In this document: positions 1-47,617 of the stretch, piece by piece
Position numbering within the stretch: position 1 is the stretch's first letter
How the letters are laid out: each line of letters begins with the position of its first letter
From: Lachnospiraceae bacterium
GTDB lineage: Bacteria; Bacillota; Clostridia; Lachnospirales; Lachnospiraceae
NCBI GenBank assembly: GCA_017437785.1
Contig: JAFRXH010000050.1
Span: 1-47,617 of the forward strand
Direction: 5' to 3'
DNA length: 47,617 nucleotides
The notes under the pieces: generated by a model
What the model was told of the DNA's origin: nothing
Database searches by the model: none
What the model saw: the letters and a program-made list of their open reading frames with translations, nothing else
Position numbers and translations under genes: made by a program

Positions 1-8
1 GTTTCCAT
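1..8 (-). CDS. Start of a leftward gene running off the window (partial)
   Basis: Reading the minus strand from position 8, an ATG is followed by only two further partial codons (Met-Glu-Thr or similar) before the window ends. The call rests on a strong ribosome binding site, AAGGAGG on the minus strand (plus-strand 17-23), eight bases upstream of the ATG. Product unknown. It would be transcribed away from the ArsA-like gene, so the 170 bases between them would hold its promoter; no convincing -35/-10 pair was seen there. Confidence 0.4.
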
Positions 9-145
9 TGGAATATCCTCCTTAAATGTGATTTTTACAAGGTAAAGGATGATATATTATGCAAAGTTAATCAACGGAAGAATACAGTATTTTCGAGGAT
101 TTATGGAGGTTACTTTTCATAATCTACAGCTTTCCATAACCCACT

Positions 146-165
146 TTATGCGAAGCTTCGCATAA
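146..165. repeat. 20-bp perfect palindrome at the broken 5' end of the ArsA-like gene
   Basis: TTATGCGAAGCTTCGCATAA reads identically on both strands over all 20 bases. It lies directly before the point (about 167-175) where the reading frame begins to match an ArsA P-loop: the codons read V-N-K-T-S-M-A where the family has G-x-G-K-T-[ST]. An in-frame stop lies at 137-139, so the upstream DNA is not part of that reading frame. A perfect palindrome of this size is typical of a recombinase or regulator binding site, or of a junction between two inverted copies of one sequence. What it does here is unknown. Confidence 0.7.
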
Positions 166-181
166 CGTAAACAAGACCAGC

Positions 182-1297
182 ATGGCGTGTGCCAGCGCAT
201 GCAGGATCGCAAAGTCGGGGAAGAAAGTGCTGGTAATGAGCACGGATCCGGCACACAGTCTGGGAGATTCCTTCGGCGTAAAGATAGGGCGCGATGCAAC
301 AAGGCTTTCGGATAAGCTTTACGCCATCGAGATAGATACGGTCTATGAAAGCGAAAAAAGCTGGGGCAGCATAAAGGATTATATCAAGAACCTGCTTACG
401 GCAAAAGGCAGCGGTGGCGGTATCGAAGTGGAAGAACTGCTGGTATTCCCCGGCCTTGAAGAACTCTTCTCCATGTTTAAGATACTGGAGGTAGTGGAGA
501 GCGGTGAGTACGATACCGTTATCGTAGACTGTGCACCCACGGGTGAAACCCTGGCGCTGCTTAAATATCCGGAAAGACTATCGGGGCTCATCAGGAAAGT
601 GCTGCCCATGGAGAGGACTCTGGTTAAGACCGGCGGCAAGCTGATCGAAGGTATCATGAAGGTGCCTATGCCGGAAGACAGCGTGTTTGACGATATCGAG
701 TATCTTATGGATAAAATGGAGCGCCTGCAGAAGCTGATGCTGGATAAGAGCGTGGTGAGTCTGCGTGTGGTGACCACGCCGGAAAAGATAGTCATAAGCG
801 AAGCAAAGCGCAATTTCACCTGCCTCTATCTTTATCACTACAACGTGGACGCCGTGATCGTAAACCACATCTATCCGGAAAAGGCTATGGAAGGGTATTT
901 CAGCAAGTGGCAGAAGCTGCAGGAGGATGCCCTTAACGAGATAAAGGAATCTTTCAGCGAAGTTCCCCGCTTTTATGTGGAGCTGCAGGACAAGGAGATC
1001 CGCACCATGGAAGTACTGGAAGAAGTTGGTGATAAGATCTTCGGTGAGGCAGATCCTTCGGCTGTCCTGTTTGAAAACGAGATCTACAGTGTCGATACCG
1101 AAAATAACACGCTCCGCATCTATCTGCCCTTTGCGGATAAAGAAGAGCTGCGTCTTGAGCAGGTTCATAACGAGCTGATCGTAGGCGTTAAGAACGAAAG
1201 CCGCAAATTCCCCATGCCTTCGGAATTCGCCGGCTATGACATCGCATCAGCCAAATTTGCCGACGGGTATCTGAATATTCGATTCGAACAGGAATAA
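182..1297 (+). pseudogene. ArsA/Get3-family ATPase lacking its N-terminal P-loop
   Basis: This is an ArsA-type ATPase. Family members bind ATP through an N-terminal deviant Walker A (GKGGVGKT) and act in metalloid efflux or membrane protein handling. Visible are the switch I segment STDPAHSLGDSF (residues 20-31), the switch II segment DCAPTGET (116-123) and a C-terminal small-heat-shock-like beta domain (about 296-371) seen in bacterial ArsA-HSP20 fusions. The Walker A is absent: the open frame starts within it, after an in-frame stop at 137, and no ribosome binding site precedes the ATG at 182. As it stands the protein could not bind ATP normally, so it is broken, or its 5' end lies elsewhere after a rearrangement or misassembly. 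The remaining 371 codons are intact, which argues for a recent event. Confidence 0.75.
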
Positions 1298-1405
1298 GAT
1301 TGTTCGGGCTACGCCCTCAGAATGACAGAAACCGCAGCGGTATTTACGGTGATTATGCCATCATTTGCCGGAAGTGTCATTCTGAGCGAAGCGAAGAATC
1401 CTGAC
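1298..1405. repeat. Inverted pair of a dispersed repeat between arsA-like gene and aspS
   Basis: CTCAGAATGACA (1316-1327) and its exact reverse complement TGTCATTCTGAG (1375-1386) face each other, flanked by related bases (GATTGTTCGGGC at 1299 onward and GCGAAGCGAAGAATC up to about 1400). Related copies occur at about 10138-10163, 10892-10997 and, more degenerate, 44622-44649. All sit just after a gene's stop codon. The pair could fold into a long hairpin and end the upstream transcript, but no U-run follows. Confidence 0.6.
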
Positions 1406-1449
1406 AGACTTAATGCCCGCAAAAAACTATATGTTATTTGCAAAATATG

Positions 1450-1458
1450 TGTTATAAT
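1450..1458 (+). promoter_or_regulatory. Extended -10 promoter for aspS
   Basis: TGTTATAAT: a consensus TATAAT at 1453-1458 preceded by TG at 1450-1451, the extended -10 arrangement. No good -35 lies 17 bases upstream (TATGTT). Transcription would start near 1465, about 50 bases before the aspS ATG. Confidence 0.5.
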
Positions 1459-1516
1459 ATCTCGGATTTTGATCAAAGACAGGAATGTCAATGTATTTAA
1501 GAAAGAGGTAATCAAA

Positions 1517-3313
1517 ATGACACAATCACGTACACACAATTGCGGAGAATTAAGACAGTCGGATGTGGGAAAGAAAGTCACCCTCTGCGGCTGGATGGAG
1601 AATATGAGGGAGGTAGGCGGAAATCTTGCCTTCGTCATCATGAGAGATTACTACGGCACTACGCAGCTGGTAGTCGAAGATGAGGACATGGTCCGCAAGT
1701 TCAAGGATATCACCAAGGAATCCACCATAAAGATCGAAGGCGAGGTAAGGGAGCGCAGCAATAAGAATCCCAAGATCCCTACCGGTGATGTGGAAGTTAT
1801 CCCCACCGGCGTTGTGGTCCTTGGCAGGAACCGTAACAATGAGCTTCCCTTCGAGATAAACCGAAGCAAAGAAGCAGATGAGAACCTGCGTCTTAAATAC
1901 CGTTATCTGGATCTGCGTAATCCGGAGGTTAAGAAGAATATCGTACTGCGTTGCAACGTGGTAGCAGAGCTGCGCAGACTTATGACCCAGGAAGGCTTCC
2001 TGGAGATGACCACACCCATACTTACGGCTTCATCTCCCGAAGGCGCAAGAGATTATCTGGTACCTGCAAGAAAGCATCCCGGAAAGTTCTACGCACTGCC
2101 CCAGGCACCCCAGCAGTTTAAGCAGCTGCTTATGACCTCCGGTTTTGACCGTTATTTCCAGATAGCACCCTGCTTCCGTGATGAGGACGCAAGAGGCGAC
2201 CGTACTCCCGGTGAGTTCTACCAGATGGATATGGAGATGGCTTTCGCAGATCAGGAAGATGTCCTGGGCGTTCTGGAAAAAGTACTGGTTCCCGTATTTG
2301 AGAAGTACGGTATCTATAAGAGGATCACTCCCGCACCTTTCAAGCGCATTCCTTATCTTGAGGCTATGGATAAGTACGGTACCGATAAGCCGGATCTGCG
2401 TATAGACCTTGAGCTTCAGGATGCAACGGATCTTCTTAAGGGCTGCGGCTTCGGACCTTTCGAAGAGAGTGCGGATACAAAGATAAAGGCTGTGGTAGTT
2501 TCGGATTTCAAGGCTACCCGCAAGCAGATAGACCAGCTGGTAGCGGATGTTGAAGTTCAGACCGCACGCAAGACTTTCTGGTTCCGTCTGGATGAGAACG
2601 GAGAGATCGTAGGCGGTATCTCCAAGTTTGTAGCACCCATCAAGGATAAGGTTGTTGAAGGTCTTGGTCTTAAGGCAGGCGATTTTGTAGGACTGGCAGC
2701 AGGTGCGCTTGGAGTGGCACAGAAGACCGCAGGTGTAATGCGCAGCAAGCTTGGTCTGCTCTGCCCCGAGCATATGGATAAAGAACAGTATCAGTTCTGC
2801 TGGATCGTTGATTTCCCTATGTACGAGATAGGAGAGGAGTCCGGCGAGCTTGAGTTCTGCCACAATCCTTTCTCCATGCCCAACGGCGGACTTGAGATCC
2901 TTGAAAAAGCAGCTAAGGGAGAGGTTGATCCCTTAAGCATCACTGCATTCCAGTACGACCTGGTCATAAACGGTTATGAGTCGGCATCAGGTGCCGTACG
3001 TAACCACGATCCGGAGATAATGGTAAAGGCGTTTGAAATGGTACGCCTTGGCGAGGATGATGTTAAGGCTAAGTTCCCCGCTATGTACAACGCCTTCACT
3101 TACGGTGCGCCCCCTCACGCAGGTGCAGCGCCCGGAGTTGACCGTATGATAATGCTGCTCACCGGTGAGGAATCCATCCGTGAGGTCATCACCTTCCCGA
3201 TGAACAAGAATGCGGCGGATCTGATGATGGATGCACCTTCAGCAGTAAGCGAGAAGCAGCTTAACGAACTGCACTTACAGTGCGTACTTCCGGAGGATGA
3301 TAAGGAAGAGTAA
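1517..3313 (+). CDS. aspS: Aspartyl-tRNA synthetase
   Basis: Charges tRNA-Asp with aspartate in the cytosol. The 598-residue length is normal for the bacterial type. In order: OB-fold anticodon-binding domain with GWMENMREVGGN (about 25-36), class II catalytic core with motif 2 around FRDEDARGDRTPGEF, the bacteria-specific GAD insertion, motif 3 in GVDRM, and a C-terminal FPMNKNAADLM block. The ATG at 1517 was chosen although the frame is open back to 1322, because GAAAGAGG stands just upstream and homology starts at SRTHNCGEL. It appears to be a single-gene unit, with its own extended -10 promoter and a strong terminator at 3364. Whether it is discriminating or also charges tRNA-Asn cannot be told here. 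Confidence 0.97.
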   Translation: MTQSRTHNCGELRQSDVGKKVTLCGWMENMREVGGNLAFVIMRDYYGTTQLVVEDEDMVRKFKDITKESTIKIEGEVRERSNKNPKIPTGDVEVIPTGVVVLGRNRNNELPFEINRSKEADENLRLKYRYLDLRNPEVKKNIVLRCNVVAELRRLMTQEGFLEMTTPILTASSPEGARDYLVPARKHPGKFYALPQAPQQFKQLLMTSGFDRYFQIAPCFRDEDARGDRTPGEFYQMDMEMAFADQEDVLGVLEKVLVPVFEKYGIYKRITPAPFKRIPYLEAMDKYGTDKPDLRIDLELQDATDLLKGCGFGPFEESADTKIKAVVVSDFKATRKQIDQLVADVEVQTARKTFWFRLDENGEIVGGISKFVAPIKDKVVEGLGLKAGDFVGLAAGALGVAQKTAGVMRSKLGLLCPEHMDKEQYQFCWIVDFPMYEIGEESGELEFCHNPFSMPNGGLEILEKAAKGEVDPLSITAFQYDLVINGYESASGAVRNHDPEIMVKAFEMVRLGEDDVKAKFPAMYNAFTYGAPPHAGAAPGVDRMIMLLTGEESIREVITFPMNKNAADLMMDAPSAVSEKQLNELHLQCVLPEDDKEE

Positions 3314-3363
3314 AGACTCAGGTATCCTGAGCTAAGGATCTTGAAAGAGTACAGGTTAGAAGT

Positions 3364-3396
3364 AAACCGCAGGGTATCTAACACCCTGCGGTTTTT
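3364..3396 (+). terminator. Rho-independent terminator of aspS
   Basis: Perfect 9-bp stem CCGCAGGGT / ACCCTGCGG (3367-3375 and 3383-3391) with a 7-base loop, followed by TTTTT. An A-run just before the stem may let it work partly on the other strand. Confidence 0.9.
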
Positions 3397-3435
3397 ATAG
3401 CTGTCTCATAAAGGAAAACGGTATGAAATCCCTAA

Positions 3436-3453
3436 AACCATCAAAATAATGGT
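3436..3453. promoter_or_regulatory. Second, imperfect operator copy upstream of the HTH/HipA operon
   Basis: AACCATCA at 3436-3443 repeats the left half of the main operator at 3469, and ACCAT-N7-ATGGT (3437-3453) forms a weaker inverted repeat. The two AACCATCA half-sites start 33 bases apart, about three helical turns, so two repressor dimers could sit on one DNA face. Confidence 0.6.
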
Positions 3454-3462
3454 AAAATGGCC

Positions 3463-3491
3463 TTGACTAACCATCATATTGATGGTTTAAT
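3463..3491 (+). promoter_or_regulatory. Promoter of the HTH/HipA operon
   Basis: TTGACT (3463-3468), 17-bp spacer, TTTAAT (3486-3491). The predicted transcript starts near 3498, downstream of the in-frame ATG at 3457, which therefore cannot be the real start of the first gene. Confidence 0.7.
3469..3487. promoter_or_regulatory. Perfect inverted-repeat operator filling the promoter spacer
   Basis: AACCATCATATTGATGGTT is an 8-bp perfect inverted repeat with a 3-base centre. It occupies the whole spacer between the -35 and -10 boxes and overlaps the -10 by two bases. A dimeric regulator bound here would exclude RNA polymerase, as expected for autorepression by the HTH protein encoded just downstream. 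Confidence 0.75.
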
Positions 3492-3522
3492 CGAAGCAGA
3501 GATGGAAATAGGAGCCAAAAGA

Positions 3523-4062
3523 ATGAAGTACATAATTCCGGAATATACAACTGCAGAACACATCAGGGAACTCAGGAAACGGCTTAATATGACGCAAAAG
3601 GAGTTCGCGGAATTTGTGGGATGTTCAAAGCCTACTGTAGAGCGCTGGGAGAGCAGTGATAAGAAGATCACAGGGCCGGTAGTAACATTGATGGAAATCC
3701 TGAAGCGCGAAAAAGCATGGCCTAAGAAGCTGAGTATTCCGGAAAAAAAGTTCAGGCTTCGGATATATTATATGTACAGGGATGAGATATGTACTATCAT
3801 AGATGTTGATGAGAGCCGGCGCCTGGTTGAGATTAAGAACTATACCGATAATCTGCAATACCGCGCATTTGGAATAAATACGGAACCTTCGTTTGAGGAT
3901 TATGAAGAATTTCTGGAATCAAGGTGTTTTCCCAGAACCCGCGACAAAATGAAACTTGAGCTGGATAAGCTGGGGATTCCTTTTTATGATCCTATGATGA
4001 TCATCGAAAAGACTGAGGGACGTATGGCGGATGACGACTTTTGGCTTAAGATAGAGGTGTAG
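3523..4062 (+). CDS. XRE-type HTH antitoxin/regulator with C-terminal HipA-associated domain
   Basis: A 179-residue protein. Residues about 8-60 form an XRE-type helix-turn-helix (RKRLNMTQKEFAEFVGCSKP, then TVERWES). The remaining 115 residues (LRIYYMYRDEICTIIDVDES through DDDFWLKIEV) are a separate domain that I associate with the HipS/HipA N-terminal region; this is from pattern memory and weaker than the HTH call. Start at 3523: AGGAG (3510-3514) is correctly spaced and the promoter lies inside any longer frame. The kinase gene starts three bases after the stop. Likely role: neutralise the HipA-like kinase and repress the operon through the palindromes at 3436 and 3469. Confidence 0.8.
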   Translation: MKYIIPEYTTAEHIRELRKRLNMTQKEFAEFVGCSKPTVERWESSDKKITGPVVTLMEILKREKAWPKKLSIPEKKFRLRIYYMYRDEICTIIDVDESRRLVEIKNYTDNLQYRAFGINTEPSFEDYEEFLESRCFPRTRDKMKLELDKLGIPFYDPMMIIEKTEGRMADDDFWLKIEV

Positions 4063-4065
4063 CTG

Positions 4066-4872
4066 ATGGTAGAATTGTATGAGGGCGACATTAGAGATGA
4101 CGGCAGAAAGTCATCCAAGGGAAACCAGTTAAAATGGCAAAAAGAAGATATCTGGTATAAGGCTGACTACCTTGGTTATGAAGGCCTTGCAGAGTGTGTG
4201 GTTTCTGCGCTGTTAAAGAGATCCTCATTGTCAGAAAATGAATTCGTGATATATGAGCCGGAGAGCATAAGGTACAAGTCTCAGGTATACAATGGATGCC
4301 GCAGTATGGATTTTGCAGCCGGATGGCAGACCATCACATTGGAGCGTCTTTTTAAAAACAGATTCGGTACAGGACTTAATCAGGGGATATATTCAATAGA
4401 GGATCATGAACAGCGCCTTAAATTTCTGGTGGATTGCGCAGAGCGGATAACAGGTCTTAAAGATTTTGGGAAATATATCTGCAAGCTGTTTACAATCGAT
4501 GCTTTTTTTCTAAATGAGGACAGGCACACGCATAATATATCCGTGCTGATGAATAAGGATGAATTCAGATACTGTCCGATATATGATAACGGCGCAGCGC
4601 TTTTGTCTGACATGTCAATGGATTATCCTATGGGATGCGATGTATATGAAGAGATCAATAATGTACACGCAAAGACGATCTGTGAGTCCTTTGATGAGCA
4701 GCTTGATATAGCTGAAAAACTATACGGCAGGCAGCTTGTATTTACGTTCAGTGCAGAGGATATCCGAAATGTTCTGAACGGGATCGGAATATATGATGAT
4801 GCAGTAAAGCAGCGTGTGGAACTGATCCTCCTTCAGCAGCGAAGGAAATACGGAAACCTCTTTGCAAAATAA
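4066..4872 (+). CDS. HipA-like serine/threonine kinase (toxin)
   Basis: A 268-residue HipA/CtkA-type kinase. Seen: a glycine-rich segment YLGYEGLAE (about 35-43), the catalytic loop with D152-R153-H154 and N157 (NEDRHTHN), and the metal-binding D174-N175-G176 (YDNGAAL). It is shorter than E. coli HipA (about 440) because the N-terminal subdomain is absent, as in the HipT kinase of HipBST systems. Known relatives phosphorylate glutamyl- or tryptophanyl-tRNA synthetase and trigger growth arrest; the target here is unknown. All catalytic positions recognisable by eye are kept, so it is probably active. It is cotranscribed with the HTH gene upstream. Confidence 0.85.
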   Translation: MVELYEGDIRDDGRKSSKGNQLKWQKEDIWYKADYLGYEGLAECVVSALLKRSSLSENEFVIYEPESIRYKSQVYNGCRSMDFAAGWQTITLERLFKNRFGTGLNQGIYSIEDHEQRLKFLVDCAERITGLKDFGKYICKLFTIDAFFLNEDRHTHNISVLMNKDEFRYCPIYDNGAALLSDMSMDYPMGCDVYEEINNVHAKTICESFDEQLDIAEKLYGRQLVFTFSAEDIRNVLNGIGIYDDAVKQRVELILLQQRRKYGNLFAK

Positions 4873-4906
4873 ACAATCTGCATTACGGATCATAAGGAGA
4901 ATCAGC

Positions 4907-5674
4907 ATGATAACTAATATATATGAAACAGTCAGGCAGCAGCTCTCATTAGAATTTAACTGCGCGCCGGAGGACTTTTTAAAGGATGAGAATATCATCA
5001 CGACACCTATACTGCATGAGAAGAGAAGAAAGTTTTCGGAGAAGCCCTTTTTCCTGCAGATGGCGACATTCGGGAAGAATACGGTCATATCTGCGGATGA
5101 GCGTATCCATCCCTGGCTTAAGGAATGGATAAAAGAAAAGGAAGGATTCTGGCTGTTTGAACAGCATAATTTTTACGAGCTGGAGAAGGAGCTTCGCAGG
5201 TACGGATATAAGATGGCACTGACCCATCACATGTTCCTGCCACGGCCGGAACTTATGGATATAAAGACGGATCTTAAGATAAGATGGCTGGAGCAGGAGG
5301 ACATCTTAGCTTATTACGGAAGGGAGGAATTCTCCAACGCATTATGCGACAGATTCCGCCCCGACAGGCCGGATATGCTGGCGGTAGTTGCGTTGGACGG
5401 TGAAGATATCAGGGGCATGGCAGGCTGCTCCGCAGACAGCCCTGAAATGTGGCAGATAGGCATAGATGTACTGCCGCAGTACAGGGGAAGGGGCATTGCA
5501 AAGATATTGGTATCGATTCTTCGTGATGAGGTATTCAGAAGAGGAGCATTGCCATATTACGGAACAAGCCTTTCGAATCTTGGGTCATGGAAGACCGCGC
5601 TGGGCAGCGGCTTTTCACCTGCCTGGGTGGAAGTGGAGACCAGAGAAGATAAGGACGAAAGCTTCGCCAAGTAG
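4907..5674 (+). CDS. GNAT-family N-acetyltransferase
   Basis: A 255-residue two-part GNAT protein. The C-terminal half (about 130-240) carries the acetyl-CoA site, IGIDVLPQYRGRGIAKILVS, matching the V-x-x-x-x-RGxGxA pyrophosphate loop, preceded by GMAGCS (beta-4). The N-terminal 120 residues are a helical, degenerate GNAT-like half seen in some Firmicute proteins of unknown substrate. Start at 4907 follows AAGGAGA at good spacing. It lies 34 bases after the HipA-like gene with no terminator between, so it may be the third gene of that operon; whether it takes part in the toxin system cannot be told. No clear terminator follows. Confidence 0.8.
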   Translation: MITNIYETVRQQLSLEFNCAPEDFLKDENIITTPILHEKRRKFSEKPFFLQMATFGKNTVISADERIHPWLKEWIKEKEGFWLFEQHNFYELEKELRRYGYKMALTHHMFLPRPELMDIKTDLKIRWLEQEDILAYYGREEFSNALCDRFRPDRPDMLAVVALDGEDIRGMAGCSADSPEMWQIGIDVLPQYRGRGIAKILVSILRDEVFRRGALPYYGTSLSNLGSWKTALGSGFSPAWVEVETREDKDESFAK

Positions 5675-5694
5675 TTTTCTTACAAAACTGTAAT

Positions 5695-5722
5695 TTGCCA
5701 TCTCCCGGTACTATGCTATACT
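5695..5722 (+). promoter_or_regulatory. Promoter of the FtsX permease/two-component operon
   Basis: TTGCCA (5695-5700), 16-bp spacer, TATACT (5717-5722); start predicted near 5729, just before GAGGAGAGG and the permease ATG at 5743. Confidence 0.6.
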
Positions 5723-5742
5723 TTTGCATAGAGGAGAGGTAA

Positions 5743-8421
5743 ATGGGCTACTATCTGCACCTGGCAAAACAGTATATGTGGCATAATAAAGCGCGTACCC
5801 TGTACTCGGTGCTGGGGATCGCGCTTACTTTTATCTTAAGCTTCTGCATACTCACGGCAGGATATTCCTTCTGGGATTATGAGTTTTATTCCGTATACAG
5901 TCAGCGGCCTTATGAGCTCTTTTCACATGACGATAATACTCCGTATACCAAAGAAAAGGTAGATGCACTTAAACGCATGTTCAAGGATGAAAATATAGAA
6001 GAAGTGCGCATAGATATTGGAGATCCTGAATACCCCTCATACTGGCGCAGGGTTCTATACGATCAGTTAAAAGCCGGGGAAAGATATGCGGTAAGGATAA
6101 GACTTAAGGATACGCATGATCTTAAGAAAAGCGCCGCCGAGCTTAACAAAAAATACGGCATTGAGTTCTGGGTAGAAAACTATGTGGCACATTATTTAAG
6201 GCAGGATGAATCCGCAGAGACGGCGCTTTTAAATTTCCTCTTAACCTTCGGCGCGACGCTGTTCGGACTGTTTTCTGTCGTTATAATCAGGAATACTATG
6301 ATGATAGCTGTGACGGAGCGCAGCAGGGATTATGGTCTGCTGCGATGTGTGGGAATGTCAGAGAGGCAGAATCTGATACTGCTCCTAACCGAAGGCATCA
6401 TCATGAGTCTTATGGCATCGGTTCTTGGGCTGGGGGCCGGTTTTGAGCTGCTTAAGCTCTTTGAACCCTGGATCATCAAAATGCTGGATCTTATGGATGT
6501 ATTTGAATTCCGTTTCTACCCTAAAGCAGCTTTGTATACCACATTTTTATGTATAGGTGTTACGCTGTTTTCTCTTGTAGAGCCGTTCAGACTTTCTTCG
6601 CAGGTTTCGCCTTTAGAGGCGTTGCGAGGTGTCCTTGCAAAGGAACTGACCGTCGGTAAAGCGATAAAGCAGCTGGCATCTAAGCTGACTAAGAAAAAGA
6701 AGAAAAAAGAGAAAACTTCCCTGGCGGAGAAGCTTTTTGGCGTGAGCGGCTTTTATGCGCACAGGAATGCGAAGCGGGGCCGTGGCGGCACAAAGGCAGT
6801 TTTTATCGTGATATTTATATCAAACTTGCTGCTTTTATCGGTCATGTCCGATGCGGAATCGCTCAAGGCAACCATGAAAAAATCCGTTCTGGGTACGGCA
6901 GATGAATACAGGGAGGCTGTATACAGAAGGCGCATGAACACCATAGTCCCCTTATATGATGATGAATGGAATGAAAAACTGCGCGCCATACTTAAGGAAA
7001 AGTATGATGTAAGTGATACTTTTTCGATCATGTACAGGAATATCTATTATAAAGTAAACATATCCCCGTTTTTTTATGATGAAGAATTAAAACGCCTTTG
7101 TGATAACGGTCATGGCGGCGTTACGCAGATATTTGAGATGGGCTGCAATGAGGAGGATATGGAAAAGGAAAGACCGTATCTTATCGAAGGGGAGCTGGAT
7201 TATGAGAGGATGATAGATGAAAATGCCGTGCTGCTATGCGATATTTCACCTGCGCTGAAAAGTGAAGGGCGAAAGACCTCTTATCATGCCGGTGACAGCA
7301 TAGAGATATTAAGTCTTGAAGGCGCAATAAAAGCCGCACGCTTATACCGGGATGCTGTAGCAGCGGTATCGGAGCGAAGGGGGATAGGTGCCTGGCGGGA
7401 CTTAAATAAAGTGGTATACTTTGAAAACGGCGAAGAAAAAAGAACAGACCGGCTTACGGATCCGGAGGATGAAAAGAAAGATCTGCCTGTTCTGGACTCC
7501 TACAGAAAGAATGGAGGCAGTGATGAGTACTTCCGTGCTCTTATGGATGAAATCCTCAGCGAACTGAGAAAAATGGGGTACGACTGCGAAGAGAGGCTGC
7601 CGGAGAATAATTATCAGATATCCGGGGCTTTGGAGGCCTTAAGGGAAGAGATGTTTGAGGAAGGGTTTAAGGAAGAACTTAAGGTGATGGGTATCCTTTC
7701 CGATGAGATCTATACTGCAGGCAGTCTGGATGGTACTCGTGTAAATGATATGCAGGCCGGTTCCTATATCCGCATTGTCTACCCGGTTGAAAGCTTATGC
7801 AGGAAGTTTGATGAGCTTGCAGCGGCAGTGGGCGGTGAGAGGAGAAATGACGGGTATTATTTTAAGCAAAGCGATAGGGTAGAGACGCTCTGGCTGGATT
7901 CATATCTTAAATATCGATGCGAGACCGGTGTCAGGCGCGATATGGATCTGCTCGATCAGGCTGTTATGGAATTTGCGGAGGATAACGGATTGGAATACTA
8001 TAACAGGTATCAAAATGATTATTTCCAAATGGCGAATGCGCTTAATGTGGTAACTCTTGTCTGTGTGCTGGTCACAGGCTTCATCATGCTGGTATGCATC
8101 TTCCAGCTGCTCAATACCCTGCAGGCAGATATGCGTATACGCAAAAAGGAAATGTGGCTGTATGATGTGATGGGCATGGATCCTTTACAGAAATTTAAAA
8201 TGATGCTGATAGAGCATGGCTTCGGAGTAGTCTTTTCGGCTTTAGCGGGAAGTATCGTAAGCTTTCTTGTCAGTTATTTTGTTATAAAAAGGCTTATAAT
8301 TTTACAAGCCGGGGCGGATTATGTATTTAAATGGCCCATTGGAGCGGCCCTTACGATATGTGTTCTGATATTTGGAATAGTTGCGGGCGCAAATTATATA
8401 GAGTGGAAGAGAAGCGCATGA
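5743..8421 (+). CDS. FtsX-type ABC transporter permease with large extracellular domain
   Basis: An 892-residue membrane protein with two FtsX-like halves. Half one: TM1 (about 18-40), an outside segment (about 45-160), then three TMs (about 165-290) including the ERSRDYGLLRCVGMS motif that contacts the ATPase. A lysine-rich cytosolic stretch (KKKKKKEK, about 315) follows. Half two: one TM (about 345-362), a roughly 390-residue extracellular domain, and three C-terminal TMs. The family works with a MacB/BceA-type ATPase in antimicrobial peptide resistance, export or sensing. The ATG overlap with the response regulator and the kinase downstream suggest a Bce-like sensing and detoxifying module. 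The extracellular domain is not one I recognise. RBS GAGGAGAGG. Confidence 0.85.
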   Translation: MGYYLHLAKQYMWHNKARTLYSVLGIALTFILSFCILTAGYSFWDYEFYSVYSQRPYELFSHDDNTPYTKEKVDALKRMFKDENIEEVRIDIGDPEYPSYWRRVLYDQLKAGERYAVRIRLKDTHDLKKSAAELNKKYGIEFWVENYVAHYLRQDESAETALLNFLLTFGATLFGLFSVVIIRNTMMIAVTERSRDYGLLRCVGMSERQNLILLLTEGIIMSLMASVLGLGAGFELLKLFEPWIIKMLDLMDVFEFRFYPKAALYTTFLCIGVTLFSLVEPFRLSSQVSPLEALRGVLAKELTVGKAIKQLASKLTKKKKKKEKTSLAEKLFGVSGFYAHRNAKRGRGGTKAVFIVIFISNLLLLSVMSDAESLKATMKKSVLGTADEYREAVYRRRMNTIVPLYDDEWNEKLRAILKEKYDVSDTFSIMYRNIYYKVNISPFFYDEELKRLCDNGHGGVTQIFEMGCNEEDMEKERPYLIEGELDYERMIDENAVLLCDISPALKSEGRKTSYHAGDSIEILSLEGAIKAARLYRDAVAAVSERRGIGAWRDLNKVVYFENGEEKRTDRLTDPEDEKKDLPVLDSYRKNGGSDEYFRALMDEILSELRKMGYDCEERLPENNYQISGALEALREEMFEEGFKEELKVMGILSDEIYTAGSLDGTRVNDMQAGSYIRIVYPVESLCRKFDELAAAVGGERRNDGYYFKQSDRVETLWLDSYLKYRCETGVRRDMDLLDQAVMEFAEDNGLEYYNRYQNDYFQMANALNVVTLVCVLVTGFIMLVCIFQLLNTLQADMRIRKKEMWLYDVMGMDPLQKFKMMLIEHGFGVVFSALAGSIVSFLVSYFVIKRLIILQAGADYVFKWPIGAALTICVLIFGIVAGANYIEWKRSA

Positions 8422-9068
8422 TAATATTACTGGTAGAAGATGATAGTGACCTGGCGGCGGCATTGGGATGGTCGCTTAAGAGCGAAGGTTTTGATATAAA
8501 GCGCGCGGAATGCCTTGAGGCAGCTAAGCAGCTGCTTAATGATGAAGCGCCGGATCTGGTGCTTTTGGATGTGATGCTGCCCGATGGCGAAGGCTATGAG
8601 TTTTGTGAGTATATAAGGAACAGGGATGCACAGCTTCCGGTCATTTTCCTTACAGCCCTTGATGGCGAGAAGGAAGTGGTAAAGGCCTTTGGGGCAGGAG
8701 CAGATGATTATGTGACCAAGCCCTTCAGGACGGCGGAACTTGTGGCGCGCATACGCTCGAAACTAAGGCTTAGGCAAAGGCACGGTGATCTTAATATCGA
8801 TGCAAACAGGCTCTGCCTTTGGAATAAGGATGAACGGATAGATTTAAGCCCTAATGAGTACAGGCTTTTGAAACTGTTTACGGAGCATGGCGGAGTGATA
8901 AGCCGTGAGCAGATAATGAAGAGTATCTTTGATACCGATGAATATGCGGATCCTAATACCGCTTCGGTATATGTAAAGCGTCTCAGGGATAAGCTCAAAC
9001 AGGTATACGGACATGATCCCATACAGACGGTGCGGGGCGAGGGCTATCGCTGGGAGGAGGCGGAATGA
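8418..9068 (+). CDS. OmpR/PhoB-family response regulator
   Basis: 216 residues. Receiver domain 1-115: acidic pocket E7-D8-D9, phosphoacceptor D51 (LVLLDVMLPDG), conserved T (FLTALD) and K (VTKPF). C-terminal winged helix (about 125-216) with SPNEYRLLKLF, recognition helix NTASVYVKRLRDK and the GEGYRW end. Its ATG overlaps the permease stop (ATGA) and its stop overlaps the kinase start, so permease, regulator and kinase are translationally coupled. It probably controls this operon in response to the sensor kinase. Confidence 0.95.
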   Translation: MIILLVEDDSDLAAALGWSLKSEGFDIKRAECLEAAKQLLNDEAPDLVLLDVMLPDGEGYEFCEYIRNRDAQLPVIFLTALDGEKEVVKAFGAGADDYVTKPFRTAELVARIRSKLRLRQRHGDLNIDANRLCLWNKDERIDLSPNEYRLLKLFTEHGGVISREQIMKSIFDTDEYADPNTASVYVKRLRDKLKQVYGHDPIQTVRGEGYRWEEAE

Positions 9069-10105
9069 TCAAGCGTGAAGAAGGATACTACTGTATCATA
9101 ACGGCAGTATGCCTGATAGTGACAGTAGTATTGTGGCTTACGAACGGATTTGGCGCATATTGGGTGCTGCCGGTATCAGTGATCCAGGCGTTGGCAGGGC
9201 TTTATGCCATAAAGCATATATACAGGAAAGCGTCGGCGATCGAGCAGATGTTAAGCGGCCTTAGGGAAGATTTTGACAATTGGCAGCCGGAGAAAAAGGA
9301 AGCCGCTTTGCTGTCTAAGGACAGCATATTTGCCAGACAGCTGGAAGAATTAAAAGAGATAAGCCGTATCCTGTCGGATAAGGAAGATAAACGCATTACA
9401 GGAATGAAATGGCTTAAGGACCTGATGAGCGATATAGCCCATCAGATGAAGACGCCGCTTGCCACACTGGAGATATATATCGACATTTTTAAAAAAGAAA
9501 TGGCCGATCGTATTCCGGAAAGTGAAGATCTCTCTGACCGGGCAATGCGTTCGATGGAAAGGATACGCTGGCTGGTCACGGGACTCTTAAAGATAGCGCA
9601 GCTGGAATCGGGCAGCTATGTTATGGAGAGGACTCTTTGCTCTGTAAGGGATACGATCGAAAAAAGCGTTCATGCGCTTGAGGCTATATTTGAAGCTAAA
9701 AAGCTTAAGGTGCATATAACCGAAAGCGGGGAAGAGGATGCGCGCATCAGTCAGGATAAAGACTGGCTGCAGGAGGCTTTCCAGAATATCATTAAAAATG
9801 CGGGGGAATATGCCGATGCGGGCAGCACTGTTGAAATAGGTATATCGGCTACGCCTATGGCTGTGGTGGTGGATGTGACAGACATCGGAGAGGGGATAGA
9901 GGCAGATGAACTGCCTAAGATATTTAACCGTTTCTACCGTGCAAAACGCTCAAACGGCGAGCGAAGCGGCGGAGTGGGCATAGGTCTGGCGCTGGCAAAA
10001 CAGATAGTGGAGGCGCATGACGGAGTGATCACGGCAAAGAGCCGCACCGGCGAAGGCGCTTATACCTGCATTTCCTGCTGTTTCTTAAAAAAGCCGGGGG
10101 AATGA
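9065..10105 (+). CDS. Intramembrane-sensing histidine kinase (BceS-like)
   Basis: 346 residues. Two TMs (about 8-27 and 31-50) separated by only a few residues, so there is no extracellular sensor domain; kinases of this shape take their signal from a partner ABC transporter. H box DIAHQMKTPLA with H126, N box around N245 (NIIKNAGEYA), G1 DIGEGIE, F box IFNRFYRAKRS, G2 GVGIGLALAKQIVEAHDG. ATG overlaps the response regulator stop. The partner transporter is presumably the FtsX permease upstream with the ATPase downstream. Confidence 0.93.
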   Translation: MIKREEGYYCIITAVCLIVTVVLWLTNGFGAYWVLPVSVIQALAGLYAIKHIYRKASAIEQMLSGLREDFDNWQPEKKEAALLSKDSIFARQLEELKEISRILSDKEDKRITGMKWLKDLMSDIAHQMKTPLATLEIYIDIFKKEMADRIPESEDLSDRAMRSMERIRWLVTGLLKIAQLESGSYVMERTLCSVRDTIEKSVHALEAIFEAKKLKVHITESGEEDARISQDKDWLQEAFQNIIKNAGEYADAGSTVEIGISATPMAVVVDVTDIGEGIEADELPKIFNRFYRAKRSNGERSGGVGIGLALAKQIVEAHDGVITAKSRTGEGAYTCISCCFLKKPGE

Positions 10106-10137
10106 GCAGGGGGTGCCATCCTAAGCGACGGATTCCA

Positions 10138-10163
10138 AATAATCCCGAGCGAAGCGAAGGATC
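10138..10163. repeat. Degenerate dispersed-repeat copy
   Basis: AATAATCCCGAGCGAAGCGAAGGATCT resembles the right arm of the repeat at 1375-1400 (GAGCGAAGCGAAGAATC). It lies inside the operon, between kinase and ATPase genes. Confidence 0.5.
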
Positions 10164-10189
10164 TTTATAAAATGAGAGGAGAAAACATT

Positions 10190-10891
10190 ATGAGTTATCT
10201 TGAAGTAAACGGCCTTACGAAGGTATACGGAAGCAATGATGAGACAAAGGTGGTGGCGCTGGATCACGTGAGTTTCAGTGTTGAAAAAGGGGAATTTGTG
10301 GCCATAGTGGGAGCCAGCGGTTCGGGAAAATCCACCCTGCTTTCGTTACTGGGCGGCGTAGACAGTGCAACCTTCGGCAGTGTAGTGCTTGACGGAGAGG
10401 ACGTGCACAGTATGAAACCCAGACAGAGGGCTGAATTCCGCAGGAGAAAGATAGGCTTTATCTTCCAGGAATACAATCTGATCCCTGTACTTAATGTGGA
10501 AGAAAACATAGAGATCCCCGTACGCTTAGACGGCATACGCATGAAGGAAGAGAATATGACTAAGCTCCTGATAATGCTGGGCCTGGAAGAGCGCCGATAT
10601 CATATGCCGGAGGAACTATCCGGCGGCCAGAAGCAGAGGGTGGCCATAGGCAGGGCCTACGCACATCATCCGGCGCTGATACTGGCAGATGAACCGACGG
10701 GTAATCTGGATAAGGCTACGGGTATGGAGATAATGACGCTGTTAAGAAACAGCGCAAGGAAGTTTTCGCAGACCATGATACTGGTAACGCATGATGAGAG
10801 CATCGCGGCGATGGCCGACCGTATCATCACCATTTCCGACGGAAAGATAGTGTCGGATGAGGTGATAAGGAATGCTGTCAGCGAGGAATAA
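10190..10891 (+). CDS. MacB/BceA-type ABC transporter ATPase
   Basis: 233 residues. Walker A GASGSGKST (41-49), Q-loop in GFIFQEYNLIPVLNVEENI, signature LSGGQKQR, Walker B LILADEPT, H-loop LVTHDES. The pattern fits ATPases that power FtsX-type permeases, so it should pair with the permease at 5743 even though two regulatory genes lie between them. Start at 10190 follows GAGAGGAG; an in-frame ATG at 10172 overlaps that ribosome binding site and is less likely. An 84-base gap with a dispersed repeat separates it from the kinase gene; no terminator or promoter is obvious in it, so it is probably in the same transcript. Confidence 0.95.
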   Translation: MSYLEVNGLTKVYGSNDETKVVALDHVSFSVEKGEFVAIVGASGSGKSTLLSLLGGVDSATFGSVVLDGEDVHSMKPRQRAEFRRRKIGFIFQEYNLIPVLNVEENIEIPVRLDGIRMKEENMTKLLIMLGLEERRYHMPEELSGGQKQRVAIGRAYAHHPALILADEPTGNLDKATGMEIMTLLRNSARKFSQTMILVTHDESIAAMADRIITISDGKIVSDEVIRNAVSEE

Positions 10892-10997
10892 GATTCTTCG
10901 CTGCGCTCAGAATGACAGTGAAGGCTCAGAATGACCGGGAAAGCTCAGAATGACAGGGAAGGCTCAGAATGACCGGGAGCACTCATAATGACCTGGG
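10892..10997 (+). repeat. Array of about five 18-20-bp tandem repeats
   Basis: GATTCTTCGCTGCGCTCAG begins the region, then GCTCAGAATGAC(A/C)GGGAA is repeated about four to five times with one- or two-base differences; the last unit is degraded (ACTCATAATGACCTGGG). The unit is the core of the dispersed repeat seen at 1316. The array lies between the ABC ATPase stop and the bidirectional terminator. No open reading frame or promoter is evident in it. Confidence 0.8.
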
Positions 10998-11002
10998 ATA
11001 TG

Positions 11003-11029
11003 AAAAGGGGCTTCCGCGGAAGCCCTTTT
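11003..11029. terminator. Bidirectional terminator between convergent genes
   Basis: AAAAGGGGCTTCC (11003-11015) pairs with GGAAGCCCTTTT (11018-11029) with an A-run on one side and a T-run on the other. It can serve both the rightward ABC operon and the leftward DUF6062-like gene, whose stop is at 11037. Confidence 0.85.
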
Positions 11030-11036
11030 AGTATGT

Positions 11037-11795
11037 TTACTTCTTCATTTTCAGCGGCGCATCCGCAGGATATCCGCCCTTTAATTTCTGCATGCCGCGC
11101 TGGACGGCATCCTTTGATTCTTTCCAGTCGGCATCGGCATTCCGGTAATCGAATTTCTCGATCAGCCAGTTCACATCCTCCTGCAGACGGTCAAGATTCT
11201 TCTGCATAAGAGGGAAGATCATCTCATAAAAAGCATCCAGCTGGGGGCCGCTTAATTTGGCGTCGGCAGCAGCGCACAGATCTCCGAAGTGGGTGATGCA
11301 GAAGCCTTTGCTCGCAGCTACGCGGCTGCGGAAATTCTCATCATCCTTAAACATAACGAAGAAGGTATCGATATAGCGGGCATAGATCTCTTCCGAATGG
11401 CGGCATACATAGCAGGATTCTTCGCGTGCGCGCACCCAGTTCACTATGCTGTTGGAAGCCGTCTTTCCCTTTAATTTATCCGCCAGGCTTACTTTGCCGG
11501 GCCGGAAGCGCTTTATCTCATTATCCAGATCGTTGCGAGTCTTCATAAAGTGCGTCTTTAAGATCCAGCCGTTGCCTAAGGTGTTTCCGTAATCGAACAT
11601 CTTTTTAAAATGCTCACGGCAGAAGCCCTGCGCATCGGTAAGCTCGCGTACGTCACTTTCCATATAGGAGGCGCAGCTGCCCAGCACGAAATCCAGCGAA
11701 TCCTGCTCAAGGGAGCGCTCTACAAAACAGAAGGGGCACTCGTCCCCGGCATTAACGGCATCATTTAAAGGTATCGTATATAACTGCTCTTTCAT
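11037..11795 (-). CDS. DUF6062-like cysteine-rich protein
   Basis: 252 residues, no signal peptide or TM, so probably cytosolic. The N-terminus MKEQLYTIPLNDA and the first CxxC (CPFC) match what I recall as DUF6062, a Firmicute family of unknown function. Cysteines come in an ordered set: CPFC, a GFCREHF element, a second CxxC (CYVC), and a GFCITHF element. The repeated CxxC...GFCxxHF arrangement suggests two metal sites built from Cys and His, which is inference. RBS AAGGAG on the minus strand before the ATG at 11795. It has its own promoter, back to back with that of the rightward DUF6106-like gene. Confidence 0.8.
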   Translation of the reverse strand: MKEQLYTIPLNDAVNAGDECPFCFVERSLEQDSLDFVLGSCASYMESDVRELTDAQGFCREHFKKMFDYGNTLGNGWILKTHFMKTRNDLDNEIKRFRPGKVSLADKLKGKTASNSIVNWVRAREESCYVCRHSEEIYARYIDTFFVMFKDDENFRSRVAASKGFCITHFGDLCAAADAKLSGPQLDAFYEMIFPLMQKNLDRLQEDVNWLIEKFDYRNADADWKESKDAVQRGMQKLKGGYPADAPLKMKK

Positions 11796-11825
11796 AAGAA
11801 CTCCTTATTCATATATTACACTGCT

Positions 11826-11854
11826 ATGTTATCACAGCGCATGGCGAGCGTCAA
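11826..11854 (-). promoter_or_regulatory. Promoter of the DUF6062-like gene
   Basis: On the minus strand: TTGACG (plus 11849-11854), 17-bp spacer, TAACAT (plus 11826-11831). Confidence 0.6.
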
Positions 11855-11862
11855 TTTTCTTC

Positions 11863-11891
11863 TTGAAGAAAACGTTCTGATGTGGTAATAT
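11863..11891 (+). promoter_or_regulatory. Promoter of the DUF6106-like gene
   Basis: TTGAAG (11863-11868), 17-bp spacer, TAATAT (11886-11891). Its -35 lies only eight bases from that of the divergent promoter, so one bound regulator or polymerase could affect both. Confidence 0.65.
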
Positions 11892-11922
11892 AAACAGAAT
11901 TCATTGACTGAGAGGTTGGACG

Positions 11923-12423
11923 ATGGACGCTTACATGGAGCATCTGGTAAAGAAGAACACTGAGCCTAAGGATCTGGTTCTTAAGTACGGCAGCATTGTT
12001 CTTATCGTTGTGATAACCATCGTGGTATTTTTCTTTGCAGCAGGATTGTGCATCCTGGCAGGTCTTGGCCTGGCGATGGCCTATCGATATCTGATCTATC
12101 CGCTTACCGATATTGAATACGAATATCTCTACTGTGATAAGCAGATCACTGTTTCCAAGATAATGGCAAAGGAAAAGCGCAAGGATCTTGAGACCTTTGA
12201 TCTGGATAAGGTTGAGATGCTGGCTCCTTCCAATTCATACAGACTGGCAGAGTTTAAGAACAGACAGCTTACAGAGGTGAATTACTGGAGCATGGATAAG
12301 ACTAAGGAAGAACCGCCCTATGCAATGATCTACGAGGGCGGACGTAAAATTCTGCTTGACTTGCCAAAGGAATTTGTTAAGATAGTACAAAATAATGCGC
12401 CCAGAAAAGTGTTTTTTGACTAA
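11923..12423 (+). CDS. Small membrane protein, DUF6106-like
   Basis: 166 residues. A short charged N-terminus (MDAYMEHLVKK), then two closely spaced hydrophobic segments (about 25-45 and 46-62, ending LAMAYRYLIYPLTDIEYEYLY), then a soluble domain of about 100 residues ending PRKVFFD. The whole looks like the Firmicute family DUF6106, function unknown; the family name is from memory. Start follows GAGAGGTTGG. The stop overlaps the -35 box of the guaB promoter, and guaB follows 48 bases later on the same strand with no terminator, so some readthrough into guaB is likely. Confidence 0.75.
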   Translation: MDAYMEHLVKKNTEPKDLVLKYGSIVLIVVITIVVFFFAAGLCILAGLGLAMAYRYLIYPLTDIEYEYLYCDKQITVSKIMAKEKRKDLETFDLDKVEMLAPSNSYRLAEFKNRQLTEVNYWSMDKTKEEPPYAMIYEGGRKILLDLPKEFVKIVQNNAPRKVFFD

Positions 12424-12445
12424 ATCCGGGCGCATAAATTAATAT
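12416..12445 (+). promoter_or_regulatory. Promoter of guaB
   Basis: TTGACT (12416-12421), 18-bp spacer, TAATAT (12440-12445). The -35 overlaps the last codons and stop of the preceding gene. Confidence 0.6.
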
Positions 12446-12459
12446 TATACCAGGTATAG

Positions 12460-13929
<1,470 letters not shown>

Positions 13930-13937
13930 GTGAACAA

Positions 13938-13953
13938 GCCGCATGGATGCGGC
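13938..13953 (+). promoter_or_regulatory. Tight hairpin between guaB and the REC/GGDEF-like gene
   Basis: GCCGCAT-GG-ATGCGGC, a 7-bp perfect inverted repeat with a 2-base centre, ends one base before the ribosome binding site (GAGAGGGG, 13955-13962). It could act as an mRNA processing or translation-tuning element, or as a protein site. No U-run, so not a terminator. Confidence 0.5.
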
Positions 13954-13967
13954 AGAGAGGGGTTATC

Positions 13968-15347
13968 ATGAAACACATTCTGGTAGTAGATGAAGACAGG
14001 ACGAGTCTTGAGGTGATCAAGACTACATTGGGAAACACCTACAAGGTTACGGAGATGGTCACGGGGCCGCAGGTATTGCAGTTCCTGACCACAACTATCC
14101 CGGATCTGATCCTTATGGAAGTCCAGCTTACGGTTATGGACGGCTTTGAGCTGATAAACCGTATCCGAAATAACGAAGCTACCAAGAGAATACCCATTGT
14201 ATGTATGTCCAAGAGGGACGTTGAACTGGAAGAGCGCTGCCTGCAGGTAGCAGCCGGTTTCATAATAAAACCTTTCATTCCCAGTAACATGCTTGCGCAG
14301 ATCGGTGAGATCATAGGTTCCATCGACCAGCAGCGCAGCTTAGGCGGCATGATGCAGGGAAACAATGATTTCGTTGATGATTCACAGAGAGATGTGCTTA
14401 CCGGTCTTCTTGACTGGAACGCGGCAGTACAGATCATCGATCACAGGTTAAACAGTAATTACAGTGGCAGCCTTTTCATGATCGATATGGATAATTCCAA
14501 GGCTTTTACCGATGTATACGGTACCCAGTCCGGTGATGCTACCATGCAGATGGTGGCAAGGGTAATGCAGGAGAATACGGATTCGGATGACGTGCTCTGC
14601 AGGGTATTCGGTGATGTGTTCATGATATTCTTCAGTGGAGTTACCGACCGTCAGACCCTTAAGTCCAAGGCTGAGACGCTTATGTCAGAGTTCTCCTGGA
14701 AGCTTAAGGAAGGGCGTTTTGATGCCAATACATCGCTTTCGATAGGTATTTCTATCGCACCCGAGGATGCCAGGGATTTCGTACACCTGTATTCCATGGC
14801 GGATAAGGCATTATACTTTGTGAAGCAGAACGGAAAGCATAATTATCATTTCTATTCGAAAGAAGGAGATAGTAATACAGCTAACAATATCGATCTGTGG
14901 AGCCTGCAGAATAACTTCAGCAGCGGCATTCCCGATAAGGGAGCATATCTGCTGGATATAAGGGGCTTCCAGTATGTATATAATTTCCTGCACCGCAGGG
15001 CAGAGCGCGGTTCCATAGATGCACGTATGGTGCTCTTTACACTTGCTCCGGATCAAGGGTATCTTCCCAAGAAGGAAGAACTGGATAAGGCTGTAGAGCG
15101 ACTGGATCAGGCACTTTATTCAACGCTTCGCCGCGGTGATGTGTCCACACAGTATTCCGGCCGTCAGGTACTGGTGATCCTTCTTGATATCACTGCTGAG
15201 GCATGTGCGACCGTGGTACAGCGTGTTGCAGTCAATTACGAGAGGATGGATCCTACAGGGCGTATCCACCTGCTTTACGAGACTGTAGAGCTGGGAGCAG
15301 ATATACTGGCAGCCAGAGCTGCGCTTGATGCTACCACCCCCAGATAA
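13968..15347 (+). CDS. Degenerate REC-GGDEF-GGDEF regulatory protein
   Basis: 459 residues, soluble. Receiver-like domain (1-118): acidic D8-E9-D10, S81 and K101 (KPF) are kept, but the phosphoacceptor Asp is Glu51 (LILMEVQLTVMDG), a natural phosphomimic position. GGDEF-like domain 1 (about 135-295) keeps DVLTGLLDW and DMDNSKAFTDVYG, but the GGDEF signature reads FGDVF (214-218), so no diguanylate cyclase activity is expected. Residues about 320-459 look like a second, more decayed GGDEF fold: LLDIRGF, RRGDVSTQYSGRQVLVILLD with SGRQ in place of GGDE. Likely a signalling scaffold or nucleotide sensor rather than an enzyme. Start at 13968 after GAGAGGGG; in operon with guaB. Confidence 0.8.
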   Translation: MKHILVVDEDRTSLEVIKTTLGNTYKVTEMVTGPQVLQFLTTTIPDLILMEVQLTVMDGFELINRIRNNEATKRIPIVCMSKRDVELEERCLQVAAGFIIKPFIPSNMLAQIGEIIGSIDQQRSLGGMMQGNNDFVDDSQRDVLTGLLDWNAAVQIIDHRLNSNYSGSLFMIDMDNSKAFTDVYGTQSGDATMQMVARVMQENTDSDDVLCRVFGDVFMIFFSGVTDRQTLKSKAETLMSEFSWKLKEGRFDANTSLSIGISIAPEDARDFVHLYSMADKALYFVKQNGKHNYHFYSKEGDSNTANNIDLWSLQNNFSSGIPDKGAYLLDIRGFQYVYNFLHRRAERGSIDARMVLFTLAPDQGYLPKKEELDKAVERLDQALYSTLRRGDVSTQYSGRQVLVILLDITAEACATVVQRVAVNYERMDPTGRIHLLYETVELGADILAARAALDATTPR

Positions 15348-15384
15348 GAACATTCAGTTCACAGTTTAAACACCGAATTTGCAC

Positions 15385-15427
15385 AATATGTCCACTTTCT
15401 GAACAGGAAGTGGACATATTTTTTTAT
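15385..15427 (+). terminator. Rho-independent terminator of the guaB operon
   Basis: 13-bp perfect stem AATATGTCCACTT (15385-15397) / AAGTGGACATATT (15408-15420), 10-base loop, followed by TTTTTT. Confidence 0.92.
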
Positions 15428-15474
15428 TATCATCATTACATCAGATGAACACAGCTCAGACGGAGGAAAACGCC

Positions 15475-15564
15475 ATGGCAGGGATATTCAAAAGGGTAGA
15501 GAAAAAATACCTCTTAAATGACGAAAAGAGAAAGGCGCTGGTAGAAAGACTGGGGGACAGGATG
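15475..15564 (+). pseudogene. N-terminal remnant of a VTC-domain polyphosphate polymerase gene
   Basis: A strong RBS (CGGAGG) precedes ATG 15475, which opens MAGIFKRVEKKYLL followed by NDEKRKALVERLGDRM. The KRxEKKYLL motif near the start is characteristic of VTC-type polyphosphate polymerases, which in Lachnospiraceae often stand next to DUF4956 and Cthe_2159-type genes. Only about 30 residues of the expected 230 or more remain, and the frame runs straight into the lipoprotein gene. A deletion that removed most of the VTC gene and a likely DUF4956 neighbour is the simplest reading. The family link rests on a short motif. Confidence 0.5.
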
Positions 15565-17442
15565 ATGAAGAAAAGGATATTAGCATTATCAATGGCGGGA
15601 ATAATGGTATTTGGAACAGCCTGCGGAAGTACGGTTTCTGCATCGGACGGCAGCGGTACGGCTCAAAAGAGGGGAAGTTCTGCGCAAAAGACAGTGAGCG
15701 CAGCGGATGATACAGAGGATGTTGATACTACATCTTCCGATGGGAACACTGCTGATATAACGCTGTCAAACAGATCATACAGTCTTACATATCCCGAATA
15801 TAAAGATAACTACGACTATCGTGAAGCTAAGGAGGATGCGACGTTCATAACACTGAGCGGCAGCAGTATCAGCGTATCCGGCAGCGGAGCACAGGCAGAC
15901 GCTACAACGGTGACCATAACGCAAAAGGGTGATTACGTGATAAGCGGATCGTTGGATGACGGACAGCTGATCGTGGATTCCGGGGAGGAGGCGGTGCATC
16001 TGTTCCTTGACGGGGTAAGCTTAAGCAATGATAACGGTCCGGCGATCTACGTGAAGAGTGCAAAAAATGTCTATATCTCACTTGAAGAGGGCAGTGTCAA
16101 CAGCTTAAGCGATGGTACGGAGTATGAGCTTGAAGAAGGTGAAGACGAGCCGGATGCAGTGATCTTTTCAAAAGCGGATCTGATCATTAACGGAAACGGC
16201 GCCCTTAAGATTGATGCCAATTATGCCTGCGGCATAAGGTCTAAGGACGATCTGGTGATAAGGAGCGGGATGTATGATATAGAAAGCGTGGATGATGCAC
16301 TTAAAGGCAAAGACCTTTTAGCTGTATATGACGGTGATATCAGCATAAGCTGCGGCGGGAAAGGCCTGGTCTCCACCAACAGTGAAGAAGAAGGAAAAGG
16401 CATAGTATACGTTGAGAATGGCAATTTTAAGATACATTCGGGTGATGATGCGATGCACAGCAACACGAATATAATGATCCTGGGCGGAGACTTTGATATA
16501 GAGAGTCAGGATGACGGCATACATGCCGACAACGTGTGCCTGGTATATAACAGTAGCGTAGATATTTCCAAGAGTTATGAAGGCATAGAAGGCAGTATCG
16601 TTGACCTGACGGGGAGCAGCATAAGTGTAGTTGCGGATGATGACGGTATAAATGCTGCCGGAGATACCGGTGAGGCAGAGACTTCACAGGCTAACATGGG
16701 GCGCGGAGGCTTCATGGATGCCAATGCGGACAATATCATCTATATCGATGGCGGCAGTGTATATGTTAATGCGAAGGGTGACGGTATAGATTCCAACGGA
16801 TATATTTATATATATGGCGGTGATACTGTTGTGGACGGGCCGGAGAATGACGGTAACGGATTCTTTGATTACGGTATCGATTGTGTTATGAGCGGAGGGA
16901 CTGTTATCGCAGCCGGGTCTTCCGGAATGCTGCAGTCCATAGGAGAGAGTTCGGATGTATATGCGGTTGTGGCCGGTACGGGATCACAGAAGGCAGGCAC
17001 GGAAGTTGTGATCAGCGATGAAGACGGAAACGAAGTGGTAAGCTATACACCGTCTAAGAGTTATTCAGCGGTATTATTTGCAGGCTTTGACTTTACAAAA
17101 GGCTCATCATATACCGCGAGCGCCGGCGGAACTAACCTTGGCAGCGTAACCATAAGCGGAGCAAGCAATACCATCGGAACTGTTGGCGGCTTTGGCGGCG
17201 GACGTGGCGGCTTCGGCGGCGGCCGTGGCGGATGGGGCGGAGGCAGTGTCTCTCAAAATGGCGCTATGACGCCCCCTGACGGAAATATGCCCGGCAACGG
17301 CAGGCAGATGATGCCACCGGATGGCCGTATCCCTGATAACGGCCAGGATATGATGCCGCCGGAGGATTTCGACCCATCCAAACTTCGCGGGGATCCACAG
17401 AACGGCAGACGCTCCGGTAAGAAGCAGGAAACCGAGCTGTAA
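15565..17442 (+). CDS. Cthe_2159-like beta-helix carbohydrate-binding lipoprotein
   Basis: 625 residues. Lipoprotein signal MKKRILALSMAGIMVFGTAC with lipobox Cys20, so anchored on the outside of the membrane. After a Ser/Thr-rich linker come many parallel beta-helix-like repeats (GDYVISGSLDDGQL, SGDDAMHSN, SQDDGIHADN, ADDDGINAAG, KGDGIDSNG), with regularly spaced DDG/DDA motifs that suggest calcium-binding turns. The C-terminal 100 residues are low complexity: GGGRGG repeats, then MMPPDG/MPGNG repeats. The family (DUF4353/Cthe_2159) binds acidic polysaccharide such as polygalacturonate. Start at 15565 follows GGGGGA at 7-base spacing. The same frame extends upstream into the VTC remnant, so a longer product with a 30-residue N-terminal extension is possible. 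Confidence 0.82.
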   Translation: MKKRILALSMAGIMVFGTACGSTVSASDGSGTAQKRGSSAQKTVSAADDTEDVDTTSSDGNTADITLSNRSYSLTYPEYKDNYDYREAKEDATFITLSGSSISVSGSGAQADATTVTITQKGDYVISGSLDDGQLIVDSGEEAVHLFLDGVSLSNDNGPAIYVKSAKNVYISLEEGSVNSLSDGTEYELEEGEDEPDAVIFSKADLIINGNGALKIDANYACGIRSKDDLVIRSGMYDIESVDDALKGKDLLAVYDGDISISCGGKGLVSTNSEEEGKGIVYVENGNFKIHSGDDAMHSNTNIMILGGDFDIESQDDGIHADNVCLVYNSSVDISKSYEGIEGSIVDLTGSSISVVADDDGINAAGDTGEAETSQANMGRGGFMDANADNIIYIDGGSVYVNAKGDGIDSNGYIYIYGGDTVVDGPENDGNGFFDYGIDCVMSGGTVIAAGSSGMLQSIGESSDVYAVVAGTGSQKAGTEVVISDEDGNEVVSYTPSKSYSAVLFAGFDFTKGSSYTASAGGTNLGSVTISGASNTIGTVGGFGGGRGGFGGGRGGWGGGSVSQNGAMTPPDGNMPGNGRQMMPPDGRIPDNGQDMMPPEDFDPSKLRGDPQNGRRSGKKQETEL

Positions 17443-17448
17443 GATAAA

Positions 17449-17525
17449 CACAGTGGGTACAGGGGACGGTTCTCTGTACCCATCGCGCCCATAGAAAAAG
17501 GGGACAGAGAACCGTCCCCTGTGTT
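17449..17525. repeat. REP-like element of two inverted GGGGACGGTTCTCTGT units
   Basis: AGGGGACGGTTCTCTGT (17461-17477) and its perfect reverse complement (17504-17520) are 17-bp inverted arms 26 bases apart. Each arm can also fold alone: GGGTACAG...CTGTACCC on the left and GGGGAC...GTCCCC on the right. Units of this kind are known near REP-associated tyrosine transposases (IS200-like, Y1_Tnp) in Clostridia; no such transposase is in this window. It lies between convergent genes and may also end transcription from both sides. Confidence 0.75.
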
Positions 17526-17557
17526 CATCCTCAGGCATAAGCCCTAAGGGATTCAGA

Positions 17558-18190
17558 TCAGATCAGATCAGCTATATCGGGATTCTCACCGGTAAGGCCT
17601 ACGTAAGCACCGTCCTTAGCTTCGGAAGCATCTGCGTGAGCCAGCAGCCACTTGTTGCAGGCGGTCATCCACTTATCTTCTTCATTCTTTGCGCTCAGTG
17701 CGGGAACCGCGCCGTTGGTGCCCTTAGGCAGAACGATGGCAACCTTGAAGCCTTCGCCCTTCTTTGCAGAGCAGGGAGCATAGTGAAGGCTGGTAGCATA
17801 TACTTCAACAACATCACCCTTCTTAGCCAGGAAAGCCTTAACCTTTGAGGTGTCGAGCTTGCCGTCAACGATATCATTAGCCTTAGCCAGCAGCAGGATG
17901 AAATCGGTCGATCCGATGTTGAGCTCGCTGTCACGGTGATACTCCAGGCAGTTTAACTTGGTGTTGTGGCCGTTGCAGTAGCCTATCTGTATAGGCATTC
18001 CGCCGTATGCATTATTCTGGAGTACGCCGAAATCGCAGGTGTACTCAAGAGCTGCGCAGCTCATAACATATTCAACGCCTTCGGGTAACGGAGTGGACTC
18101 GTCCAGCGCTTTTACCAGACAGTCTGTGCTATAGCCCAATACTTTACCATAGGGTTTGAATTCGGGATCGTTTACAGAATAGATCTTCAT
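17558..18190 (-). CDS. DUF4867-family cupin-like protein
   Basis: 210 residues, cytosolic. The sequence (MKIYSVNDPEFKPYGKVLG, then NNAYGGMPIQIGYCNGHNTK, CLEYHRDSELN, TLHYAPCSA) matches the Firmicute family DUF4867. His and Glu in LEYHRDSE and the later LHYAPC fit a metal-binding cupin fold, as in ureidoglycolate lyase-like or sugar isomerase-like cupins; the substrate is unknown. ATG at 18190 follows GGAGG on the minus strand; an open frame continues upstream to 18553 but runs through the divergent promoter region and is not coding. Promoter at 18224-18252. Confidence 0.85.
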   Translation of the reverse strand: MKIYSVNDPEFKPYGKVLGYSTDCLVKALDESTPLPEGVEYVMSCAALEYTCDFGVLQNNAYGGMPIQIGYCNGHNTKLNCLEYHRDSELNIGSTDFILLLAKANDIVDGKLDTSKVKAFLAKKGDVVEVYATSLHYAPCSAKKGEGFKVAIVLPKGTNGAVPALSAKNEEDKWMTACNKWLLAHADASEAKDGAYVGLTGENPDIADLI

Positions 18191-18223
18191 TTTGATACCT
18201 CCGTTTGGGATAGATTTTCTATT

Positions 18224-18252
18224 AACATAGCATAAACACACACATCTTACAA
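18224..18252 (-). promoter_or_regulatory. Promoter of the DUF4867 gene
   Basis: On the minus strand: TTGTAA (plus 18247-18252), 17-bp spacer, TATGTT (plus 18224-18229). Confidence 0.55.
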
Positions 18253-18275
18253 GCGGATAAATTAAGGCGTAAACC

Positions 18276-18304
18276 TTGAAAAATATAGCTTTCTGACATA
18301 TAAT
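18276..18304 (+). promoter_or_regulatory. Strong promoter for the structured RNA / cysE transcript
   Basis: TTGAAA (18276-18281), exactly 17 bp, TATAAT (18299-18304). Start predicted near 18311, within four bases of the first helix of the structured element. Confidence 0.75.
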
Positions 18305-18310
18305 CTTATA

Positions 18311-18490
18311 GTCCTTCGATTCTTCGCAAGAGGCTGCGCAAGCGGCTTGTCTGTGTCCGGTTCCAAACATAGAGATGCGCTGTAATCTCAAGGAGGGGCC
18401 CGCGCGGAGCGTGGGAAGATGCCTTGAGATATTCGTAAGGGGGGACCCACGAATGTGGGGGGATTCCTTGCGATGTACAGGAATCGAAAA
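18311..18490 (+). ncRNA. Candidate multibranched structured RNA (novel ncRNA or leader)
   Basis: The transcript from the promoter at 18276 folds by eye into a closed multibranch structure. P1a pairs 18315-18322 with 18481-18488 (TTCGATTC/GAATCGAA); P1b pairs 18325-18330 with 18467-18472 (CGCAAG/CTTGCG). Inside: P2 18331-18337 with 18342-18348, capped by a GCAA tetraloop; P3 18350-18355 with 18368-18373; P4 18386-18393 with 18422-18429 (TCTCAAGG/CCTTGAGA), containing P4a 18399-18405 with 18409-18415; P5 18431-18436 with 18449-18454. A competing 7-bp hairpin (18462-18468 with 18479-18485) excludes P1, a switch-like layout. No U-run follows. It fits no riboswitch or housekeeping RNA I know. It lies 55-65 bases upstream of the serine acetyltransferase RBS and start, so it may be a leader of that gene or a processed separate RNA. 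Confidence 0.6.
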
Positions 18491-18555
18491 ATCAGAGGGA
18501 CGCAATAAAACAAAGCATATCGTTGTTATACATATATATACCCGGAGGAACACTA

Positions 18556-19515
18556 ATGTCCGAAAACATGGAAAAGCGAATAGGAGTGCTGGTTGATAAA
18601 ATACTGGCGGATTACGAGGGCGGCAAGGATATAGACCGTGAGCTTAACTTTGACCAGCCCGATAAAGACGTGATCGTCGATATGCTGGACAAGATCAAGA
18701 AGCTGGTATTCCCCGGATATTTCAAGAACAGGGCGATGAAGGTGTACACGCCGCGAAACGATACCACCATGCTGGTGGAGGATGTGCTTTTTTATCTGCA
18801 AAAGCAGCTGGTGATCGTTCTGCGTTACCAGGAAGGCTTAAAGGATGCTTCCGATGAAGAGATAAGGGAAAAAGCAGAGGAGACGGCCTTTGCTTTTATG
18901 GATAAGCTGCCTCACATAAGGGAATATGTAGAGACTGATGTGCAGGCTTCCTTTGACGGCGATCCCGCAGCTTTTTATAAAGATGAGATTATCTTCTCTT
19001 ATCCGGGGCTTTACGCGATCTTTGTTAACCGTGTGGCTCATGAGCTTTATCTGCTGGGCGTGCCGCTGATCCCCCGCATCATGACGGAGCATGCGCATTC
19101 GCTCACCGGTATAGATATCAACCCGGGCGCCACCATAGGCAAGTATTTCTTTATAGACCACGGTACAGGCATAGTGGTTGGTGAGACGACGGTGATAGGC
19201 GATAATGTGAAGGTATATCAAGGCGTGACATTGGGCGCAGCATCCACAAGGGGCGGCAGAAGCCTTAATAACAAAAAGCGTCATCCCACCATAGAAAACA
19301 ATGTGACGATCTATTCCGGAGCATCCATACTGGGAGGAGATACAGTGATAGGAGAGGGAGCCGTGATAGGCGGCAACTGCTTTATCACCAAGTCCATACC
19401 TGCCGGAGCAAAGGTATACATACGCAGCCAGGAGCTGACCTATAAGTATGCCGACGAAAACAAGGAGAAATGTGTACCCCTTGATGAGGAAGACAGCTGG
19501 TTTTACATCATCTGA
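18556..19515 (+). CDS. cysE: Serine O-acetyltransferase (EpsC/CysE type)
   Basis: Acetylates L-serine with acetyl-CoA to O-acetylserine, the carbon skeleton for cysteine. 319 residues. N-terminal helical domain (1-160), AHELY with H162, then a left-handed beta-helix of hexapeptide repeats from about 182 (GIDINPGATIG, FFIDHGTGIVVGET with the catalytic D201-H202 pair, VKVYQGVTLGA, VTIYSGASILGG, AVIGGNCFI). The long N-terminal domain matches the EpsC-like form of SAT. RBS GGAGG at 18544-18548. No cysK gene is adjacent. The long structured leader upstream makes control at the RNA level likely. Confidence 0.93.
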   Translation: MSENMEKRIGVLVDKILADYEGGKDIDRELNFDQPDKDVIVDMLDKIKKLVFPGYFKNRAMKVYTPRNDTTMLVEDVLFYLQKQLVIVLRYQEGLKDASDEEIREKAEETAFAFMDKLPHIREYVETDVQASFDGDPAAFYKDEIIFSYPGLYAIFVNRVAHELYLLGVPLIPRIMTEHAHSLTGIDINPGATIGKYFFIDHGTGIVVGETTVIGDNVKVYQGVTLGAASTRGGRSLNNKKRHPTIENNVTIYSGASILGGDTVIGEGAVIGGNCFITKSIPAGAKVYIRSQELTYKYADENKEKCVPLDEEDSWFYII

Positions 19516-19522
19516 CGAAAAC

Positions 19523-19551
19523 TTGTCATACTAAGGGTATTAGAATATAAT
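19523..19551 (+). promoter_or_regulatory. Promoter at the start of the CapD/PglF-like gene
   Basis: TTGTCA (19523-19528), 17-bp spacer, TATAAT (19546-19551). The predicted start (19557-19559) coincides with the ATG at 19559, so the mRNA could be leaderless. Confidence 0.65.
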
Positions 19552-19558
19552 CAAACGG

Positions 19559-21529
19559 ATGAACAGGATCATAGGAACTAAAATACAACACTGGCAGGTG
19601 ATGGCAGTGATGCTTGCGGTTTTTGATGCCGTGGTATTCAATCTGTCATTTTTTCTGGCCCTTCTGCTTCGCTTTGACTTTAGTGTCGGCAGCATCCCTT
19701 CGGATTATCTGACGCCGTATCTTCAGTTTACGCTTATATACATGGCAGCAGGCCTGGTTGTATACGGTCTGTGCGGACTGTATTCGGCCATGTGGCGCTA
19801 CGCTTCGTTCATGGAGCTGGAGCGGATAGTGCTGTCTGCAGCCATATGTTTTGTGATCCACGTTGCCGGCATTACGCCTTTTGTCATAAATGCGTCGGAC
19901 GAATTCTTCCATATGCCCTGGTCGTATTATTTCGTGGGGATCATGGTGCAGTTTTTGATGACCATGGCTGCACGCTTTTCTTACCGCTTTATCCTGCTGG
20001 TCAAGGATCATAAAGGTGCCAATGACGGGGAATTCCGTCCTGTTATGCTCATAGGCGCCGGTTCCGCAGGAAGGGCTATCATACGCGAGATGACGCGCTT
20101 CGGCCATGGCCACGACCGTATAGCAGTCATTATCGATGATGATAAGAATAAATGGAAGCGCTCCATTGACGGCATTCCCATAGCCGGCGGCCGTGACAGC
20201 ATACTTGAGAATGTAAGCCGTCATCATATCGAAAAGATCTATATTGCCATACCTTCTGCCACTGCGGATGATCTTAAGGAGATACTCAATGTCTGCAAGG
20301 AGACAGACTGCTCGCTTAAGATGCTGCGCGGCATGTATCAGATAGTGGATGAGGACAGGATCACGGTAAACGATCTGAAGGACGTATCCATTGAAGACCT
20401 ACTGGGCCGCGAACAGATCAGGGTTGATATGCAGGAGATCTACGACTTTATCAACGATAAGGTGATACTGGTAACGGGCGGCGGCGGATCGATAGGATCG
20501 GAACTGTGCCGTCAGGTGGCAAGACATGCGCCCAAGCAGCTGATCATCTTTGATGTGTACGAAAACAATGCTTATGAGATCCAGCAGGAGCTTATACGTG
20601 ATCATCCGGATCTGGACCTTAAGGTAGAGATAGGATCCGTGCGTGATTCCAGGAGACTTATGCAGCTGTTTTCGCACTATAAGCCCCAGGTGGTCTATCA
20701 TGCCGCAGCTCATAAGCATGTGCCGCTTATGGAGGGCAGTCCTTCCGAGGCTATCAAGAATAACGCCATAGGAACCTATAAGACAGCATACGCGGCTATG
20801 ATGAACGGCGTGCAGCGCTTTGTATTGATAAGCACCGATAAGGCTGTCAATCCCACAAATATAATGGGAGCCAGCAAGCGCCTGTGCGAGATGGTGGTAC
20901 AGACCTTTGATGCAAAGATAAAAGCGGGGAAAGCTGCGGATCTTAAAGCTATATACTCTCATTTAAGCGACGGTGAAGAGTTCAAGTCCGATATAAAGCC
21001 TGTAACCGAATATGTGGCTGTGCGTTTCGGAAATGTTCTGGGCTCAAACGGCAGCGTGGTACCGCTGTTTAAGGAGCAGATAGCCCAGGGCGGGCCTGTG
21101 ACGGTCACGCATCCCGATATCATACGCTATTTCATGACTATTCCCGAGGCAGTGAGCCTGGTGATGCAGGCCGGAACCTATGCAAAGGGTGGTGAGATAT
21201 TCGTTTTGGACATGGGCAGCCCGGTGAAGATCGATACGCTGGCGCGCAATCTGATCCGCTTATCGGGGCTTAAGCCTGATGTGGATATCAAGATAGTATA
21301 TACGGGTCTTCGTCCCGGTGAGAAGATGTATGAGGAGAAGCTTATGGCTCAGGAAGGTCTTAAGACTACGCCCAACAAGCTGATCCACATCGGAAATCCC
21401 GTACCCTTTGATGAGGACAGGTTCTTAAGTCAGCTTAACGGCCTTATGGATGCAGCCTGCGCCGGAAGCGCAGATATCAAGCAGCGCGTGGCCGAAGTGG
21501 TGGATACCTATCATCCGGATAACGGATAA
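19559..21529 (+). CDS. Membrane-bound UDP-HexNAc 4,6-dehydratase (CapD/PglF-like)
   Basis: 656 residues. Four N-terminal TMs (about 15-150), a Rossmann-like CoA-binding domain (about 155-290, MLIGAGSAGRAIIRE), then an extended short-chain dehydrogenase domain with the NAD motif GGGGSIGSE (about 306-314) and the catalytic T426-D427-K428 region (STDKAVNP). The family removes water from UDP-N-acetylglucosamine to give the 4-keto-6-deoxy sugar used in capsule, EPS or glycoprotein sugars. The DegT aminotransferase at 27502 could act on such a product, but is not in the same operon. ATG 19559 lacks a Shine-Dalgarno; M14 or M17 are alternatives that would still keep most of TM1. Confidence 0.9.
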   Translation: MNRIIGTKIQHWQVMAVMLAVFDAVVFNLSFFLALLLRFDFSVGSIPSDYLTPYLQFTLIYMAAGLVVYGLCGLYSAMWRYASFMELERIVLSAAICFVIHVAGITPFVINASDEFFHMPWSYYFVGIMVQFLMTMAARFSYRFILLVKDHKGANDGEFRPVMLIGAGSAGRAIIREMTRFGHGHDRIAVIIDDDKNKWKRSIDGIPIAGGRDSILENVSRHHIEKIYIAIPSATADDLKEILNVCKETDCSLKMLRGMYQIVDEDRITVNDLKDVSIEDLLGREQIRVDMQEIYDFINDKVILVTGGGGSIGSELCRQVARHAPKQLIIFDVYENNAYEIQQELIRDHPDLDLKVEIGSVRDSRRLMQLFSHYKPQVVYHAAAHKHVPLMEGSPSEAIKNNAIGTYKTAYAAMMNGVQRFVLISTDKAVNPTNIMGASKRLCEMVVQTFDAKIKAGKAADLKAIYSHLSDGEEFKSDIKPVTEYVAVRFGNVLGSNGSVVPLFKEQIAQGGPVTVTHPDIIRYFMTIPEAVSLVMQAGTYAKGGEIFVLDMGSPVKIDTLARNLIRLSGLKPDVDIKIVYTGLRPGEKMYEEKLMAQEGLKTTPNKLIHIGNPVPFDEDRFLSQLNGLMDAACAGSADIKQRVAEVVDTYHPDNG

Positions 21530-21567
21530 ATGACAGAAAATAGCAGATAATTTTGAAGAAGATTTGA

Positions 21568-21592
21568 AAAACGGGGCAAAACGCCCCGTTTT
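21568..21592 (+). terminator. Rho-independent terminator after the CapD-like gene
   Basis: AAAACGGGGC (21568-21577), five-base loop, GCCCCGTTTT (21583-21592); the stem alone carries both the A-run and the U-run. Confidence 0.88.
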
Positions 21593-21823
21593 CTGTTGAA
21601 AAGCGGGGCACTGTCCACTGATAATATCGAAAAAGATAATGGAATAAACTACTATCCGATCTATGCGGCGGGAATGATATGCTGTCCGGCTGAAACCGTG
21701 GTATAAAGCGGCTTGGCATACAGTGAGGATACTGATAGTTTTTTTGTTGCAAAAAAGAATAAATTGTGATGTAATCATATTCTGGCGTGTGCCGGAAAAA
21801 TACAAAAAGGAGAGGAACTATAA
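21593..21823. other. Intergenic region upstream of the surface protein gene
   Basis: No supported gene. Small open frames on the minus strand (such as 21425-21854) run through the terminator and promoter and have no ribosome binding site. The only signals seen are the promoter near 21747 and the RBS AAGGAGAGG just before 21824. Confidence 0.5.
21747..21775 (+). promoter_or_regulatory. Promoter of the large surface protein gene
   Basis: TTGCAA (21747-21752), 17-bp spacer, TGTAAT (21770-21775), with TG one base before the -10 (extended -10). Confidence 0.5.
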
Positions 21824-24800
21824 ATGAAGGAGTGGAAAAGAAAGATAGTATCACTGCTTACGGTGAGTATGCTGCTTGGCAGTTACGCTCAGACCGCGGT
21901 GTATGCAGCGGAGCCTGAGGATGGGGATGATATTGCATTGTATGATGATAGCAATGGTAATGATCTGCATGATGAAGAAATAGAATTAAATGATGATAGT
22001 TTTGGAACGGAATCTGATAACGAAATAGTTATTAGCGGACATTATGATGATTATGATGCAGATATCAATTGGAGTATTGATACATCAGGAGTTATGAGTA
22101 TTGATGGAAAGGGAATGTTTTATGGCGGATGGTATCTGATAGAAAAAGTAGTTGATAATGATGATGATGTTTATAAATATTTAGATAGCGTAAAGTCACT
22201 AATTATTAATGTTGATGATTTTGATCCATCCGTCGAAGATGTACAAGCTATATCGCAATCTTTATGTCTCAGAATGAATAATCTTGAGTTTGTAGACATG
22301 AGTGGCTTTGATACCTCAAAAATGACATGTATGTATGGTATGCTATCTGACTTGCCATTGTTGAAAGAAGTTAAATTCGGAGGAAAATTTGATACTAAAA
22401 ATGTAACGGATATGGGACATATGTTTCAAGGGTTAGGAAGCATAAAAAATATCGATTTGACCGGGTTTGATACAAGAAAAGTTACGAGTATTGAGTGCTT
22501 GTTTGATTGTTGTGATTCTTTAGAATCAATCGATATGAGTATGATTGATCTGTCAAGCATATCAGAACCGGAAGACGGTAGTACTTATCCATTTTGGGAT
22601 GGAATTTTTAATGGATGCATAAGTCTTACTGAGATTAATACTCCGATAAATATACCAGAGGGCATTAAAATTAAACTGCCATACGTATTTAATGACTCTA
22701 CAGGGAAAGAGTACCAATATCTTCCTTGCGGTGATGATAGTAAGGAAAGCATAACATTGAGGCATGGCGAAATAAAATGGGATATGGATAAGGATGCGTG
22801 GGGGTTTCCTAATTATAAATCCTCAGTAAAGTTAGTGACACCAGAAGATGAAGCTTCATTTCCTAAAATGGTAGAAGAGTATTGTTCTTATGAAGGTGGA
22901 AAAACCTGGGCAAATAGTACTATTGATTGCTTCAATGAAGGACATGATGGTTATTGTTATGGATTTGCGTCTTCTTCCATTGCAAATAAAAGGGGTGATA
23001 GATTCATAGCATCTAACTTGCATTCTGTAGTAAAGAATATTGACTCGGAATCTATACTAAGTTGTTTTTTCGCACAGCAGTACCTTGAAAAGAATAAAAA
23101 AGCTGAGGAAGAGTTTTTGAAACTTTCCGAAAAAGAGAAAATAGATTTGGTTATTGAAGCAGCTGAGAATGTTGATGTTTTGGGGCCTGCGTTACTTACT
23201 TATCAAGAGTCACCTAAAGGATTGAAATACATAGATAAAATGGAAAACCCTGATAAATATTTTACAAAACATGCAGTTGTGATAACAGGAATTGAAAGAG
23301 GTCAATTTACCAAATGGGACTATAGTGGTAATGATTTAATGGATGTTCCGGATTATGGTGATTTTGACGTTAAAATATATATATATGATTCTAATGTCGT
23401 AGAATATAAAGACTTAAATCCAGCTCAAGGGTTTAAATATATAGACGATGTAAGGCATGATATGTATATAAATACAGATGATGGACGATGGTTTATTCCG
23501 GATTATGATATTACCAATAAGAACGAATGGTTTGTAACAAAGTGTAAGAATGATGATGGTGAACTTGTTTTGGTTACGTCAGATCCAAGCATAATGTATC
23601 CGATCTATTATAAAAAACAAGGGAATCCTAATAGCATTGTGTCGAGAGAGGTACAGTCTTCTGGGGGAAAAAAGTCAACTGATATTTTATTCGTTAGAGG
23701 CGATTCTGTGTTAAATGTTACATATGATGATTGGTCTGCGAGCGTTAATGGATATGGAATGAATAGCATAGATAATAAAGGGATTCCAGTTTACAATAAT
23801 AGTTACGTTTATGATAAAATAAGTATGCCGTCTTTGTATGTTTACCTTCCGGATGTACCTTCTCGTGAGACTGCCATTACCCCCGCTGAAGGCGATAGTA
23901 CTAAGCTGGCGGTACAGCTTCTGGTTGGAGATTATTATCTGAATGCTTCAGCCGAAAAAGTGGCCGGTATGGGTATTGAGGAAGATGGATCATATACCGT
24001 CTCCGGCAATGATGGCGCCTTCGCGATCAGCCTTACATCCAATAACCAGCCTGACGATTGCTATTGCACCTATACTGTCTCAGGAAATAATAAGGGTGAC
24101 TTTTCTGTTTCACTGAATGCTGAAGGTGGAATAACTGTTACAGGTGATGATCTGGATGGAATGACGGTTACGGCATCCGATTTAGATGATGAAGAGAAAG
24201 TTATCGTGATCAGCGATGAAGACGGAGACGGCGAGGTCGTGATCCCCGGTGATAAGGATGAAGAAGGGGATAATGATGATTTATCAGGACATAGCGCGAT
24301 GGATTCACAGCCGGTCATAACTGAGGATACTGCTAGTCTTACACTTGTAAAAGGGCAGAAGTTTGTGCTCGGAGATGATCAGTGGACCAGTTCGGATAAG
24401 AAGGTTCTGGCCATCAGCAAGACGAAGGCAACTGCAAAGAAAGCAGGTACGGTTACGCTGACGCATGGCGCACAGACGGTTAAGGTTACCATCATTGCGC
24501 CTGCTTTTGACAGCAAGTCTGTAAAAATGACAGCCGGAGAAGAAAAGAGCATTTCGCTTAATAATGCTTCCGGTCTTGATATCCTGTATGTAAGTCTTTC
24601 ACCCGATGTGGCTGTCGTTGATGAAGACGGAACGGTAACTGCCATAAGCAAAGGCAGTGCCGTGATAAATGCTTATGTGAACGGAGCCGCTTATAAATAC
24701 ACTGTGAAGGTTTCTGATGCGGATACTTCAAAGCGTGACTTTACAAAGCCCGTTGAGCTTAAGCCCATGCAGGCTGTGAGCGTAAAGCTTAAAGGCTTTA

Positions 24801-25846
24801 AGGCATCCAAAGCTGCATGGTCGTCAGAGACACAGGTATCGGCTAATGAGCTTCCGAAGGGTTCTGTATTTGCCGATTCCGTGGTTAAGATCAACAAGAG
24901 CGGAAAGATCACTGCGATCGGAGCAGGTGAGACCGTACTTACAGCGACTGGCGGCAGTGCTGAGCCCGTCGTGATCACCATAAGGGTTTCGGAACCGCTT
25001 GAGAGAACCATGCATATCAACGTAAATGATAAAAAGCTGCTCAGATTATACGGGGTTAAGGGAAATGTAGAGTGGAAGCCCGCTGAGGATGGAATAGTAA
25101 CAGTTGAAAAAAATAAGGTAAAGGCGTTAAAAGCCGGCGATACAGTGCTTACCGCAAAGGTGGAAGGTTTTACCTATACAGTTAATGTTTATATTGAGGA
25201 TGCTTCTGTAACGACAGAGGGTATCAGCGGAAAGAAGAATAAATATACTCTTGAGTTAAATGCCGGATGCAGCGCGCAGTTGTCATTTGCATCACTATAT
25301 CAACAGGTAGCATTTAAGAGCAGTGACTGCAGTGTGGCATATGCTGATGAGGATGGAGTCATCCATGCACGTAAGGCGGGAAGCGCGAAGCTAAGCGGAA
25401 AGATAAGCGGCAAGGCTGTTACGATCACGGTTAAGGTACAGAAATACGACGAAAAGGCGGCTTCATTAGAAGAATATGTAAAGAGCATGGGATTTACTGT
25501 CTATGGTTACGGCTCTGAAAGGTATTCCGATACGGATAAGTCGGTTCATCAGAATCTGCCTAAACCGTATAAGGTATTATGGCATGCCAAATTGCCTAAT
25601 CCCGAGTTTCCGGCTGAAAATCTTGCATATGTACGTCTGGTAGAAATAACTGATGGGATGATATCCATTGATGTATTCAGCAGCGTCTATGACGGCGTTA
25701 ATATGCTGTGCCCTATGGAGGTTGCATGCGAAGTGATAGAAAAACTGGTGAATGACTCTTATGTGGAAACGACGGAAGGAGAGGGACCGTTCTACTATTT
25801 CCCGCCTTATTCCCAGTATATCAAATATGATTTTGCGGAACTTTAA
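21824..25846 (+). CDS. Large secreted surface protein: BspA-like repeats, cysteine-peptidase-like domain, Big2 repeats
   Basis: 1340 residues. Signal peptide 1-29 (MKEWKRKIVSLLTVSM...AVYA). Acidic linker, then BspA/DUF285-like repeats (about 155-260: VDMSGFDTSKMTCMYGML, DLTGFDTRKVTSI). A papain-like domain (about 330-640) shows Cys378 in GYCYGFASS, His483 in KHAVVITGIE and D522-S-N524 in YIYDSN, consistent with a Cys-His-Asn/Asp catalytic set. Then a Gly/Ser beta region, a Glu/Asp-rich linker (about 800-830), four to five Big2-like Ig domains (about 835-1190), and a C-terminal domain (about 1200-1340) I do not recognise. No LPXTG, so it may be held by the Big2 repeats or released. Codons from about 21960 to 23870 are visibly more AT-rich than the rest. 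Confidence 0.8.
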   Translation: MKEWKRKIVSLLTVSMLLGSYAQTAVYAAEPEDGDDIALYDDSNGNDLHDEEIELNDDSFGTESDNEIVISGHYDDYDADINWSIDTSGVMSIDGKGMFYGGWYLIEKVVDNDDDVYKYLDSVKSLIINVDDFDPSVEDVQAISQSLCLRMNNLEFVDMSGFDTSKMTCMYGMLSDLPLLKEVKFGGKFDTKNVTDMGHMFQGLGSIKNIDLTGFDTRKVTSIECLFDCCDSLESIDMSMIDLSSISEPEDGSTYPFWDGIFNGCISLTEINTPINIPEGIKIKLPYVFNDSTGKEYQYLPCGDDSKESITLRHGEIKWDMDKDAWGFPNYKSSVKLVTPEDEASFPKMVEEYCSYEGGKTWANSTIDCFNEGHDGYCYGFASSSIANKRGDRFIASNLHSVVKNIDSESILSCFFAQQYLEKNKKAEEEFLKLSEKEKIDLVIEAAENVDVLGPALLTYQESPKGLKYIDKMENPDKYFTKHAVVITGIERGQFTKWDYSGNDLMDVPDYGDFDVKIYIYDSNVVEYKDLNPAQGFKYIDDVRHDMYINTDDGRWFIPDYDITNKNEWFVTKCKNDDGELVLVTSDPSIMYPIYYKKQGNPNSIVSREVQSSGGKKSTDILFVRGDSVLNVTYDDWSASVNGYGMNSIDNKGIPVYNNSYVYDKISMPSLYVYLPDVPSRETAITPAEGDSTKLAVQLLVGDYYLNASAEKVAGMGIEEDGSYTVSGNDGAFAISLTSNNQPDDCYCTYTVSGNNKGDFSVSLNAEGGITVTGDDLDGMTVTASDLDDEEKVIVISDEDGDGEVVIPGDKDEEGDNDDLSGHSAMDSQPVITEDTASLTLVKGQKFVLGDDQWTSSDKKVLAISKTKATAKKAGTVTLTHGAQTVKVTIIAPAFDSKSVKMTAGEEKSISLNNASGLDILYVSLSPDVAVVDEDGTVTAISKGSAVINAYVNGAAYKYTVKVSDADTSKRDFTKPVELKPMQAVSVKLKGFKASKAAWSSETQVSANELPKGSVFADSVVKINKSGKITAIGAGETVLTATGGSAEPVVITIRVSEPLERTMHINVNDKKLLRLYGVKGNVEWKPAEDGIVTVEKNKVKALKAGDTVLTAKVEGFTYTVNVYIEDASVTTEGISGKKNKYTLELNAGCSAQLSFASLYQQVAFKSSDCSVAYADEDGVIHARKAGSAKLSGKISGKAVTITVKVQKYDEKAASLEEYVKSMGFTVYGYGSERYSDTDKSVHQNLPKPYKVLWHAKLPNPEFPAENLAYVRLVEITDGMISIDVFSSVYDGVNMLCPMEVACEVIEKLVNDSYVETTEGEGPFYYFPPYSQYIKYDFAEL

Positions 25847-25889
25847 TAGTGGGCCGGATCAGTAAATAGCTTTTTACAGCTGTTGATCG

Positions 25890-25916
25890 AAAGGCGTGGC
25901 TTCGGCCGCGCCTTTT
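25890..25916 (+). terminator. Rho-independent terminator of the surface protein gene
   Basis: 11-bp stem AAAGGCGTGGC / GCCGCGCCTTT with a TTCG (UUCG) tetraloop and one G-U pair, followed by a short T-rich stretch. Confidence 0.88.
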
Positions 25917-25944
25917 GCTTATCATTGAGCTTTCCACATGACAA

Positions 25945-25980
25945 TATATCTGTTGACAGATATATCTGTTAACAGATATA
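25945..25980. promoter_or_regulatory. Two overlapping 20-bp palindromic operators
   Basis: TATATCTGTTGACAGATATA (25945-25964; 9-bp arms around TG) and TATATCTGTTAACAGATATA (25961-25980; perfect palindrome) repeat with a 16-bp period and share four bases. The first covers the -35 box and the second runs up to and into the -10 box. They fit two dimers of the HTH protein encoded 31 bases downstream. Confidence 0.85.
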
Positions 25981-25982
25981 AT
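25953..25982 (+). promoter_or_regulatory. Full-consensus promoter of the XRE/nucleotidyltransferase operon
   Basis: TTGACA (25953-25958), 18-bp spacer, TATAAT (25977-25982): both hexamers are exact consensus. Start predicted near 25989, followed by AGGAGG at 25999-26004. Confidence 0.85.
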
Positions 25983-26010
25983 TTATGGAGATATGATCAG
26001 GAGGTATAGT

Positions 26011-26580
26011 ATGAGGATCGATCAGTTTTTAAAGGATAAGCATATCAGTTTGTATTCGCTGGCTGAAAAAAGCGGCCTTAATTACTCAGTGGTATATAAC
26101 ATTATGAAAGGGAAATCGGATATCAGGCAGTGTAAGCTCGATACGGCGGCCAGGCTGGCAGATGCATTGAGGATATCAATTGATGACTTAATGCTTTTGT
26201 GCAAGAAGAATTACAGCTTTACACTTTTTCGCAGCGAACAGTGTCATCAGGTGCACCGCAAAGGAGAGCTGGACTATGTGATCGACGTGCTGGAGAGGCG
26301 CGAGATCGATCATTACTGGCATCTGTGCATGTATGCCGAGGCATTTTATGAGCTGGCGATGATAGATTATATCAGCCGCAGAAACAATATCCCCAAATGC
26401 GAAAACTATAATGAGATGCGCAGCTATAAGCTGGACCATAAGACGTATCCGATAGATGCAGTGCTAATGGATGAACTAAGCGGAGATGATACAGCTAAAA
26501 CCAGAACCGAGAAGGGGGCAATACCCGAGTTTCTTAGGTTTAACATTATAGAGGGGGAGATTTTTGACGATGAGCGATAA
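26011..26580 (+). CDS. XRE-family HTH antitoxin/autorepressor
   Basis: 189 residues. N-terminal XRE-type HTH (about 3-56: QFLKDKHISLYSLAEKSGLN, then YSVVYNIMKGKSDIRQCKLD). The C-terminal 130 residues are a helical domain with many aromatic and His residues (REIDHYWHLCMYAEAFYELA) and no family I can name. ATG 26011 chosen because AGGAGG lies six bases upstream; an in-frame ATG at 25993 falls four bases after the predicted transcript start and before the RBS. The nucleotidyltransferase gene overlaps its 3' end by 11 bases, the classic antitoxin-toxin order. It probably binds the twin palindromes at 25945-25980. Confidence 0.82.
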   Translation: MRIDQFLKDKHISLYSLAEKSGLNYSVVYNIMKGKSDIRQCKLDTAARLADALRISIDDLMLLCKKNYSFTLFRSEQCHQVHRKGELDYVIDVLERREIDHYWHLCMYAEAFYELAMIDYISRRNNIPKCENYNEMRSYKLDHKTYPIDAVLMDELSGDDTAKTRTEKGAIPEFLRFNIIEGEIFDDER

Positions 26581-27301
26581 TATATCTGAAAATAAAAAGA
26601 AAGATTCATTTACCAAAGATAACCTTGATGAGATACTGGGAGAACTTGGGAAAGCATTTCGAAAAATGAACGGAACAAAGATCCCGGCAGAAATAATACT
26701 CATCGGGGGCGCAGCAATAGTGGCAGGATATGGTTTCAGGGAATCAACCACGGATATTGATGCTCTTATCCAGGCTTCATCTGCTATGAAAGATGCTATC
26801 CGTAAGATAGGCGATAAATATGGCTTTTCGCGTGACTGGATAAATCAGGACTTTAAAAAGACGTCGTCATATTCCGATGCGATAGTACAGCATTCAATTC
26901 CATATAGAACTTTTTCAAATATTATGCATGTCAGGATACTTCCACCGGAATATGTTGTGGCGATGAAACTGGCCGCTCTACGGCAATACAAATACGATTT
27001 TTCGGATGTTGTCGGTGTTATTATGGAATCGCACATATCCCGTGAAAGGGTAGAAAATGCTGTAAAAAATCTGTATGGAGGAATGGAGAGATTAGTCAGC
27101 GCAGAAAAGGCGGCAAGTCTTCTGGATGATATATACAGTTCTACGAATCTGAAGGATTTGTATACCATCTATCGAAATAAGGAAATCGAAGGCTTTGAGA
27201 TACTAAAGCAGGCTGATTCGGATTACAAAGGCTTTCTGAACAGGGACAATGTCAACGATGTAATTGCCGCCATAAGGGCTAAGAAAGAATCCGGGAAATA
27301 A
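26570..27301 (+). CDS. Nucleotidyltransferase-like toxin (AbiEii/DUF6036-like)
   Basis: 243 residues. Minimal nucleotidyltransferase core: GGAAIVAGYG (46-55) followed by the metal-binding D62-x-D64 (STTDIDALI), then VVAMKLAALRQYKYDFSDVV, the K-x-x-A-x-R...K-x-D-x-x-D block typical of AbiEii/MNT-like toxins. Such toxins transfer nucleotides to tRNA or, in the HEPN/MNT pairs, to a partner protein. The immediate upstream partner is an XRE protein, not a HEPN, so it resembles AbiE-like or DUF6036 systems. ATG 26570 follows GAGGGGGAGA and overlaps the HTH gene. A terminator follows at once at 27304, giving a closed two-gene unit. Confidence 0.82.
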   Translation: MSDNISENKKKDSFTKDNLDEILGELGKAFRKMNGTKIPAEIILIGGAAIVAGYGFRESTTDIDALIQASSAMKDAIRKIGDKYGFSRDWINQDFKKTSSYSDAIVQHSIPYRTFSNIMHVRILPPEYVVAMKLAALRQYKYDFSDVVGVIMESHISRERVENAVKNLYGGMERLVSAEKAASLLDDIYSSTNLKDLYTIYRNKEIEGFEILKQADSDYKGFLNRDNVNDVIAAIRAKKESGK

Positions 27302-27303
27302 GG

Positions 27304-27329
27304 GCCTGCCTTGCGATGGCAGGTCTTTT
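27304..27329 (+). terminator. Terminator of the XRE/nucleotidyltransferase operon
   Basis: GCCTGCC (27304-27310) / GGCAGGT (27318-27324), 7-base loop, followed by CTTTT. Confidence 0.8.
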
Positions 27330-27339
27330 GGTATATAAT
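27311..27339 (+). promoter_or_regulatory. Promoter nested in the terminator, for the DegT gene
   Basis: TTGCGA (27311-27316) lies in the terminator loop; 17-bp spacer; TATAAT (27334-27339). Start predicted near 27346. Confidence 0.5.
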
Positions 27340-27345
27340 CGCTCG

Positions 27346-27501
27346 AAGTGAGGCAATAACTGTGTCACGGCAGACATTATAGAAATGATGAGGGCCGAAG
27401 ATCCTCGAGCAGGAAAGTGATCTCCGGCTGCACTTTTTCGCGGCGCGTAAGATGATCTGAAAAGGCGCTCAGGATCGAGAATATATAAAAGGAGACAGAC
27501 A
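27346..27501 (+). other. Long 5' leader of the DegT gene with potential hairpins
   Basis: About 155 bases of untranslated leader. Short pairings are possible (GAGG...CCTC at about 27391-27407, GCCG...CGGC, GCAG...CTGC), but no known riboswitch signature was recognised and no U-run precedes the RBS AAGGAG. No open frame of note. Confidence 0.35.
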
Positions 27502-28731
27502 ATGGAAGCCAGAAAGATAATATTCAGCCCCCCTGACATTACGGAGGCGGAGATAGGGGCAGTAGCTGAGGCGCTGCGCAGCGGCTGGATCACTACCGGA
27601 CCCAGGACCAAGGAACTGGAAAAAAGGATAGCGGATTATCTGGGGACACCTAAGGCGGTGGCGCTCAATTCAGCCACGGCAGCAGAGGAGCTTAATCTGC
27701 GCATACTGGGAATAGGCGAAGGCGATGAAGTGCTGGTACCTGCCTATACCTACACTGCCAGCGCATCGGCGGCGATACATGTGGGCGCAAAGGTTAGATT
27801 CATCGACTGTCAGAAGGACAGTCTGGAGATGGACTATGATGCCATGGAAGCGGCCATAAACGAAAAGACCAAGGCTGTCATACCTGTTGATATTGCCGGC
27901 ATACCCTGCGATTATGAGCGTATATTTGAGATAGTAAACAGAAAGAAAGAGCTGTTTACACCGGGAGGAAATACAGAGCTTGGACAGAGGATACAGAAGA
28001 CTTTGGGGCGCGTTGCGGTAGTATCCGACAGTGCGCATTCCTTTGGTGCGTCGCGAAAAGGGAAGATGGCCGGCACGCTGGCGGATTTCTCTTCCTTCTC
28101 CTTTCATGCGGTAAAGAACCTTACCACTGCAGAGGGCGGAGCCGCTGTGTGGAACAGCATCCCCGGAATAGATGATGATGAACTTTATCATATGTACCAG
28201 CTATACAGTCTGCACGGGCAGGATAAGGATGCATTGGCCAAGTCGAAGCTGGGAAGCTGGGAGTACGATATAATCGCACCTTTATATAAGTGCAATCTTA
28301 CAGATGTGGGAGCAGCCATAGGGCTGGTACAGATGGACCGGTATCCCGCGCTTCTTAAGCGCCGCCGCGAGATCATTGAAAAGTACGATAAGGTATGCGA
28401 TGAGCTGGGCGTGGAGCATCTTACGCACTATACGGATGAGTATACTTCCAGCGGACATCTGTTTCTGGCACGCATCCCCGGCGCTGATGATGCAAAGCGC
28501 CGTGAGGTGATAATAAAAATGGCAGAGCTTAATGTGCCCTGTAACGTGCACTACAAACCTCTGCCGATGATGACTGCCTATAAGAACCTGGGATTTGATA
28601 TCAAAGACTTCCCCAATGCCTACGCTCATTATGAGAATGAGGTGACACTGCCTCTGCATACAAAGCTTTCCGATGATGATGTTGCTTTCATCGGCGAATG
28701 CTTTACAAAGGTCATTCGCAGTAGTACATGA
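27502..28731 (+). CDS. DegT/DnrJ/EryC1-family sugar aminotransferase
   Basis: 409 residues. PLP-dependent aminotransferase that converts a UDP-4-keto-6-deoxy sugar to the 4-amino sugar, as PglE or ArnB do. Seen: SGWITTGPRTKELE near the N-terminus, GDEVLVPAYTYTASASA, the PLP aspartate region VVSDSAHSFGA, and the Schiff-base Lys205 in FSFHAVKNLTTAEGG. A C-terminal YKPLPMMTAYKNLG segment is typical. Strong RBS AAAGGAG. Substrate is inferred from the family and from the dehydratase gene at 19559. The last 20 bases overlap the 3' end of the convergent GH5 gene. Confidence 0.92.
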   Translation: MEARKIIFSPPDITEAEIGAVAEALRSGWITTGPRTKELEKRIADYLGTPKAVALNSATAAEELNLRILGIGEGDEVLVPAYTYTASASAAIHVGAKVRFIDCQKDSLEMDYDAMEAAINEKTKAVIPVDIAGIPCDYERIFEIVNRKKELFTPGGNTELGQRIQKTLGRVAVVSDSAHSFGASRKGKMAGTLADFSSFSFHAVKNLTTAEGGAAVWNSIPGIDDDELYHMYQLYSLHGQDKDALAKSKLGSWEYDIIAPLYKCNLTDVGAAIGLVQMDRYPALLKRRREIIEKYDKVCDELGVEHLTHYTDEYTSSGHLFLARIPGADDAKRREVIIKMAELNVPCNVHYKPLPMMTAYKNLGFDIKDFPNAYAHYENEVTLPLHTKLSDDDVAFIGECFTKVIRSST

Positions 28732-30037
28732 TCTGATCCCTTATCTCGGGGAAGCTCCATTTGAGCGTGGAGCGGTCTATTATCTGGAAACATTCACCCT
28801 CTGCGTTTAAGGCGTTATTGTCCCACCAGAGGGTGGTGAGTCCGTAGTATCTGGCGGTCGCTACGTAATAAGCTGTAAACTGCATGCGTGAATCGGTATT
28901 TCCGTGTTTATCGAGCGCTCCGTATTCACCTATCACGACGGGTATCCCTTTAACAACATAGCTGTTGTACAATCGGCGCATAAAACTGCTGATCTCATCA
29001 GTTCCCTTTCCGGAAGCAATATCGAAACTGTCGGTTCCGTTAAGATCCAACGCAAAGTTATAAGGTGTATAGGCATGTACGGAAAGTATCAGCCTGTTTT
29101 CTGCGCTGCATTTATTGTCATCGGGCAGTTTGAATTCGTTGACCAGTGCAAATTCCGGAGATGCACAATATCCGGGGCACATGATGTAGCGGGACGTATT
29201 ATAGCCCTTATCTACGGAACGAATGGTATCGACAGCCGTCTGGTTAAGCTGGTTCACACAGTCAAAGCATTCCTTCGCCGTATCCGAGTGCACATCATTT
29301 ATCCACCATTCATGTTCGGTACCCACCTGTCTGGGTTCGTTCATCGTCTCGTATATGAGATGCTCATCATAGCCGGCAAAGCGCTCTGCTATCTGGGTCC
29401 AGATCTTTGTGATGTATTTCTTTGAGTTATCAAGCTTTGCATAAGAAGGGTATTCATGATCAGCGTCGTTATCATGATGGATATTTATGATAACATACAT
29501 GCCTTCATCATAGGCGTAATCCACCACTTCCTGCACACGGTCCATCCATTTGCTGTCTATGTTCCAGCTGTTATCGAGATGGTTGTGCCATGAGACGGGT
29601 ATGCGGATGGAGTTAAATCCCTGAGCTTTAAGCTCGAGTATAAGTTCCTTGGTGGCTTTGGCTTTGCACCAGGCGGTTTCATAATCCATGGGATCGGAGA
29701 GCCAGTTGCAGTCATAAGCATCAAAACAGTTACCAAGATTCCAGCCTGCTTTCATATCACGTACAAAGCTCAGGGCCTCATTATCGGGCATCGATGACAT
29801 AGGCAGGGGAAGATTGACTTTTACTATGCCGTCAGGGAGAGCATCCGCTGCGGGAGTATCCGTGGGAGATGCGGCTTCTTCGGTGGGAACTTCGGCTTGT
29901 GTGGGTGTTGCCGTAGCAGCAGGTGCGGATGCCCCGGTGGGGGGCTCTGCGGGAGTTGATCCTTCCGGTCCGCAGGCGCTCAGTACGGTCATTACAGCCA
30001 GAGCGCCTAATAGATGGGTAATACATCTTTTTTTCAT
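28712..30037 (-). CDS. GH5-family endoglucanase-like lipoprotein
   Basis: 441 residues. Lipoprotein signal (MKKRCITHLLGALAVMTVLSAC), then a Pro/Thr/Ala-rich linker (about 25-70), then a GH5 TIM barrel. Markers: MKAGWNLGNCFDA, GFNSIRIPVSWHNH, VIINIHHDNDAD, the acid/base Glu in YETMNEPRQ, HAYTPYNFAL, and the nucleophile Glu in VIGEYGAL, then TTLWWDNN. This is the beta-1,4-glucanase type acting on cellulose, mixed-linkage glucan or glucomannan outside the cell. ATG 30037 chosen over a GTG at 30091: it opens a textbook lipoprotein signal and follows GGAG. Promoter at 30151-30179, leader about 105 bases. Overlaps the DegT 3' end by 20 bases. Confidence 0.92.
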   Translation of the reverse strand: MKKRCITHLLGALAVMTVLSACGPEGSTPAEPPTGASAPAATATPTQAEVPTEEAASPTDTPAADALPDGIVKVNLPLPMSSMPDNEALSFVRDMKAGWNLGNCFDAYDCNWLSDPMDYETAWCKAKATKELILELKAQGFNSIRIPVSWHNHLDNSWNIDSKWMDRVQEVVDYAYDEGMYVIINIHHDNDADHEYPSYAKLDNSKKYITKIWTQIAERFAGYDEHLIYETMNEPRQVGTEHEWWINDVHSDTAKECFDCVNQLNQTAVDTIRSVDKGYNTSRYIMCPGYCASPEFALVNEFKLPDDNKCSAENRLILSVHAYTPYNFALDLNGTDSFDIASGKGTDEISSFMRRLYNSYVVKGIPVVIGEYGALDKHGNTDSRMQFTAYYVATARYYGLTTLWWDNNALNAEGECFQIIDRSTLKWSFPEIRDQIMYYCE

Positions 30038-30150
30038 ATGGGTCTCCGTTTCTATGTCTGTTGCCGGCGGCACGGATACCAATGAAAGCACTTGTGCTGG
30101 TCCCCTGCCGGCAGGACATTACAGACAGTTATGATAAATCGGTCTCTGTT

Positions 30151-30179
30151 ATTATAAGCTATCATGGCACACATGGCAA
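30151..30179 (-). promoter_or_regulatory. Promoter of the GH5 gene
   Basis: On the minus strand: TTGCCA (plus 30174-30179), 17-bp spacer, TATAAT (plus 30151-30156). The leader contains the palindrome CCTGCCGGCAGG near 30105-30116. Confidence 0.7.
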
Positions 30180-30194
30180 ACCGCAGTTTGGCGC

Positions 30195-30223
30195 TTGAAA
30201 GATAAATGCGGAATGTGTAAAAT
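30195..30223 (+). promoter_or_regulatory. Promoter of the CE2/GT4 operon
   Basis: TTGAAA (30195-30200), 17-bp spacer, TAAAAT (30218-30223) with TG one base before (extended -10). Its -35 is 16 bases from the -35 of the divergent GH5 promoter, so the two could be coregulated. Confidence 0.65.
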
Positions 30224-30303
30224 ACGATATACAGTGTTTTTCATGAGCTGTATTCAGTGAATATTTACAAATGATTTTCCATAAAAAGCAGGAGGGATCC
30301 CGG

Positions 30304-31347
30304 ATGAAAGAGATAAAACTGTCTGAAGCAGAAAATATAAAGGTACACGGCCGGACGGTGGCAGGAAGGGATCCGCTGAGGCTGTTGTGGACAGGATCCT
30401 CACTGGAGCTTAATGTGCAGTGCACAGAGCTCTGGGCGGAGATGGCAGGACCGTATTCGGAGCAGGAAAATTGGATCGCGATCGAGATAAACGGCGAGAT
30501 ACTCAGCCGGCGCATGGTATCGAAGGAAAGGGAATGGGTATGTATCTTCAGGAATAAGTTAAATACCAAGCCCACAAGGGTACGTATCCTGAAAGAGGTA
30601 CAGGCGATGAATGCCGATGAGGAGCACTGCCTGGAGATCTATTCGCTTAAATGTGACGGTGAGCTTCTGCCTGTACCGGAAAAGAAACTTAAGATCGAAT
30701 TCATAGGAGATTCGATCAATTCCGGGGAAGGCAGCATAGGTGCCAGGGGGGAAGAAGAGTGGATCTCACTGTTCTTCTCGCATGTCAATTCATATCCCTA
30801 TATGACGGCTAAGCAGCTGGATGCCGACTACCGCGTATTCAGCCAGAGCGGCTGGGGACTGTATATCTCCTGGGACGGAAATACCAGGTGCGCCATCCCG
30901 CATTACTACGAGGATATCTGTTCCGTGGTGCCTGATAAGGTATTCAAGCCGCTTGGTTTTTTTGAAAAGAATGATTTTGGTTCCTGGCAGCCCGATTATA
31001 TATGTATAAATCTGGGGACAAACGATGCCGGGGCCATGGACAATACAGGCTTTGAAGATACGGATAAGATCCGCAGCGCAGCGTGCTCATTCTTAAGGAC
31101 TATCCGTAAGAACAATCCCGGGGCTTATATAATATGGGGCATGGGAATGCTGGGTGATAAGACCGCAGAGTATATCAGGGCCGGAATGGATGACTATAAA
31201 AAAGACAGTGGTGATGAGAAGGTGGAATATCTTGAGCTGCCGCCGGTAACGGACGCCACCGTAGGTGCACGTTTCCATCCGGGAGTTAAGGCACATGCCG
31301 CTGCTGCCGATACCATTGTATCCAGGATAAAGGAGCTCAGGGCATGA
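30304..31347 (+). CDS. SGNH-hydrolase, carbohydrate esterase family 2-like
   Basis: 347 residues in two parts as in CE2 acetyl esterases: an N-terminal beta-sandwich (about 1-125) and a C-terminal SGNH domain. Ser137 in FIGDSINSGEG (block I), NLGTNDA (block III), His325 in ARFHPG (block V). The usual Asp three residues before the His is Ala, consistent with the Ser-His dyad described for CE2. CE2 enzymes remove acetyl groups from xylan or mannan. There is no signal peptide, so it should act in the cytosol, on imported oligosaccharides or on a sugar precursor. RBS AGGAGGG. Its stop overlaps the ATG of the next glycosyltransferase. Confidence 0.85.
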   Translation: MKEIKLSEAENIKVHGRTVAGRDPLRLLWTGSSLELNVQCTELWAEMAGPYSEQENWIAIEINGEILSRRMVSKEREWVCIFRNKLNTKPTRVRILKEVQAMNADEEHCLEIYSLKCDGELLPVPEKKLKIEFIGDSINSGEGSIGARGEEEWISLFFSHVNSYPYMTAKQLDADYRVFSQSGWGLYISWDGNTRCAIPHYYEDICSVVPDKVFKPLGFFEKNDFGSWQPDYICINLGTNDAGAMDNTGFEDTDKIRSAACSFLRTIRKNNPGAYIIWGMGMLGDKTAEYIRAGMDDYKKDSGDEKVEYLELPPVTDATVGARFHPGVKAHAAAADTIVSRIKELRA

Positions 31348-32531
31348 AGAATGTAGCGATCCTGGTGCAGAATCTGCATAACGGCGGAGCCGAGCGCATG
31401 GCAGCCAATCTTTCCATAGAGCTGTCAAAAAACTATAAGGTCTATTTATTTGTATTTGATGCTTCGAATGCTATCTATCCGTACGGCGGAAAGCTGATAG
31501 ACCTTAAGGTGCCTCCGCTTGATAAAGCTTCGGCATCAAAACGCTTATCCAATGTGATAACGCGTGTAAGGAGACTATCGTATCTGAAAAACAAATATCA
31601 TATCGACTGCACGATCAGCCATATGGATGGGGCAAATGTAGTAAATATCTTATCACGCAGGAATGATAAGGTGATATGTGTATACCACAGCATGCCTTCG
31701 ATGTGTGAGGATGACGGTCTGAAGACACATGCGCTGCAGCGCTTTATAGGAGCCGGTGCGGATAAATATATCTGTGTTTCGAAAATGGCCGAAGCCGATA
31801 TGGCAGAGAACTATGGCGTTAACGCTCACAAGCTTGGCTGTATCTATAATTTTGCCGACCTTGGCAGGATAGCGGCGCTAAAGAAGATAGCTATGCCGGC
31901 GGATGCAGAGGAGTTTTATAAAAGGCATGAAAAGATAATCATAACCGCCGGGCGTCTTACGCATATGAAGGCACAGGACAGGCTGATCAGACTGACCGGG
32001 GAAATACGCGGCGGAGGTAAGAATGTGGGTCTGGTGATCCTTGGGGAGGGGGATGAAAGGCCTCTTCTTGAAGAACTGGCTGAAGAGCTTAGAATTAAAG
32101 AGCATGTCTATATGCCCGGAGAAGTGGAGGATCCCTTCTCATATATGGAGGCGGCTTCGGTATTTGCGCTTACTTCGGATTACGAGGGGCTGCCGATGGT
32201 ACTGATAGAAGCTGCAGCCTGCGCTCTGCCGGTGGTATCGGTTGATATCCCGTCGGGACCCAGGGAGATACTCTCTCCCGGCAGCGATATACATAAGCTC
32301 CTTAAGGACAGAGCAGAATATGCACAGTATGGCGTGCTGGTGCCATCCTGTGCGGATGATGAAAGAAGAGGGGCTCTCAGTAATAATGAAAAGCTTATGA
32401 AAGAAGCATTGATGAGCCTTATGTACGATACAGAGGTAAGGAAAAAGTATACAGACTGTTCTTTGAGCTGTGCGGAGAGATTTTCTTCGGATAAGATCAA
32501 CAGACAGTGGATGGATCTGATCGGCATCTGA
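31344..32531 (+). CDS. GT4-family glycosyltransferase
   Basis: 395 residues with a GT-B fold. N-terminal acceptor domain starts LVQNLHNGGAERMAANL, the common opening of EPS-type GT4 enzymes; C-terminal donor domain has ITAGRLTHMKAQDRLI, VILGEGDERPLLEELA and the nucleotide-sugar motif SDYEGLPMVLIEAAACALPV with the retaining E-x7-E pair. No TM. ATG overlaps the esterase stop (ATGA), so the two are translationally coupled. Likely builds a surface polysaccharide or glycolipid; donor and acceptor unknown. Confidence 0.9.
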   Translation: MKNVAILVQNLHNGGAERMAANLSIELSKNYKVYLFVFDASNAIYPYGGKLIDLKVPPLDKASASKRLSNVITRVRRLSYLKNKYHIDCTISHMDGANVVNILSRRNDKVICVYHSMPSMCEDDGLKTHALQRFIGAGADKYICVSKMAEADMAENYGVNAHKLGCIYNFADLGRIAALKKIAMPADAEEFYKRHEKIIITAGRLTHMKAQDRLIRLTGEIRGGGKNVGLVILGEGDERPLLEELAEELRIKEHVYMPGEVEDPFSYMEAASVFALTSDYEGLPMVLIEAAACALPVVSVDIPSGPREILSPGSDIHKLLKDRAEYAQYGVLVPSCADDERRGALSNNEKLMKEALMSLMYDTEVRKKYTDCSLSCAERFSSDKINRQWMDLIGI

Positions 32532-32588
32532 CGGGCCGTGTGACGGCAGGTCTTACGAATATAATAAATGTACGGAGGTAATACTGAA

Positions 32589-34121
32589 ATGAATGTGTGC
32601 TTGCTGAATGATTCTTTTCCGCCGGTCATCGACGGTGTTGCAAATGTCGTGATGAATTATGCCAGGATAATGACTGAGACTCTTGGGGCAAATGTGCTGG
32701 TAGGTACTCCGCGTTATCCGGATACGGATTATGATCATTATCCGTATAAGGTGGTGGCATATCCCAGTCTTGACACGACCGGCTTCATATCAGGCTACAG
32801 AACAGGCAATCCGCTGGCAATGAAAGAAATAGGAGAGATGACCTCTTTTGATCCGGCGATAATCCACAGCCATTGTCCCGCTGCATCTACCGTTATGGCA
32901 CGTATCCTTCAGAACGAGACGGGTGCACCGATAGTGTTCACCTATCATACCAAATTTGATGTTGATATCGCCAGGGCTGTAGGTGAGGGCTTCCTGCAGA
33001 AAGAGACCATAAAGATGATGATCAATAATATCTCGGCCTGCGATGATGTATGGGCTGTTTCGGAAGGGGCCCGGAAAAACCTTATGGATCTGGGTTATGA
33101 AGGTGAGTGCAGGGTTGTATCGAACGGAGTGGATTTTCCCAAGGGACGTGTGGCGGCCGATGCGGTCCGTGAAGCTGTCAAAGATTACGATCTGCCGCAG
33201 GATGTACCTGTATTCCTGTTTGTGGGCAGGATGATGAAGTACAAAGGCCTGCCGCTTATCATAGATGCCATGAAGATATTATCCGATACCGGCACCGATT
33301 ACCGTATGATATTTATCGGCGGAGGTGCTGATGCCGAAGAGATGCAGCAGAAGGTCAGGGATCTGGGCATATCGCTGGATATCACCGGTGAGGACGGGAA
33401 AGTGGCTTCGATAAACGGCGCTGCGGACAGTAAGGGACGTATAATCTTTACCGGGCCGATAAGGGACCGCGAAAAGCTGCGTGCGTTCAATACCAGAGCA
33501 GATCTCTTCCTTTTCCCTTCCGTATACGACACCAACGGTATAGTAGTGAGGGAAGCGGCAGCCTGCGGTCTGGCAAGTGTGCTGATCAAGGGCTCATGCG
33601 CGGCAGAGGGTATTACCCATACCAGAAACGGATATCTGATCGAGGAGACCGCGGAATCAATGGCCGTGCTCCTGGCAGATGCATGTACGGACATGGAATG
33701 CGTACACCAGGTGGGGCAGAATGCCATGGACGAGATATATATTTCCTGGGAACAGAGTACGAGGGATGCGTACCGGAGATACGAAGAGATTGACATGATG
33801 AGAAAGGACGGGACTCTGGCAAAGCGTAAGCGCGGTGCTTCCGATTTCATCCTGGAGACGGCAGGTAATGCGGTCAAGACCATGGATAAGGTGTTCATGG
33901 TACCTAAAAGCATTTATGAAGGTATGAGGGACAACGCCGAAGTTATAAAGGACAATATAGCTGAGGGCCTGGAGGAATTAAAGGAAAAGATCCCGGAAGG
34001 CGTGAAACAGCTGGGAAACAGCGCCAGGGAGCTGGGAGTTAATGCTGCCGAGAGTGTAAAGAACGGGCTTAAGATGGCTGAGGAGAGCCTTAAGGAAGGT
34101 TTTGGAAAGAAGGACGAATGA
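32589..34121 (+). CDS. GT4 glycosyltransferase with amphipathic C-terminal tail (diacylglycerol glucosyltransferase-like)
   Basis: 510 residues. GT-B enzyme opening NDSFPPVIDGVANVVMNYA, which is usual for 1,2-diacylglycerol 3-glucosyltransferases and related mannosyltransferases. Donor side: LFVGRMMKYKGLPLIIDAM and SVYDTNGIVVREAAACGLAS. After about residue 430 comes an extension the family normally lacks: a string of amphipathic helical segments (EGLEELKEKIPEGVKQLGNS and similar) resembling apolipoprotein or perilipin repeats, probably a membrane clamp. ATG 32589 follows ACGGAGGT. Its stop overlaps the ATG of the GH13 gene, so the two are coupled. Confidence 0.85.
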   Translation: MNVCLLNDSFPPVIDGVANVVMNYARIMTETLGANVLVGTPRYPDTDYDHYPYKVVAYPSLDTTGFISGYRTGNPLAMKEIGEMTSFDPAIIHSHCPAASTVMARILQNETGAPIVFTYHTKFDVDIARAVGEGFLQKETIKMMINNISACDDVWAVSEGARKNLMDLGYEGECRVVSNGVDFPKGRVAADAVREAVKDYDLPQDVPVFLFVGRMMKYKGLPLIIDAMKILSDTGTDYRMIFIGGGADAEEMQQKVRDLGISLDITGEDGKVASINGAADSKGRIIFTGPIRDREKLRAFNTRADLFLFPSVYDTNGIVVREAAACGLASVLIKGSCAAEGITHTRNGYLIEETAESMAVLLADACTDMECVHQVGQNAMDEIYISWEQSTRDAYRRYEEIDMMRKDGTLAKRKRGASDFILETAGNAVKTMDKVFMVPKSIYEGMRDNAEVIKDNIAEGLEELKEKIPEGVKQLGNSARELGVNAAESVKNGLKMAEESLKEGFGKKDE

Positions 34122-35818
34122 GAAAATACGACTGGTATAAGAAAATGAGCTTCTACCAGATATGGGTGAGAAGCTTTGCTGACGGAAACGGAGACGGCAT
34201 AGGGGATCTTTACGGCGTATATGATAAGCTGGAATATGTAAAGAGCCTGGGCGTTGACGGCATCTGGTTCTCACCGGTATATCCTTCGCCCAATGCGGAT
34301 TACGGTTATGATATCTCGGATTACCGTAATATCCATCCGGATTTCGGTACGCTGGAGCAGTTTAAGAGAGTGCTTGAGAAGGCACATTCGCTGGGACTTA
34401 AGGTGATCATGGATCTGGTGGTTAACCATACCTCCGATGAGCATCCGTGGTTTAAGGAGAGTCGTAAAGGAAAGGATAATCCCTACAGCGATTATTATAT
34501 CTGGAGGGATAAGCCCAATAACTGGGACAGCCTTTTTGAGGGAAAGGCCTGGGAATACGATGAGATGCGCGGGCAGTATTATCTCCACATCTTTGCAAAA
34601 AAGCAGCCGGATCTGAACATGGATAATCCAAAGGTCCGTGAGGAGGTTAAGGGCATTATGCGCTTCTGGCTGGATATGGGCGTTGACGGCTTCAGGGAAG
34701 ATGTGATCAATTTCATATCGAAAAAAGAGGGCCTTCCCAACGGGCTTCCCTTTATCCCTGCGGTGAATGGCATGCCGTATTACAAGGATGGGCCCCATAT
34801 ACATGAATACATGGCGGAATTCAGAAAGGTCTGCAATGAGTACGACTGCTTCCAGATAGGCGAGGGCCCCATGACCACGGTGCAGAGCGCGCTTAAGTAT
34901 CTCAGCGGCCCAACCAGATCGCTGGATATGATGTTTGGCTTTGATCATATGATGGCGGACTGTCTGTATACGGAATATGTGCACAGGCCTTTTTCACTTG
35001 TAAAGCTCAAGAAAGCTTTCAGCAGGTGGCAGAATGCTTTAAACGGCAGGGCGTGGAATGCGCTATATCTGGAGAACCACGATCATCCAAGGGTGATAAA
35101 CCGCTACGGAAGCCTCAAATACTGGCGTGAGAGCGGTACTGCCCTGGCGGCATCCTATATCTTCCAGTGCGGGACACCCTTTATATATCAGGGGCAGGAG
35201 ATAGGCATGACCAATATACGCTTATGGTCGATAGACCAGTATGTTGATGTGTCTACTAAGAATAACTTTTACACTTATCATCTTAAGGATGATATAAAGG
35301 ACAGGCTCAAGCGTATACACTTATCAAGCAGGGATTCTTCGCGCACGCCCATGCAGTGGAGCGGCGATAAGAACGGCGGCTTTTCAAAGGCTAAACCCTG
35401 GTTTTATGTGAATCCGAATTATAAGCGGATAAACGTCAAAAATGAAGAGCAGGATCCGGAAAGCATTTTGAACTTTTACAGAAAATGCCTGGCTCTCAGA
35501 AAGAGTTCAAAGACTCTCATATTGGGAGCATACAGGGAGTATTTTCCGAAGGATCCGAATGTGTACATGTATGAGAGAAGCCTTGGTAAGGTCAGATACC
35601 TGATAGTATGTTCATTCAGCCGTCTGCCTATGCGGCTTAAGATACCCAGATCCTATGCGGGCAGGAAGGGTCAGCTTCTCTTATGCAACTATCCACAGGG
35701 ACCGCAGGTCATGGCAGATAAGCTAAAGGATCGCATTAAGCAGGAGGTGAACCTGCTTGAGTGGCAGCATGGGATGTTACGCCCCTATGAGGCACGGGTA
35801 TACAGATTCAGGATGTAA
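34118..35818 (+). CDS. GH13-family alpha-glucosidase (oligo-1,6-glucosidase-like)
   Basis: 566 residues, cytosolic. (beta/alpha)8 barrel with the four GH13 regions: MDLVVNHTSDEHPWF, GVDGFREDVINF with nucleophile D195, FQIGEGPM with acid/base E249, and ENHDHPR with D322. Opening YQIWVRSFADGNGDGIGDL and the C-terminal beta domain fit the oligo-1,6-glucosidase/alpha-glucosidase (GH13_31-type) group. Hydrolyses or transfers alpha-glucosyl units from isomalto- or malto-oligosaccharides; coupling with a glycosyltransferase suggests turnover of the product made upstream, which is inference. ATG overlaps the upstream stop. No clear terminator follows. Confidence 0.92.
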   Translation: MRKYDWYKKMSFYQIWVRSFADGNGDGIGDLYGVYDKLEYVKSLGVDGIWFSPVYPSPNADYGYDISDYRNIHPDFGTLEQFKRVLEKAHSLGLKVIMDLVVNHTSDEHPWFKESRKGKDNPYSDYYIWRDKPNNWDSLFEGKAWEYDEMRGQYYLHIFAKKQPDLNMDNPKVREEVKGIMRFWLDMGVDGFREDVINFISKKEGLPNGLPFIPAVNGMPYYKDGPHIHEYMAEFRKVCNEYDCFQIGEGPMTTVQSALKYLSGPTRSLDMMFGFDHMMADCLYTEYVHRPFSLVKLKKAFSRWQNALNGRAWNALYLENHDHPRVINRYGSLKYWRESGTALAASYIFQCGTPFIYQGQEIGMTNIRLWSIDQYVDVSTKNNFYTYHLKDDIKDRLKRIHLSSRDSSRTPMQWSGDKNGGFSKAKPWFYVNPNYKRINVKNEEQDPESILNFYRKCLALRKSSKTLILGAYREYFPKDPNVYMYERSLGKVRYLIVCSFSRLPMRLKIPRSYAGRKGQLLLCNYPQGPQVMADKLKDRIKQEVNLLEWQHGMLRPYEARVYRFRM

Positions 35819-35894
35819 AAGAAGTTAACATATTTAAGCGGGCATTATTCATAATGTGTACTTCGGACATCTTGTATCGTCTTGTTACATTATC

Positions 35895-35923
35895 TTGACG
35901 CGTTTTGCTGCATAAAGTATAAT
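35895..35923 (+). promoter_or_regulatory. Promoter of the rubrerythrin operon
   Basis: TTGACG (35895-35900), 17-bp spacer, TATAAT (35918-35923). Confidence 0.8.
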
Positions 35924-35926
35924 TTT

Positions 35927-35938
35927 ATTTACGTAAAT
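35927..35938. promoter_or_regulatory. 12-bp palindrome at the rubrerythrin transcription start
   Basis: ATTTACGTAAAT, perfect, spans the predicted start near 35930. It could be an operator for a redox or peroxide regulator; it does not match the PerR box. Confidence 0.5.
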
Positions 35939-35960
35939 CCAATATAAGGAGGTATTTCAA

Positions 35961-36500
35961 ATGAAGTTTGTATGTTCAGTCTGTGGTTACGTTCATGAAG
36001 GCGACAATCCCCCTGCAGAGTGCCCTGTATGCCATGCGCCGGCAGAAAAATTCAAAGAGCAGGCGGGTGAGAAGGTATGGGCATCCGAGCATGTGGTAGG
36101 TGTTGCAAAGGGCGCACCTGAAGATATCATAAGCGACCTTCGCTCCAACTTTGAAGGCGAATGTTCGGAAGTGGGTATGTATCTGGCTATGTCAAGAGTG
36201 GCATTCCGTGAGGGTTATCCCGAGATCGGCCTGTATTACGAGAAGGCTGCTTACGAAGAAGCAGAGCATGCCGCCAAGTTTGCAGAGCTTTTAGGTGAAG
36301 TGGTCACCGATTCTACCAAGAAGAATCTTGAGATGAGAGTTGATGCCGAGAACGGTGCTACCGCAGGCAAGACCGATCTGGCAAAGAGGGCAAAGGCTCT
36401 TAATCTGGATGCCATTCATGATACCGTTCATGAGATGGCACGTGATGAGGCACGCCACGGCAAGGCATTCGAGGGGCTTCTCAAGAGATATTTCGGGTAA
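35961..36500 (+). CDS. Reverse rubrerythrin (NADH-dependent peroxidase component)
   Basis: 179 residues. N-terminal rubredoxin-like FeS4 site (CSVCGY, CPVCHA; residues 5-24), then a ferritin-like four-helix diiron domain with E-x2-H type ligands ([31 protein letters not shown]). The rubredoxin-first order defines reverse rubrerythrin, which reduces hydrogen peroxide and oxygen in anaerobic clostridia using electrons from a rubredoxin reductase. RBS AAGGAGG. The flavo-rubredoxin gene starts seven bases after the stop. Confidence 0.95.
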
Positions 36501-36506
36501 AAGCCT

Positions 36507-37127
36507 ATGGATAAAAAAGCCATATATAAGTTAAGTTACGGCCTGTTTGTGCTGACAGCCAATAAAGACGGTAAGGATAACGGCTGTATCATAAATACCG
36601 CCATACAGGTCACCTCGGAGCCCAATATCATAAGCGTGGCTGTTAACAAAAACAATCTTACGCACGATATGATAATGGATACAAAGAAGCTTACGGTTTC
36701 GGTGATCGCGCAGAATGCGGATTTCGAACTGTTCAAGCGCTTTGGTTTCCAATCGGGCAAAACGGCTGATAAGTTTGCAGGCTTTACGGATTGCAAACGC
36801 GGCGCAAACGATACGATGATAATCACAAAGGGTACCAATGCTTTCATATCTGCCTGGGTACAGAAAACGGTGGATATGGGAACACATACAGTGTTCTATG
36901 CACAGGTCACCGATATGGAAGTATTGAGTGATGTGCCTTCCGCAACGTATGAGTATTATCAGTCCAATATCAAACCCAAGCCGGAAGCGGTAGGAAAGAC
37001 GGCAGACGGACAGACGATCTGGCGCTGCCGTATCTGCGGTTATGAATATGTTGGAGAGGAAGTACCCGATGATTTTATCTGCCCCATATGTAAGCATGGG
37101 AAACAGGATTTTGAAAAAGTAGTGTAA
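36507..37127 (+). CDS. Flavin reductase-like protein with C-terminal rubredoxin (high-molecular-weight rubredoxin)
   Basis: 206 residues. Residues 1-155 are a flavin reductase-like (split-barrel FMN) domain; residues about 168-206 are rubredoxin with two CxxC pairs (WRCRICGYEYVG, CPICKHG). Such proteins oxidise NADH and pass electrons to rubrerythrin or flavodiiron protein, which fits the upstream gene. There is no clear Shine-Dalgarno before ATG 36507; the seven-base gap suggests translational coupling with rubrerythrin. A strong terminator follows at once. Confidence 0.93.
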   Translation: MDKKAIYKLSYGLFVLTANKDGKDNGCIINTAIQVTSEPNIISVAVNKNNLTHDMIMDTKKLTVSVIAQNADFELFKRFGFQSGKTADKFAGFTDCKRGANDTMIITKGTNAFISAWVQKTVDMGTHTVFYAQVTDMEVLSDVPSATYEYYQSNIKPKPEAVGKTADGQTIWRCRICGYEYVGEEVPDDFICPICKHGKQDFEKVV

Positions 37128-37133
37128 GTCATT

Positions 37134-37160
37134 AGGGGCAGCCATAAAGGCTGCCCCTTT
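37134..37160 (+). terminator. Terminator of the rubrerythrin operon
   Basis: AGGGGCAGCC (37134-37143) / GGCTGCCCCT (37149-37158), 5-base loop, TTTAT. It ends only about 16 bases before the next ATG, so the transporter gene has no room for its own promoter downstream of it. Confidence 0.88.
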
Positions 37161-37176
37161 ATAAAGAGGTGGAGAG

Positions 37177-38493
37177 ATGGTATTGGAATTATCGGATTAC
37201 ATGACGCTTGGAAGCTATATCCTTCAGGCGATCGGCTTTTACCTGATATTTAAAAAATGCGGGAAAAAGCCATGGCACGCATTGATCCCGATCTATAATG
37301 ACTATGAACTCGCCAAATGTGCAAAAAGAGAAAAAGAAGGGCGTATAATGGTCCTTGTAGGGATTCTCGTGGCCTTTACGGATCTGACATCGAAGATGAT
37401 AGCGACATTTATACCGGGATCCGTATGGGATGAATTCTTTATCATGTTAAGAGGAGCCATCGGCATCTGTTCGTTAGTATATATGGTCAGGATCTATGTG
37501 GGGCTTTGCTATGTGTTCGGAAGACGCCGGTCGTGGATATGGATGTTTATCCTGTTACAGGGCTTCACTGCGTTCCTGTGGGGGATGTCAAAGAGTTTTA
37601 AGCCGGTCGTGGCTCTTGATGATGAAAAGGGTATTGAAGACAGCGGCATACATGCCGATGAGATAGAAGAGGGACTTACGGTCAATATCAGGCAGCGCAG
37701 CGCGTCAGAGTTCTTTAAGAAAAAGATACTGCTGCGCGATCTTCATCTGACCATTCCAAAGGGGCATCTGGTGCTTCTGCTGGGAGGGTCCGGTGCCGGA
37801 AAGACAACATTCTTAAATGCGGTGACCGGATACGAAAAGGCAGATGCCACTATACTCTTAGATGGCCATGATCTGTATAAAGAATATGAATCGATGAAAT
37901 ATGATGTGGGATTTGTGCCGCAGCAGGATCTTATGCGTGGTAACGATACGGTGCTGATGACCCTTGAGGATGCGGCGACCATGCGCCTTCCCGAATCGTA
38001 TTCGAGAAAGGAAAGAAAGAAGCGTGTAATGGATGTGCTCGAGAGTTTCGGACTTTCGATGCTCGCAAACACACTTGTTGAGAAGCTTTCGGGCGGACAG
38101 AAAAAGCGTCTGTCAATTGCCATGGAATTTATATCCAACCCGTCCCTGTTTATACTGGATGAGCCGGATTCGGGCCTTGACGGCGTTGTGGCAAGGGGGC
38201 TTTTTGAGAAGCTGCGTGCCATAGCGGACAGCGAAAAGATAGTTATAGTTATCACACATACGCCCGATCGTGTAGCGGATCTGTTTGATGATGTCATAGT
38301 CCTGGCTAAGGATGCTTCGCGTACCGGAAGGCTTGCTTTTTACGGTGATATCGAAGAGGCAAAAGAATTCTTCGGCAAGGACAGCATGGAGCATGTACTC
38401 CGCGCCGTTAACCAGAAAGAAGAAGGCGGAGAAGGAAGGGCTACCGAATTTGTAAGCCGCTTTACCTACGAAGTCAAGAGAAAGGCAGGTTGA
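37177..38493 (+). CDS. ABCG-type ATPase with N-terminal DUF5684-like membrane domain
   Basis: 438 residues. The first 145 contain three to four TMs with KPWHALIPIYNDYELAK, the signature I associate with DUF5684. From about 170 follows an ABC ATPase: Walker A GGSGAGKT (203-210), Q-loop GFVPQQDLM, signature LSGGQKKRLSIAMEF, Walker B LFILDEPDSGLDG, H-loop VITHTPDRV. The LSGGQKKR form and EPDSGLDG are ABCG/ABC-2-like. The permease partner is the next gene, which overlaps its stop. RBS GAGGTGGAGAG. Since a terminator ends 16 bases upstream, its expression would depend on readthrough or on a promoter inside the preceding gene. Confidence 0.85.
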   Translation: MVLELSDYMTLGSYILQAIGFYLIFKKCGKKPWHALIPIYNDYELAKCAKREKEGRIMVLVGILVAFTDLTSKMIATFIPGSVWDEFFIMLRGAIGICSLVYMVRIYVGLCYVFGRRRSWIWMFILLQGFTAFLWGMSKSFKPVVALDDEKGIEDSGIHADEIEEGLTVNIRQRSASEFFKKKILLRDLHLTIPKGHLVLLLGGSGAGKTTFLNAVTGYEKADATILLDGHDLYKEYESMKYDVGFVPQQDLMRGNDTVLMTLEDAATMRLPESYSRKERKKRVMDVLESFGLSMLANTLVEKLSGGQKKRLSIAMEFISNPSLFILDEPDSGLDGVVARGLFEKLRAIADSEKIVIVITHTPDRVADLFDDVIVLAKDASRTGRLAFYGDIEEAKEFFGKDSMEHVLRAVNQKEEGGEGRATEFVSRFTYEVKRKAG

Positions 38494-38498
38494 GCGGA

Positions 38499-39650
38499 AT
38501 GGAGCAGAATAATACTCATGCAAATGTTAAACATAAAGGCCATATAGCACAGACAGGGATCTATCTGGGTAAGCTTTTCCGTATGTTCATCTTCCAGAGC
38601 GACTGGAAGGTAATGCCCATGGCAGCGGTCATTGCCGGACTGGTATGCTTTGTGGTAGGCGGCAATCTTTTTAAGACCATGGAAGGTACGCTGCTGGGAA
38701 CCTTTGCCTTGTCGTGTATCTGCATATGGAACGGCTTCTTTAATTCCATCCAGGTAATAAGCCGTGAAAGACCCATAATAAAAAGGGAGCACCGCGCGGG
38801 CATGCATATCTCGTCGTATATAGCTGCGCATATGATATATCAGGCTTTTCTCTGCCTGTGCCAGAGTTATATTACGCTGCAGATCTGCATGATAATGAAG
38901 GTCAGCTTTCCTCCCATTGCACATATCACACCCTGGCCGGTGGTCGATATAGGCATTACATTATTTCTGACCACCTATGCTGCGGACATGATGGCGCTTA
39001 TGGTTTCGGCCTTCGTGCATAATACCACCACGGCCATGACGGTCATGCCTTTTCTTCTTATTTTCCAGCTTGTCTTTTCCGGCGGTTTCTTCCAGCTTGA
39101 AGGATTTGCACTTAAGGTCTGTGACTTTACCGTAGCCAAGTGGGGGCTTACATCGCTCTGCGCCCAGGCGGATTATAACCATCTGCCCATGGTATCGTTA
39201 TGGAACAGCGCATTTAAACTCCGTAATATCGAGGTTAATGCTGAAACGACTGAGAAGGTCAGGGAGGCGCTCAACGACGAGGTAGGGCAGCTTAACATGG
39301 ATGATGAGGTGGTAATGGAAGTTAAGGACCTGCTGGTTTCCGAAGGCATCGATCTGGAGAAGGAACTGAATGAGATGACTACGCAGCGTATCACACAGTT
39401 ATTAAAGGAGCGGGGATTTGATATTGAGATAGAAGGCAAAAGGCCGGTATGGGAGATATTGCACTATATCGAAGTAAACGGTATGAAAGAAGGGCTGCTT
39501 CTTAAGAGCGCGGAGTTTAACCAGAATCCCAATTATGAGGGCGGTACGGACAACATACTGCGCTGCTGGGGCAGGCTATTACTCTTTATCGTTGTCTTTT
39601 CGTGCTTATCAGTCGCTTCCCTCGAGTGCATCGACAGGGACAAGAGGTAA
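38499..39650 (+). CDS. ABC-2/ABCG-like transporter permease
   Basis: 383 residues. Five to six TMs: about 40-60, 70-95, 110-135, 150-170, 180-205 and one near the C-terminus (LLLFIVVFSCLSVASLE). The ISRERPIIKREHRAGM segment is the ABCG-type re-entrant coupling region. An extra soluble loop (about 240-345) is rich in Glu and Asp. Partner of the ATPase just upstream. ATG 38499 chosen; an in-frame TTG at 38490 overlaps the ATPase stop and is the alternative. The substrate is unknown. Its last 42 bases overlap the 3' end of the convergent LtaS-like gene. Confidence 0.8.
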   Translation: MEQNNTHANVKHKGHIAQTGIYLGKLFRMFIFQSDWKVMPMAAVIAGLVCFVVGGNLFKTMEGTLLGTFALSCICIWNGFFNSIQVISRERPIIKREHRAGMHISSYIAAHMIYQAFLCLCQSYITLQICMIMKVSFPPIAHITPWPVVDIGITLFLTTYAADMMALMVSAFVHNTTTAMTVMPFLLIFQLVFSGGFFQLEGFALKVCDFTVAKWGLTSLCAQADYNHLPMVSLWNSAFKLRNIEVNAETTEKVREALNDEVGQLNMDDEVVMEVKDLLVSEGIDLEKELNEMTTQRITQLLKERGFDIEIEGKRPVWEILHYIEVNGMKEGLLLKSAEFNQNPNYEGGTDNILRCWGRLLLFIVVFSCLSVASLECIDRDKR

Positions 39651-41738
39651 GTTAAGTTTATCGTAATAATTATTATCAATGATAAGGCTCGCCAGACGGG
39701 CCTTATTTTTTATCTCTTCCTGTATGTTTAAGATGTATTCTTTGCTGATATCTTCTTCGGTATAAGGTGCAAAAGGAGTTATACTGCCGTCTTTAGCATT
39801 GTACATGCATTTATCGCTGATAAAGCTTTTGCCTCCGTTAAACATCACAAGCTGGGGTGAATCGGACAGGATATCGCGTCCTGCCATGAGCCTTGAATCA
39901 TATTCTATGCCAAAGAGATTTAACACCGTGGGGAGGATGTCTATGCTGGAACAGTATTTATCAATGGCCACGGGCTCTTTCATCGCACCGGACCAGATGA
40001 TCAGGGAATTCTCATACTGTTCAAATTCTTTTTCAAGCTCATATCCGGCTATGTCATCACATATCTCCATATCATTATAGGGGATATGATCGGCAGTAAG
40101 GACGATAACGGTTTTGTCAAGTATTCCGGCGTCTTCCAGATCGTTAAGCATCTGCGTCAGCATAAGTTCCACTTCGTATTCGCAGGAGAGGTAGGCTTTT
40201 GTCTTATCTTCGTAAGGCAGACTGTCAAAAAGCTCCTTATGTCTGGCGGCCATGGCGTTTCCACCCCAGTTATACTGGGCGTGCCCGCTGATGGTCATGT
40301 AGTAGGCATAGAAGGGGGCGTTAAGATCCAGATAGTCTTTACTCTCATTCCACAGGTTTAAGTCGGACTGGGGCCATATCAGCTTGCCGTTTCCCCATAA
40401 TTCACCTTTGTAGCCTGTGCCGTAAGCTATCCACTTAAGCCCCATATTGGTATGTGATTTGTTGCGGCCGTAATAATCGGCATAATTTGCATGGAAGCCG
40501 TAGCAGTCGTAGCCCAGTGCGCCCAGGCGCTCTGAAGGGGTAAAATACATATTGGTCTTTGCGCTGCCGCTGTGTTCCATGGCAATATAACCGCCGTTAC
40601 CGGGAGGCATGCCTGTGAGTACCGCCCATTCCCCGCCGGAAGTACTGCCATACCATAGCGGGGTGTAATAATGTTGAAAATCAAAGCCTTCGTGGGCCAG
40701 CTTATACAGGGTGGGGGTGCGCTCTTCATCAATGATGTACCGGCACATGCCCTCAACGGTGATCCATATCAGATTGTATCCCTCAAACATTCCGGTATAT
40801 TCGTTGGTATAGGAAGGCTCCTGCGCATCAAAATACAGATGCATGTTTTTGAGCGTACTATTGTTTTCGGCTTTGGCCAGGGCGGCAAAGTCGATATCCA
40901 TTACCTGTGGAAGGGGGGTAAAGCTTTCTTCGGCAGAAGTATCTTCCGGTGACGGTTCCGCTGTATCTGTGCCCGGTGCAGGAGTTATGACCGGGGAAAC
41001 AGCAGGTATCTGCCCGGCTGCAGAGTCAGTGGCGGCGGTATCACTGCCGGGCGGATTGTCTACGGCGTGATCGGATGCAGAGACGCTTATGGTCAGTTCC
41101 CCGCCTTTAGCGGCGAACAGGCCGTCGGCGATACTGCTGCATAATGCACCTGTTGTAGCCATGCCTTCGTCAAGACCGTTCTGTGCGCGGGCACATTCAT
41201 ATGCTTCTTTATCATTAAGGATAAGTGCCGAAAAAAGAGTACCCGTGATCAGCAGGCCGATAAATGACGGCAGGACTGCTTTCTTTGAAGGAACTTTGCG
41301 AATGATAATGCTGAAGATGAGATAAAGCATAAACGGCAGGGCAAGGAGCATGAGTGTGGTGTTGTTTGCAAGTGCATTGTCGCGGATCATCCCGCCGTAA
41401 TCAAAGGCCTGTCCCGCCACGGACAGGGTGGAGAACGGCGCCCAGTATGTTACGAATACGCTTTGATAGACTACGTGCACCATAAAAAAGAGTGTAAAGA
41501 AAAGGCTCAGTACAGCGCCGGTAATAAAACGCAGGATCTTTGGTTTTATCGCCGAAAAGATCATGGACAGCAGACAGCCCGTGCAGAACGCAAAGCTCAG
41601 CGGATATACGATCTTTCCGCTCGCCGGCCCTATAACACTGATATGAAAAATAAACTCCTGTGCGCAGAGCTGGAGCGGGAAAAACGCAAATATGAGCGCA
41701 GTGTATATGGATGCTTTTTTTTCGGTCCCTGTTTTCAC
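39609..41738 (-). CDS. LtaS-like phosphoglycerol transferase (sulfatase fold)
   Basis: 709 residues. About five N-terminal TMs (to about residue 180), an outside Ser/Pro/Asp/Thr-rich linker (about 215-275), then an alkaline-phosphatase/sulfatase domain: metal Glu in WITVEGM, catalytic Thr366 in WYGSTSGGEW, H in ISGHAQYN, and D-H in LTADHIPY. The family transfers glycerol phosphate from phosphatidylglycerol to lipoteichoic acid or related glycolipids outside the membrane. Start is GTG at 41738, with no Shine-Dalgarno and a possible promoter ending nine bases away, so it may be leaderless; no in-frame ATG near the N-terminus fits better. It could use the glycolipid made by the GT4 at 32589. Confidence 0.88.
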   Translation of the reverse strand: MKTGTEKKASIYTALIFAFFPLQLCAQEFIFHISVIGPASGKIVYPLSFAFCTGCLLSMIFSAIKPKILRFITGAVLSLFFTLFFMVHVVYQSVFVTYWAPFSTLSVAGQAFDYGGMIRDNALANNTTLMLLALPFMLYLIFSIIIRKVPSKKAVLPSFIGLLITGTLFSALILNDKEAYECARAQNGLDEGMATTGALCSSIADGLFAAKGGELTISVSASDHAVDNPPGSDTAATDSAAGQIPAVSPVITPAPGTDTAEPSPEDTSAEESFTPLPQVMDIDFAALAKAENNSTLKNMHLYFDAQEPSYTNEYTGMFEGYNLIWITVEGMCRYIIDEERTPTLYKLAHEGFDFQHYYTPLWYGSTSGGEWAVLTGMPPGNGGYIAMEHSGSAKTNMYFTPSERLGALGYDCYGFHANYADYYGRNKSHTNMGLKWIAYGTGYKGELWGNGKLIWPQSDLNLWNESKDYLDLNAPFYAYYMTISGHAQYNWGGNAMAARHKELFDSLPYEDKTKAYLSCEYEVELMLTQMLNDLEDAGILDKTVIVLTADHIPYNDMEICDDIAGYELEKEFEQYENSLIIWSGAMKEPVAIDKYCSSIDILPTVLNLFGIEYDSRLMAGRDILSDSPQLVMFNGGKSFISDKCMYNAKDGSITPFAPYTEEDISKEYILNIQEEIKNKARLASLIIDNNYYDKLNLPLVPVDALEGSD

Positions 41739-41746
41739 GAAAAACT

Positions 41747-41775
41747 ATGTTAACAGAAAAGCCGCCGTTTTTCCA
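41747..41775 (-). promoter_or_regulatory. Possible promoter of the LtaS-like gene
   Basis: On the minus strand: TGGAAA (plus 41770-41775), 17-bp spacer, TAACAT (plus 41747-41752). Moderate match. Confidence 0.35.
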
Positions 41776-41813
41776 CAAAAATCGTATAAGCGCTTTATAA
41801 AATCCTTCATTCG

Positions 41814-41822
41814 TGTTATCAT
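41814..41822 (+). promoter_or_regulatory. Extended -10 promoter of the membrane protein gene
   Basis: TGTTATCAT (TG at 41814-41815, TATCAT at 41817-41822). The -35 region (TTTATA) is weak. The start would be near 41829, about 12 bases before the ATG. Confidence 0.4.
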
Positions 41823-41840
41823 TTTCCTATAGGGGGGCCT

Positions 41841-42572
41841 ATGAAGTATAAGTACGATAAAAGGGAGCAAAGGATTTTTTTGGCCTGTGGCATCATATTT
41901 ACAGGACTGTTTCTGCTTGCCCTGATCGCTGTGAGATTGCAGGATAAAGCTGCTGATATCAATGCTTTCGGTATCATCTGTGTGATCGCGGAGATGTTCA
42001 CGCCGATTCCGGCTTTTGCCAGTTGGTATGCTTATTTTGACTGCACGGCATATATCAGAAAACTTGAACAGGGTGGAGTAAGTGTTCCGGAAGATAAGAG
42101 GTTTGAACCTGTAATGGCAGCTCCGCCCGTGTACCCGGGGGAGGAAAAGGACAGTAAACAGAGTATGGCTCTGGCAGCCATATGTTTTGTGATCGCTGCG
42201 ATGCTTTTGATACATACCGTGGTATTTTATATTAAATGGAATGCAAGGATAGGCAGCGAAGGCGGCTTTATGAGTGCTATCCAGTTTATAGCAGTGATAC
42301 TATGGTGCATCGGAGGGATAGTTTATTTCCGGCAGCGTTCTGCCGCATCGTACAGGGATGATACTGTTTTTGACCCCGGGAGAAAAGAAAGAACAGGGCT
42401 CGCAAAAGGTATACTGATCATCATGATCATGCTGGCTGTGACGGCTGCTGCACTGAGTGTGGCATCAAGCATGACCAATTACGTGTACCGTACCCGCATG
42501 TATGAAAAATACGGCGAAAACTGGAGAGTACATGACGGGGAAGCGATACGGCCGGGGGAGGTATACCGGTAG
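41841..42572 (+). CDS. Membrane protein of unknown function
   Basis: 243 residues, not recognised. Five hydrophobic segments: about 13-32, 43-62, 108-130, 146-162 and 188-210. A loop with VSVPEDKRFEPVMAAPPVYP lies between the second and third; the C-terminal 35 residues are polar and rich in Tyr and Arg (YVYRTRMYEKYGENW). No catalytic motif seen. RBS AGGGGGG. It stands alone between the divergent LtaS-like gene and hisS, which has its own promoter. Confidence 0.7.
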   Translation: MKYKYDKREQRIFLACGIIFTGLFLLALIAVRLQDKAADINAFGIICVIAEMFTPIPAFASWYAYFDCTAYIRKLEQGGVSVPEDKRFEPVMAAPPVYPGEEKDSKQSMALAAICFVIAAMLLIHTVVFYIKWNARIGSEGGFMSAIQFIAVILWCIGGIVYFRQRSAASYRDDTVFDPGRKERTGLAKGILIIMIMLAVTAAALSVASSMTNYVYRTRMYEKYGENWRVHDGEAIRPGEVYR

Positions 42573-42577
42573 TGTAC

Positions 42578-42606
42578 TTGAAATAAAACCGTATTTGGGA
42601 TATATT
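42578..42606 (+). promoter_or_regulatory. Promoter of hisS
   Basis: TTGAAA (42578-42583), 17-bp spacer, TATATT (42601-42606). Confidence 0.7.
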
Positions 42607-42640
42607 GATACTTATTATTTTATGAAAGGAACTGATAAAG

Positions 42641-43894
42641 ATGGCTATGATAAAAACCGCCGTAAAGGGCATGAAGGATGTTATGCCGGATGAGATGCGG
42701 CTTCGTAATTATGTGATGGGAGTGATACGCTCTACATATGAGAGTTATGGGTTTACCCAGATAGAGACGCCGGCGGTCGAACATATCGAGAATCTCTGCA
42801 GCAAGCAGGGGGGTGAGAACGAGAAACTGATCTTCAAGATCATGAAACGCGGTAACAAGCTGGATATGTCAAATGCTAAAACAGAAAATGACCTGGCTGA
42901 TTCGGGGCTGCGTTATGACCTTACAGTGCCGTTGTGCCGTTATTATTCGGCACACAGCGCAGAGCTTCCCGCTCCGTTTAAGGCACTTCAGATGGGAAAT
43001 GTATGGAGAGCGGACCAGCCGCAGAAGGGGAGATTCCGCCAGTTCATGCAGTGCGATATAGATATCCTGGGCGATCCTTCCAATCTGGCGGAGATAGAGC
43101 TGATACTGGCCATGAGTACCGTGCTCGGAAAGCTGGACTTTAAAGGCTTCAATATCAGGATCAATGACAGACGTATCTTAAAGGCTATGGCATCCTACGC
43201 AGGCTTTAAAGAGGAAGATTATGACGGTGTGTTCATAATCCTTGATAAGATGGATAAGATAGGTGCCGAAGGAGTGGCAGAAGAGCTTAAGGCAGCAGGC
43301 TACGAAGGAGATGCGGCTAAATACCTTTCTCTTTTTGAAGCGCTTAAGGACTTAAGCGGGACTGCGGCCCTTGATAAGCTTTCGGAGCTTATGGGAGAAG
43401 TGCTCCCGGCAGAGAGCAGACAAAACCTGGATGAGATATTCAGGGCAGTGAACGGTGCAAAAAAAGCTGATTTTGAGCTGGTATTCGATCCCACACTCGT
43501 GCGTGGAATGAGTTATTATACCGGCACGATATTTGAGGTGGAGCTTAAGGAATTTGGTTCTTCATGCGGCGGCGGCGGAAGATATGATGAGATGGTGGGC
43601 CGTTTTACAGGACAGAGTGCACCGGCCTGCGGTTTTTCAGTGGGCTTTGAGCGCATCATCACTATCCTGATGGATAAAGGCTACAAGGTGCCCGGGGATG
43701 AAGGAAAGACAGCGTTCTTACTGGAGAAGGGGCTGGATGCGGAAAGCATCAGCGCAGCCATGGCAGAAGCCGAAAGCTTAAGGGCCGAAGGCAGGAGTGT
43801 GCTTACCGCACGTATGGCAAAGAATAAGAAGTTCCAGAAGGAACAGCTTGCGGCGCAGGGGTATACCGACATAAAAGAATTTTTCAGAAAGTAA
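42641..43894 (+). CDS. hisS: Histidyl-tRNA synthetase
   Basis: Charges tRNA-His. 417 residues. Class II core: motif 1 region FTQIETPAVEH, RYDLTVPLCRY, motif 2 with GNVWRADQPQKGRFRQF, the histidine-specific LVRGMSYYTG, and motif 3 with SCGGGGRYDEMVG and GFSVGFERI. A helical insertion (about 180-270) and a short, degenerate C-terminal anticodon domain follow, starting about residue 365. An ATG two codons in is equally possible; RBS AAAGGA. Cotranscribed with the Sfp-type gene 31 bases downstream. Confidence 0.96.
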   Translation: MAMIKTAVKGMKDVMPDEMRLRNYVMGVIRSTYESYGFTQIETPAVEHIENLCSKQGGENEKLIFKIMKRGNKLDMSNAKTENDLADSGLRYDLTVPLCRYYSAHSAELPAPFKALQMGNVWRADQPQKGRFRQFMQCDIDILGDPSNLAEIELILAMSTVLGKLDFKGFNIRINDRRILKAMASYAGFKEEDYDGVFIILDKMDKIGAEGVAEELKAAGYEGDAAKYLSLFEALKDLSGTAALDKLSELMGEVLPAESRQNLDEIFRAVNGAKKADFELVFDPTLVRGMSYYTGTIFEVELKEFGSSCGGGGRYDEMVGRFTGQSAPACGFSVGFERIITILMDKGYKVPGDEGKTAFLLEKGLDAESISAAMAEAESLRAEGRSVLTARMAKNKKFQKEQLAAQGYTDIKEFFRK

Positions 43895-43925
43895 GAGTCT
43901 TTAGTATTACAGGAGGGGTTATAAG

Positions 43926-44606
43926 ATGGCAGAGATTTATATGGCGAATACCGGCTTGCTAAAAGACGATAAGAATGCCAGAGAGGCTCTGGACGGTGTG
44001 GATGAAGCCAGAAGGCATGACGCAACGCGTATGGCTGATAAGAATAAGCGGGCTCAGTCGCTGACAGCAGGGCTGCTGCTCCAGCACGGAGCCAGGGAGC
44101 ATCTGGGTGAAAATGCTCCGGCGGGAGTCTATAAAGTTGAGAAGGATGAAAAGGGCAGACCTTATTTTCCGGATCTTCCCGATGTGCACTTCTCACTGGC
44201 ACATTCCGGAGATATGGCAGTGTGTGCGGTATCTGATGCACCTGTGGGTGTGGATATCCAGCAGTGGCGTGAACTGAAGACTGATATTGCGGAGAGATTC
44301 TTTCACCCGGCAGAGAAGGAGCATTTAAGACATCTGGGCGGGGATGAATATAAGAAAGACTTTTACGCATTGTGGTGCTTAAAAGAGAGCTATATCAAGT
44401 ATACCGGCAACGGGCTTTCTGAAGCGCTGGATGAACTGGATTTTACTTCCGTACTTGAAGGTGGTTTTGCGGTATTTGAGTTTACCGAGGACAACAGCCG
44501 TATCCGCGCGGAGCTTCTTGAGGCTCCGGAAGGCTACAGTGCCGCGGTGATAGAGCTTATCATGCCCGATGAGATCGCAGCGGCCGAAGCAGCAGAAGAA
44601 ACATAA
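43926..44606 (+). CDS. 4'-phosphopantetheinyl transferase, Sfp type
   Basis: 226 residues. Transfers phosphopantetheine from CoA to a carrier protein serine. Seen: KGRPYFPDLPDVHFSLAHSG (CoA-binding), VGVDIQ with Mg ligand D110, and W150-CLKE(153-154)-xxx-K158 (WCLKESYIK). Sfp-type enzymes usually serve NRPS or PKS carriers, though they can replace AcpS. No carrier protein, NRPS or PKS is in the window. RBS AGGAGGGG. Second gene of the hisS operon. A degenerate repeat hairpin follows the stop. Confidence 0.93.
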   Translation: MAEIYMANTGLLKDDKNAREALDGVDEARRHDATRMADKNKRAQSLTAGLLLQHGAREHLGENAPAGVYKVEKDEKGRPYFPDLPDVHFSLAHSGDMAVCAVSDAPVGVDIQQWRELKTDIAERFFHPAEKEHLRHLGGDEYKKDFYALWCLKESYIKYTGNGLSEALDELDFTSVLEGGFAVFEFTEDNSRIRAELLEAPEGYSAAVIELIMPDEIAAAEAAEET

Positions 44607-44618
44607 GCGGCAAAATAT

Positions 44619-44649
44619 GTCTCCCTGAGGGCGGAGACCGAAGGATCTT
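44619..44649. repeat. Degenerate dispersed-repeat hairpin after the Sfp-type gene
   Basis: GTCTCC (44619-44624) pairs with GGAGAC (44633-44638) around CTGAGGGC, followed by CGAAGGATCTT, a decayed match to the repeats at 1375 and 10138. No U-run. Confidence 0.4.
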
Positions 44650-44664
44650 ATGTATATTAATGAT

Positions 44665-44693
44665 TTGCTATTTTCGGAACTAAGTGGTATCAT
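44665..44693 (+). promoter_or_regulatory. Promoter of the small unknown gene
   Basis: TTGCTA (44665-44670), 17-bp spacer, TATCAT (44688-44693). Confidence 0.6.
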
Positions 44694-44739
44694 AGTGCGG
44701 GTAGGATAAACACACCGCATCGGAACGGGGGAAGATGAT

Positions 44740-45054
44740 TTGGTCGATAATATGATGACCCGCGTAAAAGTTAATAACGAGATCGACCTATGCGAGATCA
44801 TCGCACCCAAGGCGCGTAAAGTAGAAGAGATACGCCACCGCATAGAGGCTGCGCTTCAGTATGCACGTGTTTCTTATTTCCTTCGCTGGCAGGAGCCCAA
44901 TTTCTTTGCCAGGGTATTTATGAGAGAGCATCCCAGACTTATATTCTGCATCAACTCTGCGCAGATGGACGATGCGATGGCTGTTTTTGAGGAATTACAG
45001 CTTACGGAACAGGATGTTAAGATGCTCGGAAACAAAAGTAAAAATAAATATTAA
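44740..45054 (+). CDS. Small protein of unknown function (TTG start)
   Basis: 104 residues, soluble, mixed charge; I do not recognise it. The core reads ARKVEEIRHRIEAALQYARV then SYFLRWQEPNFFARVFMREH, predicted alpha-helix then beta/alpha. The C-terminus is basic (LGNKSKNKY). TTG at 44740 is chosen because GGGGGA (44727-44732) is seven bases upstream, whereas the first ATG (44752) is about 20 bases away. It has its own promoter and directly precedes the tRNA promoter at 45063. A real gene is likely because frame, RBS and promoter agree. Confidence 0.65.
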   Translation: MVDNMMTRVKVNNEIDLCEIIAPKARKVEEIRHRIEAALQYARVSYFLRWQEPNFFARVFMREHPRLIFCINSAQMDDAMAVFEELQLTEQDVKMLGNKSKNKY

Positions 45055-45062
45055 AAAACTGC

Positions 45063-45091
45063 TTGACAGCCGGCGCTATTTTTGATATCAT
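45063..45091 (+). promoter_or_regulatory. tRNA promoter
   Basis: TTGACA (45063-45068), 17-bp spacer, TATCAT (45086-45091); start near 45098, 12 bases before tRNA-Thr. Confidence 0.8.
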
Positions 45092-45109
45092 TTGTCTTCG
45101 GTGATTGAT

Positions 45110-45182
45110 GCTGCCTTGGCGCAGCTGGTAGCGCGCATCCTTGGTAAGGATGAGGTCGGCAGTTCAAATCTGCTAGGCAGCT
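45110..45182 (+). tRNA. tRNA-Thr (anticodon GGT)
   Basis: Full cloverleaf: acceptor GCTGCCT/AGGCAGC, D-stem GCGC, anticodon stem CATCC/GGATG with loop TTGGTAA (anticodon GGT at 45143-45145), T-stem with loop TTCAAAT, discriminator T. CCA is not encoded. Cotranscribed with the next tRNA, seven bases away. Confidence 0.95.
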
Positions 45183-45189
45183 TTCACTT

Positions 45190-45264
45190 CGAGGTGTGGC
45201 TCAGTTTGGCTAGAGCACCGTGTTAGGGACGCGGGGGCCGCTGGTTCGAATCCAGTCACCTCGA
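45190..45264 (+). tRNA. tRNA-Pro (anticodon AGG)
   Basis: Full cloverleaf: acceptor CGAGGTG/CACCTCG, D-stem GCTC/GAGC, anticodon stem CCGTG/CGCGG with loop TTAGGGA (anticodon AGG at 45225-45227), T-arm GCTGG-TTCGAAT-CCAGT, discriminator A. The C1 start and A73 are typical of bacterial tRNA-Pro. A34 would normally be edited to inosine. Confidence 0.92.
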
Positions 45265-45271
45265 CTCACTC

Positions 45272-45306
45272 AAAACCCCTTGAACATTGCGTTTGAGGGG
45301 TTTTTA
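45272..45306 (+). terminator. Terminator of the tRNA unit
   Basis: CCCCTTGAAC (45276-45285) / GTTTGAGGGG (45291-45300), five-base loop ATTGC, flanked by AAAA before and TTTTT after. It could also end the leftward integrase fragment. Confidence 0.9.
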
Positions 45307-45309
45307 TTT

Positions 45310-45366
45310 CACGTGAACGTACGTGAACAAGGTGATTATGTATTTAAAAACCGTTATTTTCACGTG
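45310..45366. repeat. Short direct and inverted repeats beside the tRNA gene (possible attachment arm sites)
   Basis: ACGTGAAC occurs at 45311-45318 and again at 45321-45328 (10-bp period); CACGTG recurs at 45361-45366 in opposite orientation within TTTTCACGTG. Repeats of this sort next to a tRNA and an integrase 3' end are common for recombinase or excisionase arm sites. Confidence 0.45.
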
Positions 45367-45745
45367 TTTCCGGCTTTTTATATCCGCTGATCAGGTCCAT
45401 TTCGTTCTGGGAAAAGGGTTCTGACTCCTTTGTAGGGCGGTTATAATGCCTTGTCATTTCCAGTGATGCATGTCCGGCTATCAGCTGAATTATCCATTCG
45501 TCCATTCCCAGCCTGTATGCGCTGCTGATCCAGTAGAAGCGGAACTTATGTGATGAAAAGTATCTTATTTTCAGTTCATTGCAAAGTTCCTTTAAACGTG
45601 CATTAAGGTGGTTCGGATTGATCGGATTAGATCCTGATGACTGGAAGACGTACTTCCTGCTTCCATTAACCTTACGCATTTCTTCCAGGATCTGTATACG
45701 GGGGGTAGGAAGATTAAACTTACGCTGTCCCGTTCTTGAAAGCAG
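45344..45745 (-). pseudogene. Tyrosine recombinase (phage-type integrase), C-terminal fragment
   Basis: About 130 codons of the catalytic domain remain. Present: H-x-x-R (SSHKFRFY), the AGHAS box, and the nucleophile Tyr in TRHYNR; upstream SRTGQRKFNLPTPRIQILEE matches the strand region before the catalytic core. Missing: the N-terminal arm and core-binding domains and the first catalytic Arg. The first ATG (45679) is internal, and homology continues upstream to about 45745, where it meets the coiled-coil fragment. A former integrative element probably used the neighbouring tRNA gene. Confidence 0.85.
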
Positions 45746-46520
45746 GAAAGAAGTAGAAGAAATCGGCGGTTATCAGTTAAAACGCTTTTACAGGGAAATA
45801 GAGGACTATGCTAAAGGGCGTGTACTTTCCAAGAACATCGAAACCATCCTGGGCGAACATGTGGAGCTTAAGGAGAGAATTGAGGGCAGAGAACACCTTG
45901 AACCTCAGATTTTTGCTTATAGAGCTGAGAAAAAGAAAAAGGAGATAGAATATATAGCCCTGTGGGAAGAATTACTTGCAAAAAGAGATCTGGAAAGGGT
46001 ACAGGAGCAGATCACCACTTCCAACATCCTGCTGGAGGAAAATGAATATGCTATTACAGAACAGGTAACACAGCTTAATATAGCCTCCACGATGGCTGAA
46101 AACGCGCAGAGGACATATGAGGTGTATGAAACCCGGACAGAGAAGAAGAAAGGGGAGTTTGAGGCTGTTACGGCGGATATAGATAAAGCAAACAGCCTGT
46201 TTGAACATATAAGAGAAATGATCGATCAGATAATACCGGCATTCTATGAAGCTTTTAAGAAGATCAACAAAGTGCTGGCGCATTGGTTTGAGAAGGAGGA
46301 AGAAACATATCTGCAGATCAAGGAAAAGACGGATGCACCGATCAAAAAGGGTGTGTTTGCAAAAAAGAGCTTTGAGGATAGCCGGAAAGTGCTGACCGAA
46401 GGTAATATCCCGGAGATCACAGAAGCGGTCTTAAACTGCAAAACAGCGCTTAAGGAAGCCACTGAAGAAATGAACGGCATCGTTGATGAATTTGATGAAG
46501 AGGATACAAAGGATATCTAA
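45745..46520 (+). pseudogene. Coiled-coil protein, 5'-truncated
   Basis: About 258 codons, open to the stop at 46520, start missing. Almost entirely charged coiled coil (VELKERIEGREHLEPQIFAY, then AEKKKKEIEYIALWEELLAK), with a C-terminal acidic tail (DEFDEEDTKDI). The frame runs back to 45579 but that part is antisense to the integrase and not plausible coding. No RBS or start is seen near 45745. It has lost its 5' end at the same junction where the integrase lost its own. Function unknown. Confidence 0.6.
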
Positions 46521-46570
46521 TTGCGTTATTCTGGTGGATTTTGACCTATGGCAGGGCGAAAAGGCCATCG

Positions 46571-46599
46571 TTGCGGAAATAGCGAAAATATGTTATAGT
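46571..46599 (+). promoter_or_regulatory. Promoter of the Rpn-family gene
   Basis: TTGCGG (46571-46576), 17-bp spacer, TATAGT (46594-46599), with TG at 46591-46592 (extended -10). Confidence 0.6.
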
Positions 46600-46621
46600 A
46601 AAAGCGGATATGGAGGGGGAA

Positions 46622-47476
46622 ATGCCTGCTAAAAAAAGGAAATCCAATAGAAAAGCAAAAGATTCCGTTTTTACCAATCTCTTTACGATACCGAAGTATA
46701 GGTATCAGCTTTTTAAGGAGCTTCACCCTGAGGTAAAGGGGATAACGGAAGATGATATAGAGATCGTTACGCTGGAGCATGTGCTGATGAACAATGAGTA
46801 TAATGATCTGGGGCTTTTGGCAGGAGACCATTTTCTCATCCTTGCAGAGGCACAGTCTACATGGAGTGTAAATATACTGATACGCTTTCTTCTGTATCTG
46901 GCGTCGACTTACAAGGATTATATAGAGAGCAAGGGGATAAGCCTCTACGGAACGAAAAAGGCAACGATACCTAAGCCGGAATTATACCTGATATATTCCG
47001 GAAACAAGGGCAGGAAGCCGGAAATGCTCTCATTCACGAAGGAGTTCTTCGGGGGAAATGAGAGCGCTGTAGAGATAAGAGCCAAAGTTATATACGGAGA
47101 CAGCAAAAAGCATGACGTGATAAGCCAGTACATCGCATATTGTCGGGTACTGGATATGCAGGTCAAGAAGCATGGAAGGGCAAAGAAGGCAATAGAGGAG
47201 ACGATTCGGATCTGCTCGGATAAGGATATCTTAAGGGAGTACCTGGAAGCTCACAGGAAGGAGGTAGTAGACATTATGACACGGTTATATGACAGAGAGA
47301 GAGAAATGGGATTATATGTTGCTGAAAGAGAGCGAGATGCAGCAAAAAAGAATACTCTTGAGAATATTAAGAGCTTGATGAAAACTATGAAACTGAGCGC
47401 TAAGGAGGCTATGAATGCTTTACAGATCGCTCCCAAAGATCAGAAAGCCTACCTTCCCATGCTGAAAAAGGGATGA
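46622..47476 (+). CDS. Rpn-family recombination-promoting nuclease / PD-(D/E)XK transposase-like protein
   Basis: 284 residues. N-terminal PD-(D/E)XK nuclease-type domain: DSVFTNLFTIPKYRYQLFKE, then GLLAGDHFLILAEAQSTWS, where the Asp and E-x-Q fit the active-site pattern of RpnA/PDDEXK_2 proteins. The C-terminal half is helical and charged, with YDREREMGLYVAERERDAAK. In E. coli, Rpn proteins are DNA endonucleases that raise recA-independent recombination; many Lachnospiraceae carry several copies. ATG 46622 is preferred: GGAGG lies five bases upstream and overlaps the in-frame ATG at 46610. It lies next to the integrative-element scar. Confidence 0.82.
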   Translation: MPAKKRKSNRKAKDSVFTNLFTIPKYRYQLFKELHPEVKGITEDDIEIVTLEHVLMNNEYNDLGLLAGDHFLILAEAQSTWSVNILIRFLLYLASTYKDYIESKGISLYGTKKATIPKPELYLIYSGNKGRKPEMLSFTKEFFGGNESAVEIRAKVIYGDSKKHDVISQYIAYCRVLDMQVKKHGRAKKAIEETIRICSDKDILREYLEAHRKEVVDIMTRLYDREREMGLYVAERERDAAKKNTLENIKSLMKTMKLSAKEAMNALQIAPKDQKAYLPMLKKG

Positions 47477-47617
47477 GACGGGTTAAAAAGATATGGCTAA
47501 ATAAATACCGTTAAAATGCCGATATAAATAAACAGTGAGTGTGTTCCAATAGGAAAAATAGTGCAGAATAACCACGGAAGGTATTGACAGCTATGCAGAA
47601 CAGACATACACTTTTCA
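47477..47617. other. Window end, no gene supported
   Basis: AT-rich intergenic sequence. A TTGACA at about 47586 could be the -35 of a promoter whose -10 lies beyond the window edge. No terminator hairpin was seen after the Rpn-family gene. Confidence 0.3.

Follow-up and report, generated by a model that had tools for sequence, protein, structure and literature searches.

The structured stretch that precedes a cysE-like gene in the window (the whole analysed DNA, a 47,617-nucleotide contig of a Lachnospiraceae bacterium) appears, from comparison with related genomes, to be a chimera made up of a damaged copy of a small RNA and an inserted short hairpin repeat (Table 1). The locus is probably a repeat-interrupted copy of a small autonomous RNA gene, likely acting in trans, that has presumably become the leader of cysE. 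Intact copies of the RNA are carried by divergent genomes, and their alignment gives strong evidence of a new covarying structured RNA family. The downstream product is presumably a serine acetyltransferase, the name (cysE) under which an earlier, sequence-only reading had assigned it; the gene adjoins the RNA in the window but does not help to define the RNA family.

Table 1. Features of the interrupted RNA locus and the gene that follows it (window positions).
Feature	Positions	Strand	Details
Sigma-70-type promoter TTGAAA-17-TATAAT	18276–18304	+	TTGAAA 18276–18281; 17-nt spacer; TATAAT 18299–18304, ending 7 nt before the first P1 base
Intact 5' half of the new RNA	18311–18383	+	73/73 identical to the uninterrupted G001 copy; includes GCGCTGT
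P1, 5' strand	18311–18319	+	
P2 hairpin	18320–18332	+	
P3 hairpin	about 18332–18347	+	GCAA loop
P4, 5' strand	18348–18356	+	with conserved GTGTCCGGTTCCAAACAT
Inserted dispersed two-hairpin repeat	18384–18481	+	3' limit uncertain by about 15 nt
Repeat hairpin A	18385–18430	+	
Repeat hairpin B	18433–18473	+	followed by GATGTACAGG
Repeat tail and/or decayed 3' remnant of the RNA	18481–18501	+	GAATCGAAAAATCAGAGGGAC vs GAACACGAGACAGTCGGGGGAC in G001 (alignment)
Remaining leader up to cysE	18502–18555	+	Shine-Dalgarno-like GGAGGA at 18544–18549
Serine O-acetyltransferase-like protein (hexapeptide repeats), 319 aa	18556–19515	+	Pfam Hexapep, 36.9 bits

The sequence-only reading had taken the region as a single multibranched RNA under a near-consensus promoter, and the elements it listed are all in place. 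The promoter matches the consensus at 11/12 positions, though sites as good arise at a mean of 1.0 in shuffles of the region, which makes it weak evidence alone; the closing stem 18315–18322/18481–18488 (TTCGATTC/GAATCGAA) is exact, and the hairpin with the GCAA loop, the two long hairpins (arms 18385–18393/18422–18430 and 18433–18440/18466–18473) and the alternative 7-bp hairpin (18462–18468/18479–18485) can all be read in the sequence. The predicted fold of 18311–18495 has an energy of −76.7 kcal/mol (z = −4.0) that none of 200 shuffles equals, and that of 18311–18555 has a z of −2.8, equalled by 2/200. The fold at this locus beats chance yet is not one evolved domain. Two hairpins that belong to a dispersed repeat account for much of the predicted pairing, and the closing stem is the 5' strand of the RNA paired with the repeat tail or with a decayed 3' remnant. 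The multibranched form is a product of the repeat inserted in arm P4, and is not the fold of the family.

This division emerges from a DNA search of 40 relatives with 18311–18555 as query, which split the locus into two parts with differing distributions and so ruled out a single evolved multibranched leader. Query positions 1–73 have one site in G001, at 100% identity, and weaker single sites in G007, G010 and G006. Parts of positions ~73–200 match elsewhere, by hand count at 13 places in G006, 10 in G021, 6 in G007, 5 in G018, 3 in G000 outside the window and 1 in G001. The intact G001 site has the same downstream gene; there the first 73 bases run straight into GAACACGAGACAGTCGGGGGACATTTT and the middle part is absent, while G046 and G050 carry the same repeat insertion as the window. 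The repeat is a ~95–110-bp dispersed element, here interrupting the 3' half of the RNA; among the matches listed 31 are distinct, and in the 15 of these that were analysed 10/29 pairs show double changes. Several copies are found no more than a few hundred bases from the start of a contig (C53, C34, C128 and C32 of G021, C171 of G006), a position expected if the repeat breaks assemblies, and its copy numbers are therefore lower bounds.

REP/BIME-type palindromic repeats likewise consist of short paired hairpins with several copies per genome, and the copies of the present repeat that were read are, like them, intergenic. The two differ in that the Y1-type transposase (PF01797) was not found in the repeat-rich genomes G006, G007 and G021, and a RAYT as mover of the repeat is thus unsupported; the domain is present in 7/12 genomes tested and was also not found in G015 and G045. 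The repeat had no match in plasmids, and one exact 43-base repeat pattern gave none in viral contigs. An extra single hairpin of ~48 nt (TTAGTCTCAAGG...CCTTGAGACATAA) is nested in repeat hairpin A on contig C73 of G000 (locus L012, around 1501) and is absent from what is apparently the same place, judged by similar flanks, on contig C162 of G001 (L002, 650–752); the gene that follows is presumably that of elongation factor P, going by its translated start. This filled and empty pair suggests that single hairpin units can move.

Uninterrupted, the RNA is a compact four-way junction of ~95 nt formed by P1, P2, P3 and P4/P5. P1 has nine pairs. P2 is a short hairpin, usually with a GNRA-like loop, which reads UUCYGGGARGAG in 58/95 distinct copies and, within the window's genus, mostly UUCUUCGCARGAG; P3 is variable in length, with a base pair that is G-U in 90/94. 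P4 comprises nine pairs with an invariant inner GUGU/ACAC; P5 (three pairs) extends it and leads into a large apical loop, and P4/P5 contains an internal loop that is conserved. In 33 copies found with the first model (R1) double changes occur at 19/27 pairs and 96.3% of cells are paired. A larger, 100-row alignment holds 95 distinct copies, in which 23/31 pairs change on both sides, 94.9% of cells are paired (at most 49.7% when partners are slid) and the covariation score is 0.484 against 0.173 in shuffles; none of 500 shuffles is as high on all five measures, in alignments that were fitted to the model structure, which favours such a result. Of its rows 65/100 come from a pattern scan that fixed parts of P4, including the four inner pairs, and these, being invariant, carry no covariation. 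The weakest pair is the innermost of P2, unpaired in 80/93 cells, which fits the genus type only. Folded as single sequences, six copies are predicted to form broadly the same junction, at z values between −0.7 and −4.1, a range that makes thermodynamics alone insufficient to prove it. Covariation, which the earlier reading had named as its own check, is therefore strongly positive, but for a family fold that differs from the fold of the chimera.

Pseudoknots were sought by mutual information in the 95 distinct rows and none was accepted, as the top signals outside helices look like lineage effects of two sequence types. For P2 loops that read GGGA, a pairing with UCUC in the apical loop was considered, but it misfits the copies that have GAAA loops. 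A contact of the CGC in the P2 loop with GCG of P4 is possible in the genus type, where the pair is invariant.

Model R1 was built from six uninterrupted copies (G001, G006, G007, G010, G018 and G043) gathered by DNA and pattern searches. It matches 14/35 genomes of the genus, three of them with interrupted copies, and finds one match per genome except in G000, which has a second, weak one (E = 0.05, 21 bits). In a sample of the family with one genome for nearly every genus R1 matched 23/299 genomes and the improved model R3 46/299, each once, the weakest being a partial match of 32.7 bits in G185. The 253/299 genomes with no R3 match are weak absences, because outside the genus only the 13–14 first-look candidates of each genome were scored and because the family count went up from 23 to 46/299 with the better model. 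Samples of the order (4/295, R2), class (1/291, R3) and phylum (1/299, R2) yielded matches solely inside the window's own family.

Scanning named genomes with a pattern gave at least 120 stretches, of which 80 loci were analysed. By hand count 47 of their titles read Lachnospiraceae; the others include [Clostridium] citroniae (which we take to be an Enterocloster), Enterocloster, Eisenbergiella, Hungatella, Blautia, Lachnoclostridium, Acetatifactor and Marvinbryantia, three Clostridiaceae, one Oscillospiraceae and several that are merely Clostridiales, Clostridium or bacterium. Cultured carriers among these titles are [Clostridium] citroniae (WAL-17108, locus L107), Eisenbergiella tayi (DSM 26961, locus L123) and E. 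porci. R2 matched all 80 loci, one match being clipped at the locus end, and one contig of a viral collection. The copy on that contig (IMGVR_UViG_3300006217_000306; L209, 7303–7399), a pattern match confirmed by R2, may lie in host DNA flanking a prophage. The RNA region of E. citroniae had no match in phage records.

The window copy does not retain the core of this family (the GTGT/ACAC arm of P4, P1 and the T-run) intact. The conserved GAACAC and the T-run of the family consensus are absent, and the 3' half is displaced or decayed. It matches R1 at 52 bits (model positions 11–86), R2 at 37.8 bits and R3 at 22.1 bits, where the alignment has mismatched pairs in P1 and P4, and it was not found in the R3 searches of the family and class. 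The promoter of the window therefore probably reads into cysE through a leader of ~245 nt from which the core and terminator of the RNA have been lost.

Plain decay would nevertheless have left the interrupted tract less well preserved than it is, barring its transfer or homogenisation, and the remodelled RNA may therefore still be under selection. Between 18311 and 18545 the window differs from G050 at 0/235 positions and from G046 at 2/235, against 3–7% and 10–16%, respectively, in the flanks (upstream gene, 12/374 and 58/373; start of cysE, 18/261 and 33/261). Recent transfer or selection would each account for such identity. It is possible, if improbable, that the chimera common to the window, G046 and G050 functions as a remodelled RNA or a regulatory leader of cysE held by purifying selection, in which the repeat hairpins and the new closing stem have a role, a reading that is compatible with that of the family and differs over the window copy. 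The identity of the tract and the exact 8 bp of the new closing stem in the window point this way. However, recombination of the tract explains its identity equally well, as the upstream gene of G046 is nearer to that of G001 (16/373 differences) than to that of the window; the start of cysE gives a small contrast in the same comparison (25/261 for G046 and G001). Moreover, 18494–18545, a part of the leader with no predicted family structure, is identical in all three genomes and thus as well kept as the RNA, and both changes in G046 hit the closing stem, leaving one mismatch by eye.

Across its copies the RNA has the signals of a gene of its own. After removal of 9 duplicates from 116 rows there are 107 copies, of which 104 have 60 bases of upstream sequence. 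A promoter, taken as at least 5/6 matches at −10 and 3/6 at −35, precedes 93/104 copies compared with 16.25 in simple shuffles, and the best −10 element begins at −12 to −10 of the model match in 80/104; by eye the upstream profile of the 104 copies shows no conservation beyond it. At the end of P1 the T content climbs to 0.63–0.81 over four positions, and a T-run of four or more occurs within 14 nt of this point in 61/105 copies (15.9 in shuffles); the 44/105 copies that lack one count against the reading as an autonomous gene. Both a promoter and a 3' end, as expected of a stand-alone non-coding RNA, can thus be read from sequence signals.

The neighbours, by contrast with the RNA, are not conserved. 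In 43 of the 107 copies the ORF that follows (chosen by a longest-ORF heuristic with a minimum of 70 aa) shares the strand of the RNA; in 55 it is on the other strand, and 9 are undetermined. The nearest neighbours form 156 clusters, the largest of five, and no gene family occurs around more than 6/107 copies in loci of about 2–8 kb. The adjacency to cysE, found in at least 9/14 genus copies, appears to be synteny inside the genus. Promoter, T-run and unconserved neighbours on either strand indicate that the RNA looks like a stand-alone, probably trans-acting non-coding RNA, not a riboswitch of cysE. The earlier suggestion of a stand-alone RNA with readthrough accordingly comes close to the ancestral state, but its alternative, a riboswitch-like cysE leader, is unsupported, given the varying strand of the following ORF and the lack of any gene family around more than 6/107 copies. 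For the family a riboswitch is largely contradicted, and that the locus is a metabolite-sensing riboswitch or attenuator of cysE is very unlikely. The position of cysE after the RNA in the genus, the upstream promoter and the T-run after P1 would suit such a role, but outside the genus neighbours vary on either strand, the RNA occupies no constant place upstream of same-strand genes as a T-box or SAM-type leader would, and in the window the core is interrupted.

Nor did any known class account for the RNA, in agreement with the earlier claim that no known riboswitch fits. At gathering scores Rfam 15 finds only two tRNAs in the whole window, with no match to a T-box or SAM-type riboswitch covariance model; between 18200 and 18600 at E ≤ 10 there is one snoRNA match, of 18.3 bits against a gathering score of 70, and matches at lax thresholds, some overlapping the RNA, are far below gathering scores. 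Autonomous small structured RNAs are a known kind, and the family matches none in Rfam 15. 6S RNA (RF00013) is likewise usually present in one copy with its own promoter and a closing terminal stem, but is a rod of ~180 nt with an open bubble, in contrast to the four-way junction of ~95 nt described here.

We searched 28 genomes with RF00013, and 22 match at E ≤ 0.001, 19 of them over the cut-off; at the RNA loci there was no match. All 20 genomes outside the genus match (19 above the cut-off), among them all 11 carriers of the new RNA (10 above the gathering score), so that the new RNA and 6S coexist there. Inside the genus none of the five carriers G000, G001, G010, G046 and G050 matches, and of the three non-carriers in the set (G040, G002 and G049) two have weak matches below the cut-off, making six of eight genomes with no match. 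6S may be much diverged in the window's genus; the missing matches do not make the new RNA a 6S RNA. A divergent version of, or stand-in for, a housekeeping RNA (6S, SRP RNA or tmRNA) missed by the Rfam models has little probability. Its mostly single copy per genome, stand-alone setting and promoter-like site, together with the RF00013 results in the genus, would favour such an identity, but size and junction differ, no Rfam family matches at gathering score, and the carriers tested outside the genus have a 6S match as well. That the dispersed repeat is the functional thing at the locus and the rest chance, as its multiple copies and covarying arms might suggest, is refuted by intact RNA copies lacking the repeat in many genera and can be set aside.

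The RNA also resembles orphan structured RNA candidates, e.g. those of a 50-genome survey (PMC11109978), which as far as that text was covered are recognised by covariation and have an open function, and from which the new RNA is set apart here as matching no Rfam family at gathering score. The main texts of PMC11109978 and PMC8632094 gave no Lachnospiraceae hit for the terms tried, and no description of the RNA was found among the listed titles and abstract starts of the open literature.

The structure and ends of the RNA come from sequence comparison, and we infer its transcription and termination. The intact RNA would start at the sigma-70-type promoter, its first bases forming part of helix P1, and this closing stem, often directly followed by a T-run, probably doubles as terminator. 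Most likely the RNA acts in trans, binding a protein, a ligand or a target RNA through the conserved P4 core. In the window's lineage the two-hairpin repeat would have landed in the 3' side of P4, deleting or disrupting the GAACAC strand and the T-run and thereby converting the gene to a promoter with a ~245-nt hairpin-rich untranslated leader of cysE. A bolder combination, in which some Lachnospiraceae carry an undescribed autonomous RNA whose functional class is itself new (a general riboregulator or the RNA component of an RNP) and the repeat-made cysE leader is selectively maintained, is put forward tentatively, as the less probable case.

A conserved RNA that occurs once in each matching genome of the family survey, is carried by cultured bacteria and belongs to no database family is a direct target for the bench. 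The interrupted allele is an example of an RNA gene rewritten by a mobile hairpin repeat, and a caution that a fold which looks impressive locally may be chimeric. Elsewhere in the window, at 17450–17530, two facing copies of a palindrome (GGGGACGGTTCTCTGT / ACAGAGAACCGTCCCC) follow a 665-aa gene with a Cthe_2159 domain and look like another inverted repeat.
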